Below, piece after piece: positions 1 to 64,000 of a DNA stretch of 64,000 nucleotides (positions are counted from its first letter, which is position 1; the number at the start of each line of letters is the position of its first letter). The stretch is from positions 4,402,001 to 4,466,000 of the forward strand of contig NZ_CP033972.1 in NCBI RefSeq assembly GCF_003855095.1, in the 5' to 3' direction. The notes beneath the pieces were generated by a model. It was not told the DNA's origin, searched no databases, and saw only the letters and a program-made list of their open reading frames with translations. The translations under genes were made by a program, and so were the position numbers. Source of the stretch: Gordonia insulae (GTDB taxonomy: Bacteria > Actinomycetota > Actinomycetes > Mycobacteriales > Mycobacteriaceae).

Positions 1-2
1 GG

Positions 3-854
3 ATCTCCGAGATCAGCAAGCGTGACGGCGCGGGGGCGGCGGCCGGGGCACGTCGCGCCGCGATGAGCCTGACCGCCGGTTTCGGCGTCGGCGCGGGACT
101 CGCGGCCGTGCTCGCGCAGTGGGGTCCGTGGCCGACGGTCACCCCGTATGCGGTCAACATCGCGGTCGCCGTCGGTGCGCTGGTCTGGCTCACCCGTACG
201 CCGGAGACCCGCGCGCGACCGGCCGAGCCCGGCCGGCTCCTCGACGACCTCCGGATCCCGGGAGTCGCGCACCGACGGTTCCTGTTCGTCGTGCTGCCCG
301 TGGCGCCGTGGGTCTTCGGGGCCTGCGCGTCGGCATATGCCGTCATCCCGGCGCTGATGGCGGTGCGTACGTCCGGTGCGTCGATCGCGTTCGCCGGGCT
401 GTGCTGTGTCCTCGGCCTGGCCGCCGGTTTCGGCATCCAGTCCCTGGGTCGCCGCATCGACGACCCGGACGGCGTGCGCGGGGTCGTGCTCGCGTTGACC
501 GTCCTCGCCGCGGGCATGGCGCTCGCCGCAGCGGCCGCCGCCGCGCTGACGATCTGGCTCTCGCTGGTCGCCGCCGCCGTGCTGGGGTGCGGCTACGGCA
601 TGGCCATGATCTCGGGTCTGCTCGAGGTGCAGCGCATCGCCGGACCCGACAACCTGGCCGGCCTCACCGCGGTCTTCTACAGCGCCACCTACCTCGGGTT
701 CGCGGTGCCGGCAGTACTCGCCTGGGTCTCGGAGACCTACGCGTCGGTGACCTATCCGATGATGTTCGGCATCGGGGTCGTCGCGGCGGCGGTGTGTCTG
801 ATCGTCGTCGTCGCCGCACACCGGATCGATCGGCGGACCGGCACCGACCGGTAA
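3..854 (+). CDS. MFS transporter, C-terminal part (5' end outside window)
   Basis: The reading frame is open from the first bases of the window, so the gene starts upstream. The visible 283 residues show about seven hydrophobic helices separated by short basic loops, for example an R-x-IDDPDG loop between helices, and a short basic tail ending in RIDRRTGTDR. This fits the second half of a 12-helix major facilitator superfamily permease in the cytoplasmic membrane. An internal ATG at 63 is unlikely to be the real start because the coding frame and composition continue upstream of it. The substrate cannot be told from this half. A membrane-protein gene follows 39 bases later on the same strand and may be co-transcribed. 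Confidence 0.75.
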   Translation: MSEISKRDGAGAAAGARRAAMSLTAGFGVGAGLAAVLAQWGPWPTVTPYAVNIAVAVGALVWLTRTPETRARPAEPGRLLDDLRIPGVAHRRFLFVVLPVAPWVFGACASAYAVIPALMAVRTSGASIAFAGLCCVLGLAAGFGIQSLGRRIDDPDGVRGVVLALTVLAAGMALAAAAAAALTIWLSLVAAAVLGCGYGMAMISGLLEVQRIAGPDNLAGLTAVFYSATYLGFAVPAVLAWVSETYASVTYPMMFGIGVVAAAVCLIVVVAAHRIDRRTGTDR

Positions 855-893
855 CCTCATCGTGGTTCACCACGATGCGGGAGGTTTCAGGCG

Positions 894-2951
894 ATGATGC
901 TGGGGGCGTGGGTCACCGTGGTCACGGCCCTGGTTCTGGTGATACCCGGTGCGCTGGTCGGGCGTCGGATGGCCCTGCCGTGGCCGGTGGCGATCGCGGC
1001 CGGACCGCCGATCACCTTCGCCATCGTCAGCGTCTTCACCGTTCTCTACTCGGCCATCGGCTTCGAATGGAATGCCGTCACCGCCCTGCTGGCGCTGGTG
1101 ATCACCCTGCTCGGCGCGTGGGCGTACGCCGCGCTGCTGCGTATCCGCCGGCTGCGCCACCTCGCCCCGGAGCCGGGTCCCGACGACGATCCGCCGCTGA
1201 GCGGCCGCGCCGCACTGCAGTTGGTGGGCGGGGTGGGCGTCGGTGCGGTGATCATCGCGATCACCTGCATCCGCCCGCTGGTCAACACCGCGTTCGCCGG
1301 GCTGAACAACATCTCCCAGGTGTGGGATTCGCTCTGGCATGCGAGCTCGCTGCGCTGGATTCACGAGACCGGGATCGGCTCGGCGCTGCGCATGGGTGAG
1401 CTGATGAACTACGACACCCACGGCTTCAACTACTACCCGAACACGTGGCACGCCCTCGGCGCCGTCCTGTTCCCCCTGACCGGGGCCAACCCGGTCGAGC
1501 TCTACAACAGCTATTCGCCTGCCGTGCTCGCCATCACCGTGCCGTTCGGGGTCGCGTCGCTGGCCTACTGGTTCGCCCGGCACCGCTTCGACACCTCCCG
1601 CTCCGCATTCCTCGCCGGGTCGGCCGCCGCGGTGTCCGCGCTGTTCCCGTCGCTGCCCTACGTCGAGATCCAGTTGACGTCGGTGCCCAACGCGGTCGGC
1701 GTCTCCATCGCGCCCATCGCCGCGGTCCTGGTGATCAGTGCGGTCCGCGACCGCCGCCGCGTCCTGCCGGCCGCTGTCGCGCTGGCCGGGGTCACCGCGA
1801 CCCATCCGTCGGGCCTGATCCTCGCCGGCGTGATCGTCGGACTGTGGTGGGTGTGCGAGGGCCTGTGGCGCCCCGCGTACGGGCGCCTGCGCGATCTGGG
1901 CACCTTGGTCATCACCGGGGCGATCACGGTGGTGGGCATCGCGCCGGTCGTCCTGGGCACGATCCGCGTCGCCGACACCAACGAGCTGCCGTTCTTCGAC
2001 TTCCGCGAAGAAGGGGTCGGCATGGTGAAGGGCCTGGCGCAGGCCGCCTTCAACGGCACCATCCCCCTCGAGAAGCACTACCCGTTGTGGGGTCTGATCC
2101 TGCTCACCCTCATCGGGCTCGGTGTGCTGGCGTGGATGCGCGCCTGGGCCGGTCTGGCGGGCTGGCTGGTCTTCGTGCTGGTGACCGCGAACTCGGTGGT
2201 CGCCCTGGGTGTCCTGTCCTATCCGCTCGGCGCCATCGGCGGCTATTTCTACAATTCACCGCACCGCTTGACCTTCGTGGTCGCGCTGTTCTCCGCGGCG
2301 GCGGCCGGGATCGCGCTCGGTGCGATCGCCCTCGGTGCGGCGAAGGTGTTGTCGCGCATCATCTCCCGGGAACCGTCGCCCGTCCCCGCCCGCTCGGCGC
2401 GTTGGGTGGTCCCGACGGCGTTCGCGGTGCTGCTGGTGGTCGTCGCCGGCGCGGGGGTGTGGCGCTACCCGGCGGACGCCCAGATCGCGTCCAAGGAGCG
2501 CGGCGGCAAGTACATCGGCCCCGACGACCTCGCCGCCTATCACTGGCTCGACGGGCAGCCCGGCGCCCACGACACGCTGGTCCTCAACAATCTCGATCAG
2601 GGCACCGGCTGGATCTACCCGGTCACCGGGCTCACGCCGATGTTCCCGTTCTATCGGGCCAACGAGTTCTCCCAACGACAGCGCGACCTCTACTGGGGTG
2701 TCTCGCAGATCGGTGCCGACCCGCACATCGACCAGATCGTGCGAGACATGAACGTGCACTACGTCATCGACAGCCCGCCCAGCTACTGGCCGTTCCAGAA
2801 CGGGGTGCCCGACCCGGAGAACGGGGTCCAGGGCGACCCGTTCCTCGCCCTGCGTCAGCACGGTGCGCCGGGGCTCACGCCGGTGTTCCGGCAGGGCAAC
2901 GTGACGATCTACCGGGTCAACGACTCGGTGCTCACTCAGGCGTCCGGGTAG
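894..2951 (+). CDS. Large polytopic membrane protein, GT-C-like (DUF6541 / Rv3635-like)
   Basis: This 685-residue protein has a long N-terminal part rich in hydrophobic helices (about 10-12 segments up to residue ~525). A roughly 150-residue soluble C-terminal domain follows, containing DQGTGWIYPVTG and HYVIDSPPSYWPF. The architecture resembles GT-C glycosyltransferases that use polyprenyl-phosphate sugars, and I associate the family with DUF6541 and with mycobacterial Rv3635 next to galE. Neither assignment was verified. The start is the first of two adjacent ATGs, preceded by a GGGAGG sequence about 8 bases upstream. The last 16 bases overlap the end of the convergent galE gene. Proximity to galE and to sugar-transfer genes suggests envelope polysaccharide work. 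The catalytic role is inference. Confidence 0.6.
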   Translation: MMLGAWVTVVTALVLVIPGALVGRRMALPWPVAIAAGPPITFAIVSVFTVLYSAIGFEWNAVTALLALVITLLGAWAYAALLRIRRLRHLAPEPGPDDDPPLSGRAALQLVGGVGVGAVIIAITCIRPLVNTAFAGLNNISQVWDSLWHASSLRWIHETGIGSALRMGELMNYDTHGFNYYPNTWHALGAVLFPLTGANPVELYNSYSPAVLAITVPFGVASLAYWFARHRFDTSRSAFLAGSAAAVSALFPSLPYVEIQLTSVPNAVGVSIAPIAAVLVISAVRDRRRVLPAAVALAGVTATHPSGLILAGVIVGLWWVCEGLWRPAYGRLRDLGTLVITGAITVVGIAPVVLGTIRVADTNELPFFDFREEGVGMVKGLAQAAFNGTIPLEKHYPLWGLILLTLIGLGVLAWMRAWAGLAGWLVFVLVTANSVVALGVLSYPLGAIGGYFYNSPHRLTFVVALFSAAAAGIALGAIALGAAKVLSRIISREPSPVPARSARWVVPTAFAVLLVVVAGAGVWRYPADAQIASKERGGKYIGPDDLAAYHWLDGQPGAHDTLVLNNLDQGTGWIYPVTGLTPMFPFYRANEFSQRQRDLYWGVSQIGADPHIDQIVRDMNVHYVIDSPPSYWPFQNGVPDPENGVQGDPFLALRQHGAPGLTPVFRQGNVTIYRVNDSVLTQASG

Positions 2952-3955
2952 CCGTCCGGGTTCTGCGACTGCCACCGCCAGGTGTCGGCGCACATGTCGT
3001 CGATGGTCTTGGTCGCGTACCAACCCAGCTCGGTGTTCGCCTTGGACGGATCCGCGTAGGAGGCGGCGATGTCGCCGGCGCGGCGGGGTGCGATCTCGTA
3101 CGGGATCGGCCGGCCACTCGCCCGCTCGAATGCCCCGATCACCTGCAGCACCGAGACGCCTTGTCCGGTACCGAGATTCCAGATCGACATGGGATCCGAA
3201 CCGGCGCTGATCCGGTCCAGTGCGGCGACATGTCCGGCGGCGAGGTCCTCGACGTGGATGTAGTCGCGCACGCCGGTGCCGTCGGGGGTGTCGTAATCGT
3301 CGCCGAACACCGACAGCTTCGCGCGGCGTCCGACCGCCACCTGCGCGACGAACGGCATCAGGTTGTTCGGGATACCGCTGGGGTCCTCGCCGATGTCACC
3401 GCTCGCATGGGCGCCGACCGGGTTGAAATAGCGCAGCGCGGCGATCCGCCACCGGTCGTCGCTCGCCGCGACGTCGGAGAGGATCTGCTCGATCATCACC
3501 TTGGTCCACCCGTACGGGTTGGTGGCCGATGTCGGCAGATCCTCGGTCATCGGCAGTCGCGGCCGCGCACCGTAGACAGTCGCCGACGACGAGAACACCA
3601 GGGTGCGGACGTCGTGCCTGGCCATCGCCCGCAGCAGCGAGAACGTGCTGTCCAGGTTGTTCTGGTAGTAGTCGAGCGGCTTGCTCACCGATTCGCCGAC
3701 GGCCTTGAAGCCGGCGAAATGGATGACCGCGTCGATCCGGTCGTGGGCGAACAGCCGTTCGGTCTTGTCGACATCGGTGAGGTCGAACGAGTGGACCGGG
3801 ATCGACGTACCGGCGAGCGCCTCCAGCCGACCGATCACGGTCGGCTTGGCGTTGCTGAAGTCATCGACCACCACGACGTCGTGACCGGCCTCGGCGAGCC
3901 GGATGACCGTATGTGAACCGATGTAGCCGGCGCCGCCGCTGACGAGTACTCGCAT
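2936..3955 (-). CDS. galE: UDP-glucose 4-epimerase
   Basis: This 339-residue short-chain dehydrogenase-type epimerase interconverts UDP-glucose and UDP-galactose in the cytosol, supplying galactose for arabinogalactan. The NAD-binding motif GGAGYIG lies at residues 7-13, the SSSATVYG motif at about 122-129, and the catalytic pair Y148/K152 in YGWTK. Length is typical of bacterial GalE. The open frame extends upstream, but MRVLVSGG is the canonical N-terminus, and a TACCGT -10 box 7 bases before the ATG supports a leaderless start. It is divergent from an alpha/beta hydrolase and overlaps the end of the preceding membrane-protein gene by 16 bases. The mycobacterial homologue galE1 (Rv3634c) has similar neighbours. 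Confidence 0.93.
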   Translation of the reverse strand: MRVLVSGGAGYIGSHTVIRLAEAGHDVVVVDDFSNAKPTVIGRLEALAGTSIPVHSFDLTDVDKTERLFAHDRIDAVIHFAGFKAVGESVSKPLDYYQNNLDSTFSLLRAMARHDVRTLVFSSSATVYGARPRLPMTEDLPTSATNPYGWTKVMIEQILSDVAASDDRWRIAALRYFNPVGAHASGDIGEDPSGIPNNLMPFVAQVAVGRRAKLSVFGDDYDTPDGTGVRDYIHVEDLAAGHVAALDRISAGSDPMSIWNLGTGQGVSVLQVIGAFERASGRPIPYEIAPRRAGDIAASYADPSKANTELGWYATKTIDDMCADTWRWQSQNPDGYPDA

Positions 3956-3962
3956 ACCGACC

Positions 3963-3968
3963 ACGGTA
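3963..3968 (-). promoter_or_regulatory. -10 element of galE, leaderless start
   Basis: On the minus strand TACCGT is followed by 7 bases and then the galE ATG, matching the TANNNT hexamer spacing of actinobacterial leaderless promoters. No -35 element is obvious. Confidence 0.5.
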
Positions 3969-4030
3969 TTCGCCGACGCTGATGGTTCGCCGTCGGGTAG
4001 CTGTGTGTTGTCCACCTCATGCGCACGGGA

Positions 4031-4036
4031 TACGGT
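4031..4036 (+). promoter_or_regulatory. -10 element of alpha/beta hydrolase gene, leaderless
   Basis: TACGGT is followed by 6 bases and a GTG codon at 4043. This geometry favours the GTG over the upstream ATG at 4019, which lies before the -10 element. Confidence 0.45.
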
Positions 4037-4042
4037 CGGCGT

Positions 4043-4978
4043 GTGTCGCGGGCAGACGTGGAATTCAGGTCGGGCGGGCCGAGTCGTCACCCCGGCGCCG
4101 GGAGCGGGTCGGGTCGTCCCGGCGATTCTTGTCGTGGCTGGCTCTACCTGCCGGACTCCGGGGAACCGGCGCCGATCATCGTGATGGCGCACGGTCTGGG
4201 CGCGGTCAAGGAGATGCGGCTCGACGCCTTCGCCGAGCGGTTCGCGGATGCCGGCTACGCGTGTCTGGTGTTCGACTATCGCCATTTCGGGGACAGCGAC
4301 GGTGAACCGCGGCAGCTGCTCTCCATCCGCCGCCAGCTCGACGACTGGGCGGCCGCGATCGCCTACGCACGGTCGATCCCCGAGGTGGACAGTGGCCGCG
4401 TGGTGCTGTGGGGCACCTCGTTCGGTGGTGGACACGTGATGGTCGCCGGGGCCCGCGACGGGCGAGTCGCGGCGATCATCGCGCAGTGTCCGTTCACCAG
4501 TGGAGTCGCGTCCACGCTGGCGCTGGATCCGATGTCGGCGGCCAAGGTCACCGCGCGCGGGATCGTCGACCTGGTGGGGTCTGCGTTCGGGCGTGCACCG
4601 GTGATGGTCGCGCTGGCGGGCGTGGCTCACGAGCCCGCCCTGATGACCGCGCCGGATGTGGTCCCCGGCTACCTGCCGCTGGTGCCGGAGGGGCATCCGT
4701 TCACCAACGAGGTGGCCGCGCGGGTGGGCCTGGCCATCGTGGCGCACCGGCCCGGTCGTGCGCTCGAGCAGATCACCTGTCCGGTGCTGGTGTGCGTCTG
4801 CGACGACGACACCGTCGCGCCCGCTCGGCAGACGGTCCGGTACGTCCGGCGCGGCCCGACGACCCAGATGATCCGGTACCCCGAGGGGCACTTCGACATC
4901 TATGTCGGTGAGGCGTTCGAGCAGGTCGTCGCCGACCAGGTCGACTTCCTGGATCGGGTGGTGCCGCTACCGGAGTAG
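4043..4978 (+). CDS. Alpha/beta hydrolase
   Basis: A protein of about 311 residues with the alpha/beta-hydrolase signature: an oxyanion-side HGLG at residues 50-53, the nucleophile elbow GTSFGG with S126, a late acidic residue in CDDDTVAP, and the catalytic histidine in PEGHFDIY. The overall pattern resembles acetyl-esterase/dienelactone-hydrolase-like enzymes, and the substrate is unknown. There is no signal peptide or membrane helix, so it is probably cytosolic. I chose the GTG at 4043 because a -10 hexamer lies 6 bases upstream; an ATG 24 bases further upstream keeps the same frame. It ends only 6 bases before the convergent rmlB stop, with no obvious terminator between. Confidence 0.75.
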   Translation: MSRADVEFRSGGPSRHPGAGSGSGRPGDSCRGWLYLPDSGEPAPIIVMAHGLGAVKEMRLDAFAERFADAGYACLVFDYRHFGDSDGEPRQLLSIRRQLDDWAAAIAYARSIPEVDSGRVVLWGTSFGGGHVMVAGARDGRVAAIIAQCPFTSGVASTLALDPMSAAKVTARGIVDLVGSAFGRAPVMVALAGVAHEPALMTAPDVVPGYLPLVPEGHPFTNEVAARVGLAIVAHRPGRALEQITCPVLVCVCDDDTVAPARQTVRYVRRGPTTQMIRYPEGHFDIYVGEAFEQVVADQVDFLDRVVPLPE

Positions 4979-4984
4979 GAGCTC

Positions 4985-6040
<1,056 letters not shown>

Positions 6041-6048
6041 CCGTCGCC

Positions 6049-6054
6049 TAGTGT
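6049..6054 (+). promoter_or_regulatory. -10 element of rmlA, leaderless start
   Basis: TAGTGT sits 7 bases before the rmlA ATG, so the transcript probably starts at the codon itself. It lies back to back with the rmlB -10 element. Confidence 0.5.
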
Positions 6055-6061
6055 GTGTGCC

Positions 6062-6937
6062 ATGCGTGGAATCATTCTCGCCGGAGGCACGGGAACCCGC
6101 CTGCATCCGATCACGCAGGGTGTGAGCAAACAGCTGGTGCCGGTGTACGACAAGCCGATGATCTACTACCCGCTCTCCACGCTCATGCTCGCGGGTATCC
6201 GTGACATCCTGATCATCACCACCCCGCACGACGCCCCGGCTTTCCAGGGTCTGCTCGGGACGGGAGAGCAGTTCGGGGTCACCATCAGCTACGTGACACA
6301 GCCGTCGCCGGACGGTTTGGCGCAGGCCTTCGTGCTGGGCGCCGACCACATCGGCGACGACTCGGTGGCGCTCGTGCTGGGCGACAACATCTTCTACGGT
6401 CCGGGGCTCGGCAGCCGGCTGCAGGGTTTCGAGAACGTCGACGGCGGAGCGATTTTCGCGTACTGGGTCGCCGACCCGTCCGCGTACGGTGTCGTCGACT
6501 TCGACGACTCCGGAACGGCGGTGGCGCTGCAGGAGAAGCCCGAGCACCCGCGCTCCAACTATGCCGTACCGGGGCTGTACTTCTACGACAACGACGTCGT
6601 CGAGATCGCCCGCAACCTGAAGCCCAGTGCCCGTGGCGAGTACGAGATCACCGACATCAACGCCCACTACCTCGAACGCGGCAAGCTCGCGGTGAAGGTC
6701 TTGCCCCGCGGCACCGCCTGGCTCGACACCGGAACGTTCGATTCGTTGCTCGACGCGGGCAATTTCGTGCGTACCGTCGAGCAGCGGCAGGGGCTGAAGA
6801 TCGCGGTGCCCGAGGAGATCGCGTGGCGGCGTGGTTTCATCGACGACGACGAACTGCGCTCTCGTGCGGTGAAGCTGCGGAAGTCCGGTTACGGCGACTA
6901 TCTACTGGAACTACTCGAACGCGGAAAAGGATTCTGA
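6062..6937 (+). CDS. rmlA: Glucose-1-phosphate thymidylyltransferase
   Basis: First enzyme of the dTDP-rhamnose pathway, joining glucose-1-phosphate and dTTP. The N-terminus [16 protein letters not shown] carries the nucleotide-binding GGTGTR loop at residues 8-13. The metal-binding region [10 protein letters not shown] and the sugar-site motif [19 protein letters not shown] are also visible. At 291 residues it matches the family. The frame is open far upstream, but the canonical N-terminus and a TAGTGT box 7 bases before this ATG fix the start. Its stop codon shares one base with the rmlC start (TGATG), so the two genes form an operon with translational coupling. Confidence 0.95.
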
Positions 6938-7554
6938 TGCAGCTGCGCCCCTTGGTCATCGACGGAGCGTGGGAACTGACCCCGGTGCAGCACGGCGACG
7001 GCCGCGGACTGTTCGCGGAGGTCTTCAAGGGCGATCTGCTCGCCGAGGCCATCGGGCACCGGCTCGACCTCGCGCAGGTGAACCTGTCGGTGTCCGCGGC
7101 CGGTGTACTGCGCGGCGTGCACTTCGCCGATGTGCCGCCCGGGCAGGCGAAATACGTCACCTGCGCATCGGGGGCCATCCTCGACGTCATCGTCGACATC
7201 CGGGTCGGATCACACACCTTCGGCACCTACGACACCGTGCTCCTCGACGACGTCGACCGCCGCGCGGTCTACCTGTCCGAGGGCCTCGGCCACGCATTCT
7301 GTTCCCTGGCCGACGGTTCCACGGTCACCTACCTCTGCTCGACCGGCTACAACCCGACCGGCGAACACGGCATCAACCCGCTGGATCCCGAACTCGCCAT
7401 CGACTGGCCGACCACGGCCCGCGACGGCACACCACTGAACTACGAACTGTCCGCCAAGGACACGGCCGCACCGGGGCTGTCGGCGGCACGTGAGTCCGGC
7501 TTGTTGCCGGTCTACGACGACGTCACGGACTATCTGCGGTCGCTGGCGACGTAA
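6937..7554 (+). CDS. rmlC: dTDP-4-dehydrorhamnose 3,5-epimerase
   Basis: Cupin-fold epimerase acting after RmlB in dTDP-L-rhamnose synthesis. The catalytic base H62 lies in LRGVHFAD and the proton-donor Y132 in STVTYLCST. The PPGQAKYV segment and the C-terminal GINPLDPELAIDWP are family hallmarks. At 205 residues the length is typical. Its ATG overlaps the rmlA stop by one base. An intergenic repeat region without genes follows. Confidence 0.93.
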   Translation: MQLRPLVIDGAWELTPVQHGDGRGLFAEVFKGDLLAEAIGHRLDLAQVNLSVSAAGVLRGVHFADVPPGQAKYVTCASGAILDVIVDIRVGSHTFGTYDTVLLDDVDRRAVYLSEGLGHAFCSLADGSTVTYLCSTGYNPTGEHGINPLDPELAIDWPTTARDGTPLNYELSAKDTAAPGLSAARESGLLPVYDDVTDYLRSLAT

Positions 7555-7714
7555 CCGCTGATCGAGTGGTTCGCGGAGTGGTCTCGATACGCCGGCTCGC
7601 AAGCTCGCTGGCTACTTGACCAGCGGAGGGCGCTCGACCAGCGAACCAAGCGCCCCGACCCATCCGCTGATCGAGTGGTCCGAGGCGCCAGCCGAGGACG
7701 TATCGAGATCACCG
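7555..7714. repeat. Intergenic repeat region with two 16-bp direct copies
   Basis: A 16-bp word, CCGCTGATCGAGTGGT, occurs identically at 7555-7570 and 7664-7679. CTCGATACG near 7582 and CGTATCGAG near 7699 are inverted copies of one another, and GACCAGCG occurs twice between them. The segment has no credible gene and separates rmlC from a convergent gene. From memory, similar words are dispersed between genes in Gordonia and Rhodococcus genomes, so this is probably a REP-like element rather than a unique structure. Confidence 0.55.
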
Positions 7715-8065
7715 TCACTCACGAGACTGCTTCTCCGCGTTCTGCAACGCCACCGCGCGCGCCAGGCGCGCGTACTTGATCTCGAGTTCGCGGAACCGCA
7801 GATACGTTGACACCGTGGTGAATGCGAAGGCGATGACCAGCAGGAACAGCACCAGGTCGAGTCCTCGCTGGATGCCGATCTTGTTGGCCACCCACGTCAC
7901 GTCGTCCTGGCGCAGCATCGCGTAGACGCCGAACACCACAAAGGCCACGAACAGCAACTTCACGCCCGCCGACGACCGCGCCGTGCCGCGATGGATCATG
8001 AAGAACGTGACCAGGGCCACGAGTCCGAGGATGGCCAGGATCTGGAACCAGATCATCGCGCTCAC
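7715..8065 (-). CDS. DUF2304 small membrane protein (Rv3632-like)
   Basis: A 116-residue protein with three hydrophobic segments (about 4-24, 33-51 and 68-90) and a charged C-terminal helix (FRELEIKYARLARAVALQNAEK). This is the pattern of DUF2304 proteins that accompany polyprenyl-phosphate glycosyltransferases. The GTG start overlaps the stop of the upstream GT2 gene by four bases (GTGA), so the pair is translationally coupled. In mycobacteria the corresponding Rv3632 supports the polyprenyl-phospho-GalNAc synthase PpgS; the same role here is inference from order and size. Confidence 0.72.
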   Translation of the reverse strand: MSAMIWFQILAILGLVALVTFFMIHRGTARSSAGVKLLFVAFVVFGVYAMLRQDDVTWVANKIGIQRGLDLVLFLLVIAFAFTTVSTYLRFRELEIKYARLARAVALQNAEKQSRE

Positions 8066-8766
8066 TTCCTCATCCGGGTATGCAGCAGTCCGTCGGCGAC
8101 GATGTTCACGCCGTTGATCAGCGACTGCCCCTTCGCCCGTGAGTAGTCGGTGTAGAGGATGGTGACCGGTTGTTCGGTCACCCGCCAGTGGTGGTGATCG
8201 ATGAGCGCGACGAACTCGGACGCGTGACTCATGCCGCTCATCATCAGGTCGAGTTGGTCGGCGACGGTCTTGTTGAAGGCGCGTAACCCGTTGTGCGCGT
8301 CGGTGAGTCCCATCCGGCGGGTTCGGGGGCTGAGGAACACGATGGTGCGCAACGCCATTCGCCGCACGAACGGCACGGATTCGCTGCGGCCCTCGGCGAA
8401 CCGGGTGCCGACGACGATGTCGACGGGTTCGGTGCGCAGGCGGTCGATCATCGCGACCACGTCCTCCACGCGGTGCTGGCCGTCGGCGTCGAACGTGACG
8501 AAATACTTGGCGCCCGGCTGTGCGCGGGCGTATTCGACGCCTGTCTGGATGGCCGCGCCCTGCCCCAGGTTCACCGGATGCCGCACCAGGCGGACCCCGG
8601 CCTTGATGATCTCGCCGGTCGAGTCATCGCGGCTGCCGTCATCGACGCACACGATGTTGGGGAAGGTCTTCGCGGCGTCGGACGCCACCCTCCGGATCAC
8701 CTCGGCCTCGTTGAACACGGGTATCACCAGCCACACGTCATCGTTGCTGGTGGCGCCGGAGGTCAT
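8062..8766 (-). CDS. GT2 family polyprenyl-phosphate glycosyltransferase (PpgS-like)
   Basis: A 234-residue GT-A glycosyltransferase. The N-terminus has VWLVIPVFNEAEVI, then VCVDDGSRDDST, and the DxD-type motif FDADGQH with D93 and D95. No C-terminal membrane helices are present; the coupled DUF2304 gene probably supplies the membrane partner. The reaction is probably transfer of a sugar from a nucleotide sugar to polyprenyl phosphate on the cytosolic face. By neighbourhood I favour a PpgS-like galactosaminyl or mannosyl role, not proven. The ATG chosen follows a TAGGGT -10 box by 7 bases; an upstream extension of 11 codons lacks support. Confidence 0.78.
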   Translation of the reverse strand: MTSGATSNDDVWLVIPVFNEAEVIRRVASDAAKTFPNIVCVDDGSRDDSTGEIIKAGVRLVRHPVNLGQGAAIQTGVEYARAQPGAKYFVTFDADGQHRVEDVVAMIDRLRTEPVDIVVGTRFAEGRSESVPFVRRMALRTIVFLSPRTRRMGLTDAHNGLRAFNKTVADQLDLMMSGMSHASEFVALIDHHHWRVTEQPVTILYTDYSRAKGQSLINGVNIVADGLLHTRMRK

Positions 8767-8773
8767 GTCGGTA

Positions 8774-8779
8774 ACCCTA
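8774..8779 (-). promoter_or_regulatory. -10 element of PpgS-like gene, leaderless
   Basis: TAGGGT on the minus strand is 7 bases before the ATG at 8766. A second -10 box facing the other way begins 25 bases away, so the two glycosyltransferase genes are driven from a compact divergent promoter. Confidence 0.5.
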
Positions 8780-8803
8780 GCCGAGCACCGGGCGGCCATG
8801 ACC

Positions 8804-8809
8804 TACCCT
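8804..8809 (+). promoter_or_regulatory. -10 element of second GT2 gene, leaderless
   Basis: TACCCT is followed by 6 bases and the GTG at 8816. Confidence 0.5.
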
Positions 8810-8815
8810 GGTCGC

Positions 8816-9685
8816 GTGCCGATCGACGTGATGATGCCGTTCTACGGTGACGTCGCGCAGTTCCGGCAGGCCGTCACCAGCGTGCTCGAACAAACCGACG
8901 GCGACCTCCGGCTCGTCGTCGTCGACGACTGCTATCCCGATCCGGAACCCCGCGAATGGCTCGCGTCGCTCACCGACCCCCGCGTCGAGTACCTGCGCAA
9001 CGAGACGAATCTCGGCGTCAACGGTAATTTCCGCCGGTGCGTCGAGTTGGTGGAGGCCGACCACTTCGTGGTGATGGGCTGCGACGACGTGATGCTGCCC
9101 GACTACCTCGGCACCGTGCGTGCGCTGGCCCGGACGCATCCGGGTGCGTCGGTGATCGCACCGGGCGTGCAGGTCATCGACGATCAGGACCGGGTGGTGC
9201 GGCCGCTCGGCGACCGGATCAAGGAACTGCTGACGCCGGCCGCCCAGTCCGGGCGGCCGGTCGTGCTCGACGGTGAGGCCATGGCCACCAGCCTCTATCA
9301 CGGCAACTGGACGTATTTCCCGTCGCTGCTGTGGCGCACCGGTCCCGTCCGCGAGGTCGGGTTCCGGCCCGGGCTGGAGATCGTCCTGGACCTCGCCCTG
9401 CTGGTCGACCTCGCGGCCGCCGGGGGAGCCCTGGTGCACGACCCCGCGGTGGTCTTCCACTACCGGCGGCACGAGGCATCGGTCAGTTCGGTCCAGGCCG
9501 TCGACGGTAGACGGTTCGCCGAGGAGAACGCCTTCTTCGCGGCCGAGGCCCGACGCTGCGCCGACCGCGGCTGGCCCCGGGCCGCGCGCGCCGCGCGCCT
9601 GCACGCGACGTCGCGGCTCAACCATGTTCAGTCGCGGGTGCTCGCCACCGTCGGTCGGTTGCGCCGCACCAACGCGAGCGCGTGA
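8816..9685 (+). CDS. GT2 family glycosyltransferase
   Basis: A 289-residue GT-A enzyme beginning with VPIDVMMPFYGD, then LVVVDDCYPDPEP and the acidic metal-site motif MGCDDVMLPDY at about residues 87-97. The frame is open far upstream, but the GT2 N-terminal strand starts at this GTG and a -10 hexamer lies 6 bases before it. The sugar donor and acceptor cannot be told. No membrane helix is evident. The last 58 bases overlap the end of the convergent flippase-like gene, an unusually long 3' overlap for two apparently intact genes. Neighbours suggest extracytoplasmic glycan or lipid-linked sugar assembly. Confidence 0.8.
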   Translation: MPIDVMMPFYGDVAQFRQAVTSVLEQTDGDLRLVVVDDCYPDPEPREWLASLTDPRVEYLRNETNLGVNGNFRRCVELVEADHFVVMGCDDVMLPDYLGTVRALARTHPGASVIAPGVQVIDDQDRVVRPLGDRIKELLTPAAQSGRPVVLDGEAMATSLYHGNWTYFPSLLWRTGPVREVGFRPGLEIVLDLALLVDLAAAGGALVHDPAVVFHYRRHEASVSSVQAVDGRRFAEENAFFAAEARRCADRGWPRAARAARLHATSRLNHVQSRVLATVGRLRRTNASA

Positions 9686-10893
9686 ACGATCATCCCGACG
9701 ACGGGCCCGGCGATCAGCGCGATCGCCACACGTGCCTCTACACCCACGGGTAGGAGTAGCAGCGCGATCGAGGCCCCGGTGGCCGCCCACCAACCCGCGG
9801 CGTACCAGCGGTGCGTGCCGACCGCGATCGCCGCGGCGCCGGTCACCGTCAGCAACGCGAGCGCGGTCGCCCCGAGCGTGAACGCGGCCAGCGTGGCCCC
9901 GGACAGTCGGAAGTCCGCGCCGAAGACCGTCGTCATCAGCCACGGCCCGATGAGCCACGCGGCCGCCGACCCGGCCACCCCGATCGCGGCGACCACCGCC
10001 GCCGGCGCGCGCAGCGCCGACCAGAGGTGCTGCCGTCCGTCGACGAAGCGGGTGATCAGCACACCCTGAAAGCTGTTCAGCGGCACCAGCAGGGGAGCTC
10101 GCGTGAGGGTCACCGCCAGGACCACCGCACCGACCGTCGCGGTGTCGGCGTCGTCGCCGTTGGTCGCATTGATCAACACGGGGAAGCCCATCACGAGGAC
10201 CGCACTCGCGGCCGCGGCGGCCATCGCGGTCACCGTGTTGAGCGTGAGCCGTCGGGCCGCGACGTCGCCGGGTAGGCCGATCGCCCGACGCGCGGCGCTC
10301 GAGCTGAGCAGCAGCACGATCCACGACACCGAGCCGATCACGGTGATCACCAGGAATGCGGTGAGGTCGAGGCCGAGCACCACCGCCGCGATCGCGCCGG
10401 CCAGCCGGATCAGTGCGTCCACCGACAGCAGGGCGGCGAACGCACCCCACGACGCCGCCCCCGACAACGCGCCCGCGAGGTGGGCGTACACGCCGAACGA
10501 TGCCACGCCCACCGACAGCAGCAGGACCGACAGCCAGCGGTGCTCGGTGAACACGTGCCCGCTCCACAGCGGTGACGTCGCCGCGACCAGGGCTGCAAGC
10601 GTCACCCCGATCAGCGCGTTGATCAGCCACGGCCGGCCCCGTGGCGGCGCATCGGAGGCCGGTGCGTGCTCGTCGATGCCCGCCCGGATCGCGCGCGTAG
10701 CCTCCTGCAGTTGACCGTTCTGCGCGCCCGTGACCATGCCGTAGGCCGCCCAGAAGACGGCGAACACCGCATAGCCCGCGGCGCCGAGATCTCGCGCGGC
10801 GAGCAGCAGGACCAGATAGCCCGACGCGGCGGCGATCACCGTGGCGACGGTGACACGTCCGATCGCCGAGTTCTTCGGCGTGGCGTCGGGCAT
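9628..10893 (-). CDS. Flippase-like polytopic membrane protein (Wzx/MATE-type)
   Basis: A 421-residue protein, nearly entirely hydrophobic, with about 12 predicted helices. The start region RVTVATVIAAASGYLVLLLAARDLG matches the N-terminus of polysaccharide flippases of the MATE/MVF group. It ends in a basic tail (VRRNRPTVASTRD). It probably moves a lipid-linked sugar across the membrane, and the adjacent GT2/DUF2304 pair fits such a substrate. Rv3630 in mycobacteria is my nearest remembered analogue. The ATG at 10893 was chosen because hydrophobicity starts there; the frame upstream runs antisense of nothing recognisable. It shares 58 bases with the convergent GT2 gene. Confidence 0.68.
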   Translation of the reverse strand: MPDATPKNSAIGRVTVATVIAAASGYLVLLLAARDLGAAGYAVFAVFWAAYGMVTGAQNGQLQEATRAIRAGIDEHAPASDAPPRGRPWLINALIGVTLAALVAATSPLWSGHVFTEHRWLSVLLLSVGVASFGVYAHLAGALSGAASWGAFAALLSVDALIRLAGAIAAVVLGLDLTAFLVITVIGSVSWIVLLLSSSAARRAIGLPGDVAARRLTLNTVTAMAAAAASAVLVMGFPVLINATNGDDADTATVGAVVLAVTLTRAPLLVPLNSFQGVLITRFVDGRQHLWSALRAPAAVVAAIGVAGSAAAWLIGPWLMTTVFGADFRLSGATLAAFTLGATALALLTVTGAAAIAVGTHRWYAAGWWAATGASIALLLLPVGVEARVAIALIAGPVVGMIVHALALVRRNRPTVASTRD

Positions 10894-10922
10894 CGTCTCG
10901 TCCGGTCCTGGTGCTCGAGGGC

Positions 10923-12278
10923 TCAGGACGGCCCGGGGAACGGCGGTAGCGCGGCGGTGAACAGCCACTCGTCCCACAGCGGGCCCAACGACATCGTGGA
11001 GAAGTTGGCGGCCAGGGCGATGAAATCCTCGGTGGTGACCGACCCGTAGCGATACTTGTCGGTCCACCGACGCAGCAGCGCGAAGAAGTTGCCGTCCCCG
11101 ATCGCCAGCCGGAGGGCATGCAGGGTCAGCGCGCCACGCTTGTAGACCCAGTCGTCGAACATGTGGCGCGGTCCCGGATCGGTGAGTGTCGTGCGCACCG
11201 GATGGGTGGCCAGCTTGTCGTAGTACGTGCGCGCCCACTCGGACGCGCTCTTGCCGCCCGACCGTTGGCTCCACAACCATTCGGCATAGCAGGCGAACCC
11301 CTCGTGCAGCCAGATGTCGCGCCAGCGCGACAGGGTGACGGAGTTGCCGAACCACTGATGCGCCAGTTCGTGGGCGACGAGGCGTTCGGCGCTGCGGCTG
11401 CCGTCGCAGTGGTTGGCGCCGAACGTGGAGAAGCTCTGTGCCTCGATCGGGATGTCGAGCTCGTCGTCGGTGACCACCACGGTGTAGGTGGGGAACGGAT
11501 AGGGCCCGAACATCTCCACGAAGACGTCGATCATCTCCATCTGCCGGCCGAAGTCGATGTCGAAGGTGCGCATCAGTCGTGCGGGCAGGACGGCGTCGAC
11601 CGGAAACGGCTTGGTGGCCAACGACTTCTTCTTGTACATGCCGATCTGGACCGAGGCCAGGTACGTCGGCATCGGTTCGATCTGCTGGTAGACCCAGGTG
11701 GTCTGCGCGGCGCGGGTCCGCTTGGACTCGAGGATGCCGTTGGCGAGCGCGTAGTACGGGCTGTCGGTGGTGATCGCGATCCGGTACGGCGCCTTGGCGC
11801 TCGGGTGGTCGTCGCACGGGAACCACGACGCGGCGCCGTTGGGCTGGTTGGCGCACAGCGCGCCGTCGGTGAGTTCCTCCCAGCCGACCTCACCCCAGGG
11901 GCCGCGGATCGGGCGCGGCGATCCGGTGTAGCGGATCACGATCGTCATCGCGCCACCGGGCGGGATGGGTGACTCGGGCGTGATCGACAGCTTCCGGCTG
12001 CGGTGCGAATGGCGGGCGCGCTTGTCGTTGACCGTCACCCGCGACACCGACATCGTCGACGCGAGGTCGAGCGTGAACCGCTGCAGATGGATGAACGACG
12101 TCGCGGTCAGGGTCGCGACGCCGGCCAGGCGGTTGGGCGAGACCTTGTATTCGAGGTCGAGGTCGTAGCGCGAGATGCGGTAGCCGAGATTGCCGTTGTC
12201 CGGCAGGTAGGGGTCGAGAGCATCGAGCGGGGCACCGAGATGGGGCTGACGTGGACCTTTGGCCGACTTACCCGGCAC
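10923..12278 (-). CDS. M1 family zinc metallopeptidase
   Basis: A 451-residue gluzincin peptidase. The zinc motif HELAH lies at residues 303-307, with the third ligand E326 in WLHEGFACYAEW, the exact HExxH-X18-E spacing of M1 aminopeptidases. The usual GxMEN exopeptidase motif is replaced by DIPIEAQSF at about 275-283. At half the length of PepN it lacks the large C-terminal helical domain, as in short actinobacterial M1 enzymes. The GTG start has AGGAGA four bases upstream; the frame continues 30 codons further without support. No signal peptide is visible, so it is probably cytosolic. It is followed closely by the flippase-like gene. Confidence 0.88.
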   Translation of the reverse strand: MPGKSAKGPRQPHLGAPLDALDPYLPDNGNLGYRISRYDLDLEYKVSPNRLAGVATLTATSFIHLQRFTLDLASTMSVSRVTVNDKRARHSHRSRKLSITPESPIPPGGAMTIVIRYTGSPRPIRGPWGEVGWEELTDGALCANQPNGAASWFPCDDHPSAKAPYRIAITTDSPYYALANGILESKRTRAAQTTWVYQQIEPMPTYLASVQIGMYKKKSLATKPFPVDAVLPARLMRTFDIDFGRQMEMIDVFVEMFGPYPFPTYTVVVTDDELDIPIEAQSFSTFGANHCDGSRSAERLVAHELAHQWFGNSVTLSRWRDIWLHEGFACYAEWLWSQRSGGKSASEWARTYYDKLATHPVRTTLTDPGPRHMFDDWVYKRGALTLHALRLAIGDGNFFALLRRWTDKYRYGSVTTEDFIALAANFSTMSLGPLWDEWLFTAALPPFPGPS

Positions 12279-12456
12279 TGACTCTCCTGTCTGCTCGAAT
12301 AGCGGCCTGTTTGAGAAGCGGTGCTGTGGGGAAAAGTTGGTGCAGCGTCTCGCCGCGCGTTTTCCCACACGGTCCCCATGCCGTCGCGGACACTTAGGTT
12401 ACCTGCCGCACCCGAGGTGCACCCGACGGTGAGGTCATGAGACGCTGAGAGGCAGG

Positions 12457-12478
12457 GAACCGGACCGCAGTCCGGTTC
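12457..12478. promoter_or_regulatory. Perfect 9-bp inverted repeat upstream of doxX-like gene
   Basis: GAACCGGAC and GTCCGGTTC flank a CGCA loop in the leader region, 27 bases before the ATG. A TAGGTT sequence at 12395-12400 could be the -10 element, which would place this palindrome in the 5' untranslated RNA. It could be a hairpin or a regulator site. Confidence 0.4.
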
Positions 12479-12505
12479 ATTGGAGTCGGGACGGAAGGGG
12501 AGATC

Positions 12506-12931
12506 ATGTTCGGCGTACGCAGTGTGACGTTTTTCTTGGCACGACTGATTCTCGGATACATCTTCATCATGCACGGCTGGCAGAAGCTCCACACCAACGG
12601 AATCAGCAATGTGGAGAAGGGTTTCGACGCGATGGGCATCCCGGCGCCCAACCTGGCCGCGCAGTACGCGACCTGGGTCGAGTTCGTCGGCGGCATCCTG
12701 CTGATTCTCGGTCTGTTGCTGCCGATCGTGTCGATCCTGTTGATCGCGGACATGATCGGCGCGATCGTCTACGCGCACTGGGATGCGGGATTCTGGACGG
12801 CCGACGGTGGGTACGAGTTGCCGCTCGCGCTGATCGCCGGCCTGCTGGCCGTCGGCTTCGCACAGGCCGGCAATGCGGCGGCCGATCACTACGTGTTCCG
12901 GCGGCGCCGCCGGGGCGCGGTGGTCGAGTAG
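12506..12931 (+). CDS. DoxX family membrane protein
   Basis: A 141-residue protein with four hydrophobic segments. The DoxX-type start FFLARLILGYIFIMHGWQKL is followed by a helix-rich FVGGILLILGLLLPIVSILL region. The C-terminus is a basic RRRRRG tail. DoxX-type proteins act in the membrane in redox or thiol-stress functions in actinobacteria; no specific partner is visible here. GAAGGGGAG about 5 bases upstream of the ATG is a good ribosome-binding site. A strong hairpin follows downstream. Confidence 0.85.
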   Translation: MFGVRSVTFFLARLILGYIFIMHGWQKLHTNGISNVEKGFDAMGIPAPNLAAQYATWVEFVGGILLILGLLLPIVSILLIADMIGAIVYAHWDAGFWTADGGYELPLALIAGLLAVGFAQAGNAAADHYVFRRRRRGAVVE

Positions 12932-12955
12932 GTCGGGATCGAGTAGACCGAAGAC

Positions 12956-12995
12956 CGGTTGGCGTCTGTGCCGAATCCGGCACAGACGCCAACCG
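12956..12995. terminator. Bidirectional terminator hairpin
   Basis: Two perfectly complementary 18-base arms (12956-12973 and 12978-12995) enclose the loop AATC. It sits between the convergent doxX-like gene and the NRPS stop codon. There is no U-tract on either side, as is common for actinobacterial terminators. Confidence 0.75.
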
Positions 12996-13001
12996 TCGAC
13001 C

Positions 13002-16000
13002 TCATCCGTTCCAGGGGGCGATCGGGTTGCCCTGCCAGCGGGTGTGCGCGGGCACCACGTCGCCGCGCATCACCAGCGATGCCGGGCCCACGGTCGCGCT
13101 CTCACCGAGGCCGGCCGCCGGTAGTGCCACACAATGCGGGCCGAGCGTGGAACCGGCATCGAGCCGCACCTCGTCGATCGCCATCACCCGGTCGTGGAAG
13201 AGATGGGTCTGCACCACGCAACCCCGCTGCACCGTTGCCCCGTCGCCGAGCGTGACGAGGTCGGCCTCGGGCAGCCAGTACGTCTCGCACCAGACACCCC
13301 TGCCGATGTGCGCGCCCAGCATGCGCAGCCAGAGGTTCAGGATCGGCGTGCCGGTCGCGGCATTGGCGAACCAGGGCGCCGCCACGGTCTCGACGAACGC
13401 GTCGGACAGCTCGTTGCGCCACACGAACGAACTCCACAACGGGTGCTCGGAGATCCGGATCCGCCCGACCACCAGCCATTTCGCCGCCGCCGCGATACAG
13501 CAGGCCGCAGCGCCGGCGACCAGCAGCAGCAATCCGCTGACCAGGGCCGCCACCCAGTAGTGCGCGTGCTGCGCGATGTACTGCAGACCGATCAGCATGA
13601 ACAGGCCGAGCCCGAACGACACCATCACCGGGATGATCCGCAACGTCTCGACGACCGACCGCGCGACCTTGAGCCGCGTCGACGGATCGAAGGTGCGGGA
13701 CGTGTCGGTGGCTGCCGCGGTGCGCCGCAAGCGAACCGGCGGGCTGCCCAGCCAGCTCGACCCCGACTTCGCGCGATCCGGCGTGGCCGAGAGCACCGCG
13801 ACGAGACTGTTCTTGGGGACCTTGCGGCCGGGGCCCGTCATCCCGGAGTTGCCGAGAAAGGATCGCTTGCCGATCTTCGCCTCGTCGATGTGCATCCATC
13901 CGCCGCCGAGCTCGTAGGACGCGACCATCGTGTCGTCGGCGAGGAACGCGCCGTCGCCGATGGTGGTGAACTTCGGCAGGACCAACGCGGTCGAGATCTC
14001 GGTGCCCGTGCCCACCTTGACCCCGAGGATGCGGAACCACCACGGCGTCAACAGGCTGGCGTAGAGCGGGAACAGGTAGGTGCGGGCGGCGTCGAGGAGA
14101 CGCTCGGTCATCCACACCTGCCAGCCGACGCGGGAGCGCACCGGGTGATAGCCCTTGGTCAGCCCGATCGACAGCAGCCGCACGAGCACAGCGGTGATGA
14201 CCGCGAACACCAGCAGGCTGGTGAGGGTGGCCGCCGGCAGCAGGGCCAGGCAACGCAGTGCGACGCTGCGCAACCGGTCGGCGTGGATGGCCCATGACCC
14301 CATCACCGCGAGGCCGGCCGCCAGTGCGATCAGCGGGATCGCGGCCAGCAGTAGCGACGACACCCCGTAGATCGACACCCAGCCACTGCCGCGTGGGGGT
14401 CGATGATCCGGCCAGGGATGATCGGCCTTGCGAACCTTCACCGCGGGCGAGCCGGCCCAGTGCTGGCCCGATTTCACGCGGCCGCGGACCGCCGAGCCGG
14501 GTGCGACCTCGGCGTCGCGACCCACCACGGCGCCGGGCAGCAGCGTCGACCGCGCACCGATCGAGGCGCCGCGTTTGATCACGATCTCACCGATGTGGAC
14601 GACGTCGCCGTCGATCCACCAGCCGGTGAGATCGACCTCGGGTTCCACCGACGCGCCCTCGCCGATGGTGAGGAATCCGGTGACCGGCGGAATCGTGTGC
14701 ATGTCGACGCCACGGCCGATCTTCGCGCCGAGTGCCCGTCCGAGGTGGATCATCCACGGCGCACCGGACAGATTCGATGCGCCGCTCGCCTCGAGCAGTC
14801 GTTCGGCGACCCAGAGCCGGATGTGCGTACCGCCGCCGCGGGGATAGTCGCCCGGCGTGACGCCCGCAAGGAGCACCCGGGCACCCGTCGCGGCGATCAG
14901 CATGCGTCCCGGCGGGGTGATGAACAGCACGAACGCGACCAGCAGCACCCACCAGTTCACCGAGACGAGCCAGGGCACCTGCCGATTCGTGCTGTCGGCG
15001 ACGGCGACCGCGATGTTGTTCACCACACCGAGCCACGTCGCCCACTGCAGGCCGGTGAGCGTGGTCAACGGCACCGACAACAGGATCTGCGCCAGGCCGG
15101 CCCGGCGCGGGGTCGGTGTGACCTCGCGGGGCGTGACCACCGTCGACGGCTTCCGCGCGTCGAGCATCTCGGCCAGCGAGCCGAGCCGCGGATGGTCGTA
15201 CAGATCGGCGACGGTGATCTCCGGGTACCGCGCGCGTAGCGCGGTCACCAACTGGGCGGCCGCGAGCGATCCGCCGCCCTCGGCGAAGAAGTCGGCGCCC
15301 GAGTTGGTGATGGTCACGCCGAGGACGTCGGTCCAGCACTGCGCCACCCACACCTCGGTGTCGGTGAGATCGACGTCATCGTCGTCGGTGGCCGTGTTTG
15401 CGCCGGGCAGCGGCCACGGCAGGGCGTTGCGGTCGACCTTGCCGGAGGTGCGGGTCGGCAGTTCGTCGACGAGCGCGAGGCGGGGCACCATCGGTGCGGG
15501 CAATTGGGCCACCAGGGTGGCGTGGGCCTGCGCGACGTCGAAGTCGGGGTGTGGGGACACCAGGTAACCGACCAGCAGGCTGTTGCCTGCCGCCGATTTG
15601 CGGACCGCGGCCGCCGCACCGCTCACCCCCGGGAGTTGTTGCAGCGCATTGTCGATCTCGCCGAGCTCGATCCGGCGACCACCGACCTTGACCTGGTCGT
15701 CGGCGCGGCCCTGGAAGAGCAGGCCTGCCGGGTCGAGCCGGACCAGGTCCCCGCTGCGGTACGCGCGATCCCATCCCAGGGTCGGCATGGGCGCGTACTT
15801 CTCGGCGTCCTTGGCCGCGTCGAGATAGCGGGCGAGCCCGACACCACCGATGACGAGTTCGCCGACCTCGCCCTCCGCGACGGGTCGGCTGTCGGTGCCG
15901 ACGACCGCGAGATCCCAACCGGGCAGCGGTAATCCGATGCGAACCGGTCCCTTGCCGTCGAGGGGGGCGGCGCACGCGACCACCGTCGCCTCGGTGGGGC

Positions 16001-16880
16001 CGTAGGTGTTCCACACCTCCCGCCCCTCGACGGCGAGCCGCTCGGCGAGCTCCGGCGGGCAGGCCTCACCGCCGAAGATCAACAGCCGCACCGCTTCCAG
16101 GGCCTCCGGTGGCCAGAGGGACGCCAACGTCGGGACCGTGGACACCACGGTGATGTCGCGCTGCACCAGCCATGGTCCGAGATCCATGCCGCTGCGCACC
16201 AGCGAGCGTGGCGCGGGGACCAGGCACGCCCCGTAGCGCCACGCCAGCCACATCTCCTCACACGAGGCATCGAAGGCGACCGAGAGGCCGGCGAGGACGC
16301 GGTCGCCCGGACCGAGCGGATCGTCGACCAGGAACATCCGCGCCTCGGCGTCGACGAAGGCCGCCGCGTTGCGATGCGTGACCGCGACGCCCTTGGGGGT
16401 ACCGGTGGACCCGGACGTGAAGATGATCCAGGCGTCGTCGTCGACGGTCGGACGCGATGCCGGCGTTGCATCGGCGGTGTCAGGGAGAGCCTGCAGGCCA
16501 CCGGGTCCCACGATCGCGTCCACCCGCGCCTCGCCGAACACCAGTTCGGCCCGCTCGTCGGGATCGTCGGCATCCACCGGGACGTACGCCGCGCCCGCAT
16601 ACAACGTGGACAGGATCGCCACGTACAGGTCACGGCTGCCCGACGGCATGCGGATCCCGACACGCCCTCCCCGGCGGACACCGGCCGCGGCGAGTCGTTC
16701 TGCGCCGCGTCGGACCAGCGCGAGCAACTGGACGTAGGTGAGAGCCAGGTCACCATCGTCGATCGCGATGGCATCGGGGTACGCCGCGGCGCTCGCATCG
16801 AGCACGTCGCACAGGGTGCGCGGGGCGCTGGCCTGCGACGACAGGAGGAATTGGGGAGGAATGACCACGGTCACGACCAT
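13002..16880 (-). CDS. Pls/PosA-type NRPS-like protein (A-PCP plus membrane/beta-helix acyltransferase modules)
   Basis: A 1,292-residue fusion. Residues 1-490 are an adenylation domain with FTSGSTGTPKG (154-164), WNTYGPTEA (about 290) and the late lysine K481 in TSGKVDRNALP. Residues 510-580 form a carrier domain with phosphopantetheine site S538 in EGGGSL. The rest alternates membrane helices with left-handed beta-helix hexapeptide segments (for example VHIGEIVIKRGASIGARS), the C-terminal domain found in epsilon-polylysine synthetase and related single-module synthetases. It probably activates one amino acid and joins it at the membrane without a condensation domain. The ATG used lies 20 bases after a TATATT -10 box. 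No thioesterase, MbtH or tailoring genes flank it. Confidence 0.85.
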   Translation of the reverse strand: MVVTVVIPPQFLLSSQASAPRTLCDVLDASAAAYPDAIAIDDGDLALTYVQLLALVRRGAERLAAAGVRRGGRVGIRMPSGSRDLYVAILSTLYAGAAYVPVDADDPDERAELVFGEARVDAIVGPGGLQALPDTADATPASRPTVDDDAWIIFTSGSTGTPKGVAVTHRNAAAFVDAEARMFLVDDPLGPGDRVLAGLSVAFDASCEEMWLAWRYGACLVPAPRSLVRSGMDLGPWLVQRDITVVSTVPTLASLWPPEALEAVRLLIFGGEACPPELAERLAVEGREVWNTYGPTEATVVACAAPLDGKGPVRIGLPLPGWDLAVVGTDSRPVAEGEVGELVIGGVGLARYLDAAKDAEKYAPMPTLGWDRAYRSGDLVRLDPAGLLFQGRADDQVKVGGRRIELGEIDNALQQLPGVSGAAAAVRKSAAGNSLLVGYLVSPHPDFDVAQAHATLVAQLPAPMVPRLALVDELPTRTSGKVDRNALPWPLPGANTATDDDDVDLTDTEVWVAQCWTDVLGVTITNSGADFFAEGGGSLAAAQLVTALRARYPEITVADLYDHPRLGSLAEMLDARKPSTVVTPREVTPTPRRAGLAQILLSVPLTTLTGLQWATWLGVVNNIAVAVADSTNRQVPWLVSVNWWVLLVAFVLFITPPGRMLIAATGARVLLAGVTPGDYPRGGGTHIRLWVAERLLEASGASNLSGAPWMIHLGRALGAKIGRGVDMHTIPPVTGFLTIGEGASVEPEVDLTGWWIDGDVVHIGEIVIKRGASIGARSTLLPGAVVGRDAEVAPGSAVRGRVKSGQHWAGSPAVKVRKADHPWPDHRPPRGSGWVSIYGVSSLLLAAIPLIALAAGLAVMGSWAIHADRLRSVALRCLALLPAATLTSLLVFAVITAVLVRLLSIGLTKGYHPVRSRVGWQVWMTERLLDAARTYLFPLYASLLTPWWFRILGVKVGTGTEISTALVLPKFTTIGDGAFLADDTMVASYELGGGWMHIDEAKIGKRSFLGNSGMTGPGRKVPKNSLVAVLSATPDRAKSGSSWLGSPPVRLRRTAAATDTSRTFDPSTRLKVARSVVETLRIIPVMVSFGLGLFMLIGLQYIAQHAHYWVAALVSGLLLLVAGAAACCIAAAAKWLVVGRIRISEHPLWSSFVWRNELSDAFVETVAAPWFANAATGTPILNLWLRMLGAHIGRGVWCETYWLPEADLVTLGDGATVQRGCVVQTHLFHDRVMAIDEVRLDAGSTLGPHCVALPAAGLGESATVGPASLVMRGDVVPAHTRWQGNPIAPWNG

Positions 16881-16900
16881 CGATTCGGCACGAAGGGGGA

Positions 16901-16906
16901 AATATA
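16901..16906 (-). promoter_or_regulatory. -10 element of NRPS-like gene
   Basis: TATATT on the minus strand lies 20 bases before the ATG, within one of the few AT-rich patches of the window. Confidence 0.45.
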
Positions 16907-17131
16907 GTCGACGCAACCGACAGCTGTCTGTGACGCAGGTGAACATTCAGTGGCGCGAGTCTCCGCGGTGCCGGCCGGTGAGCTTGCGCGCGAAACCCCG
17001 CAGAACACGGGCATCAGCGGGGTCCACCCGTGTAGTTTTCGCACTGACGTATCTCAGCACGGACGGCGGACGGATGTGGCATGCCCGCGCGTGTCCCGCG
17101 CCGACTGTCACCAGATGACGAGGATTGAGCA

Positions 17132-18106
17132 ATGCCGATTGTGCACCACCGCAAACCGAGTCTCCTGTCCTATCCGATGTGGCTCGGGACCCGTGCCCTA
17201 CTGCGCCCGACCCTGTCGCTCTGGCCGCTCACCAGGTCGGGGATGGCGGGTCTGTTCCTGATCGACCGCGCCCTCGCGATCGGGCCGAAGCCGAGCGGTG
17301 TGGTCCGGGAACAGATGACCCTCGCCGGGCGCCCGGTGGAGCTCATCATGCCGTCCGGACCGTCGCGCCGCGACTCCGAGACCGCGGTCCTCTACCTCCA
17401 TGGCGGTGCGTTCGTGGTGTGCGGTCTCGGTTCGCACCGGTCGATCGCCAGCCGGCTCGCCCGCTCCACCGAACTCCCGGTCTTCACGCTCGAGTACCGG
17501 CAGCTGCCGTCGTCGGGGGTGGGCACGTCGGTGGCCGATGCGGTCGACGCCTACCGCGAACTCGTGGGAGAGCGCGGGTACCGGCGGGTCATCGTCGCCG
17601 GTGACTCGGCCGGGGGATTCCTGGCCGGCAAGGTGGTGGAGGCCGCCGCCCGCGAGGGCCTGCCGCGGCCGACCGCGATGATCGGCATCTCGCCGCTTCT
17701 CGATCTCGATGTCGGCACCAACCCGGACCGCTCCAGCCGGTCCGATGCCTATATCCCGCAGAGCAAGATGGCGCAGCTCGCCGGCCTGTTCGGTCGTGGG
17801 CCCATCCCGTTCACCGGGGTGCGACGCATCGTGCAGATCGCCGACGCCGACTTCCCGCCGACGGTGATCATCACCGCGGAGGGCGAGATGCTCGAGGCCG
17901 ACGCCATCGAGCTGATCGAGACGCTCGACGAAGCCGGGGTCGACGCCGTCGGGCACAGCTACGCTTGGCAGGTGCACGCGTTTCCGGTGCTCACGACCCG
18001 GCATCCGGAAACCCTGCACGCGATCGAGGTGACCGCGGCATTCGTTGCCCAAGCCATACGAGAGGCGAAGGACGCTGACGAGCGGAAGGACCAGCGGGCC
18101 GGCTGA
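17132..18106 (+). CDS. Alpha/beta hydrolase, HSL (hormone-sensitive lipase) family
   Basis: A 324-residue esterase/lipase. The oxyanion motif HGGAF lies at residues 90-94 and the nucleophile motif GDSAGG at 157-162 with S159, the defining pair of the HSL (LipH/LipN-like) family. A late aspartate in ITAEGEMLEAD and a histidine in WQVHAFPV complete the triad. No signal peptide is clear. It probably hydrolyses short acyl esters. The ATG follows GAGGATTGAGCA, a usable ribosome-binding site. A DUF202 gene overlaps or follows directly, suggesting co-transcription. Confidence 0.85.
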   Translation: MPIVHHRKPSLLSYPMWLGTRALLRPTLSLWPLTRSGMAGLFLIDRALAIGPKPSGVVREQMTLAGRPVELIMPSGPSRRDSETAVLYLHGGAFVVCGLGSHRSIASRLARSTELPVFTLEYRQLPSSGVGTSVADAVDAYRELVGERGYRRVIVAGDSAGGFLAGKVVEAAAREGLPRPTAMIGISPLLDLDVGTNPDRSSRSDAYIPQSKMAQLAGLFGRGPIPFTGVRRIVQIADADFPPTVIITAEGEMLEADAIELIETLDEAGVDAVGHSYAWQVHAFPVLTTRHPETLHAIEVTAAFVAQAIREAKDADERKDQRAG

Positions 18107-18527
18107 GCCCGGACCGCGCGGGGACACGACCAGAGACGACACGACCAGAGACGGCGCGACCAACGACGACGCGTCCGAGGACGGGCCACTGCCCGTGCCG
18201 GGCGGCGTCGATGCCCGGTTCACGCTCGCCGCCGAACGCACCGTGTTGGCCTGGGTGCGCACCGCGCTCGGATTCATGGCCGCCGGGGTGGCCGTCGTCT
18301 ACGTCGCCGGTGACATCGAACATCCGATACTCGAGACAGCCCTGGGGCTCATCATGGTGGCCCTGGGATGCGTCATCGCACTGCTCGGTGCGTGGCGCTG
18401 GCGGCAGACCAGCCTGGCGCTGCGCGAGGGTGGCGAGATGCCGGGGCCCGCTCACGTCACATTCCTGATCGTTGGGATAGTGGTGGTGGCCGTGGCGATA
18501 GCCGTGGTGATCGTGATCCAGACCTGA
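18045..18527 (+). CDS. DUF202 (YidH-type) membrane protein; start uncertain
   Basis: The conserved part begins ARFTLAAERTVLAWVRTALGF and has three membrane helices, ending in a very hydrophobic VGIVVVAVAIAVVIVIQT, typical of DUF202/YidH proteins of unknown function. The start is unclear: the TTG used overlaps the preceding hydrolase gene by 62 bases. An in-frame GTG at 18195 would give 110 residues, closer to the family's usual 100-120. The frame between them is open and carries three 15-bp tandem repeats encoding a TTRDD-type pattern. If translated, these give a disordered N-terminal tail. Confidence 0.7.
   Translation: MPKPYERRRTLTSGRTSGPAEPGPRGDTTRDDTTRDGATNDDASEDGPLPVPGGVDARFTLAAERTVLAWVRTALGFMAAGVAVVYVAGDIEHPILETALGLIMVALGCVIALLGAWRWRQTSLALREGGEMPGPAHVTFLIVGIVVVAVAIAVVIVIQT
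18123..18167 (+). repeat. 15-bp tandem repeat, three copies
   Basis: GACACGACCAGAGAC occurs twice in exact tandem, followed by the degenerate copy GGCGCGACCAACGAC. The period of 15 keeps the reading frame of the DUF202 gene. Confidence 0.7.
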
Positions 18528-18542
18528 GGTGACTACGTTTCG

Positions 18543-18782
18543 ATGATCAACAACGACTTCCAGCGTGGGGCGCAGAGCTTCTCCCGCGGTATGACCATCG
18601 TCGGATCGGTGATCCTGATGGTCTGCGTGGCGTTGCTGACGGTCAACTGGTGGCAGGAGGGACGCTGGGTCTGGGTGGGACTCGGCATCGCCATCGTCAT
18701 CGTGAACATCGGCCTCGTCTACCTGCAGTTCCGTCGCCGCAAGCTGACGCCGCCGACGAAGCCGCCGTCAGACGGCGCGTGA
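18543..18782 (+). CDS. Small two-helix membrane protein, unknown function
   Basis: A 79-residue protein with two hydrophobic helices (about 18-36 and 43-62) and a basic, proline-rich tail (RRRKLTPPTKPPSDGA). I do not recognise the family. A GAGGTG sequence 13 bases before the ATG may serve for initiation. It follows the DUF202 gene by 15 bases and probably belongs to the same transcript; two small membrane proteins in a row suggest a membrane-associated unit. Confidence 0.6.
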   Translation: MINNDFQRGAQSFSRGMTIVGSVILMVCVALLTVNWWQEGRWVWVGLGIAIVIVNIGLVYLQFRRRKLTPPTKPPSDGA

Positions 18783-18816
18783 TCGCGCCGGCCACCCGGA
18801 TCCCGCCGACAGCACC

Positions 18817-19299
18817 ATGACGTCCGCGCAGGAACGGTTCGGGTCGGCGCGGGTGGCACGACTGGCCACGGTGGGATCGAACCCCGCGGGATCGAACCCC
18901 GTGGGATCGAACACCGTGGAATCGAACACCGTGGGATCTGAGACCGTGCCGCACCTCGTGCCCATCGTGTTCGCCCTCGACTCCGATGGCCGGACGGACG
19001 CGATCTACAGCTGCGTCGACCACAAGCCGAAGCGCACGCAACGCCTTCGACGCCTCGCCAACATCGCCGCCAATCCCGCGGTGTCCCTCCTCGTCGACCA
19101 TTACGACGACGACTGGACAGCCCTGTGGTGGGTCCGCGTCGACGGACGGGCGGCCGTGGTCGACGCCGACAGCCCGGCGGGCTCCACCGCGATCGACGTG
19201 CTCGCCGAGAAGTACGCCCAGTACCGCACCGACCGACCCGACGGACCGGTCATCGTCGTGCGTGATCTGCGATGGCATGAGTGGGTGGCGCGACCCTGA
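18817..19299 (+). CDS. PPOX-class F420-dependent split-barrel protein (Rv0121c-like) with repeat insertion
   Basis: A 160-residue split beta-barrel protein of the pyridoxamine-phosphate-oxidase superfamily. RVARLATVG, PHLVPIVFALD and NPAVSLLVDHYDDDW are characteristic of the TIGR03668 group of putative F420-dependent oxidoreductases. Between the first two strands, where relatives have a short turn, this protein carries about 25 residues of GSN-type pentapeptide repeats. The window also has F420-dependent fgd 2 kb away, so F420 is likely made by this organism. The gene ends 20 bases before the convergent ABC transporter gene. Confidence 0.72.
   Translation: MTSAQERFGSARVARLATVGSNPAGSNPVGSNTVESNTVGSETVPHLVPIVFALDSDGRTDAIYSCVDHKPKRTQRLRRLANIAANPAVSLLVDHYDDDWTALWWVRVDGRAAVVDADSPAGSTAIDVLAEKYAQYRTDRPDGPVIVVRDLRWHEWVARP
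18873..18947 (+). repeat. 15-bp in-frame tandem repeat, five copies
   Basis: Five consecutive 15-bp units start with GGGATCGAACCCCGC; the first two differ at one base, and later units accumulate a few changes. They encode pentapeptides of the form GSN(P/T)(A/V). The near-identity of the units points to recent slippage or a variable-number repeat. Confidence 0.85.
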
Positions 19300-19319
19300 C
19301 CGGTCGGCGCGACCCCGGA

Positions 19320-21218
19320 TCACGCCGTGAGTTCGGAGACCGTCGCCGGTGCCTGGTCGGCGAACTGCGTGCGGTAGAGCTCGGCGTATCGCCCGTTGCG
19401 GGCCAGCAGGGTCGCATGGTCGCCTCGCTCCACGATCCGGCCGTGCTCCAGCACGGCGATCTCGTCGGCGGCGCGGATGGTCGACAACCGGTGTGCGATG
19501 ACGAGCGACGTACGTCCGACCAGCGCCTCGGAGAGCGCTTCCTGCACAGCCGCTTCCGACGTCGAGTCGAGGTGTGCGGTCGCCTCGTCGAGGATCACCA
19601 CCGACGGTTGCGCCAACAACAGCCGCGCGATGGTCAGCCGCTGACGTTCCCCGCCGGACAGCCGGTAGCCGCGCTCGCCCACGACGGTGTCGAGACCGTC
19701 CGGCAGCGACGTCACCAGGTCGTCGAGCCGCGCCCGCCGCAAGGCATCCCAGATCTTTTCCTCACCGGCCGTCGGGTCGGCGAGCGCGAGGTTGGCGCGC
19801 ACGGTGTCGTGGAAGAGGTGGCCGTCCTGGGTCACCAATCCGACGGTCCGATGCACGGATGCGCTCTGCAGATCGCGGAGGTCGACACCGTTGAGGCGGA
19901 TCGACCCGGTGTCGACGTCGTAGAGGCGGGTGGCAAGGTTGGCGATGGTCGACTTCCCGGCGCCCGAACTGCCGACCAGTGCGGTCATCGAACCGGCCGG
20001 GACCTCGAGGTCGATCTCGTGCAGCACCGTCGCGCCACCGCGATTATCCAGTTGCGCAACCTCTTCCAGCGAGGCCAGCGACACCTTGTCGGCCGATGGA
20101 TAGGCGAAGGAGACGTCGTCGAAACGGACCGACACCGGGCCCGACGGTACCTTCTGCGCATCCGGCTTGTCGGCGATCAGCGGCTCGAGGTCGAGCACCT
20201 CGAAGACACGCTCGAAACTGACCAGCGCACTCATGATCTCGACGCGGGCGTTGGCCAGCGCGGTCAGCGGCGCATACATCCGGGTCAGCAACAGGGCGAG
20301 GGAGACGATCGCGCCGGCCGACAGGTGGCCGCCGACGGCGAGCCAGCCGCCGAGACCGTAGACCAGGGCGAGCGCCAGTGCCGACACCAATGTCAGCGCG
20401 GTCATGAAGTAGGCCTGCAGCATCGCGCGACGAACACCGATGTCGCGCACCTGATCCGCGCGGTCGGCGAACTCCCTCGACTCGATGTCGGGACGGCCGA
20501 AGAGCTTGACCAGCGTCGCACCGGGAGCCGAGAACCGCTCGGTCATCTGCGTGGACATCCGTGCGTTGTATTCGGCCGCCTCCCGGGACAGGGCGGCCAT
20601 CCGTTTGCCCATCCGGCGCGCGGGGACCACGAACACCGGCAGCAGCACCAGCGCGAGGATGGTCACCTGCCAGCTGATCGCGAGCATGACACCGAGCGTC
20701 AGCACCAGCGTCACGGCATTCGACACCACTCCCGACAACGTGTCGCTGAACGCGCGCTGCGCCCCGATGACGTCGTTGTTGAGACGACTCACCAGCGCGC
20801 CGGTGCGGGTGCGGGTGAAGAACGCGACCGGCATCTTCTGCACGTGGTCGAAGACGGCGCGGCGCAGATCCAGGATCAGACCCTCGCCGATGTTCGCCGA
20901 GAACCATCGGGTGGCCATGCCGGCCGCCGCCTCGATCACGGCGATCAGGGCGATGACCAACGCCAGCCCGACGATCGCACCACCGCTTCCGCCTGCGGTG
21001 ATCAGGTTGACCACCCGGCCCGCCAGCAGCGGTGTCACCACGGTCAGCAGAGCCGTGAGTACCGACAACACCAGGAAGATCGCGATCCGCCGCCGATGTG
21101 GCTCGGCGAACGTGGCGATCCGGCGCAGTGTGGTGCGACGTTCACCTCGTAACGCGCGGGCCTCCGGCGCGTTCATCGACTTGTACATGGTGTCCCAGCC
21201 CACCGATTCCATGCTCAT
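19320..21218 (-). CDS. ABC exporter, fused permease and ATPase
   Basis: A 632-residue half-transporter. Residues about 50-330 form the six-helix exporter domain and residues about 375-620 the ATPase. The ATPase has Walker A GSSGAGKST, signature LSGGERQRLT, Walker B VVILDEATAHLD and H-loop VIAHRLST. It should work as a homodimer in the cytoplasmic membrane. The substrate is unknown, and the multidrug/lipid-exporter type is the safest description. The frame extends three codons further, but a TACCGT box 7 bases before this ATG supports a leaderless start. It is divergent from fgd. Confidence 0.9.
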   Translation of the reverse strand: MSMESVGWDTMYKSMNAPEARALRGERRTTLRRIATFAEPHRRRIAIFLVLSVLTALLTVVTPLLAGRVVNLITAGGSGGAIVGLALVIALIAVIEAAAGMATRWFSANIGEGLILDLRRAVFDHVQKMPVAFFTRTRTGALVSRLNNDVIGAQRAFSDTLSGVVSNAVTLVLTLGVMLAISWQVTILALVLLPVFVVPARRMGKRMAALSREAAEYNARMSTQMTERFSAPGATLVKLFGRPDIESREFADRADQVRDIGVRRAMLQAYFMTALTLVSALALALVYGLGGWLAVGGHLSAGAIVSLALLLTRMYAPLTALANARVEIMSALVSFERVFEVLDLEPLIADKPDAQKVPSGPVSVRFDDVSFAYPSADKVSLASLEEVAQLDNRGGATVLHEIDLEVPAGSMTALVGSSGAGKSTIANLATRLYDVDTGSIRLNGVDLRDLQSASVHRTVGLVTQDGHLFHDTVRANLALADPTAGEEKIWDALRRARLDDLVTSLPDGLDTVVGERGYRLSGGERQRLTIARLLLAQPSVVILDEATAHLDSTSEAAVQEALSEALVGRTSLVIAHRLSTIRAADEIAVLEHGRIVERGDHATLLARNGRYAELYRTQFADQAPATVSELTA

Positions 21219-21225
21219 GACGACC

Positions 21226-21231
21226 ACGGTA
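21226..21231 (-). promoter_or_regulatory. -10 element of ABC exporter gene, leaderless
   Basis: TACCGT on the minus strand is 7 bases before the ATG at 21218. Confidence 0.5.
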
Positions 21232-21390
21232 GAACTTAAAGCTCACTTGAAGTCCACTCGGTGGGTCGGATTTCGCACACGGCGAACCGGGCGCAGCGCG
21301 TTCGGGCGGCCCTGAGTACGTTGGACCCAGAGTGATCGATCGGTGAACCGCGAGCTCGACGAGCCGCGGCCGGCAGGAGCGAGGTAAGAC

Positions 21391-22407
21391 GTGGCAGCAG
21401 AACTCAAGCTCGGATTCAAGGCGTCGGCGGAACAGTTCGACCCGCGGGAGCTGGTCGAGATCGCGGTGGCGGCCGAGCAGCACGGCATGGACTCGGTGGC
21501 GGTCAGCGATCACTTCCAGCCGTGGCGGCACAACGGCGGACATGCCCCGTTCTCGCTGGCCTGGATGGCGGCGGTCGGCGAGCGTACCGAGCGGGTGCAG
21601 ATCGGGACGTCGGTGATGACCCCGACGTTCCGCTACAACCCCGCGGTGATCGCGCAGGCCTTCGCGACGATGGGTTGCCTGTACCCGGGGCGCATCATGC
21701 TCGGCGTGGGTACCGGCGAGGCGCTCAACGAGTACGCGACCGGGTTCCAGGGGGAGTGGCCCGAGTTCAAGGAGCGCTTCGCTCGGCTGCGTGAGTCGAT
21801 CAAGCTCATGCGTGAGCTGTGGACCGGCGACGAGGTGGACTTCGACGGCGAGTACTACAAAACCCAGGGCGCCTACATGTACGACGTGCCCGAGAAGCCG
21901 ATCCCGGTCTACGTCGCCGCGGGTGGCCCGGTGGTGGCCCGCTACGCGGGACGGGCCGGCGACGGTTTCATCTGCACCTCGGGCAAGGGCGCCGACCTGT
22001 ATCAGGAGAAGCTGATCCCGGCGGTCAAGGAGGGGGCGGAGAAGGCCGAGCGCGACTTCGAGACGATCGACCGGATGATCGAGATCAAGATCTCCTACGA
22101 TCCGGATCCCGAACTGGCGCTGGAGAACACCCGTTTCTGGGCGCCGCTCTCGCTGACCGCCGAGCAGAAGCACAGTGTCAACTCGTCGACGGAGATGGAA
22201 CGGCTGGCCGACGAACTGCCCATCGAGCAGGTCGCCAAGCGCTGGATCGTCGCCTCTGATCCGGACGAGGCGGTGGAGAAGGTGAAGTTCTACACCGACT
22301 GCGGCCTCAACCACCTGGTGTTCCACGCCCCCGGACACGACCAGCGCCGGTTCCTGGAGAACTTCGAGAAGGACCTGGCACCCCGCCTGCGCACGCTGAC
22401 GGTCTGA
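21391..22407 (+). CDS. fgd: F420-dependent glucose-6-phosphate dehydrogenase
   Basis: A 338-residue luciferase-like TIM-barrel enzyme that oxidises glucose-6-phosphate and reduces coenzyme F420 in the cytosol. The N-terminus [19 protein letters not shown], the [18 protein letters not shown] segment and [18 protein letters not shown] closely match mycobacterial Fgd1. The GTG start has GGAGCGAGG about 7 bases upstream. In mycobacteria fgd is followed directly by pta and ackA. Here a 5-kb block with a LysR regulator and other genes lies between, so the operon link is broken. Confidence 0.95.
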
Positions 22408-22440
22408 GGCCGGAAACCGGAGGGCGCGGGAGATCAGAGC

Positions 22441-23328
22441 CTAGGAGATGCCGACCGCCGAACGCAGTAGTTCCAGGATGCGTTCGGTGGCCTGACTTCC
22501 ACCGGTTCGGTGATGGCGTCGCACCCAGATCGACCGGGTCGGTGTCGGCTCGACGATCCGGACCGCGCACACCTCCGCGGGCATCCCGACGAGGGCGAGT
22601 TCGGGGACGACGGTGAGCCCGACCCCGGCCGCGACGAACCGGATCGCGGTCGGATAGTCCTGGGTCTGGACCCCGAAGTCGGGTGTGAAGCCGGTTGCCA
22701 CACAGGCGTCGATGAGGGCCTGGCGGCAGGGCCCGCGGGCGATGTCGTTGTCCACCCACGACCGGGTGCTCAGCTCCTGCAGCGGCACGCACTCGAGCCC
22801 GGCGAGCGATGACTCCGCGTGCACCACCGCGTAATACGGTTCGGTGACCAGATGCTCTCGGTCATAGCCGGCCATGCCGGACGTCGCGGCGCCGTCCACG
22901 TAGACCTCGACGTCGGGTCCGTACGGGGTGTCCTCGGCCAGCTCGACGAGCCGGAGATCCAGCCGGACGTCGGGGAACTCGCGGGTGATGGTGGCGACGA
23001 CGGGTGGGATCCAGGTGGTACCCGCCGAGGCGAAGTAGCTGACCGACAGCCGCCCGGCGCGCCCGACCCGCAGATCGTTGACGATCCCGTCGAGACGCGC
23101 GAGATGGTCGAAGACCCCTGCCGACTCCTCGGCCAGCATCAGCCCGGCCTCGGTCGGGAGTACGCCGCGACCGTCGCGTTCGACCAGCGCGAGACCGGTC
23201 TCGCGCTGCAGGGCCGAGATCTGCTGACTCACCGCCGACGACGTGTATCCGAGTGCTTTCGCCGCTCCGCCGATCGACCCCTCCGCGACGACGGAGCGGA
23301 ACACACGGAGGCGATGCGGATCGATCAT
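22441..23328 (-). CDS. LysR-family transcriptional regulator
   Basis: A 295-residue regulator with an N-terminal winged helix-turn-helix (residues about 3-60, with GGAAKALGYTSSAVSQQISA) followed by a periplasmic-binding-protein-like effector domain. It is divergent from an EamA transporter gene, the usual arrangement in which a LysR protein controls its neighbour and itself. A TAGCTT box 6 bases before the ATG suggests a leaderless message. The palindrome CAAT-N5-ATTG in the intergenic region is a possible binding site. The effector is unknown; the EamA neighbour suggests a metabolite that is exported. Confidence 0.9.
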   Translation of the reverse strand: MIDPHRLRVFRSVVAEGSIGGAAKALGYTSSAVSQQISALQRETGLALVERDGRGVLPTEAGLMLAEESAGVFDHLARLDGIVNDLRVGRAGRLSVSYFASAGTTWIPPVVATITREFPDVRLDLRLVELAEDTPYGPDVEVYVDGAATSGMAGYDREHLVTEPYYAVVHAESSLAGLECVPLQELSTRSWVDNDIARGPCRQALIDACVATGFTPDFGVQTQDYPTAIRFVAAGVGLTVVPELALVGMPAEVCAVRIVEPTPTRSIWVRRHHRTGGSQATERILELLRSAVGIS

Positions 23329-23334
23329 GAAGCC

Positions 23335-23340
23335 AAGCTA
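23335..23340 (-). promoter_or_regulatory. -10 element of lysR-type gene, leaderless
   Basis: TAGCTT on the minus strand precedes the ATG by 6 bases, adjacent to the palindrome in the divergent promoter region. Confidence 0.4.
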
Positions 23341-23343
23341 TAG

Positions 23344-23356
23344 CAATGCTTAATTG
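23344..23356. promoter_or_regulatory. Candidate LysR operator palindrome
   Basis: CAAT-GCTTA-ATTG forms a short dyad within an AT-rich patch between the divergent lysR and EamA genes. GCAATG also recurs directly at 23343-23348 and near 23360. LysR regulators typically bind such interrupted dyads; assignment is inference. Confidence 0.35.
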
Positions 23357-23409
23357 TCGGCAATGAATAGTCACTTGTGCTAACTGCTGAAGCTCGCGAT
23401 GCTGGTTCC

Positions 23410-24459
23410 ATGTTGATGCGCACCTCTGCCCCGCCCGCCGGGCCCGCCGTCGCCGCATCGGTGACCGTGGCGCTCTGGGCCTCCGCTTTCGTGGTGATCC
23501 GCGATCTCGGGCCGGTCTTCTCGCCGGGTGCGATGGCGTTTCTCCGGCTGCTGTTCGGCGTCGCGGCACTGACCGTCATCCTGGTCATCTCGCGTCGCCG
23601 CACTGCGACTGCCGCTTCTCGCGCGCCCCGATGGCCGCGGGGTCGTGGCCTCGGGCTCGTCATCGCCTACGGCGTCGCGTGGTTCGGTGCCTATAGTGTC
23701 GTGCTGAACTGGGCCGAGCAACATCTCGATGCCGGCACCGCGGCGCTGTTGGTCAACCTCGCGCCGATCATCGTCGCCGTCTACGCGGGTTTCTTTCTCG
23801 GCGAAGGCTTTTCCCGAATGTTGGTGCTCGGTATCGTCATCTCGTTCAGCGGCGTCGTGCTGATCACGGTCGGTGGCGGCGGTGCGCATGCGGATTGGCT
23901 GGGACTGGCCCTGGGCGTGATCACCGCAGTGCTCTACGCCGCCGGGGTGCTGTTGCAGAAGGTCGCGCTGCGCGACGTCGACGCCGTCACCGCCACCTGG
24001 TTGGGTGCGGTGGCGGGATTGGTCGCGACCCTGCCGTTCGCGCCGACCGCATTCCGTGAACTCGGTGCGGCCGACCCCGGTCAGATCGCGTGGCTGGTCT
24101 TCCTCGGCGTCGGACCCACCGCCATCGCGTTCACCACCTGGGCGTACGCGCTCGCTCGCACGGATGCGGGCGCACTGGCGGCCACCACCCTGGCCGTCCC
24201 GGCGATCGTGATCGTGATGTCGTGGCTGTTCCTCGGGGAGTTGCCGTCCGCTGTCCGCATCGTCGGCGGCGTCCTGTGTCTGGCAGGGGTGGCCATCGGT
24301 CGCGGACTTCTCCGCATCCGGTCACGCCGTGTCGTGGGGACAGAGGTCCGCGATGTCCTCGGCGACGAGGGCGCATCTGGCGCAGAGGGATCGGGCGCAG
24401 GGGGATCTGGCGCAGGGGGATCGGACGCAGGGGTATCGGGGGCGGCCCGGACTCGTTAG
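23410..24459 (+). CDS. EamA/DMT family transporter with repeat-bearing tail
   Basis: A protein of about 349 residues with ten hydrophobic helices in two homologous halves, the EamA (RhaT-type) drug/metabolite exporter architecture. The first half starts VTVALWASAFVVIRDLGPVFSPGAMA and the second near residue 160. Such exporters move amino acids or other metabolites out of the cell. After the last helix a cytosolic tail carries GAxGS pentapeptide repeats. Start choice is uncertain: ATGs at 23410 and 23416 and a GTG at 23377 are in frame. The divergent LysR gene is the likely regulator. Confidence 0.82.
   Translation: MLMRTSAPPAGPAVAASVTVALWASAFVVIRDLGPVFSPGAMAFLRLLFGVAALTVILVISRRRTATAASRAPRWPRGRGLGLVIAYGVAWFGAYSVVLNWAEQHLDAGTAALLVNLAPIIVAVYAGFFLGEGFSRMLVLGIVISFSGVVLITVGGGGAHADWLGLALGVITAVLYAAGVLLQKVALRDVDAVTATWLGAVAGLVATLPFAPTAFRELGAADPGQIAWLVFLGVGPTAIAFTTWAYALARTDAGALAATTLAVPAIVIVMSWLFLGELPSAVRIVGGVLCLAGVAIGRGLLRIRSRRVVGTEVRDVLGDEGASGAEGSGAGGSGAGGSDAGVSGAARTR
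24379..24438 (+). repeat. 15-bp in-frame tandem repeat, four copies
   Basis: Four 15-bp units related to GGCGCAGGGGGATCT encode GAEGS, GAGGS, GAGGS and DAGVS near the C-terminus of the EamA protein. The second and third units differ at one base only. Confidence 0.8.
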
Positions 24460-24462
24460 GGT
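24457..24462 (+). promoter_or_regulatory. Putative -10 element of secreted-protein gene
   Basis: TAGGGT overlaps the stop codon of the EamA gene and lies 27 bases before the next ATG, allowing a short leader that contains a GAGGAG ribosome-binding site. Confidence 0.4.
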
Positions 24463-24489
24463 TGATCGGAGAACTCGAGGAGTCCCCGC

Positions 24490-25158
24490 ATGCGGAAACT
24501 GACCGTACCCATCGCCGCCGCTGCCGTTGTCGCCGCGGCCGGCGGGATCACCATGGTCGTGGTCGATCCCTCGCCGACATCTGCCGCGCCGAATCTCGCC
24601 CGTTCGTCGTGCGGGAGCTTCGACGGCTTCGGTCCGGCACCTGACTGCGGCGTCGTGATCAACGGCAAGACCGTGCGGGTCGAGTTGCGCAACAACGGAG
24701 TTCGCCCGATCCCGGTCGTCTGCACCCTGGGTCGCGTCGGCGCGCAGTCGCCGACCGCCAGCACGACCATGGGGCCGGGCGCGCGGGGGGTGCTGAGCGC
24801 GACGTCGGCGCTGTCGGGCGGGCAGGCGTACGTCGTCGACTGTCAGAGCGCCGTGCCCGTCGCCAAGGAGATCTCCCGCACCGCGGTGTTCACCGCCCAC
24901 TTCGCCGCGCCCGAACGCACCACGTCGAGTGGGCCGCGGTTCGTCCGCCCGGCACCCCCGGACAGATCCACGCCCACACTGACCGTGCCGCGGGTGCGTC
25001 CGTCCTCGTCGGCGACTCCCACTGTGACGACGCCCACTGTGACGACTCCTCCTGCGACGACGACCCGTGAGTTCCGTCCGTTCATCCCGCGCCCGACGAC
25101 GCCATCTCCTGACGGACCCGACAGCACCACGACCACGACGACCACACCCGCTCGCTGA
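24490..25158 (+). CDS. Secreted protein with Thr/Pro-rich C-terminus, unknown function
   Basis: A 222-residue protein with an N-terminal signal peptide: MRKL, then an alanine/valine core, then a likely cleavage after TSAAP at about residue 33. The mature part has a compact region of about 110 residues with cysteines in SSCGSF, PDCG, PVVCTLG and VVDCQS, which could form two disulfides. It ends in a low-complexity tail rich in Thr, Pro and Ser, likely cell-wall spanning or glycosylated. No lipobox or sortase motif is seen. I do not recognise the family. GAGGAG is placed eight bases before the ATG. Confidence 0.72.
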   Translation: MRKLTVPIAAAAVVAAAGGITMVVVDPSPTSAAPNLARSSCGSFDGFGPAPDCGVVINGKTVRVELRNNGVRPIPVVCTLGRVGAQSPTASTTMGPGARGVLSATSALSGGQAYVVDCQSAVPVAKEISRTAVFTAHFAAPERTTSSGPRFVRPAPPDRSTPTLTVPRVRPSSSATPTVTTPTVTTPPATTTREFRPFIPRPTTPSPDGPDSTTTTTTTPAR

Positions 25159-25203
25159 CGCCACCCGCAGCACCGTCCGATATGGGCGACGGAGCTGGTC
25201 GGA

Positions 25204-25209
25204 TACCGT
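25204..25209 (+). promoter_or_regulatory. -10 element of TetR-type gene, leaderless
   Basis: TACCGT is followed by 8 bases and the ATG at 25218. In-frame ATGs at 25182 and 25212 lie upstream of it or too close to it. Confidence 0.4.
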
Positions 25210-25217
25210 TGATGACC

Positions 25218-25766
25218 ATGGATCGTGACCGCATGGTGGACGTCGGGGTGGCCCTGATGTCGCGCTTCGGCGCCAAGGCGCTGAGCCTGACATCCGTGGC
25301 GCGTCAGGCGGGTGTGGCCCGTGCGACGGCGTATCGGATGTTCGGCGGCAAGGACGCGCTCATCGCGGCGATCGTCGAGCGGGAGGTCGCGACGCTCCGG
25401 GTGAAGTTGCGCGAGTGGGCCGACACGGCTCCCGACGCGCCCGGCAAGGTGCGTGCGCAGATTCTCCACGTGTTGCCCTACATTCGCGAACACGAAGCGC
25501 TGCAATACATTTTGCGCAACGAACCGGAGGAGATCGTCCGTTCCCTCGTCGCCACCAAGGATGCGACCGGACCGACATTGATCCACCTCATCGTCGCCGA
25601 GGCGCTGCCGGATCTGCAGCCGGAGATCGGTGATCGGCTGTACCCGGGTCCGGAAGGGGCCGCCGAGTTCCTGGTGCGCACCATCTACTCGCTGATGCTG
25701 ATCCCCGACAGCGCTCTCTCGGACGAGGAGATCGCCGATCTCGTCGTCCGCGCGATCGTGAGGTGA
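25218..25766 (+). CDS. TetR-family transcriptional regulator
   Basis: A protein of about 182 residues with an N-terminal helix-turn-helix (MDRDRMVDVGVALMSRFG, then LTSVARQAGVARATAYRMFGGKDAL), typical of TetR regulators. The ligand-binding domain is shorter than average. The start was chosen by the -10 spacing; an upstream ATG would add 12 residues. It precedes a FAD-linked oxidase gene on the same strand, which has its own candidate promoter, so control of that gene is possible but not shown by any operator I could identify. Confidence 0.85.
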   Translation: MDRDRMVDVGVALMSRFGAKALSLTSVARQAGVARATAYRMFGGKDALIAAIVEREVATLRVKLREWADTAPDAPGKVRAQILHVLPYIREHEALQYILRNEPEEIVRSLVATKDATGPTLIHLIVAEALPDLQPEIGDRLYPGPEGAAEFLVRTIYSLMLIPDSALSDEEIADLVVRAIVR

Positions 25767-25831
25767 GGCGGTCGGGCGGCGCGCTTCGCGTGGAGTTCCG
25801 GGGTCGCGCCATTCCCCGGCCGCGTGACAGT

Positions 25832-25837
25832 TAGGGT
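25832..25837 (+). promoter_or_regulatory. Putative -10 element of FAD-linked oxidase gene
   Basis: TAGGGT lies 33 bases before the ATG. A strong GAGGAGG ribosome-binding site is at 25855-25861. Confidence 0.45.
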
Positions 25838-25870
25838 GAATGTGTAACGCACCCGAGGAGGCCGGTCGCC

Positions 25871-27502
25871 ATGAACATCCACGCCGATTCACCGAGAACC
25901 GATGAGACCGCCCTGCCGGTGGTGCATCTGCGCAGGCCACGATGGGGCGACCCCGCGACGCCCGGCGAGCTCCCGGCGGCCGCGGCCGCGCTGGTCGGCG
26001 CCGACGGCACCGAGCGACGGGGTGTGGCCCCCGACGACGTCGTGCTCGCCGAACCGCAGCTACCGGTGGACGCCCGTTCGGCGCTCGTGGAGGCGCTCGG
26101 CGAGCATCATGTGATCGACGATCACCGCTCGCGCATCGATCACACCCGGGGATACTCGACGCCCGACATCCTCGCGCTCCGCAGCGGGGACGGCACCGAT
26201 GCGCCGGACGTCGTCGTGACGCCCGGCTCGCACGACGATGTGCTCCGCGTGCTGGAGATCTGTGCCGAGCATCGGGTGGCAGTGGTGCCGTTCACCGGCG
26301 GGACGTCGGTGGTCGGTGGTCTGGCGCCCGATCGGACCGGATTCGCCGGGGTCGTCACCGTGGACCTCGCCCGGCTCGACGAGCTCGTCGACATCGACGA
26401 GATCTCGCGCACCGCAACCCTGCAGGCCGGTCTGCGTGGCGTGCGGGCCGAAGAACTGTTGCGCGCCAAGGGCTATACCCTCGGCCACTTCCCGCAGTCC
26501 TATGCCGGCGCCGGTATCGGCGGCTATGCGGCGACCCGCTCGGCCGGGCAATCGTCGGCGGGGTACGGACGCTTCGACGACATGGTGGAGGGCATGGTTC
26601 TGGCGACGCCACGCGGCACCATCGCACTCGGCGCGGCGCCGAAGTCGGCTGCCGGCCCCGACCTGCGGCACCTGGTGCTCGGTTCCGAAGGGGTTCTGGG
26701 CATCATCACCGAGGTCACCGTGCGGGTCCATCCGGTGCCCGACCATCGCGTGTTCGAAGGCTGGCATTTCGACGACTTCGACGCCGGTGCCGCGGCGCTG
26801 CGCGCGCTGGCGCAGGACGGGCCGATGCCGACGGTGCTGCGGCTGTCCGACGAGATGGAGACCGCGATCAATCTCGCCGATCCGGACGGGGCCGGCGGGA
26901 CCGACGCGGCCGGACCCACGGGCGGATGCCTGGCCGTGATCGGCGTCGAGGGTGCGCACGACGAGGTGGAGGCCCGCCATGCGGCCGTCACCGCGGTGCT
27001 CGAGCGGGCCGGCGGCGTCTCGATGGGCGAGGGGCCGGGAGAGTCGTGGCGGACCGGCCGATTCCGGGCGCCCTACCTGCGTGATCCGCTCCTCGATGCC
27101 GGCGTGCTGGTGGAGACGCTCGAGACCGTCACTTACTGGTCGCGTCTCGCCGACCTGAAGGTCTTGGTCACGGCGGCGTTGACCGACACCCTCACCGCCG
27201 CAGGCACCGCACCGCTGGTGATGTGCCACATCAGCCATGTCTACCCCGCCGGTGCCTCGCTCTACTTCACCGTGGTCTGTCCGCAGACCGACGACCCGAT
27301 CGCGCAGTGGGCCGCTGCGAAGACCGCGGCCAACGACGCGATCCGTGCCGCGGGCGCGAGCATCACCCATCACCACGCGGTGGGCCGCGATCACCGCGCG
27401 ACCTATCACGCCGAGATCGGGGACTTGGCACTCGACGCCCTGCGCGCGGTCAAGGTCGCGCTCGACCCGGCGGGCGTCTGCAATCCGGGCATCCTGATCT
27501 GA
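25871..27502 (+). CDS. FAD-binding oxidase, alkyl-DHAP-synthase (AgpS)-like
   Basis: A 543-residue flavoprotein of the VAO/PCMH family. The FAD domain shows DVVVTPGSHDDVLRVLEIC and VVPFTGGTSVVGG at about residues 115-155. GHFPQSYAGAGIGGYAATRSAGQSS and LGSEGVLGIITEVTVRVHP follow. The C-terminal half contains the active-site HHHAVGRDH motif near residue 500. The segment RSRIDHTRGYSTPDILALRSG resembles alkyldihydroxyacetonephosphate synthase and its mycobacterial homologue Rv3107c. Real ether-lipid synthesis is unproven in these bacteria, so a 2-hydroxyacid dehydrogenase role is the alternative. GAGGAGG nine bases upstream supports the start. Confidence 0.82.
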   Translation: MNIHADSPRTDETALPVVHLRRPRWGDPATPGELPAAAAALVGADGTERRGVAPDDVVLAEPQLPVDARSALVEALGEHHVIDDHRSRIDHTRGYSTPDILALRSGDGTDAPDVVVTPGSHDDVLRVLEICAEHRVAVVPFTGGTSVVGGLAPDRTGFAGVVTVDLARLDELVDIDEISRTATLQAGLRGVRAEELLRAKGYTLGHFPQSYAGAGIGGYAATRSAGQSSAGYGRFDDMVEGMVLATPRGTIALGAAPKSAAGPDLRHLVLGSEGVLGIITEVTVRVHPVPDHRVFEGWHFDDFDAGAAALRALAQDGPMPTVLRLSDEMETAINLADPDGAGGTDAAGPTGGCLAVIGVEGAHDEVEARHAAVTAVLERAGGVSMGEGPGESWRTGRFRAPYLRDPLLDAGVLVETLETVTYWSRLADLKVLVTAALTDTLTAAGTAPLVMCHISHVYPAGASLYFTVVCPQTDDPIAQWAAAKTAANDAIRAAGASITHHHAVGRDHRATYHAEIGDLALDALRAVKVALDPAGVCNPGILI

Positions 27503-27555
27503 GTCTCCACGCGAGCCTCGGGGCGACTCACGACATGCATTCGGGTTCCGGCCGA

Positions 27556-27561
27556 TAGGCT
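27556..27561 (+). promoter_or_regulatory. -10 element of pta, leaderless
   Basis: TAGGCT is followed by 7 bases and the pta ATG. Confidence 0.5.
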
Positions 27562-27568
27562 GGTCGCC

Positions 27569-29680
27569 ATGGGTGCAGACACCGTGACGTCGAGCAGCAT
27601 CTACATCGCCTCCGCGGAGGGGGACACCGGGAAGTCGACGGTGGCGCTGGGCCTGCTGGCCCTGCTGTCGGCGACCGGCGGGCGGGTCGGTGTCTTCCGG
27701 CCGATCTCCCGCGCCGCGGCCGGCGAACGGGACTACATCCTCGAACTCCTCATCGATCACGCGTCGGTCGACCTGCCGTACGAGGACTGCATCGGCGTCA
27801 CCTACGACCAGGTGCACGCCGACCCCGAGGGTGCGATCGGCGAGATCGTGGCCCGCTTCCATGCCGTCGAGGCGCGCTGCGACACTGTCCTGATCATCGG
27901 CTCGGACTACACCGACGTCGGGAACCCGTCCGAGCTGAGCTTCAACGCGCGGATCGCGGCGAATCTGTCCGCACCGATCATCCTGGCCATCAAGGCAACC
28001 GATCGCACCCCGGCCGAATTGCACGGTCTCGCCGAACTTCTCCTCGCCGAGATCAGCGCACTGCACGCCACCACCGCGGCCATCGTCGTCAACCGGTGCG
28101 AACCGGAGCGGATGACGGTGATCGGCAAGGAGGTCGAGAAGACCGGTGTCCCGACGTGGTGCCTGCCCGAGGATCCGGTGCTGTTCGCCCCGACGATGGC
28201 CGAGCTCAGGGAGGCACTGGGAGCCGAGATGTTCAGCGGCGACGAGGAACTCCTCGATCGCGAGGCGCTCAAGGTGATGGTCGGCGGGATGACCGTCGAG
28301 CACATCCTCGAGCGGCTGACCGACGGAACGGTGGTGATCACCCCGGCGGATCGCTCCGACGTCCTGCTCGCACTGGTGAACGCCAATACCGCGCAAGGGT
28401 TCCCGCGGCTGTCCGGCATCATCCTCAACGGTGGGCTGCGACCACATCCGATGATCGACGCCCTCGTGAGCGGGCTGAAGCCGACGTTACCGATCATCTC
28501 CTGCGAGCAGGGCACCTACGAGACGGCACGGACCGCGGCCCATACCCGGGGTCGGGTCGGTGTCGGGTCCGCGCGCAAGATCGACGCCGCACTCGCCCTG
28601 ATGGAGGAGCACGTCGACCCCGAGGCGGTCATGAAGGTCCTCGACGTCCACACGCCGTCCGTGGTGACCCCGCAGATGTTCGAATACAACCTCATCGCAC
28701 GCGCCCGGTCGGCGCCCAAACACATCGTGCTGCCGGAGGGCGAGGAGGACCGTATCCTGCGGGCCGCCGGACGCCTGCTACGGCGCGGCGTCGCCAAGCT
28801 GACCCTGCTCGGCGCGGAGGACGTGGTCCGCACGCGCGCACAGGAACTCGGTCTCGACCTCGACGGGGTGGACGTCATCGACCCGGCCACCTCCGACCTG
28901 CTCGACGAGTTCGCATCCATCTACACCGACCTCCGCAAGCACAAGGGGATGGACCATGAACGCGCTGCGGAGACCATGCGCGACGTCTCCTACTTCGGCA
29001 CGATGATGGTGCACACCGGGATCGCCGACGGCATGGTGTCCGGGGCGGTCCACACCACCGCGCACACGATCCGCCCGGCCTTCGAGATCATCAAGACCAA
29101 GACCGGTGTGTCGACGGTGTCGAGTGTCTTCTTCATGTGTCTCGCCGACCGGGTGCTCGCCTACGGCGACTGTGCCGTGGTGCCCGACCCGACCGCCGAG
29201 CAGCTCGCCGACATCGCCATCTCCTCCGCCCAGACGGCCGCGCAGTTCGGCATCGATCCGAGGGTGGCGATGCTGTCGTACTCGACGGGGCAGTCCGGGT
29301 CGGGCGCCGACGTCGACAAGGTCCGGGTGGCAACAGATCTCGTGCGGGATCGGGCCCCGGAGGTCCTCGTGGAAGGGCCCATCCAGTACGACGCGGCCGT
29401 CGAACCGAGCGTGGCGGCCACCAAGATGCCGGACTCGCCGGTGGCGGGGCAGGCGACGGTGCTGATCTTCCCCGACCTCAACACGGGCAACAACACCTAC
29501 AAGGCGGTGCAGCGCAGTGCGAATGCGATCGCGATCGGACCGGTGCTGCAAGGCTTGAACAAACCGATCAACGATCTGTCGCGCGGAGCCCTGGTGTCCG
29601 ACATCGTCAACACGGTGGCGATCACCGCGATCCAGGCCCAGGACCAACCGGCGATCCCCGATCCGGAGGCGACGGCGTGA
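27569..29680 (+). CDS. pta: Phosphate acetyltransferase
   Basis: A 703-residue long-form phosphotransacetylase that interconverts acetyl-CoA and acetyl phosphate. Residues 10-200 form a P-loop domain like dethiobiotin synthetase (EGDTGKST at 17-24). A DRTGG-type domain follows at about 215-330, and the catalytic PTA domain runs from about 370 to the end, with [13 protein letters not shown] and the [10 protein letters not shown] active-site loop. The leaderless -10 spacing supports the ATG. Its stop overlaps the ackA start by four bases (GTGA). Together they form the acetate overflow/acetate activation pathway. Confidence 0.95.
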
Positions 29681-30885
29681 GCACGGCGGCCGCCGGCGCG
29701 GTTCTGGTCCTGAACGCCGGGTCGTCGTCGCTCAAATATCAACTGCTCCACCCTGATACGCAAGAGGTTCTGGCCGACGGCATCGCCGAACGCATCGGCG
29801 ACGAGGGATCGTCGATCACCCACGAGCAGGACGGCGAGGAGATCACCGAGTCATTGCCACTGCCCGATCACCACGCCGCGATCGAGCGGGCGATGCGGTT
29901 CTTCGCCGATCACGGCACGGACCTGCGGACCGCGGGTCTACGGGCGGTCGGCCATCGGGTGGTGCACGGCGGGCGGACCTTCTACCGGCCGACACTCATC
30001 TCGGTCGAGGTCATCGCCGAGATCAGCCGCATCTCCACGCTTGCGCCACTGCACAATCCGGCCAACCTCATCGGGATCGAGGCAGCACGGTCGCTGTTAC
30101 CGGACGTGCCGTCGGTCGCGGTCTTCGACACCGCGTTCTTCCACTCGCTGCCCGATGCCGCGGCAACGTACGCGATCGACCGTGGTGTCGCGAGCCTGCA
30201 CGCGATCCGCCGCTACGGATTCCACGGTACGAGCCACGAATACGTGTCCGAACAGGTGGCTGCCTTCCTCGACCGCCCGGTCGGTGACCTCAATCAGATC
30301 GTGCTGCATCTGGGTAACGGGGCGTCGGCGTCCGCGATCGCGGGCGGCCGCCCGATCGACACGTCGATGGGGATGACGCCACTCGAAGGGCTCGTGATGG
30401 GTACCCGCAGTGGCGATCTGGATCCCGGAATCGTGATGCACCTGAATCGTGTCGCGAAACTCGGTGTGGACCAGATCGATACGCTGCTGAACAAGCAGTC
30501 GGGACTCAGGGGGCTGTGCGGCGAGTACGACTTCCGGGCGATCACAGAGAAGATCGCGGCGGGTGATGACGGTGCGCGCAAGGCCTATGACGTCTACATC
30601 CACCGGCTGCGCCGCTACATCGGTGCCTACATGATCGAACTCGGCCGCGTCGATGCGATCACGTTCACCGCGGGAGTGGGGGAGAACGCCGCGGGCGTCC
30701 GGGCGGACGCGCTGGCCGACCTCCAGAACTACGGCATCATCATCGACGACGAGCGAAACGCGCTGCGTGGCAAGCACGCCCGCCGGATCTCGGCCGACGA
30801 GAGCACGATCGAGGTGCTGGTGGTGCCGACCAACGAGGAACTGGCCATCGCGCGGCAGTCCGCGGAGGTCGTCGCGGAGCTCTGA
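29677..30885 (+). CDS. ackA: Acetate kinase
   Basis: A 402-residue ASKHA-fold kinase converting acetyl phosphate and ADP to acetate and ATP. Visible motifs are [12 protein letters not shown] at residues 12-23, GHRVVHGG at about 90, [18 protein letters not shown] and [13 protein letters not shown], which form the nucleotide- and acetate-binding sites. The GTG start overlaps the pta stop by four bases. A much longer open frame upstream is not coding; the family N-terminus begins here. It is convergent with pknG, 21 bases apart. Confidence 0.95.
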
Positions 30886-30906
30886 CGCCGCGCGCCCGGC
30901 GGAACC

Positions 30907-35959
<5,053 letters not shown>

Positions 35960-36310
35960 GTCAGGTTCCTTCCGAACTCTCCATGGTGGCGGCGTCTCTT
36001 TCCGATAGTGCCGGCGACACCGGCGTCGGGCTCACGATCTCCACCTCGTCTGTCGTCGTGGGCGGCTCACATGTTTCACCCCGAGGGCCGCGAATCCGGG
36101 CGGTCGAGACACCCGACCTCGACCGGGATCGGCGTGCGGACCACCTGTTTCAACCCTAGTCCTCGCCTGTCCGCGCGGCTCGACTTGCGGTGCCGTGTCC
36201 CGATCCGGTGCGGTGTCGGCCATCGCGTCCCTCTGGCCACTGTCACGGCACTCACATACCGTGGAGATGTCTGGGGTCATTTCGGGGTGGAGAGATCAGC
36301 AGGAGGCGGC
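35960..36310. promoter_or_regulatory. Divergent glnX/mutT3 promoter region
   Basis: This 351-base gap holds no full-size gene. On the minus strand TAGGGT at 36153-36158 would start a leader of about 190 bases for glnX. On the plus strand TACCGT at 36257-36262 could serve mutT3 with a leader of about 40 bases. The glnX leader would contain a possible small upstream reading frame. I see no convincing regulator binding site. Confidence 0.4.
35961..36035 (-). CDS. Possible 24-codon upstream ORF in the glnX leader
   Basis: A GTG preceded by GAGGTGGAGATC, a strong ribosome-binding site, opens 24 codons that end in TGA one base before the glnX GTG. The glnX ribosome-binding site lies inside the last codons, so translation of this frame would affect glnX initiation. 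Against it, third-position GC is lower than in neighbouring genes, so it may not be under coding selection. Confidence 0.3.
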   Translation of the reverse strand: MSPTPVSPALSERDAATMESSEGT

Positions 36311-36793
36311 GTGCGCGGAGACGGTGACGGCTGGGTGATCGATCCGGACGGCTCGCGTTATTGGGGACGAAACGGTGCGGCGGGCCTGTTGTTGCGCGCA
36401 CCGCTGTCGGACGGTTCGATGTCGATCCTGCTGCAGCATCGCGCGGTGTGGTCGCATCAGGGCGGGACATGGGGTCTGCCCGGCGGCGCACGCGATTCGC
36501 ACGAGAGCGCCATCGACACGGCGATCCGCGAAGCCGACGAGGAGGCCGGCATCGGCGGGACCGACCTGCGGGTGGTCGCGGCGCTGGTCACCCATCAGAC
36601 CCCCAGCGGGTGGACCTACACCACCGTGATCGCCGAGACCGATCGGCCGGTGCACACGATCGCCAACGGGGAGTCCGCCGAGTTGCGGTGGGTACCCGAG
36701 GGTGACGTCGAGGGGCTGCCACTGCATCCCGCGTTCGGCACCGCCTGGCCCGGCCTGCGCGAGCGGATCAGCTCGCTCGACCCGCAGAGCTGA
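36311..36793 (+). CDS. mutT3: Nudix hydrolase MutT3
   Basis: A 160-residue Nudix enzyme. The Nudix box spans G59 to I81 with E65, R73-E74 and E77-E78 all conserved. The position next to glnX matches mycobacterial mutT3 (Rv0413), a hydrolase of oxidised or modified nucleotides such as 8-oxo-dGTP. The GTG start has GGAGG five bases upstream; the open frame continues far upstream without support. The last 26 bases overlap the end of the convergent LeuA-domain gene. Confidence 0.88.
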   Translation: MRGDGDGWVIDPDGSRYWGRNGAAGLLLRAPLSDGSMSILLQHRAVWSHQGGTWGLPGGARDSHESAIDTAIREADEEAGIGGTDLRVVAALVTHQTPSGWTYTTVIAETDRPVHTIANGESAELRWVPEGDVEGLPLHPAFGTAWPGLRERISSLDPQS

Positions 36794-37268
36794 CCCGAAG
36801 GCGGTTCGCGCCGGCGATCAGGGCGTTGACGTTGGCCTCGTCGGCGGAGTCCCCGCTGCCATATGCCCAGCACTGCCGGTCGTCGCGCTCGCACAGCAGG
36901 AACGTCGTGATCACGCCGTCGACCGATCGCTGATGGAGTCGGACGATCTGCACGGGCGCGCCGATGTCGTGCAGCATCGACGTCATGGCGCCGATCGGCC
37001 CGGACGCGCTGGCCTGCAGGGACACGATCCGATCCGCGTCGGCGATGGTGGCCCGGCAGGTGACCATGTCCTCGCGCCCGGCCTCGACGCTCCAGGCGCC
37101 GAGGCGGATACCGCCGGTGGGTGCGTACTCGTCGGTGAATCCTTGCCAGGTCATTCCGTATGCCTCCTCGCGGATGCCGCGCGGGAGTGCGCAGCCGAAT
37201 CGTGTGGCGAACGGATCCCGGGACGTCTCATACGGCCAGGATTGGTGAGAAAGATGAAGGTTGTGCAT
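36768..37268 (-). CDS. Orphan LeuA-type regulatory (LeuA_dimer) domain protein
   Basis: A 166-residue protein whose second half (SASGPIGAMTSMLHDIGAPVQIVRLHQRS; CWAYGSGDSADEANVNALIAGANRL) reads like the C-terminal allosteric domain of 2-isopropylmalate synthase, including the GPI/GPV-type turn and the W(A/G)xGxxxxxxxA...NR end. The catalytic TIM barrel is absent. The first ~50 residues (WPYETSRDPFATRFGCALP) are unlike LeuA. Function is unknown; it may bind a branched-chain amino acid or pair with full-length LeuA. A leader peptide and hairpins lie upstream. Confidence 0.6.
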   Translation of the reverse strand: MHNLHLSHQSWPYETSRDPFATRFGCALPRGIREEAYGMTWQGFTDEYAPTGGIRLGAWSVEAGREDMVTCRATIADADRIVSLQASASGPIGAMTSMLHDIGAPVQIVRLHQRSVDGVITTFLLCERDDRQCWAYGSGDSADEANVNALIAGANRLRVSSAGRAS

Positions 37269-37321
37269 CTCGAGGTTTCGTTTCGGTCGACAACTCGGTG
37301 ACCGACGGGCAGACAGCGCAA

Positions 37322-37364
37322 CGACCCCGCAGCGGGGGGTCGGTCAGATCAGACCCCGCTGCGG
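37322..37364 (-). promoter_or_regulatory. Putative attenuator: mutually exclusive hairpins
   Basis: In minus-strand RNA, CCGCAGCGGGG (from 37364) can pair over 11 bases with CCCCGCTGCGG further on. A second hairpin, CGACCCC/GGGGTCG (37342-37336 with 37328-37322), uses part of the same downstream bases. The first arm lies inside the last codons of a 15-codon leader ORF, so ribosome position could choose between structures. Confidence 0.5.
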
Positions 37365-37396
37365 CGGGTTACGAGGGCGCTCTGCATGCACAACAT
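37349..37396 (-). CDS. Putative leader peptide (15 aa) upstream of LeuA-domain gene
   Basis: ATG opens a 15-codon frame reading MLCMQSALVTRRSGV and stopping with TGA. A TAGGCT -10 box ends 10 bases before the ATG, so the message would begin almost at the codon. The peptide contains one Cys early and two Leu, with rare-type neighbours. Its final codons form one arm of an alternative hairpin. Leader-peptide attenuation is known for leuA in actinobacteria. Which amino acid is sensed here is unclear. Confidence 0.5.
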   Translation of the reverse strand: MLCMQSALVTRRSGV

Positions 37397-37406
37397 GGTG
37401 TCGGCC

Positions 37407-37412
37407 AGCCTA
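37407..37412 (-). promoter_or_regulatory. -10 element of leader peptide / LeuA-domain transcript
   Basis: TAGGCT on the minus strand, 10 bases before the leader ATG and about 140 bases before the LeuA-domain gene start. Confidence 0.45.
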
Positions 37413-37443
37413 GACCCGCCGCGGTCGCGACGGCAAACGTCTT

Positions 37444-37902
37444 TCATCGGTACGCGACGGGGAAGCCCGGGCCCGGCTCGGGCACGACGTCGCGGGCGGT
37501 GATCTCCACACCGCATCCGTCGCATTCGAGGTGGGTGTGGGCCTCGCCGGTGCAGTCGCGGTGCCGGTAGTGCACCGGCGGGCCGTCCGGTGCGAGGTAC
37601 TTGTCGCCGAAGTCGCGCAGCGCGATGAGGATCGGATAGACGTCGTGGCCCTTCGGGGTCAGCCGGTACTCCTCGTGGGCCGCGCCGTCGGGTCGGTGTT
37701 TCACCAGGAATCCGTGCTCGACGAGCCGGTCGAGGCGGTCCTGCAGACGGCCACGGGAGATGCCCATCGCGGAGTGGAAAGCGGTGAAGCGTCGCACCCC
37801 GGTGAAGGCGAACTTCATGATCAGGAGCGTCCATCGGTCACCGAGTATCACCAGCGGCCGGGTGATCGAGCACGGCTCGTCGGCGAGCTCCTCGTAGCGC
37901 AT
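37444..37902 (-). CDS. HxlR-family transcriptional regulator
   Basis: A 152-residue winged-helix regulator. The HxlR pattern CSITRPLVILGDRWTLLIMK (residues 11-30), FTAFHSAMGISRGRLQDRL and a LTPKG wing end are clear. Beyond the usual ~110 residues it has a tail with C117, C127 and C130 and several histidines (HYRHRDCTGEAHTHLECDGC), which may bind metal or sense redox state. A TAGAAT box 7 bases before this ATG favours it over the ATG three codons upstream, which overlaps the box. It is divergent from a nitroreductase gene with two palindromes between, the likely operators. Confidence 0.88.
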   Translation of the reverse strand: MRYEELADEPCSITRPLVILGDRWTLLIMKFAFTGVRRFTAFHSAMGISRGRLQDRLDRLVEHGFLVKHRPDGAAHEEYRLTPKGHDVYPILIALRDFGDKYLAPDGPPVHYRHRDCTGEAHTHLECDGCGVEITARDVVPEPGPGFPVAYR

Positions 37903-37909
37903 GATCGGC

Positions 37910-37915
37910 ATTCTA
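37910..37915 (-). promoter_or_regulatory. -10 element of hxlR-type gene, leaderless
   Basis: TAGAAT on the minus strand, 7 bases before the ATG at 37902 and close to the first operator palindrome. Confidence 0.5.
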
Positions 37916-37923
37916 CGCCCGAT

Positions 37924-37940
37924 GGTTCCAAAATGAGACC
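37924..37940. promoter_or_regulatory. HxlR operator candidate, site 1 (imperfect)
   Basis: GGTTCC-AAAAT-GAGACC is an imperfect copy of site 2: the right half is identical and the left half differs at two bases. Its start is 33 bp from that of site 2, about three helical turns. Confidence 0.6.
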
Positions 37941-37948
37941 GCCTCGGG

Positions 37949-37954
37949 TAGCGT
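37949..37954 (+). promoter_or_regulatory. -10 element of nitroreductase gene
   Basis: TAGCGT lies between the two palindromes, and the expected transcription start falls inside site 2, so a bound regulator would block it. Confidence 0.45.
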
Positions 37955-37956
37955 CA

Positions 37957-37973
37957 GGTCTCGAAATGAGACC
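37957..37973. promoter_or_regulatory. HxlR operator candidate, site 2 (perfect)
   Basis: GGTCTC-GAAAT-GAGACC is a perfect 6-5-6 dyad placed between the -10 element and the ribosome-binding site of the nitroreductase gene. Confidence 0.65.
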
Positions 37974-37988
37974 GCGGAGGTGGATCAG

Positions 37989-38690
37989 ATGACGCAGACC
38001 GAGATGACCCATGCCGTCGATGCGATGGCGGCACTCGAGCAGATCATGGACGACCGCTGGACCTGTCGGCAGTTCCTGCCGGACGCGGTCCCGCGAGCCG
38101 AGCTCGAGCGACTGTTGCGGCTGGCGCAGCGCACGCCGTCGTGGTGCAACACCCAGCCCTGGCAGGTCCACGTGACCGAGGGCGCGGCCACCACGCGGCT
38201 GCGCGACACCCTGCTCGGCCATGTCGACGCGGGTGGCGCCATCTCCACCGACATCGACTGGCCGCCCGGGTACGAGGGTGTCTATCAGGCACGTCGGCGG
38301 GAGTGCGGACACCAGTTGTACGAGACCCTCGGCATCACGCGCGAGGACAAGGTCGGCAAGCTCATGCAGATGCGCCGCAACTTCGAACTCTTCGACGCGC
38401 CGCATGTCGCGATCATCACCACCACCGCGTCGTTGGGTACCTACGGGGCGGTCGACTGCGGGCTCTACATCGGCAGTTTCCTGATGGCCGCGCAGGCGCT
38501 CGGCCTCGGCGCCGCGCCCCAGGCCGCACTCGCCTCGTACTCCGGCGTCCTGCGAGACCATCTCGACATCGCCGACGATCGGCAGGTCGTCGCGGGGATC
38601 TCGTTCGGCTACCCGGATACCGAAGCGCCGGTGAACACCTTCCGTACGACACGCGCCGACCTCGACGAGGCGGTCACGTTCGTCACCTGA
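37989..38690 (+). CDS. Nitroreductase family flavoprotein
   Basis: A 233-residue FMN-dependent oxidoreductase. The N-terminal RWTCRQF with [10 protein letters not shown] (residues about 49-58) forms the FMN phosphate/ribityl site, and [19 protein letters not shown] is the conserved helix of the fold. Such enzymes reduce nitro groups, quinones or enones with NAD(P)H. GGAGG is eight bases before this ATG; a GTG nine bases upstream overlaps that site. The divergent HxlR regulator probably controls it. The last eight bases overlap the convergent thiE gene. Confidence 0.88.
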
Positions 38691-39390
38691 TCGGCCGTGC
38701 GGTGACACCGGCGACGAGGTGTGCGGCCGCCGAACGCGGATCATCGGCGCCGGTGATCGCCCGCACCACGACGACTCGTTCGGCGCCGGCGGCGGTCACC
38801 TCGGGCAACCGGTCGGCGTCGACCCCACCGATCGCGAACCACGGCTTGGCCGGCGCAGCGGCCGCGGCGGCCCGGACGAGGTCCAGACCTGCGGCCTCGC
38901 GACCCGGTTTGGTGGGGGTCGCCCAGCAGGGACCCACGCAGAAGTAGTCGACGTCGGCGTCGGCGATCGCGCCGCGCATCTGGTCGGCGTCGTGGGTCGA
39001 CAGTCCGATGACGACGTCGGGACCGACGATCTCCCGCGCGATCGCGGCGGGCAGATCGCCCTGTCCGACGTGCAGCACGTCGGCACCGGCGAGTCGTGCG
39101 ATGTCGGCCCGGTCGTTGACCGCGAGGAGTGCGCCGCGCTCGCGCGTGACCTGGCGCAATCGAGCGAGGATGGCCAGTTCCTCCCGTGCCTCGAGCGTGC
39201 CGAAGGCCGATTCGCCGGCCGATCCCTTGTCACGGATCTGCACGATGTCCACGCCGCCGTCGAGCGCCGCCGACACGAAGTCGATCAGGTCGCCGCGTTC
39301 CCGCCGGGCATCGGTGCAGAGGTAGAGGCGAGCCGATGACAGACGGTCGTACCGCGGGCCCCGCGGAGATGTCCCGATGGAGGTTGTCAC
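38683..39390 (-). CDS. thiE: Thiamine-phosphate synthase
   Basis: A 235-residue TIM-barrel enzyme that joins the pyrimidine (HMP-PP) and thiazole phosphate moieties into thiamine phosphate. [14 protein letters not shown] holds the diphosphate-binding lysine and arginine. [26 protein letters not shown] and [10 protein letters not shown] are further family motifs, and the C-terminal WFAIGGV helps bind phosphate. The GTG start follows a TACCGT box by 7 bases. It is divergent from the riboswitch-controlled thiOSG genes and not itself downstream of the riboswitch. Confidence 0.93.
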
Positions 39391-39397
39391 CGTCGCA

Positions 39398-39403
39398 ACG
39401 GTA
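39398..39403 (-). promoter_or_regulatory. -10 element of thiE, leaderless
   Basis: TACCGT on the minus strand, 7 bases before the thiE GTG. It shares two bases with the plus-strand TAGTGT box. Confidence 0.5.
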
Positions 39404-39407
39404 GTGT
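39402..39407 (+). promoter_or_regulatory. -10 element of riboswitch-thiOSG transcript
   Basis: TAGTGT places the transcript start near 39414, just before the first stem of the TPP aptamer. Confidence 0.45.
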
Positions 39408-39416
39408 GGCGGGCAA

Positions 39417-39510
39417 GACACGGGAGCCCGGGGTACGGCGGGCTGAGAGTGCGGGTCGAGCCCCCGCTGACCGTTTGACCTGATCCGGGTAATGCCGGCG
39501 AAGGAAGGAT
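39417..39510 (+). ncRNA. TPP riboswitch (THI element)
   Basis: The thiamine-pyrophosphate aptamer is recognisable by CTGAGA at 39443-39448, ACCTGATC at 39478-39485, GGGTAATGCC at 39487-39496 and the terminal GAAGGAAGG. The last segment doubles as the ribosome-binding site of thiO (AAGGAAGG, about 12 bases before the GTG), which points to translational control: TPP binding would hide it. No terminator hairpin is seen between aptamer and thiO. Confidence 0.93.
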
Positions 39511-39519
39511 GCCGTCATC

Positions 39520-40613
39520 GTGACCGTTCACCGATCTGATCCGCGCCCGCGGGCACTCGCCGTCATCGGCGGCGGGGTCATCGGGCTGACCTGTGCACTT
39601 GCCGCCGCCGACGCCGGCCGTCGGGTGTGCGTGTACGACGCGGGCCCACATGCGCGCGCGGCGTGGGTCGCCGCGGGGATGCTCGGTTCACTCGGTGAAG
39701 GCCACCCCGGTGAGGATGAGTTGCTGGCGCTCTCGGTCGACTCCGTTCGCCGTTGGCCCGACCTCCTCGCGCGCCTCGGTGACCCGGCCGTGTCGGCCGC
39801 CGCCGATTCGTTGTTCGTCGCGGGCTCGTCGACCGACGCCGAACACCTGTCCACGCTCGCGGAGTTCGTCTGGGCCCGACAGCCGCGGGCGCATGACGAC
39901 CTCCGGCCGGTCGGCATCGCGGAGATCCGCCGGATGGAACCAGGACTCAGCTCGCGCATGCACAGCGGCTACCTGGCCGTCGGTGAAGGTGCCGTGGACA
40001 ATCGGCGCCTGATCGACCGGTTGCGGGCGGCGCTGCTGGATGCAGGAGGCGAGGTCGTCGAGCAGCGAGTCGATGATCTGGGCGCCCTCGCGGCCGACGA
40101 CGTACTCGTCGCCGCGGGGCTCGGCACCCGCTCGCTGGTGCCCGACGTCCGGCTGCATGCCGCCAAAGGGGAGATCCTCCGGCTGCGGCGCACCCGCTGG
40201 TCGGTGCCGCCGCCGTCGCGCGTGATCCGTGCGCGGCTGCACGGCCGGTCCGTATACCTGGTGCCGCGCGACGACGGAATCGTCGTCGGTGCAACCCAAT
40301 ACGAGCCGTTCGACGAGGCGAGCGCACTGCCCGAGGTGGGCGGCGTGGCCGACCTGCTCGCGGACGCGCTCGAGCTGATGCCGGGCCTGCGGACCTACGA
40401 ACTGACCGAGGCCGGTGCCGGCCTACGCCCGTGCTCGGCCGACGGACTGCCGATCATCCGGCGCGTGGACGAGCGGGTCGTCGTGGCCACCGGCCACGGC
40501 CGCAACGGAATCCTGTTGGCGCCGTACACCGCCGACAGGGTGATGACGCTGTTGGACGGGCCGGCCGAGGCCGGCCGCGACGAGGTGGCCACGTCCACCG
40601 GAGGAGTGAAGCG

Positions 40614-40617
<4 letters not shown>
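39520..40617 (+). CDS. thiO: Glycine oxidase ThiO
   Basis: A 365-residue FAD enzyme that oxidises glycine to iminoglycine (dehydroglycine) for thiazole synthesis. The dinucleotide fold starts at residue ~14 with [33 protein letters not shown] and the late [15 protein letters not shown] and [15 protein letters not shown] motifs fit DAAO-type enzymes. The GTG start lies directly after the riboswitch. thiS begins inside its last codons. Confidence 0.92.
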
Positions 40618-41589
<972 letters not shown>

Positions 41590-41619
41590 TCGAGTCTGCG
41601 CAGGCTCGGTGGGGCCGGA

Positions 41620-41910
41620 TCAGTCCGCGTCGACCCGCCAGAGTTGCGTGCGGGCGACACACTCGTCCCGACGTCCGGCCATCGCGGCCCGGCGCGGATC
41701 GGCCATGTAGGACTCGAACGCGGCATCGTCGTCGAACTCGATGATCTGTGTCTCGCCGGGGTGCGTGTCGTCGGGGTCGACGCTGCGAACCCGGGTGACG
41801 ACGCGACCTCGGTGTTCGTCCACCAATCGCAGGACGTCGTCTTCGTAGGAATGCAACTCCGCTGATCGCCCGTCGACAGGCCAGAGCAGCACGGCAAAGG
41901 TGACCGACAC
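41620..41910 (-). CDS. Small ferredoxin-fold protein (DUF1330/EthD-like)
   Basis: A 96-residue protein beginning VSVTFAVLLWPVDG, with a first helix (SYEDDVLRLVDEH), RVVTRVRSV, then TQIIEFDDDAAFESYMADPR. This strand-helix order is that of dimeric alpha/beta-barrel proteins such as DUF1330 or antibiotic-monooxygenase folds. No catalytic residue can be named. The GTG used follows a TAACGT box by 7 bases. It is divergent from an ABC ATPase gene. Confidence 0.68.
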   Translation of the reverse strand: MSVTFAVLLWPVDGRSAELHSYEDDVLRLVDEHRGRVVTRVRSVDPDDTHPGETQIIEFDDDAAFESYMADPRRAAMAGRRDECVARTQLWRVDAD

Positions 41911-41917
41911 CTGTCCG

Positions 41918-41923
41918 ACGTTA
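41918..41923 (-). promoter_or_regulatory. -10 element of ferredoxin-fold gene, leaderless
   Basis: TAACGT on the minus strand, 7 bases before the GTG at 41910. Confidence 0.45.
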
Positions 41924-41966
41924 CCCACCCTGCGTGTGCATCCGTCCCGCCGGCGCCCATCGTGGC

Positions 41967-41972
41967 TATGGT
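41967..41972 (+). promoter_or_regulatory. -10 element of ABC transporter operon, leaderless
   Basis: TATGGT is followed by 6 bases and the GTG at 41979. Confidence 0.5.
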
Positions 41973-41978
41973 CGTGGT

Positions 41979-42947
41979 GTGCTGAAAGTCGAGAATCTGA
42001 CCAAGGTTTTCGGGCAGGTGCGTGCCGTCGACGATCTGACCTTCGATGTCCGGCCCGGTGTGGTCACCGGATTCCTCGGACCCAACGGGGCAGGCAAGTC
42101 CACGACGATGCGGATGATGCTCGGACTCGACCGGCCGACGGCCGGTACCGCCACCATCGACGGTCGCCCGTACCGCGAACTCGACCACCCGTTGCGGCAG
42201 GTCGGCGCGCTGCTCGACGCCGCGTGGATTCATCCGAACCGGAGCGCGCGCTCGCACCTGCGCTGGATGGCCGCCTCCAACGGCATCCCGGCTCGCCGCG
42301 TGGCCGAGGTCATCGACCTGGTCGGTCTGTCGAGTGTCGCGGCCAAACGTGCCGGCGGATTCTCGCTGGGCATGAAGCAGCGTCTCGGTCTCGCGGGGGC
42401 ACTCCTCGGCGATCCGCACACCCTGCTGTTCGACGAACCGGTCAACGGACTCGATCCCGAGGGCATCGTCTGGATCCGCGGATTCATGCGCCACCTCGCC
42501 GCCGAGGGCCGCACTGTGCTGGTGTCGAGTCACCTGCTCACCGAGATGTCGCTCACCGCAGACCATCTCGTCGTCATCGGGCAGGGCCGTCTGATCGCCG
42601 ACAGCTCGGTCACCGATTTCACCAGCCGGGCGACGAGCAGCGTGCGGGTGCGGAGCCCGCAGCTCCCCGATCTGCACCGCGTCCTCGCCGAGGCCGGTCT
42701 TGCCGTGGTGCCCGGTGCCACCCCCGACGGGCGGCCGACCTTGTCGATCACCGACGTCTCCACCGAGCAGGTGGGCGACATCGCGGGCCGTGCCGGCATC
42801 GTGCTGCACGAACTCACGAGCACGAGCGCATCACTGGAAGAGGTCTTCATGTCGATGACCGCGGGTGCGGTGCAATACCAGGGCGGCGGGCCGCCCGCGC
42901 CGGGGCCGGTGCATCCAGGCCAGTGGGGACAGGGGGGCCGGCAATGA
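41979..42947 (+). CDS. ABC transporter ATP-binding protein
   Basis: A 322-residue ATPase. It has Walker A GPNGAGKST at about residues 36-44, a signature variant FSLGMKQRLGLAGAL, Walker B LLFDEPVNGLD and H-loop VSSHLL. The C-terminal extension beyond residue 220 is typical of the DrrA/CcmA-like class with two-gene exporters and ends in a Gly/Pro/Gln-rich tail. It pairs with the next gene, whose ATG overlaps its stop by four bases. The likely role is export of a small molecule or resistance; the substrate is unknown. Confidence 0.9.
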   Translation: MLKVENLTKVFGQVRAVDDLTFDVRPGVVTGFLGPNGAGKSTTMRMMLGLDRPTAGTATIDGRPYRELDHPLRQVGALLDAAWIHPNRSARSHLRWMAASNGIPARRVAEVIDLVGLSSVAAKRAGGFSLGMKQRLGLAGALLGDPHTLLFDEPVNGLDPEGIVWIRGFMRHLAAEGRTVLVSSHLLTEMSLTADHLVVIGQGRLIADSSVTDFTSRATSSVRVRSPQLPDLHRVLAEAGLAVVPGATPDGRPTLSITDVSTEQVGDIAGRAGIVLHELTSTSASLEEVFMSMTAGAVQYQGGGPPAPGPVHPGQWGQGGRQ

Positions 42948-43696
42948 TCGCCGTGATGAACGCCGAGCGCATCAAACTCACCTCCACCCGGTCGCCCTAC
43001 TGGTGTATCGCCGTCGTCGCCGTCCTCGCGATCGGGGTCGCCGGCCTCACCGGTGCGACCACCAGCGGGCAGCTGGCGCCCACGCCGGGCGAGGCCGCCT
43101 GGACGGCATTGGTCGGGCTGAACGCCATCGGCGTGCTCGTCCTGATGATCATGGCCGTGCTGGCGGTCACCAGCGAATATCGGTTCGGGACCATCCGCAC
43201 GACCTTCCAGGCGACGCCGAAGCGGTCGAATGTGCTGCTGGCAAAGGCGGCCGTGTTCGGCGGACTCGCGATCGTGGTCACCGTCGTGCTCGCCGCACTC
43301 GGGGTGATCCTCGTCCGCGCGCTCGCCGGAGCGTCGAGCGGCATCGAACTCGGCGACAGCGGGGTGCTGCGGCAGATCTGGGGCACCCCGGTCATCGCCG
43401 CCCTGTATGTCCTCATCGGCCTGGGCGTCGGGGCCATCGTGCGGCACACGGCCGGGGCGATCGTGATCGTGTTGATCTGGAATCTGGCCGTCGAGACGAT
43501 CCTGACCATCCTGCCGAAGGTCGGCCCGCATATCGCGCCGTTCCTGCCGTTCGCGAACGGTTCCCGGTTCCTCAACGGGACACTCGACGACACCGACTAT
43601 CACTGGAACGCCTACGGCTCCCTGATCTACTTCGCCGTGTTCGCGGTGGCGGTGTTCGCGATCGGGATCGTGGTGACGGATCGTCGCGACGCCTGA
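42944..43696 (+). CDS. ABC-2 type transporter permease
   Basis: A 250-residue membrane protein with six hydrophobic helices. The start MNAERIKLTSTRSPYW and VTSEYRFGTIRTTFQATPKRSNVLLAKAA are hallmarks of ABC-2-like permeases of actinobacteria. The ATG overlaps the ATPase stop (ATGA). Together they form a complete exporter. It ends 80 bases before the LAL regulator gene. Confidence 0.85.
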   Translation: MIAVMNAERIKLTSTRSPYWCIAVVAVLAIGVAGLTGATTSGQLAPTPGEAAWTALVGLNAIGVLVLMIMAVLAVTSEYRFGTIRTTFQATPKRSNVLLAKAAVFGGLAIVVTVVLAALGVILVRALAGASSGIELGDSGVLRQIWGTPVIAALYVLIGLGVGAIVRHTAGAIVIVLIWNLAVETILTILPKVGPHIAPFLPFANGSRFLNGTLDDTDYHWNAYGSLIYFAVFAVAVFAIGIVVTDRRDA

Positions 43697-43764
43697 GCCG
43701 ACGACTCTGGGAACGCACGTACTCAGAAGTCTCGGTGAATGCCCCGTGAACTGGGCAGACGGAC

Positions 43765-43770
43765 TAACAT
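43765..43770 (+). promoter_or_regulatory. -10 element of LAL regulator gene, leaderless
   Basis: TAACAT is followed by 6 bases and the ATG at 43777, favouring that ATG over the one at 43771. Confidence 0.45.
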
Positions 43771-43776
43771 TTGGCC

Positions 43777-46398
43777 ATGTCGTCGAACTGGCCGTTGGTC
43801 GAGCGCGAGAAGGAGTTCCGCATCATCGCGGCCGCTCTGCGCGGTGAGACGGCTGCGTGTGGCGTTGTGCTGACCGGGGATTCGGGGGTCGGCAAGACCA
43901 CCCTCGCCCGCCATGTCACCGCCGCGCTCGACGGTGGGGTGCGCTGGGTCGCGGGCACCGAGTCGGCCCGCAGCATCCCGCTCGGGGTGTTCGCCCACTT
44001 GGTCGGGCCGGCGACCACCAGTGACCCGGTGACCTATCTGGCCGCGGCACGTGAATCCCTGCTCGCCGACGGCAATGTCGTGATCGGCGTCGACGACGCG
44101 CACCTCCTCGACGAACTGTCCGCGACGCTGCTGCATCAGCTCGCCATCGACCGCGCCGTGCACATCGTCGCGACGGTGCGCAGTGGTGAGTCGGTGCCTG
44201 ACGCCGTGACCTCACTGTGGAAGGACAACCATCTGACCCGGATCACGTTGTCGCCGTTCACGAAACATCAGAGTGTCGAGCTCATCGAGTCGGTGCTGGG
44301 CGGGCAGCTCGAGGGACTGTCGGCCGATCTGATGTGGGAGGCCTCCGGCGGCAACGCGCTCTTCCTGCGCCATCTGGTGGAAGGTGCCCGGCAGGCCGAC
44401 ACGCTGCGCCAGGTCAACGGTGTGTGGCAACTGCGCGGCCGGGCGGCCATCACCTCGGAACTCGCCTCGCTGCTCGAGAACAGGATCGACCAGCTCGACG
44501 ACTCGGTGCTCACCGTCCTCAAGTATCTGGCGCTGTGCGAGCCACTCGACATCGATGTCCTCTCCGACCTGGCCGGGGAGGAGGCGGTGGAGGAGGCGGA
44601 GATCGCCGGGCTGGTCCGCATCCTGCGCGACGGACGCCGGCTCAACGTCGCGTTCAACCATCCGCTGTTCGGTGAGGTGATCCGGCATCGGCTGGGGCTC
44701 GCGTCGGGTCGACGGCTCCGCGGACGGCTGGTCACCGCGCTGCAGTCGCGTGGCACCGACAGCGCCGCCGAGCGGATCCGGCTCGCCGATCTCGCGCTCG
44801 AGAGCGACGTCGCCCTCGACCCGACCCTGATGAGCGCCGCCGCGCGGGACGCACTCGGATTCGCCAACGCGCCGTTGGGGGAGCGCTTCGCGCGGGCCGC
44901 GGTCGCCGTGGGCGGCGGCGGCCTCGAGTCGGCCGAACCGCTCGCCCGGGCGCTGATGTGGCAGGGCCATGCGGGTGAGGCCGACGCGGTCCTCGCCGGT
45001 TTCCGGCCCGACGACCTCTCCGAGATCGAGTTGCTGCCGTGGGGGATGGTGCGATTCGCGACGATCTTCTGGGCGCTGGGAGACGCCGATCGGGCCGACG
45101 AGATCCTCGCGATGCTGCAGGAGAGGGTCACCGATCCGTACCTGGCGCTGGTGGTGAAGGGCGTCGCGTCGGTGTGCGCGATCTTCGAGAACCGCGTCGA
45201 CGAGGCGATCGCGTTGTCCGACGAGGTCCTCGACGCGCCGAGTCCGTCGCCGTGGGCGGTCGAGTGGGCGGTCTTCGGCGGTGGTCTCGCACGGGCGCTG
45301 TCCGGACGGGGGGACGAGGTCGCGGCGCTGGCCGCGCGCGCTCGGATCGCGGAGGCGACGACCGACGGCCTGCTGCGATTCCCGGCCGGGTTGGGCGAGA
45401 TCCTGGCCCTCACGCTCACCGGCCGGCTGGACGAGGCCTCCGCCCGCACGGAACGGTATGTGCGGTTCTCCAACGTCGGCCAGTATCTCGGGTGGGGTAT
45501 GGCCGGCATCCTGGTGTCCGTGGTCGAGATGGCGCGCGGCGACAGCAGCGCGGTGACCCGGCGTATGGAGCAGACGCTGGCCACCCTCGACAGCGGCAAC
45601 GGCGCCGCCGAATCGTGGAACTATCCGGCGCAGTTCTACCTGGTCCAGGCGCTCAGCGCGGGCGGTCGTATCGAACCCGCGGAACAGGCGTTGCGCAAGG
45701 CCGACCGCAAGTTCGGTCGACACATCGCCGTCTTCGGGCCGATGCTGACGATTGCGCGCTCGTGGCAGCAGGCCGCGGCCGGCACCGTGTCGCTCGCCGT
45801 CGAGACGTCGCAGACCGCGGCGGCCGACGCACGTGCGACGGGGCAGTTCGCCATCGAGGCCGAGGCCCTGCACTCGGCCGCCCGGTTCGGCGACGCGTCC
45901 GCCGCCGGCCGCCTCCGGGAGCTCGCCGGGCGGCTCGACGGGCCGTTGGCCGCGGCCTATGCGAGTCACGCGGAGGCGCTCGCCGCCGGCGATGCCGTCG
46001 AACTCGACCTGTGCGCCGGGGAGTTCGAGGCGCTCGGGTACCTGCTGTCGGCCGCGGATGCGGCTGCACAGGCGAGCGTCCTGCACGAGGCCGCCGGCTC
46101 GCGCTCGGCCACCGTCGCGTCCGCCGCGGTCGCCAATCGGTTGGCGGCCGAATGCGGTGGCCTCCGGACGCCGGCGTTGATCGAAGCGGCCCAACCTCTT
46201 CCGCTGACCACCCGCGAACGCGAGATCGCGAACCTGGTGGCGGCCGGGCTCTCCAACAAGCAGATCGCGGAGCGACTGACGGTGTCGGTCCGTACCGTCG
46301 AGGGCCACATCTACCGGGCGTGCGCCAAGCTCGGCGTCGCCGATCGATCCGAGATCGCCGCGCTGTTGCTGAAGTCCGCCCGACCCCCGACCGACTGA
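43777..46398 (+). CDS. LAL-type transcriptional regulator (AAA ATPase + LuxR HTH)
   Basis: An 873-residue regulator. Walker A GDSGVGKTT lies at about residues 35-43, with a VIGVDDAHLLDE Walker B near 105. A long helical, TPR-like middle follows, and the LuxR-type helix-turn-helix sits at the C-terminus (TTREREIANLVAAGLSNKQIAERL; VSVRTVEGHIYRACAKLGV). Such large ATP-binding LuxR (LAL/MalT-like) proteins activate transcription on binding an effector. The upstream ABC transporter and downstream lipid operon are candidate targets, without direct evidence. Confidence 0.9.
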   Translation: MSSNWPLVEREKEFRIIAAALRGETAACGVVLTGDSGVGKTTLARHVTAALDGGVRWVAGTESARSIPLGVFAHLVGPATTSDPVTYLAAARESLLADGNVVIGVDDAHLLDELSATLLHQLAIDRAVHIVATVRSGESVPDAVTSLWKDNHLTRITLSPFTKHQSVELIESVLGGQLEGLSADLMWEASGGNALFLRHLVEGARQADTLRQVNGVWQLRGRAAITSELASLLENRIDQLDDSVLTVLKYLALCEPLDIDVLSDLAGEEAVEEAEIAGLVRILRDGRRLNVAFNHPLFGEVIRHRLGLASGRRLRGRLVTALQSRGTDSAAERIRLADLALESDVALDPTLMSAAARDALGFANAPLGERFARAAVAVGGGGLESAEPLARALMWQGHAGEADAVLAGFRPDDLSEIELLPWGMVRFATIFWALGDADRADEILAMLQERVTDPYLALVVKGVASVCAIFENRVDEAIALSDEVLDAPSPSPWAVEWAVFGGGLARALSGRGDEVAALAARARIAEATTDGLLRFPAGLGEILALTLTGRLDEASARTERYVRFSNVGQYLGWGMAGILVSVVEMARGDSSAVTRRMEQTLATLDSGNGAAESWNYPAQFYLVQALSAGGRIEPAEQALRKADRKFGRHIAVFGPMLTIARSWQQAAAGTVSLAVETSQTAAADARATGQFAIEAEALHSAARFGDASAAGRLRELAGRLDGPLAAAYASHAEALAAGDAVELDLCAGEFEALGYLLSAADAAAQASVLHEAAGSRSATVASAAVANRLAAECGGLRTPALIEAAQPLPLTTREREIANLVAAGLSNKQIAERLTVSVRTVEGHIYRACAKLGVADRSEIAALLLKSARPPTD

Positions 46399-46495
46399 TC
46401 GCCGGCACCTCGTCATCGAAACCCCTTCGGCGCGGGCACCGGACGGGCGACAATGAGCCTGCGTCGGGGGGTGCGGACGTGAGAGGTGGTCGGTT

Positions 46496-48754
46496 GTGGG
46501 TGACTCGATGGTGCTGGCGGAGGTCCGTACGGCATGTGAGCTGCGTGCGGTGACGGAGTGGGCGGCGGAACGACATCCCGACGCCCCGGTGCGGCCGGCG
46601 CAGGGCATCGACCTCGACGGCCTGTCAGCGGACACCGTGCTGATCCCCGCGCGGGTCGCCTGGCTGCCGCCGGTACGCAAGGGCGAGCGTCGGGTGTCGG
46701 TCGCCGACGTGCTGGTCCTGTCCAATCCCCGGCGGCCGCTGGCGGTGACCCAGCCCGTCATCAAGCGCCGCAGGCCCGATCGCCTGCGCGTCGTCGAGGG
46801 TGAGCCGGCGACGGTCGCCGATCTGCGCCGACGATATGAGCAGCATCTGGCCGAAGGCGAATCGTTCACCGCCTACGTCACGGTGCAGGCGTCGCTGTCG
46901 GCCGAACGCGCCGAACGCCAGATCGTCGGTGACCGCTACAAGGTGCCGCGGCTGGTCGCCGAGCAGATCAGCACGTCGGCCCGCTTCCAGGCGGGCGCCG
47001 CGAAGCTGGCCGCCGAACTGGGTCGGCCCGCGGCAGTGGTGGTGCAGGAGGCGACCGACAAGATGTCGACGTTCGTCGCCACCCAGAGTCGACTGATGGA
47101 CGACATCTTCTCGTCCGTGTTCAGCAATCTGCACGAGCGCACGTGGACGGTGTCGGTCGATCTCGGCACTCTCAACCGCCTGCGTGAACTCAACAAGTCG
47201 AGCGGTCTGGTGTTCCTGCCGTCGCATCGGTCCTACGTCGATCCGCTGGTCCTGTCGGAGGTGTTGCGCAGCCACGACTTCCCGCCCAACCTGGTACTGG
47301 GCGGCAACAATCTGGCGTTCTGGCCGGTGGGCCCGATCGCGCGCCGGGCCGGGATGATCTTCATCCGCCGCAAGTTCGGGTCCGATCCCGTCTACAAGTT
47401 CGCGATGCGCTCGTACCTGTCGTTCATCGTCGAGAAGCGCTTCAACCTCGAGTGGTACATCGAGGGCGGTCGGAGCCGAACGGGCAAGCTGCGCAAGCCG
47501 ATGCTGGGTCTGCTCGCCTACGTCGTCGACGCGGTCGAGCAACTCGACGACGCCGACGTCATGATCGTGCCGACGTCGATCGTGTACGACCAGCTCCACG
47601 AGATCGGCGCGATGGCCAAGGAATCGGCAGGCGGGAAGAAGAAGCCCGAGGGTGTCGCCTGGCTGCTGAAGTATGCGAAGGCGCAGCGGGACTATCTGGG
47701 CGAGGCGAGAGTGCGCTTCGGAGAACCCTTCTCGCTGAGGCAGGCGCTCGCCGAGTCGGGCGAGGGGCGCGCGAGGCTGGAGAAGGTCGCGTTCAAGGTG
47801 ATGGACGAGATCAATGCCGCCACCCCGATCTCGGCGACCTCGCTGGCCGGATTCGCGTTGCTCGGCGCCCGCGACCGCGCGTACACCGCCGCCGAGATCG
47901 AGGCCATCCTCGCACCGCTGCTCGAGTACATCGATCGCCGCGGTCTACCCGGCCCCGACCCCGAACTGTGCCGCGGGATCGGCCTGCGCCGCACCCTCGG
48001 CGTCCTCACCGAAGAAGGGGTGTTGACCCGCTTCGACGAGGGCCCGGACACGGTGTGGTCGATCGCGCCGGACAGCTACGCGGTCGCCGCCTACTACCGC
48101 AACGGCGCCCTGCACCACTTCGTCGACCGGGCCATCGTCGAACTCGGGATGCTCGCCGCCGCCGACGGGGCGCTCGAGGACGACGGTGCCGGTGAGCTGC
48201 TGCCGTCGGCGCAGCAGGAGGCGCTGCGCATCCGCGATCTGTTGAAGTTCGAGTTCTTCTTCCCGGCCAAGGACGCGTTCCTGCACCGGCTCGGCGCCGA
48301 GCTCGACCTCATCTCGTCGGAGTGGCGTGACGTCCGGCCCGACCAGGCGTGGACCGAGCGCACGCTGCGGGAACACGGCGGGTCGCTGGTCGCACGACGC
48401 ACCCTCCAGCCGTTCTTCGACGCGCAACTCGTCGTCGCCGAAAGCCTGGTGTCGGCAGGCGCCGAGACGTCGATCGACAAGGAGGCACTGCTCGACGCCT
48501 GTCTCGGACTCGGGCGGCAACTGTCGCTGCAGGGCGTGGTCCGCAGTCGCGACTCGGTGTCCAAGGAGTTGTACGACGCGGCCTACCAGTTGGCCGACAA
48601 CCGTGGTCTCGTCACCGGCGCCGACGTCGACGACCTCGTGGCCGGACGGCAGGCCTGGCTCGACGAGGTGAATCTGATGCGCGACCGGCTCGCCCGGATC
48701 GCCGCCATCGAGGCGGAACACTTCGGTGAGGCCCTGCGAGGGCTGCGGCGATGA
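46496..48754 (+). CDS. Glycerol-3-phosphate acyltransferase, PlsB2-like
   Basis: A 752-residue PlsB-type acyltransferase. The catalytic HX4D motif is HRSYVD (H244, D249), followed by the substrate-binding segments RRAGMIFIRRKFG and YIEGGRSRTGKL and by VPTSIVYDQL. It acylates glycerol-3-phosphate in the first step of glycerolipid synthesis. The GTG follows GAGAGGTGG by about six bases. An ATGA overlap joins it to the next gene. From memory the order plsB2 - plsC - WS/DGAT matches Rv2482c-Rv2484c of M. tuberculosis. Confidence 0.88.
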   Translation: MGDSMVLAEVRTACELRAVTEWAAERHPDAPVRPAQGIDLDGLSADTVLIPARVAWLPPVRKGERRVSVADVLVLSNPRRPLAVTQPVIKRRRPDRLRVVEGEPATVADLRRRYEQHLAEGESFTAYVTVQASLSAERAERQIVGDRYKVPRLVAEQISTSARFQAGAAKLAAELGRPAAVVVQEATDKMSTFVATQSRLMDDIFSSVFSNLHERTWTVSVDLGTLNRLRELNKSSGLVFLPSHRSYVDPLVLSEVLRSHDFPPNLVLGGNNLAFWPVGPIARRAGMIFIRRKFGSDPVYKFAMRSYLSFIVEKRFNLEWYIEGGRSRTGKLRKPMLGLLAYVVDAVEQLDDADVMIVPTSIVYDQLHEIGAMAKESAGGKKKPEGVAWLLKYAKAQRDYLGEARVRFGEPFSLRQALAESGEGRARLEKVAFKVMDEINAATPISATSLAGFALLGARDRAYTAAEIEAILAPLLEYIDRRGLPGPDPELCRGIGLRRTLGVLTEEGVLTRFDEGPDTVWSIAPDSYAVAAYYRNGALHHFVDRAIVELGMLAAADGALEDDGAGELLPSAQQEALRIRDLLKFEFFFPAKDAFLHRLGAELDLISSEWRDVRPDQAWTERTLREHGGSLVARRTLQPFFDAQLVVAESLVSAGAETSIDKEALLDACLGLGRQLSLQGVVRSRDSVSKELYDAAYQLADNRGLVTGADVDDLVAGRQAWLDEVNLMRDRLARIAAIEAEHFGEALRGLRR

Positions 48755-50235
48755 GCGCGTTCACCGACCGGCTGCGCGAGATCCGTTCAGCACCCACCGG
48801 GAAGAAGATCGGCGCGTTCTTCGACTACGACGGCACCCTGATCGAGGGGTTCTCGGCCGTCGCGATCACCCGGGCACGGGTGCGCAGCATGGAGTTCGGC
48901 CTCGGCGAACTCGGCGATTTCCTGCTGATCGGTCTGCGCGGGGTGAAGTCGGAGCAGGACTACGCCGAGGTCCTCGAGGCGACCAAGCCGACCTTCGCCG
49001 GTAAGACCTATGCCGAGATGCTCGAGTTCGGCGAGCACCTGTTCACCCACGAGACCGCGGCACAGCTGCGTCCACAGATGTGGCAGATTTTGCGTGCCCA
49101 CCGGGAGATGGGGCATCGGATCGTGATCGCCTCGTCGGCGACGCGATTCCAGATCGAGCCGATCGCCCAGGCGATCGAGGCCGACCATGCGCTCGCGACC
49201 GATGTGGAGGTTGTCGACGGGATCGTCACCGGCAAATTCCTCGGCCGCCCGCTGTGGGGTCCGGGGAAGGCAGCGGCCGTGCGTGCGCTCGCCCGCGAGC
49301 ACGACGTGGATCTCGACGCATCGTTCGCCTACAGCGACGGCAACGAGGACATCCCGTACCTCGAATCGGTGGGTCACCCGGCCGCGGTCTCGCCGCGGCA
49401 CGGACTGCGGGCGGAGGCGGAGGCCCGCGGCTGGCCGATTCTCGACCTGCGGAATCCGTCCTACAACCGGGTGGCCATGGCCGCGAGGACCGGGGCTTTC
49501 TATGGGTCGTTCATCGGCTCGGCGGCGCTCGGGTTCGTCGGCGGTCTCGTGCGTCGGGACCCGAACGTGCTCGTCGAGTCGGCGATCCCCACCGGCAACG
49601 ACGTCGGTCTCGCGCTGGCCGGTGTCGGCGTGGACGTCCTCGACGGCGAGGAGTACCTGACGTCGGACCGGCCGTGCGTGTTCGTGTTCAACCATCAGTC
49701 CAAGCTCGACCTCCCGGTCATCATCCACCTCGTCCGCCGTGACGCGACCGGCGTCGCGAAGAAGGAGGTCAAACGGGTCCCGGTGCTCGGCCAGATCCTC
49801 GATGCGGCCGGGCTCGTCTTCATCGACCGCGCCGACGCCGGCAAGGCGATCGAGCAGTTGCAGCCCGCCGTGCAGAAGCTGCGGGACGAGGGGGTGTCGC
49901 TGGTCGTCGCGCCGGAGGGCACCCGGTCGTCGACGCCGCGGATCGCACCCTTCAAGAAGGGCCCGTTCCACATCGCGATGCAGGCCGGCGTCCCGGTGGT
50001 ACCGATCGTCCTGCGCAACACCGGCGAATTGATGTGGCGCGGTTCGCAATTGATCAAACCCGGCACCGTCGAGGTGAAGGTGTTGCCGCCGGTCGACACG
50101 TCGGACTGGCGCCCGGAGACCGCCGGGGAGCATGCCGAGGAAGTGCGCCAGATGTTCCTCACGGCACTGGCCGACTGGCCGGTCGAGTCCTTCGAGGACG
50201 GCCGGATGACCCGCTCGATGAAGGGACGCCCATGA
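48751..50235 (+). CDS. HAD phosphatase - PlsC acyltransferase fusion
   Basis: A 494-residue two-domain protein. Residues 20-240 are a HAD-IB hydrolase with DYDGTL (D25, D27) and YSDGNEDIPYLESVG. Residues 285-490 are a 1-acylglycerol-3-phosphate acyltransferase with NHQSKLD (H315, D320) and EGTRS. The HAD part resembles SerB-type phosphatases and could dephosphorylate the lipid product (phosphatidate) or another substrate; this is unproven. It corresponds to mycobacterial Rv2483c. It overlaps neighbours at both ends by four bases, so the three genes are probably translated together. Confidence 0.9.
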   Translation: MSAFTDRLREIRSAPTGKKIGAFFDYDGTLIEGFSAVAITRARVRSMEFGLGELGDFLLIGLRGVKSEQDYAEVLEATKPTFAGKTYAEMLEFGEHLFTHETAAQLRPQMWQILRAHREMGHRIVIASSATRFQIEPIAQAIEADHALATDVEVVDGIVTGKFLGRPLWGPGKAAAVRALAREHDVDLDASFAYSDGNEDIPYLESVGHPAAVSPRHGLRAEAEARGWPILDLRNPSYNRVAMAARTGAFYGSFIGSAALGFVGGLVRRDPNVLVESAIPTGNDVGLALAGVGVDVLDGEEYLTSDRPCVFVFNHQSKLDLPVIIHLVRRDATGVAKKEVKRVPVLGQILDAAGLVFIDRADAGKAIEQLQPAVQKLRDEGVSLVVAPEGTRSSTPRIAPFKKGPFHIAMQAGVPVVPIVLRNTGELMWRGSQLIKPGTVEVKVLPPVDTSDWRPETAGEHAEEVRQMFLTALADWPVESFEDGRMTRSMKGRP

Positions 50236-51674
50236 GCGATCACGCCGACCAGCCGCTGGACTGGGCCAACGAACCGCACATGAGCCCGGTCGACGCGCTG
50301 ATGTGGCGCGGCGACACCGATCGGCGCCTGCGCGGCACCATCAGCATGCTCGAGATCTACGACTGCGTACCCGATTGGGACCGCCTGATCGCCGCGCACG
50401 AATGGGGCAGCCGGATGGCGCCGCGCTTCCGGCAGCGCGTGGTGGATTCGCCGTTCGGTACCGGAACCCCCAGCTGGGCCGTCGATCCGGACTTCGACCT
50501 GCACTATCACGTGCGGCGGATACGGCTCGCCGGCGACGGCTCGTATCGCGAGCTCCTCAGCATGTGCGAGCAGTTGGCGATGACCGCACTCGATCCGGCG
50601 CGGCCGCCCTGGGAGGGCACGCTGATCGAGGGGCTGCCGGACGGCAAGGCCGCGTACTTCCTGAAGGCCCACCATGCGCTCACCGACGGTCTCGGCGCGA
50701 TTCTCGGTCTCGCCCAACTGCATTCGACGTCGCGTGATCCGATTCCGGGGAAGCCGCAACCGCCCAACCCGGACCCGGTGAACATCTCCGCCCTCGACGT
50801 GCTGGGACGCCAGTTCGGCGAGGAACTGCAACGACTCCCGCACCGGGTGGACACCGCGTTCCGCGGGGTGCTGGCGCTCACCCGTCCGCGCCGCGCATTG
50901 AGCGAGGCCCTGCGGTACGGCCGGTCGGTGCCGCGGGTGGCGGGACTGGTCACCGCGCCGGGCTCTCCGCTGCTCGCCGAGCGCAGTGTGTCGTGGCGGT
51001 TCACCGCGTTCGAGGTGCCCTTCGAGGATCTGAAGGCGGCCGGCAAGGCGGCCCGGGCCTCGGTCAACGACGTCTACCTCGCGGGGCTCATCGGCGGGTT
51101 CCGGTTCTATCACGACAAGCTGGGGCAGCCGGTCGAGGCGATCCCGGTGGCCATCCCGATCTCGGTCCGCCGTCCCGAGGATCCGGCGGGTGGCAATCGC
51201 ATCGCGGTCGGCCGGATGGCCGGACCCGTCGGCATCGCGGATCCGTTCGAGCGGGTGCTCACCATCCGTGAGCAGGTGCGCGCCGCCCGCACCGAACCCG
51301 CGGTGGACATCTTCAACACGCTCGGCTCGGTCCTCGCGTGGTTGCCCGGCCAGGTGCTCGCCCAGTTCAGCGGGGCGACGACGATGAACGACCTGCAGGC
51401 CAGCAACGTCCCGGGCATCCCGTGGGACACCTACGTGGCCGGGGCGAAGGTGGAACGGATGTTCCCGTTCGGCCCGCTACCCGGCTGTGCGGTGATGGCC
51501 ACGATGATCACCCACAACGGCATCGCCTGCCTCGGCGTCAACCAGGACGGCGCGTCGATCACGGATGTGGATCTGTTCTCGGACTGCCTCGTCGAAGGGT
51601 TCAACGAAGTGCTCGCGTTGGGCGCCGAGACCCGCGCCGACGCGATGTCGGGTTCGTTGCGTCGGGTGGTCTGA
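50232..51674 (+). CDS. WS/DGAT-family acyltransferase
   Basis: A 480-residue wax-ester synthase/diacylglycerol acyltransferase. The catalytic motif HHALTDG lies at residues 147-153, with PPWEGTLIEGL before it, NDVYLAGLIGGFRFY later and VPGIPWDTYVAG near the C-terminus. It transfers an acyl group from acyl-CoA to diacylglycerol or long-chain alcohol at lipid-droplet membranes. The ATG overlaps the preceding stop (ATGA). As the third gene after plsB- and plsC-like genes it completes a route toward triacylglycerol storage. Confidence 0.92.
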   Translation: MSDHADQPLDWANEPHMSPVDALMWRGDTDRRLRGTISMLEIYDCVPDWDRLIAAHEWGSRMAPRFRQRVVDSPFGTGTPSWAVDPDFDLHYHVRRIRLAGDGSYRELLSMCEQLAMTALDPARPPWEGTLIEGLPDGKAAYFLKAHHALTDGLGAILGLAQLHSTSRDPIPGKPQPPNPDPVNISALDVLGRQFGEELQRLPHRVDTAFRGVLALTRPRRALSEALRYGRSVPRVAGLVTAPGSPLLAERSVSWRFTAFEVPFEDLKAAGKAARASVNDVYLAGLIGGFRFYHDKLGQPVEAIPVAIPISVRRPEDPAGGNRIAVGRMAGPVGIADPFERVLTIREQVRAARTEPAVDIFNTLGSVLAWLPGQVLAQFSGATTMNDLQASNVPGIPWDTYVAGAKVERMFPFGPLPGCAVMATMITHNGIACLGVNQDGASITDVDLFSDCLVEGFNEVLALGAETRADAMSGSLRRVV

Positions 51675-51678
51675 TCCG

Positions 51679-52344
51679 TCAGGGCGTGCGCAGGCAGCGC
51701 CGGACCTCGTCGTCGTCGACCTGGCGGAAGTCGTCGTAGGACTGACCGACGGCGTGGAACGGGTCCGGGGTCGTCACGCACACCACCGCGCCGACGGTGG
51801 GGTCGGCGTCGAATCGATCGATGGTGTCGGCGGGGGCGGTGGGCACCGCGACCACCACGGCGGCCGCCCCCGCGGCGTCGGCCGCGCGCACCGCGACCGC
51901 CATCGTCGACCCGGTCGCCAATCCGTCGTCGACCAGGATCACCGTGCGGTCGGCCAGTGAGAGTGGTTGGCGGCCAACGCGATACCGTGTCTCGCGCTCC
52001 ACCCGGACCGCATCCTCCCGGTCCACGATCGATCGGAACTGCTCCGCCGACACACCCAGCCGCCGGGGCACATCGTCGTTGACGACGATCTCCCCGGCGG
52101 CGATCGCACCCATCGCGAACTCCGGCTGCCCCGGGGCACCGAGCTTGCGCACCACGAGCGCGTCGAGCGCGGCGCCCAGCGCATCGGCGACCTCGCGGGC
52201 CACGGGCACACCGCCGCGGGCCAGCCCGAGCACGACGATGTGTTCGGTCGGGGTGTCGGTGACCAACGGTTCGCGGCGCAGACGGTCGGCGAGGGCCCGG
52301 CCGGCGTCCCGACGGTCCGCGAAGACCACTGCCCGCCACGACAT
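51679..52344 (-). CDS. Phosphoribosyltransferase family protein
   Basis: A 221-residue type I phosphoribosyltransferase-fold protein. The PRPP-binding loop VILVDDGLATGST lies at residues 135-147. The N-terminal VVLGLARGGVPVAREVADALGA and RKLGAPGQPEFAMGAIA are typical of the uncharacterised group often linked to stress or dienelactone-hydrolase fusions, without a base-specific hood. The nucleobase substrate is unknown. It is convergent with the WS/DGAT gene (four bases between stops) and follows the SnoaL-like gene closely. Confidence 0.85.
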   Translation of the reverse strand: MSWRAVVFADRRDAGRALADRLRREPLVTDTPTEHIVVLGLARGGVPVAREVADALGAALDALVVRKLGAPGQPEFAMGAIAAGEIVVNDDVPRRLGVSAEQFRSIVDREDAVRVERETRYRVGRQPLSLADRTVILVDDGLATGSTMAVAVRAADAAGAAAVVVAVPTAPADTIDRFDADPTVGAVVCVTTPDPFHAVGQSYDDFRQVDDDEVRRCLRTP

Positions 52345-52349
52345 CGTGG

Positions 52350-52808
52350 TCAGATCCGGATGGCCGGGCCGACGTCGAGTGCGAAGCTCGGCAGATCGTC
52401 GAGGCTCAGCTTGGCCTCGTAGGTGCGGTCGTAGCCGGTGGCGCAGATCCGCCAGCCGGCATCGGTCTTGCGATACCGGTCGCTGTAGAAGGCCGCGCCG
52501 AAGAGCATGAACTTGAAGTCGGGCACCATCACGCGGTCCTGCAGATACCAGCGTCCGGTGGCCTCGTCCCCCTCGACGTCGATCTCCGGATGGTCGACCC
52601 GGTGCTCGGTGATCACCGCGGGGCCGACCGATGTCCGCATGAAGTCGACGAGCTCGCCCCGGTTGGTGAACGCGAGACTCGACCCGTAATCGCCGGTCAC
52701 GTCCTCGGTCAGCGTCCCTTCGAACACCTCCCAGTCCTTGGTGTCCAGCGCACGCAGATAGCGGTATTTGAGAAGCTTGATCGCCTCGACATCGTCCATG
52801 CTCCACAT
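52350..52808 (-). CDS. SnoaL-like (NTF2-fold) protein
   Basis: A 152-residue protein of the NTF2-like superfamily. The pattern IKLLKYRYLRALDTKDWEVFEGTLTEDV, then EHRVDHPEIDVEGDEATGRWYLQD and GWRICATGYDRTY matches SnoaL_4-type hydratase/isomerase folds. No function can be assigned. The start may be this ATG or one three codons later; neither has a convincing ribosome-binding site. It sits six bases before the phosphoribosyltransferase start, suggesting co-transcription. Confidence 0.78.
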   Translation of the reverse strand: MWSMDDVEAIKLLKYRYLRALDTKDWEVFEGTLTEDVTGDYGSSLAFTNRGELVDFMRTSVGPAVITEHRVDHPEIDVEGDEATGRWYLQDRVMVPDFKFMLFGAAFYSDRYRKTDAGWRICATGYDRTYEAKLSLDDLPSFALDVGPAIRI

Positions 52809-52944
52809 CTACCCGTAACCCGCCCACGGCAATCGGAAATCCACTGATGCCAACCGCTCCTTCGCCGTCGGGAACCCGGCCCGGAGGCCGCCGGCGCCAC
52901 CACCGTGGTTGACAGCCACGTGCGATGACCACGAGTGTTGAGCC

Positions 52945-53829
52945 ATGACTTCCATCGCCGACGACACCGGCCACCGCACTGCACGCAAGGCGTACGAGAC
53001 CATCGAACCCTTCCACGTGCTCGCGTACTTCAATCCGGGTCTGCGCGCCGCCAACGAGGACACCGGCCTGGACGCCCACTCCTTCTACGTGGGAGCGCGG
53101 GCGGCACCGATGGGGGATTGCCACCCGTTCGTGGTTGTCTCGTCGTTCTACAACTTCGCGCCCGATCTGATCACCACCAGTTGGGACGCCGCGCGCGCGG
53201 TCGGGCTCGACAAGGTCGCCGCCCGGCGGGTGCGGATGCTCGACGAACAGTTGCGCACCATCCTGGCCGACCGCATCGACGACCCGCAGATCCCCGAGCT
53301 GACCACGCGCTATCGCGAGATCGCCGACGGTCTGCCACTCGGCGGCCGTCCGCTCGCGGCCGCGTGGGCGGCGGCCCCGCTGCCCGACGAACCGCACGTG
53401 GCGCTCTGGCACGCGATCGCGGTCATTCGGGAGTGGCGCGGCGACAACCACATCGCCGTTCTCGTCAATCACGGGCTCGACGCGTTGGACGCGGTCACCT
53501 TCCACGAGGCCGAGCTGCCCGATACGACGATCAGCCGGCGCATCCTCGGCCGCAAGCTGGTGCAGCTGACCCGCGGCTGGTCGGATGAACAGTGGGACGC
53601 CTCGGTGGACCGGTTGATCGACCGCGGCCTCGCCGCCCGTACGGAGACCGGACATCAACTGACCGAGTCGGGCCTCGAGCTCTATCGCACGATCGAGTCC
53701 GACACGGACGCGCTCACCGCCCCGGCCTGGTCGGGACCCGACGTCGAGGATCTGCTGACCCGGACCCGCCCGTACGTGAAGGCCGTCATCGACGCCGGTG
53801 TGCTGCCGGGTACTCGCAAGAAGGACTGA
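52945..53829 (+). CDS. SCO6745/SalK-type protein
   Basis: A 294-residue protein resembling the SCO6745/SalK family. It has ARKAYETIEPFHVLAYF at the start, GLDAHSFYVGARAAPMGDC, and a central WHAIAVIREWRGDNHIAVL. The C-terminal half has a winged-helix-like RLIDRGLAARTETGHQLTESG. The molecular role is not established for the family. The ATG follows a weak GTTGAGCC sequence. It is divergent from the SnoaL-like gene with a 136-base gap in which I see no clear operator. Confidence 0.7.
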   Translation: MTSIADDTGHRTARKAYETIEPFHVLAYFNPGLRAANEDTGLDAHSFYVGARAAPMGDCHPFVVVSSFYNFAPDLITTSWDAARAVGLDKVAARRVRMLDEQLRTILADRIDDPQIPELTTRYREIADGLPLGGRPLAAAWAAAPLPDEPHVALWHAIAVIREWRGDNHIAVLVNHGLDALDAVTFHEAELPDTTISRRILGRKLVQLTRGWSDEQWDASVDRLIDRGLAARTETGHQLTESGLELYRTIESDTDALTAPAWSGPDVEDLLTRTRPYVKAVIDAGVLPGTRKKD

Positions 53830-53860
53830 CCGCGGTGCCGTGGGACGGCGGCCCGGTCAG
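53826..53860. terminator. Possible hairpin between convergent genes
   Basis: CTGACCG and CGGTCAG flank an inner GCCG/CGGC stem, overlapping the stop region of the SalK-type gene and the end of the DMT-type pseudogene. It could end transcription from either side. Confidence 0.35.
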
Positions 53861-54974
53861 GACGGGTGACCGTCCACGCCGCTGTCCCCGGACGCCCGGT
53901 CCCGGCGGGTGAATCGGCTCGACGACGCCCAGCCGAAGAGGTCGTTGCCATCGGCTGGCGGGTCGATCGCACGGGTGGTGCCGTTCTCGACGTCCGCGTC
54001 CGTGGTGTCCGCGTCGGAATCCGGATCGTGCTCGGTCGTCTCGTCTTCCCGGCCTCGACGCCAGCCGCCCTTGAGAGGTGGCGCCTCGCCGAAGTGATCG
54101 GGATCGCCGGAGCCGTACCAGGCGACCAGCACGGCGCCGATCACGGCGCCGATGAAGCCGACGATCGCCAGCCAGCCCAGACCGGACTTGGCCGTGTCGT
54201 CGAGGAACAGCACCCCGACGAGGCTGGGGCCGGCCGTCTCGCCGACGACGAGTACGGCGGTCACCCCGTTCACCGCGCCGACCTGCAGCGCGACGGTCTG
54301 GACGAAGAATCCGCAGGCTCCGGCGGCGGCGATGGTCCACGCCGCCGGGTCGGTGATCAGCACGAGCGGCTGGAACGGCTGCACGCCGTCGAGCACCCGT
54401 ACGGCGATCGCGATCACACCGAACAAGAGACCTGCCATCGCGCCGCCGACGATGGCGGCGTGCTTGCCGAGGCGGTAGACCCGAGCAGCGCGAGGCCGCA
54501 GAGCCCGAGGGTGGCCACGAAGAGTTCCCAGTGGAAGACGGCGCTCTCACCGCCGCCGGCGTGCGGCTCCGCGGAGAGTCCGAGCAGACACAGCGACAGC
54601 ACGACCAGCCAGATCGCGATCCAGTCGCGTGTCTGCAGCGCGATGTTGAGCATGATCGTGCCCAGCAGTGCGGTGACCACGAGGTTTGCCGACACGATCG
54701 TCTGCGAGAGGAAGAGCGGGAGGAAGCGGGCGGCCAGCGCGCCGCCGGCGAAACCGATGACCACCATGGTGGTGCCCAGGATGAAGGCGGGGTCGACGAA
54801 GGTGGACATCGTCGACTGCAGCGACGGTCCGCCCGCCGCATTGGTCTGACTGTCCTCGGTGCCCTCTTCGCGGGCGGTCGTCGCAACCCGGCGCGCACCG
54901 AGCGCGCGGAGTACGGTGGACATGCCATAGGCGACGGCAGCGAGGCAAGCCGCGATGATCCCGATCACGAACAT
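53857..54974 (-). pseudogene. DMT-type membrane transporter, frameshifted
   Basis: Two overlapping frames on the minus strand make one protein. From the ATG at 54974 (GGAGGTG upstream) the first frame gives MFVIGIIAACLAAVAYG and several helices up to LCGLALLG. The second frame continues with VYRLGKHAAIVGGAMAGLLFGVIAIAV and four more helices. Adding one base at the CCC run at 54480-54482 joins them into about 372 residues: nine to ten helices and a charged, Asp-rich tail. This is a DMT/EamA-like permease. The break is either a real inactivating deletion or a sequencing error in a short homopolymer. Confidence 0.75.
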
Positions 54975-55115
54975 CCGCACACCTCCCCAGACTGGCCTCG
55001 AGCGACGTGGGACCTGCACCGACTCGAGATTCCGAATGCACCCCGCGTAACAGCATTGTGCAACGATCCCGACAGCTCGACTATTCCTTTTTCGCCGAAC
55101 GTTCTCCCCGAGGCC

Positions 55116-55132
55116 GGTTAGTCAGCCTAACC
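55116..55132. promoter_or_regulatory. Inverted repeat upstream of ATP-grasp gene
   Basis: GGTTAG-TCAGC-CTAACC is a perfect 6-5-6 dyad ending 9 bases before the -10 box, placed where a repressor or activator could bind. It resembles an iron-box half-site but has a wider spacer than the DtxR/IdeR consensus. Confidence 0.45.
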
Positions 55133-55141
55133 ACCCTCTCC

Positions 55142-55147
55142 TACACT
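55142..55147 (+). promoter_or_regulatory. -10 element of ATP-grasp gene, leaderless
   Basis: TACACT is followed by 7 bases and the GTG at 55155. Confidence 0.5.
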
Positions 55148-55154
55148 CCTCACC

Positions 55155-56327
55155 GTGGGCACCACGGAGCGCAAGCACGTACTGATCACCTTCGGGAGAT
55201 CGTTCCTCACCCTCGAACTCGCGCGGCTGATGTCGGCGGCCGGGCACCGGGTGACGATCGTCGACAGCATCCCGGTCGGCGTGACGCGTTTCTCGCATGC
55301 CGCCGACGCATTCCACCGGGTGCCTGCGCCAAAATTCGAGCCCCGCGCCTATTGTCACGCGCTGGCGAAGATCGTCGCCGACGAGAAGGTCGACATGGTC
55401 ATCCCGATCCACGAGGAGACCGACATCCTCTCGATGATGGTCGATCTCTTCCCGCCGGAATGTGAGCTGTTCCTGTCGGATTTCGAGACCGAGAACAGCC
55501 TGCACAACAAGTTCGAGTTCCAGGAACTCCTTGTCGCACGCGGAATCACCACACTGAAATACGCTCAGGTGCGCGGTCCCGAAGACGTTGCGGCACTCGA
55601 TTTCGACGCCCCGTTCGCCCTCAAGGAATGCTATTCACGGGGTTCGCAGAAGGTCCACAAGATCATGCCCGACGATCCGCTCGATTGGGTCGAGTTCGAT
55701 CCGATCAATCCGTGGATCGCCCAGGAGTGGGTGTCCGGCACCAACTACTGCACGTACTCCATCGTCCGCGAGGGGCGCATCCACGCGCACGCCACCTACC
55801 CCGTCGACTACGCGATCGGCGGCAGCTCCTGCCTCAACTTCCGGTCGGTGCAGCACGACGGCATTCTCGAGTGGATCTCGAAGTTCGTGCGGGACATGAA
55901 CTTCACCGGCCAGATCGGCTTCGACTTCATCGAGGACCCGGAGCGCGGACTGTTCTGCATCGAATGCAATCCACGCGCGACGAGCGGGATCATGATGTTC
56001 GAACCCGCCGACGGGGTCGATCGCGCATTCTTCGGGGAGAACGACGACGTCATCACGCCGGACCCCGATGTGCACAAGATGATCGGTCTGGGCATGCTGC
56101 TCTACGGCTGGCGCAAGGCATCGCGCCGCGACCGGTCACTGCGAGAGTTCTTCCGGACCTTCCGGAACTCGAGTGACGTGATCACCTCGCCCGGCGATCA
56201 GCGGCCGGCACTCCTGTTGCCGTTCGCGTATCTGGGCATCCTGCGCAGCTGCTACAAGTACAAGGTCGGACTGGCCGAGGGGTTCATGCACGACCACGAG
56301 TGGGATGGCCTGCGCATCTCGGAGTAA
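55155..56327 (+). CDS. ATP-grasp enzyme, substrate unknown
   Basis: A 390-residue protein with a Rossmann-like pre-domain (HVLITFGRSFLTLELARLMSAAGHRVTIVD). An ATP-grasp core follows: FALKECYSRGSQKVHKI, IAQEWVSGTNYCTYSIV, GQIGFDFIEDPERGLFCIECNPRATSG; the last holds the metal-binding E-x-N-P-R motif near residue 273. Such carboxylate-amine/thiol ligases make peptide-like bonds with ATP. The C-terminal 100 residues are family-specific. The GTG start fits a leaderless promoter. It stands alone, divergent from a broken DMT-type gene, so the substrate is not indicated. Confidence 0.83.
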   Translation: MGTTERKHVLITFGRSFLTLELARLMSAAGHRVTIVDSIPVGVTRFSHAADAFHRVPAPKFEPRAYCHALAKIVADEKVDMVIPIHEETDILSMMVDLFPPECELFLSDFETENSLHNKFEFQELLVARGITTLKYAQVRGPEDVAALDFDAPFALKECYSRGSQKVHKIMPDDPLDWVEFDPINPWIAQEWVSGTNYCTYSIVREGRIHAHATYPVDYAIGGSSCLNFRSVQHDGILEWISKFVRDMNFTGQIGFDFIEDPERGLFCIECNPRATSGIMMFEPADGVDRAFFGENDDVITPDPDVHKMIGLGMLLYGWRKASRRDRSLREFFRTFRNSSDVITSPGDQRPALLLPFAYLGILRSCYKYKVGLAEGFMHDHEWDGLRISE

Positions 56328-56359
56328 CGGTCAACGGGGCCTTCGGGAAGCGGTGCTCG

Positions 56360-57772
56360 TCAGGGGGCGGGCTGCGACACCCGACGTCCGCGCACGTAGA
56401 CCTCGGCGATGGCGGGCTCACGCATTCCCATCAACAGCGCGAACAGGGTCTGGTCTCGGGCGGTGTCCGCATCGTCGGCGCGGATGCCGTGCCGCAGGAT
56501 CGACTCCAGCGGCTCCCATCGATCCGGTTGGATGACAAGGAAATCCGCCTCCTTCCCGACGTCGAAGTTGCCGAAGTGGTCCTCCATGTCGAGGGCGCGC
56601 GCGCCGGCGAGCGTGCCGGTGAACAGCATCTGTGCCGGATGTATGGCGACGCCGGCCTCGCCGGGTTCGCTGAGATGCACTTTGAACGCGTCGGCGAGCA
56701 CGCGCGCGATGAGCCATTCGTCGCCGGCGCCGACGTCGGTCCCGGCCGCGACGGTGACCCCGGATGAGACCGTCCGGCGCCATGGCATCGTGCCGGAGCC
56801 GAGGAACTGCTGTGACACAGGGCAATGCGCGATGGATGTGCCCGCATCGGCCATCCGGGCGAGTTCGTCGTCGGTGCAGTGCACCGCATGGGCCATGATC
56901 GTGCGGCGACCGAGTAGCCCGGGCCCACCGATGCGACTGCCGGGCAGGAAACGTCCGTCGTAGGTGTCGAGGTACGAGTCCACGCCGAAAGTGCTCTTCA
57001 CCATGTCGATCTCACCGGTCCCGGGCCGGTTGTTCTCGTTGAGGTGGGTGTGGACGTACACCCCACGCGCACGGACGTCCTCGTAGAGTTCACCGAGTGC
57101 GGCGAGGGTGCTGGTGGTGACGGAGAGGGAGAACCGCGGCACGATCGCCACCTGCAGCAGAGGGTTGCCCGCATCACCGGAATCCGCACCGTGCCACCTG
57201 CTGATCTCGTCCGCGGCGAGTTCGACGGCCCGATCGTCGGTGGTCAGCAACGGGGTCGCGGACGGTCCGCCGACGGTCTGGATGCCTCGGCCGCTCACCA
57301 ATCTCAGTCCGGCACGGTGGGTTTCGGTGAACAGGGCGTCCTGCGCGGATGGGAAGGCCGAGCCGAACACCATCGCGGCCGTGGTCCCGACCGCGATGCG
57401 GCGCGCGGTGAAGTCGCGGGCGATCTGCTGGGCGAACGCCGGATCGGCCAGCCGCGCCTCGGCCGGGAAGATGCAGGAGTCGAGCCATTCCAGCAGTTGC
57501 CCCCCGCCGTACGCGTCGACCGAATAGGTCTGCGGGAAGTGGATGTGGGTGTCGACGAATCCGGGGATGAGGAAACCGTCCCCGTGGTCGCGGATGTTCT
57601 CGGGCGTGTCGGTCGCCTGCGGCCGTCCGTCACGCAGGCCGCAGTAGACGATGGTGCCAGCATCGTCGATGACCAGCGCGCCGTCCGGAATCCAGACCAG
57701 GGCGTCGGTCGCCTCGCCGACGGTGGGGCGGCCGGCCACGTGGAAGATCCGGCCGAGATGGGTGGTGCTCAC
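56360..57772 (-). CDS. Guanine deaminase (amidohydrolase family)
   Basis: A 470-residue metal-dependent amidohydrolase. The zinc-site HxH is in FVDTHIHFPQ (H76, H78). Later ligands lie in YVHTHLNENN, AHAVHCTDDEL and AAGTDVGAG, and SIAHCPVSQQFLGSGTMPW is typical of guanine deaminases. It would convert guanine to xanthine in purine salvage or use as nitrogen source. The GTG start was chosen because the family's N-terminal strand begins there; an ATG 23 codons upstream adds an unlikely Cys/Pro-rich stretch. No other purine-catabolism gene is adjacent. Confidence 0.85.
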   Translation of the reverse strand: MSTTHLGRIFHVAGRPTVGEATDALVWIPDGALVIDDAGTIVYCGLRDGRPQATDTPENIRDHGDGFLIPGFVDTHIHFPQTYSVDAYGGGQLLEWLDSCIFPAEARLADPAFAQQIARDFTARRIAVGTTAAMVFGSAFPSAQDALFTETHRAGLRLVSGRGIQTVGGPSATPLLTTDDRAVELAADEISRWHGADSGDAGNPLLQVAIVPRFSLSVTTSTLAALGELYEDVRARGVYVHTHLNENNRPGTGEIDMVKSTFGVDSYLDTYDGRFLPGSRIGGPGLLGRRTIMAHAVHCTDDELARMADAGTSIAHCPVSQQFLGSGTMPWRRTVSSGVTVAAGTDVGAGDEWLIARVLADAFKVHLSEPGEAGVAIHPAQMLFTGTLAGARALDMEDHFGNFDVGKEADFLVIQPDRWEPLESILRHGIRADDADTARDQTLFALLMGMREPAIAEVYVRGRRVSQPAP

Positions 57773-57863
57773 CCGAACACGAAAGCACAGGTTCGCCGGG
57801 TCGGCCGGGTGAGTGACCGGCCCGTTCGCCGGTCGGCACAACGCCTGGCAGGTGGCGCGATAG

Positions 57864-57869
57864 TAGAAT
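57864..57869 (+). promoter_or_regulatory. Putative -10 element of secreted-peptide gene
   Basis: TAGAAT lies 53 bases before the peptide's ATG, within the 5' flank of the divergent guanine deaminase gene. Confidence 0.4.
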
Positions 57870-57921
57870 CCGAGCCAGGGCGTACCGGGGAGCGTCGCAG
57901 CATTCGATGAAGGGACACACG

Positions 57922-58098
57922 ATGAAGCGCAGGATCTCTCTGGTCATGGCCACCGCGGCCGTCGCACTCGGGGTCGGATCGGCAGTCGCACCCGCCGCCG
58001 ACGCGTCACCGCTGGAACCCCACCCGGCATTCAGCCTCGGTTCGGTGTCGTTCTGCATCAACATCCCGGTCGGACCGGTGCACATCAGCATCTGCTGA
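57922..58098 (+). CDS. Tiny secreted peptide with two cysteines, unknown function
   Basis: A 58-residue precursor. MKRRISLVMATAAVALGVGSAV is a classic signal peptide and cleavage is expected after APAADA, leaving about 27 residues. The mature part SPLEPHPAFSLGSVSFCIN continues to a C-terminal HISIC, so the two cysteines could form a loop of about 12 residues including the last residue. AAGGGA lies nine bases before the ATG; an upstream ATG adds five residues. I do not recognise the family. It is a separate transcription unit between two minus-strand genes. Confidence 0.7.
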   Translation: MKRRISLVMATAAVALGVGSAVAPAADASPLEPHPAFSLGSVSFCINIPVGPVHISIC

Positions 58099-58106
58099 CC
58101 GCACGA

Positions 58107-59798
58107 TCAGTCCGGCGGCACATCCTCGAGCCAGCGGGTGGCGTCCGCGTACGCGGCATCGACGGCCCCGAACAACCGGTCGGTCGCCACGTAGATGTTG
58201 TCGGCGCCGATGCTCTCGGCGATGCCGGAGCCCTCCAGGCGCCGGTGCAGATCCTCGGTCACCCCCGCGAGAATGAAACGCCCACCCCGGGAGCGGATCT
58301 CGTCCGCCCAGCCGCGGAGCAGCTTCTGCACCGTCGCCGACGGTACGCCCGGTAGTGTTCGCACACTGAGGATCAGCACGCTGCGACGGCTTCCGTCGGT
58401 CACCGCCGGCCACTGTTGAGCGATGCGCGGCACCTCGGCGAAGAGTGCGACCCCCGAATAGTGGAGGACCGTCACCCGATCACCGGGCAGCGACGCCGGC
58501 GGCTCGCCGGTGACCCAGCCGCCATCCGACGGTGACAGCGTGACCAGCCGGGCCGCTCGCGCCGCCTGGACGCAGTAGAGCACCAACGAGGTCGCCGCAC
58601 CGACCAGGATCGCGTCCTGTAACGGGATCTGGGTGGTTGCGACAAAGGTGACCACCATCGCGACAGCGCTCAACGGTGCAGTCCGGAACACGATCATGAC
58701 GTCGTCCCAGCGTCCCTGGATCAGTTCGAAACCGATCACGAAGAGCAGACCACCGATGACCGCCATCGGGATCACCTGCGCCGCTGCGCCGACGGCGAGG
58801 ACCAGCAACAGCAACCAGACACCGGCGAAGATCCCGGCCCATCGGGTCCGTGCTCCCGCCGACACCGCGACACCGGTCCGGGACAGTGAGCCGCCGGTGG
58901 CCAGCGAGCCGAAGAATCCGCCGACGAGGTTCGCCGCACCCTGCGCCGCGAAATCACCGGACGCACTGGGTCGGGATCCGTCCGGATTCGGTACGGCAGC
59001 GGAGATGCCGGCGGCCTGGGCGAGCGCGACGAGCGCGATGGCGAATGCGCCGAGGAGCAGATCGGGCAGCCGGGTCAGATCCGGCAGGGTCACCGGCGGC
59101 AGGCTGTTGGGGACCTCCGCGATGTCGCCGACGGTCTCCGCATCGACCCGGATCACCGCGCACACCGCGGTGACCACCACCAGCGCGATCAGCATCGCAT
59201 ACGACGCGATCGGTTTGACCAGGCGGAAGATCGCCCACACGGCCACGGTGGCGATCGAGATCACGACCGCGGCGATCGACCATTCGGAGACATGGGCGGC
59301 CGCATCGACGAACTTCACCAGCGTGTTGTGCGCCTCCGGCGTGTACCCCGTGACGTCCTTGAGGACCCCGCTGACGATCTGCACCGCGATGCCGAGCGTG
59401 AACCCCGTCATCACGGCGCTCGAGACGAAATCCATGATGGCGCCGACCCGCAACACCCCGAACAGGAGCATCACCAGCCCGACCGCGATGGTGAGCATGG
59501 CGATGTTGCCGACGTCGTGGGGGTCGAGTCCGGCCGACGACAGCACACTCTGCGACGACAAGGCGATGGCGCTCGTCAGGGTGGTCACCATCAGGACGGT
59601 GCGCGAGAAGATCGAGGCCACCATCGTCGGGACCATCCCCGAGTAGAGACCCGTGACCGGGTTGAACCCGCCGATCGACGCGTAGGCCATCCCTTCCGGG
59701 ATGGAGAAGAGCGCTGTCACCAGTCCCGACACCGCGTCCGCCGGACGCGGGCGGCCGAGGCGGGGTAGTGGTCGTCTGAGTCGATCCGCGACTGGCAC
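58107..59798 (-). CDS. SulP-family anion transporter with STAS domain
   Basis: A 563-residue permease. The helix-rich domain (residues about 15-420) starts ADAVSGLVTALFSIPEGMAYASIGGFNPVTGLYS, the SulP signature, and contains SGDFAAQGAANLVGGFFGSLATGGSLSRT. A C-terminal STAS domain begins near 435 (VTVLHYSGVALFAEV). SulP proteins carry sulfate, bicarbonate or other anions; the ion is not predictable here. The GTG start is supported by a TACGCT box 6 bases upstream, although the frame is open further. It ends eight bases from the convergent secreted-peptide gene. Confidence 0.88.
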   Translation of the reverse strand: MPVADRLRRPLPRLGRPRPADAVSGLVTALFSIPEGMAYASIGGFNPVTGLYSGMVPTMVASIFSRTVLMVTTLTSAIALSSQSVLSSAGLDPHDVGNIAMLTIAVGLVMLLFGVLRVGAIMDFVSSAVMTGFTLGIAVQIVSGVLKDVTGYTPEAHNTLVKFVDAAAHVSEWSIAAVVISIATVAVWAIFRLVKPIASYAMLIALVVVTAVCAVIRVDAETVGDIAEVPNSLPPVTLPDLTRLPDLLLGAFAIALVALAQAAGISAAVPNPDGSRPSASGDFAAQGAANLVGGFFGSLATGGSLSRTGVAVSAGARTRWAGIFAGVWLLLLVLAVGAAAQVIPMAVIGGLLFVIGFELIQGRWDDVMIVFRTAPLSAVAMVVTFVATTQIPLQDAILVGAATSLVLYCVQAARAARLVTLSPSDGGWVTGEPPASLPGDRVTVLHYSGVALFAEVPRIAQQWPAVTDGSRRSVLILSVRTLPGVPSATVQKLLRGWADEIRSRGGRFILAGVTEDLHRRLEGSGIAESIGADNIYVATDRLFGAVDAAYADATRWLEDVPPD

Positions 59799-59804
59799 GT
59801 GACC

Positions 59805-59810
59805 AGCGTA
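59805..59810 (-). promoter_or_regulatory. -10 element of SulP gene, leaderless
   Basis: TACGCT on the minus strand, 6 bases before the GTG at 59798. Confidence 0.45.
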
Positions 59811-59831
59811 GGCATGAACGGCTCGGTGGAC

Positions 59832-59837
59832 TACGGT
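59832..59837 (+). promoter_or_regulatory. Putative -10 element of SfLAP-like gene
   Basis: TACGGT lies 39 bases before the ATG. A GAGGGAG ribosome-binding site is just upstream of the codon. Confidence 0.4.
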
Positions 59838-59876
59838 CGGTGACAACATCATCGCCACACGGCTGAGGGAGTCGGT

Positions 59877-60530
59877 ATGGGCTCGGCGCTCGGAGAACTG
59901 CTGCCGCTCGCGCTGGGTGTCGCGATCTCGCCCATCCCGATCATCGGTGCGATCCTGATGCTGCTCGGCAAACACGCGCGCACCACCAGCATCGCCTTCG
60001 CCGTGGGATGGTTGCTGGGCATCGTCATCGCCACCACGATCTTCGTCTTTCTCGGCGGTTCACTGGGTGATTCGGCCTCGAGCGGCAACGCCTGGATCAA
60101 GCTGGGGCTGGGAATCCTGCTCCTGGTCGTCGGCCTGCGTCAGTGGCGCGGTCGCCAGGGCGAGCCGGCCACCCCGAAATGGATGCGCGCGATCGACGAG
60201 ATGCGGCCGCCGACCGCACTCGGACTGGGCTTCGCCTTGTCTGCCATCAATCCCAAGAACCTGATCATGTGCGTCGCCGCCGGAGTCAGTATCGGGACCG
60301 CGTCGCTGTCCGCCGGATCGGATGTCGCGCTCGTCGCGATCTTCTCCGTCCTCGCCGCGACCACCGTGGTCATCCCCGTGCTCGCCTATCAGATCGCCGC
60401 CGACCGGCTGCGTGATCCGCTGGACCGGCTCAAGGTGTGGCTGCAGGCCAACAATGCCACCGTGATGGCGGTGCTCATCCTGGTGATCGGCGTGGTGCTG
60501 ATCGGGAAGGGCATCTCCGGGTTGGGGTGA
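59877..60530 (+). CDS. GAP/SfLAP family membrane protein
   Basis: A 217-residue protein with six hydrophobic helices. The start ELLPLALGVAISPIPIIGAILMLLG and the central GLGFALSAINPKNLIMCVAAG are the two half-repeats seen in the LysE-like Sap/GAP family, which includes proteins needed to export cell-envelope lipids such as sulfolipid or glycopeptidolipids. The cargo here is unknown. GAGGGAG precedes the ATG by five bases. A strong terminator follows. Confidence 0.82.
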   Translation: MGSALGELLPLALGVAISPIPIIGAILMLLGKHARTTSIAFAVGWLLGIVIATTIFVFLGGSLGDSASSGNAWIKLGLGILLLVVGLRQWRGRQGEPATPKWMRAIDEMRPPTALGLGFALSAINPKNLIMCVAAGVSIGTASLSAGSDVALVAIFSVLAATTVVIPVLAYQIAADRLRDPLDRLKVWLQANNATVMAVLILVIGVVLIGKGISGLG

Positions 60531-60536
60531 TCGTCC

Positions 60537-60582
60537 CGACCACACAGGGCGCGTCCCGCGGGGGACGCGCCCTGTGTGGTCG
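60537..60582. terminator. Strong bidirectional terminator hairpin
   Basis: Two perfect 21-base arms (60537-60557 and 60562-60582) close a GCGG loop between the convergent SfLAP-like and alkylsulfatase genes. No U-tract follows. Confidence 0.85.
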
Positions 60583-60600
60583 ATCGGACTCTGCGGTGAA

Positions 60601-62499
60601 TCAGGGTGTGACCATGGCGAAATCCGGGTCGGGCGAATCGAGATGGCCGGCCATCTGCGCGAACAGGCCGGGATCTCCCTCGACGCTGACCGAGCCGTCG
60701 TCGATGGCGGCACCGAGGTCAGCGCCCGCGAGGAACAGCCCGAGCAGAACCGGTTTCGTCAGGGTGAACGTCGCGTCGGCTCGGCCGGGGGCGTCGTCGT
60801 CGAGATCGAAGTGCACGAGGAGCCCGTTGCGCAGTTCCGAACGGTGACGGAGGTTCTCGTCGGTGATCACCCAGTCGAGGGTGATGTTCGCGTCCCAGCT
60901 GTTGGGCCCGTCGACCCGCAGGGCGACCGCGTCGAACACCTGCTCCACGGACAGGGCGGCGATGATGTCCGGGGCCGCTGCCGTCGTCGGCGTACCCACC
61001 GGACCGTTGCGCAACTCGTAGGCGCCCATCAGGAAGAAGTTGCGCCAGGTACCGTTCTCCGCACCGTAACCCAGTTGTTCCAGTGTGTCGGCCTGTAGTT
61101 CACGCGCCGCGGCGTGCTGCGGATCGGCGAAGATCACGTAGTTGAGAACGGTCGCCGCCCAACGGAAGTCGCCCGCGTCGAACGACCCCCGCGCCTTGCG
61201 GACGGCCTCGTCGGCACCACCCATGAACTCGACGTGGCGCTTTGCGGACTCGACCGGCGGATGCTCCCACAGATGTGCCGGGTTGCCGTCGAACCATCCC
61301 ATGTAGCGCTGATAGATCGCCTTCACGTTGTGGCTCACCGAGCCGTAGTAACCGTGGGTGTGCCATGCGTTCTGCAGCGCCGGCGGCAGCTGGATGTCCT
61401 CGGCGATCTCCAATCCGGTTCGGCCCTGGTTCAGTTGGCGCAGGGTCTGATCGTGGAGGTATCCGTACAGGTCACGCTGCTGGGCGAGGAACTCGGTGAG
61501 TTCGGCGGTGCCCCAGGTGGGCCAGTGATGCGACGCGAACAGGACGTCGGAGCGCGAGGCATACCGGTTGATGGCCTCGGTCAGGTACTTGGCCCACACG
61601 TGCGGATCGCGGACCAGCGCGCCGCGCAGGGTGAGCAGGTTGTGCAACGTGTGGGTTGCGTTCTCCGCCATGCACAATGCGCGCATCTGCGGGAAGTAGA
61701 AGTTCATCTCGGCGGGCGCCTCGGTCCCCGGTGTCATCTGGAACTCGATCGTGACGCCGTCGACGGTCTCGGTGTGGCCCGTCGTCGAGATGTCGTGGGT
61801 GGGCACGATCAGTGTCGGTGTCCCGGTCGACGTGGACTGGCCGAGGCCGGCACCGACAGCACCACGGGGGCCGCGGGGGAGGGCGGCACCGTACATGTAG
61901 GCCGCCCGACGGCCCATTGCGGTTCCCGCATAGACGTTCTCGGCCACCGCGTGTTCCACCATGCCGGCCGGGGCGATGATGGCGCAGTCGCCGGCGTCGA
62001 CCGCCTCCTGCGTGGTCACACCCTTGACGCCGCCGAAATGGTCGATGTGGGAATGCGTGTAGATGACGGCCTTGACCGGGCGATCGCCGCGCTCCTGTCG
62101 ATAGAGCTTCAGGCCGGCGGCCGCGGTTTCCTCGGAGATCAGCGGATCGATGACGATCACGCCCGTGTCTCCTTCGACGATCGTCATGTTGGAGAGGTCG
62201 AGACCGCGGAGCTGGTAGATCCGGTCGGTGACCTCGTAGAGGCCTTGTTTGGCGACCAGAGCGGATTGACGCCACAGACTGGGGTTGGCCGTGGGCGGGC
62301 AGTCCTCGGTCAGGAAGCCGAATTCGTCACAGTTCCACACGGAGTCACCGTCGGCCCCGCGGATCACGGGCGGGTCGAGCTTGGCGACCAGGCCCCGATC
62401 GGCGGCGGCGAAGTCGCGTGTGTCGTCGAAGGGCAAGGATGACACCGCTCCGGAGATCGACTCGGTTACTGCTGGAGTTGCCTCACGTGGGCTCTCCAT
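60601..62499 (-). CDS. Type III (metallo-beta-lactamase) alkylsulfatase
   Basis: A 632-residue enzyme. The MBL motif THSHIDHFGG (H149, H151, D153, H154) lies after NMTIVEGDTGVIVIDPL. SHHWPTWG contributes further metal-site residues. An alpha-helical dimerisation domain follows (about 390-510), then an SCP2-like C-terminal domain (ALSVEQVFDAVALRV) as in SdsA1. It hydrolyses primary or secondary alkyl sulfates such as detergents to alcohol and sulfate. No signal peptide is obvious, unlike SdsA1. The ATG has AGGTGA about five bases upstream. The nearby SulP transporter could handle the released sulfate, which is inference. Confidence 0.88.
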   Translation of the reverse strand: MESPREATPAVTESISGAVSSLPFDDTRDFAAADRGLVAKLDPPVIRGADGDSVWNCDEFGFLTEDCPPTANPSLWRQSALVAKQGLYEVTDRIYQLRGLDLSNMTIVEGDTGVIVIDPLISEETAAAGLKLYRQERGDRPVKAVIYTHSHIDHFGGVKGVTTQEAVDAGDCAIIAPAGMVEHAVAENVYAGTAMGRRAAYMYGAALPRGPRGAVGAGLGQSTSTGTPTLIVPTHDISTTGHTETVDGVTIEFQMTPGTEAPAEMNFYFPQMRALCMAENATHTLHNLLTLRGALVRDPHVWAKYLTEAINRYASRSDVLFASHHWPTWGTAELTEFLAQQRDLYGYLHDQTLRQLNQGRTGLEIAEDIQLPPALQNAWHTHGYYGSVSHNVKAIYQRYMGWFDGNPAHLWEHPPVESAKRHVEFMGGADEAVRKARGSFDAGDFRWAATVLNYVIFADPQHAAARELQADTLEQLGYGAENGTWRNFFLMGAYELRNGPVGTPTTAAAPDIIAALSVEQVFDAVALRVDGPNSWDANITLDWVITDENLRHRSELRNGLLVHFDLDDDAPGRADATFTLTKPVLLGLFLAGADLGAAIDDGSVSVEGDPGLFAQMAGHLDSPDPDFAMVTP

Positions 62500-62599
62500 G
62501 GAGATCACCTCTGTTCGTCGTTGTGGTGTCCGTCGTCGGACACGTCCATTGTCCAGGTTTCTGCTCGCCGGCGAGGAGACCCGGACAATGAACGTCCGA

Positions 62600-63598
62600 T
62601 CAGTTCGCCGCCTCGCGGGCCCCGACGGTGTGTACGACGACGATCTGCGGATCCCATGGCACCAGGTCGTCGACGGTGTGTTGGAGATCGTCGACCGACG
62701 GCAGGTCGGGTGGCGCGAGGACACTCACCGTCACCTTGTCGCCGCTCCACTGGACGTTCGTCACCTCGGCCGACGTCAGGCCCGCGTCGGACAGCCACGA
62801 ATCGGTGGCCGATGCGATCTGCCGCGACCACAGCGACGACAACGAGTTCAGCACCATCGGCACCGCGACGACGACCAGCGCGATCGCCAGCACCAGGTAG
62901 CTGCGGGTCCGATGCGGTCGGGTCCCCGTCCCGGTCGTCTCGGCCTCGGCCGCCTCGCGGTGATATCCGGCGAGCGTCAGGACCACGATGCCGGTGATGA
63001 TCATCGCGACCACGTTGGACGCGAACAACACGAACGCACCGAGCGCGAGCGATGGCGCGCCCGAACCCAGGCACACCCCGACGACGCCGAGCGGAGGTAC
63101 CAGCGAGATCGCGATCGCGACGCCGGGCAGCACGTCCCCGACGTCACGTCGGGTGATCGCGATGGCACCTACCAGGCCGGTGGCGAGTGCGGCCAGCAGG
63201 TCGACGAGCGTCGGTGAGGTCCGCCCGAGAACCTGCGAATTGGCGAGCACGTTGGTGGGATTCGGCAGGAGCTGGGCGACCACCACACCCAGCACCGTGA
63301 CCAGGACGACGCCGGCGAGCACATATCCGAGGCTCGTCAGGATCAGTCGGCCGCGCGCGGTGACGATGCCGAGCCCGATGCCGAGGATCGGCGTCGACAG
63401 CGGCGCGACGATCATCGCGCCGATCACGGTCGCGGTGCTGTCGGCGACCACACCGGACACGGCGATCACCCCGGAGAGCGTGAGCATGATCCAGAAGGCG
63501 GACTGTTTGGCCTTGGCATCGCCGGTGGACAGATCGAGCCGTTCGACGATCTCGTCGAGTGAACGGCGCTGCGAATCAGGGATCAGTGTCGGGACCAT
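62600..63598 (-). CDS. DUF389 family membrane protein
   Basis: A 332-residue protein with about six to seven helices. It contains GAMIVAPLSTPILGIGLGI and GVAIAISLVPPLGVVGVCLG, which are characteristic of DUF389, and a soluble C-terminal part (VTNVQWSGDKVTVSVLAPP). The cytosolic N-terminus has SLDEIVERLDLSTGDAKAKQSAFW. Function is unknown. GGAAGG about 10 bases upstream supports the ATG. A 100-base gap without visible gene separates it from the alkylsulfatase start. Confidence 0.85.
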   Translation of the reverse strand: MVPTLIPDSQRRSLDEIVERLDLSTGDAKAKQSAFWIMLTLSGVIAVSGVVADSTATVIGAMIVAPLSTPILGIGLGIVTARGRLILTSLGYVLAGVVLVTVLGVVVAQLLPNPTNVLANSQVLGRTSPTLVDLLAALATGLVGAIAITRRDVGDVLPGVAIAISLVPPLGVVGVCLGSGAPSLALGAFVLFASNVVAMIITGIVVLTLAGYHREAAEAETTGTGTRPHRTRSYLVLAIALVVVAVPMVLNSLSSLWSRQIASATDSWLSDAGLTSAEVTNVQWSGDKVTVSVLAPPDLPSVDDLQHTVDDLVPWDPQIVVVHTVGAREAAN

Positions 63599-63740
63599 GC
63601 CAGATGAACCTTCCGGATGACATGTCGGCGCAGCGGACGACTGCCAGGAAAAAGTAGCATCTGAGCAACGCCGCGAGGCGCACCTCGTACGTCAAGGATG
63701 ACTTGCTGCCAGTCGGGCCGTACCGCGCCGGATACCGTCG

Positions 63741-63746
63741 TACCCT
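63741..63746 (+). promoter_or_regulatory. -10 element of MFS gene, leaderless
   Basis: TACCCT is followed by 6 bases and the GTG at 63753. Confidence 0.45.
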
Positions 63747-63752
63747 CGACGG

Positions 63753-64000
63753 GTGACTTCGACCGTGCCGCAAGCCGATGAGGGCACCGCACCTGCCCGC
63801 GCGCCCATCATCCTGGCCGCCCTGATCCTGGTGGCCGGCGTCGCGAACATCAACCTCGCGGTGGCCAACGTCGCCCTGCCCGACATCGGCAGAGACCTCG
63901 ACGCGAGCTCCACCCAGTTGAACCTCATCGCGGTCGCGTACTCCCTCGGCCTCGCGGCGTCGGTGCTCTACTTCGGCGCCCTCGGTGACCGGTACGGACG
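63753..64000 (+). CDS. MFS transporter (DHA2-like), N-terminal part, cut by window end
   Basis: The frame from GTG runs open to the last base. It reads VTSTVPQADEGTAPARAP, a first helix IILAALILVAGVANINLAVANV, then ALPDIGRDLDASSTQLNLI and a second helix ending LGDRYGR. The ALPDIxxDL and GxLGDRxGR signatures are those of drug:H+ antiporters of the MFS DHA2 group. The leaderless -10 spacing supports the GTG start. Only 82 residues are visible. Confidence 0.82.
   Translation, partial: MTSTVPQADEGTAPARAPIILAALILVAGVANINLAVANVALPDIGRDLDASSTQLNLIAVAYSLGLAASVLYFGALGDRYG

What the first reader, a model, noticed from the sequence alone, without database searches (positions are those of the whole stretch)
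37322..37412. Putative ribosome-controlled attenuator upstream of an orphan LeuA-domain gene
On the minus strand a TAGGCT box starts a message whose first ORF is the 15-residue MLCMQSALVTRRSGV. Its last codons contain CCGCAGCGGGG, able to pair over 11 bases with a downstream segment that otherwise forms the CGACCCC/GGGGTCG hairpin. A ribosome reaching the stop would cover the first arm and allow the second hairpin; a stalled ribosome would allow the first. This is the logic of leader-peptide attenuation, known in actinobacteria for leuA and other amino acid genes. The peptide does not have a long run of one codon, so the signal sensed is unclear.
Basis: partly seen in the sequence, partly recalled or inferred. 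Interest (0 to 1): 0.7.

Follow-up and report, generated by a model that had tools for sequence, protein, structure and literature searches.

The report
LEU-type attenuator before orphan LeuA domain
A short RNA leader with its own tiny gene, related to the switch in front of the leucine-synthesis gene leuA, sits before a stand-alone copy of LeuA's amino-acid-sensing domain and is kept nearly unchanged in Gordonia, Rhodococcus and related genera, so it probably reports when branched-chain amino acids run short.

The parts
37431..37436 (-). -35-like TTGCCG, 18 nt before the -10 box
   Evidence: Read; a TTGNNN at 16-19 nt spacing occurs in 88 of the 99 regions with a TANNNT box. The sigma-70 consensus scan did not call it.
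37407..37412 (-). -10 box TAGGCT
   Evidence: TANNNT 6-10 nt before the leader start in 99 of 100 regions
37349..37396 (-). leader ORF MLCMQSALVTRRSGV*
   Evidence: 133 of 135 regions that have the element carry such a short ATG/GTG ORF
37370..37375 (-). branched-chain codons CTC GTA
   Evidence: In-frame GTA in 133 of 133 leaders, Leu codon before it in 108
37368..37373 (-). base helix P1, 5' strand CGTAAC
   Evidence: Weak in Gordonia (12 of 58 at shuffle p<=0.04), better outside (37 of 74)
37354..37364 (-). arm 1, CCGCAGCGGGG, pairs with arm 2 (helix P2)
   Evidence: 99.2% (upper) and 97.8% (lower) of cells paired in 132 sequences
37339..37345 (-). A, GACCGAC, pairs with B (pseudoknot)
   Evidence: 97.8% of cells paired in 132 sequences, 13 cells changed on both sides
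37327..37337 (-). arm 2, CCCCGCTGCGG
   Evidence: As arm 1
   Evidence: Read; not called as a terminator
37317..37322 (-). base helix P1, 3' strand GTTGCG
   Evidence: see P1 above
37300..37306 (-). B, GTCGGTC, pairs with A or with C
37283..37288 (-). C, GACCGA, start-region strand that can pair with B
   Evidence: TCGGTC:GACCGA is the best B-C helix in 38 of 58 Gordonia rows
36768..37268 (-). stand-alone LeuA regulatory (LeuA_dimer) domain protein, 166 aa

Best explanation
A ribosome-sensing leader of the LEU type, homologous to the leuA leader, controls a stand-alone LeuA regulatory-domain gene in response to branched-chain aminoacyl-tRNA supply. Shown by comparison: promoter, leader ORF with rare Val/Leu/Ile codons just before arm 1, helix P2 (arm 1:arm 2), pseudoknot helix A:B, competing helix B:C, and homology to the leuA element. 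Inferred: with ample Ile/Leu/Val the ribosome reaches the stop codon between arm 1 and A and covers A, so B pairs with C and hampers the start (off). When they are short, it stalls on the codons that form the 5' strand of P1; P2 plus A:B form, B leaves C and the start opens (on). Rho may add a transcriptional effect when the gene is not translated. I put the whole statement without the switch direction at the confidence given, and the stated direction at about 0.35.
For: Element in 135 of 138 upstream regions, from 26 genus codes. In-frame GTA in 133 of 133 leaders; GTA 184 of 238 Val codons against 2.2% in 32 window ORFs, ATT 30 of 64 against 1.9%, CTT 46 of 201 against 1.1%. A GTA starts 8-11 nt before arm 1 in 132 of 132 rows. 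Leaders that end inside arm 1 in several lineages lose the RRSGV tail but keep Leu-Val or Val in frame. P2 and A:B pairing 97.8-99.2%. leuA-type leaders share the layout in 22 of 22 regions, two of them weaker; model R1 finds a second copy in 19 of 19 Gordonia genomes. With a ribosome mask on the Leu codons the leuA leader folds into A:B; without ribosome or at the stop, into B:C. A:B duplex medians (-12.6, -13.4) are below the B-C region's (-9.5, -10.4 kcal/mol). M. tuberculosis ilvB1 is controlled by a branched-chain uORF with GUA (PMC13236596, abstract and passages).
Against: Masked folds of the orphan leaders (window, L144, L121, L188) did not switch to A:B, and nested folding cannot score the pseudoknot; mean unpaired probability of the start region hardly moved or moved the wrong way, for leuA too (0.44 none, 0.45 stalled, 0.42 at stop; window 0.42, 0.48, 0.42; L144 0.59, 0.42, 0.42). 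B:C beats shuffles at p<=0.04 in only 40% of Gordonia rows and 23% of others; P1 in 21% and 50%. Double-change cells alone are weak: one slid control of A:B also has 13 and one of lower P2 has 6 against 5. The window's own leader has only one Leu and one Val in its block. In S. coelicolor leuA, leader mutations had an effect but not one fitting classical attenuation (reported in PMC1262725). No expression data.
Confidence: 0.6

Rival explanations
1. Classical transcription attenuator: CGACCCC/GGGGTCG is a terminator hairpin and arm 1:arm 2 the antiterminator, chosen by ribosome position.
For: The two helices exclude each other and are conserved; with a stall mask the window's leader does fold the hairpin; transcription attenuation with a branched-chain uORF works at M. 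tuberculosis ilvB1 (PMC13236596, passages).
Against: No terminator-like site with a T-run in 37150-37500 (0 found). It leaves the conserved A:B helix and B unexplained. In the masked folds the hairpin forms on stalling, which would turn the gene off in starvation.
Confidence: 0.17
2. The LEU-type element is bound by a regulatory protein or other trans factor, as its discoverers preferred; the ORF contributes little by its codons.
For: Arm, A and B sequences are nearly invariant across genera; the authors argue for protein binding in leuA (PMC1262725).
Against: Codon bias toward rare GTA/ATT/CTT, frame retention in 133 of 135, and loss of the peptide tail with Leu-Val kept.
Confidence: 0.15
3. 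Constitutive translation aid: the leaderless leader ORF only recruits ribosomes and the helices protect the RNA; nothing is sensed.
For: A paper proposes that leader genes raise downstream translation (PMC4833913, search listing only).
Against: Does not explain competing conserved helices or the branched-chain codon bias.
Confidence: 0.06

Closest known systems
LEU element of actinobacterial leuA (Seliverstov et al. 2005, PMC1262725; parts 1 and 2 of 3 of the text read)
   Same: Short upstream ORF, two-helix pseudoknot, alternative hairpin, overlap of codons with a base stem; the leuA-type leaders read here share arms, stop position and A/B strands.
   Different: Gene is a stand-alone LeuA regulatory domain, not leuA; codons are Ile/Leu/Val rather than a leucine run; the base strand pairs after arm 2, not shown to pair with a Shine-Dalgarno box.
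Branched-chain leader attenuators of ilvB1 (M. tuberculosis, PMC13236596, abstract and passages) and leuL of C. glutamicum (PMC8709942, PMC4046766, passages)
   Same: Short ORF with branched-chain codons, including GUA at ilvB1, upstream of branched-chain genes.
   Different: ilvB1 uses a Rho-independent terminator with U-tract; none was found here. No pseudoknot is mentioned in the passages seen.
Regulatory domain of LeuA (PDB 3hps, 1sr9, 3fig) and of citramalate synthase (3f6h)
   Different: There it is the C-terminal part of an enzyme; here it is encoded alone (166 aa).

Membership tests
LEU element (leuA leader, PMC1262725) | Pseudoknot of two helices following the leader ORF | tested here: met
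   P2 and A:B pair in 97.8-99.2% of cells of 132 sequences
[quoted passage not shown]
   ORF present, but the block is Ile/Leu/Val; the window has one Leu and one Val
LEU element (leuA leader, PMC1262725) | Lies upstream of leuA | tested here: not met
   Gene is a stand-alone LeuA regulatory domain; the same genome's leuA has its own element
LEU element (leuA leader, PMC1262725) | Base stem between leader codons and the gene's Shine-Dalgarno box | tested here: inconclusive
   A base stem P1 exists outside Gordonia but pairs just after arm 2; weak in Gordonia
Classical transcription attenuator | Leader peptide rich in codons of the regulated amino acids | tested here: met
Classical transcription attenuator | GC-rich terminator hairpin followed by a U-tract | tested here: not met
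   0 terminator-like sites in 37150-37500
RNA families of Rfam 15 | Match at gathering score | tested here: not met
   Only a TPP riboswitch elsewhere in the window; two sub-threshold chance matches near the element
LeuA_dimer domain (PF08502) | Pfam gathering score | tested here: not met
   18.2 bits against 24.9
LeuA_dimer domain (PF08502) | LeuA regulatory-domain fold | tested here: met
LeuA_dimer domain (PF08502) | Binds a branched-chain amino acid | not testable with these tools
   No binding data

The most novel reading that the evidence does not exclude
A two-input branched-chain amino acid sensor conserved over much of a bacterial family: a LEU-type pseudoknot leader reads Ile/Leu/Val tRNA charging through rare codons and sets the amount of a free amino-acid-binding LeuA regulatory domain. 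That domain acts in trans, either by pairing with LeuA or another branched-chain enzyme to tune its feedback inhibition, or by binding LEU-type RNA, the trans factor that the 2005 authors looked for.
Probability: 0.25. Interest if true: 0.8.

Novelty: new variant of a known kind. Interest (0 to 1): 0.6.

Why it matters
It adds a second, widely conserved gene to a riboregulator described only for leuA (and one transposase), and supplies about 130 natural variants with which to settle how LEU elements work, an open question since 2005. It also points to an unstudied stand-alone amino-acid-sensing domain, found in Gordonia, Rhodococcus and related genera, as part of branched-chain amino acid control.

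Tried and rejected
Described RNA family: no match at the element (for leuA). Intrinsic terminator: none found. Folding energy alone: z -1.67, not used as evidence. Folds with ribosome masks as proof of the on/off logic: they did not show it for the orphan leaders, and start accessibility hardly changed even for leuA. Plasmid copies: no match. One search found nothing because my pattern lacked one C; one search answered the question. Print record: full-text searches (open-licence PMC papers only) gave no paper on the orphan gene or its leader peptides. Foldseek against pdb was not obtained; the VIA-align result re-ranks Foldseek's matches only. Rows dropped: L012 and L049 (contig ends, no upstream sequence); of the 103 references printed, 81 went into A2, leaving out L012 and near-identical ones by eye.

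Full report
Observation. The described pieces are in the sequence. On the minus strand, TAGGCT (37412-37407) precedes the ORF MLCMQSALVTRRSGV* (37396-37349). Its end holds CCGCAGCGGGG (37364-37354), able to pair over 11 bp with CCCCGCTGCGG (37337-37327), part of which also makes the hairpin CGACCCC/GGGGTCG. The next gene (37268-36768) encodes 166 aa with a sub-threshold LeuA_dimer match (18.2 bits, cut-off 24.9). The nearest named relatives are 13 Gordonia and 5 Rhodococcus records, so the window is very probably Gordonia.

The leader is conserved. I examined 138 distinct upstream regions: 103 and 35 more; they cover 27 genus codes. The element is present in 135. Three regions of one genus code (g3) lack it, and a few distant ones match weakly (L197 and L202 score 31, L191 37, against shuffle maxima of 23-26). 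A short ATG/GTG leader ORF is present in 133 of the 135; L156 is shifted by two extra G, and L194 has the frame but no ATG/GTG start within 60 nt. In the set, TANNNT lies 6-10 nt before the leader start in 99 of 100 regions, against 0.6% of random window positions, with a TTGNNN 16-19 nt further up in 88 of the 99. The leader is therefore probably translated leaderless or nearly so (inference).

What the leader reads. All 133 leaders have an in-frame GTA; the codon before it is Leu in 108. Of 1689 leader codons 616 are Ile, Leu or Val (the final Val of RRSGV included), and 130 of 133 leaders have a run of two or more. Codons rare in the window's own ORFs dominate: GTA 184 of 238 Val codons, last codon not counted (2.2% in 32 window ORFs chosen by length and third-position GC), ATT 30 of 64 Ile (1.9%), CTT 46 of 201 Leu (1.1%). 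In several lineages the ORF ends at a TAG or TAA inside arm 1 (L068, L066, L073, L069, L075; L125, L126; L183; L141), so the RRSGV tail is lost while Leu-Val stays in frame with the start. This argues that the codons, not the peptide tail, are selected. Outside Gordonia part of the GTA conservation may come from helix P1.

Structure. On 132 distinct sequences arm 1:arm 2 pairs in 99.2% (upper) and 97.8% (lower) of cells and GACCGAC:GTCGGTC (A:B) in 97.8%, with 9, 5 and 13 cells changed on both sides. Sliding the partner by 1-3 columns drops pairing to 25-62%, 21-81% and 6-50%. One slid version of A:B also has 13 double-change cells and one of lower P2 has 6, so double changes alone are weak here; the pairing percentage is the stronger measure. 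The tool's counts on 81 sequences agree (98.6% and 99.1% paired, covariation score above 500 of 500 shuffles). B can instead pair with C; in many non-Gordonia regions C carries GGAAGACC with a Shine-Dalgarno-like AGGAAG (read). B:C beats shuffles at p<=0.04 in 40% of 58 Gordonia rows and 23% of 74 others. A base helix P1 between the GTA-containing codons and the segment after arm 2 does so in 21% and 50%, with matched variants outside Gordonia such as GUAGUUCA:UGAGCUAC, GUAGUACA:UGUGCUAC and AGUAGC:GCUACU.

Relation to leuA. The next best match in the own genome lies just before leuA. All 22 leuA-type upstream regions read have the layout, most with MQRALLLGCRGGV* or close; L161 and L162 are weaker. 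Model R1, built only from orphan elements, finds two or more places in 19 of 19 Gordonia genomes: the orphan element and a second one. I opened the second place in 17 of the 19 and it precedes LeuA in all 17; in G001 and G008 its position fits the LeuA hit. G001 has a third place (L235) whose gene I could not assign, and L248, from another family, is also unassigned. This is the LEU element of Seliverstov et al. 2005: upstream ORF, pseudoknot, alternative hairpin, unsettled mechanism, described for leuA and one transposase. Two of its features, a leucine run and leuA as the gene, are not met here, so I call it a homologous variant, not a member.

Mechanism. With a ribosome-sized mask on the Leu codons the leuA leader folds into A:B; without ribosome, or with one at the stop, into B:C. 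I carry this logic to the orphan gene: enough Ile/Leu/Val, ribosome at the stop, A covered, B:C closed, off; shortage, stall on the P1 strand, pseudoknot, start open, on. Against it: the masked folds of four orphan leaders did not switch, nested folding cannot score the pseudoknot, and the computed openness of the start region hardly changed or went the wrong way, in leuA too. In its favour, A:B duplexes are stronger than the B-C hairpins before any pseudoknot penalty (medians -12.6 and -13.4 against -9.5 and -10.4 kcal/mol). No T-run terminator was found. M. tuberculosis ilvB1 shows that a branched-chain leader with GUA works, there by transcription attenuation (PMC13236596, abstract and passages).

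Verdict. The finding is real and stronger than its first description: a conserved, apparently unreported variant of a known riboregulator in front of an unstudied gene. Open: the direction of the switch and what the free domain does.

Noticed in passing
39410-39523 (+): TPP riboswitch (57.6 bits) ahead of plus-strand thiamine-type genes; a thiE-like gene (38683-39651, minus) lies upstream of the orphan gene. ThiE and a NUDIX gene flank the orphan in 37 and 40 of 45 loci tested, in none of the 5 Rhodococcus loci.
   Followed up: partly
37444-38690: HxlR-type regulator and a divergent nitroreductase lie between thiE and the orphan in the window; neither was found in the 45 other loci tested, so they look like a local insertion.
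   Followed up: partly
L068, L066, L073, L069, L075, L125, L126, L183, L141: Leaders that end at a TAG or TAA inside arm 1 instead of at RRSGV*, in at least four genus codes.
   Followed up: partly
L187, L190, L195: Genus code g3 (small genomes) keeps the stand-alone domain, with a DPF.ARFGHRLPRGLR-like N-terminus, but no leader element was found within the 1.5 kb searched.
   Followed up: no
L161, L162, L235: Diverged LEU-type leaders (SLLLRRHGGA, FLLLRRHGGV, RLLRCHGGV endings); L161 and L162 precede LeuA-type frames, the gene at L235 is unassigned.
   Followed up: no
37154 (-): A strong GAGGAGG precedes an internal ATG (residue 39 of the orphan ORF); it could be a second start or only the codons of the REEA motif.
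   Followed up: no
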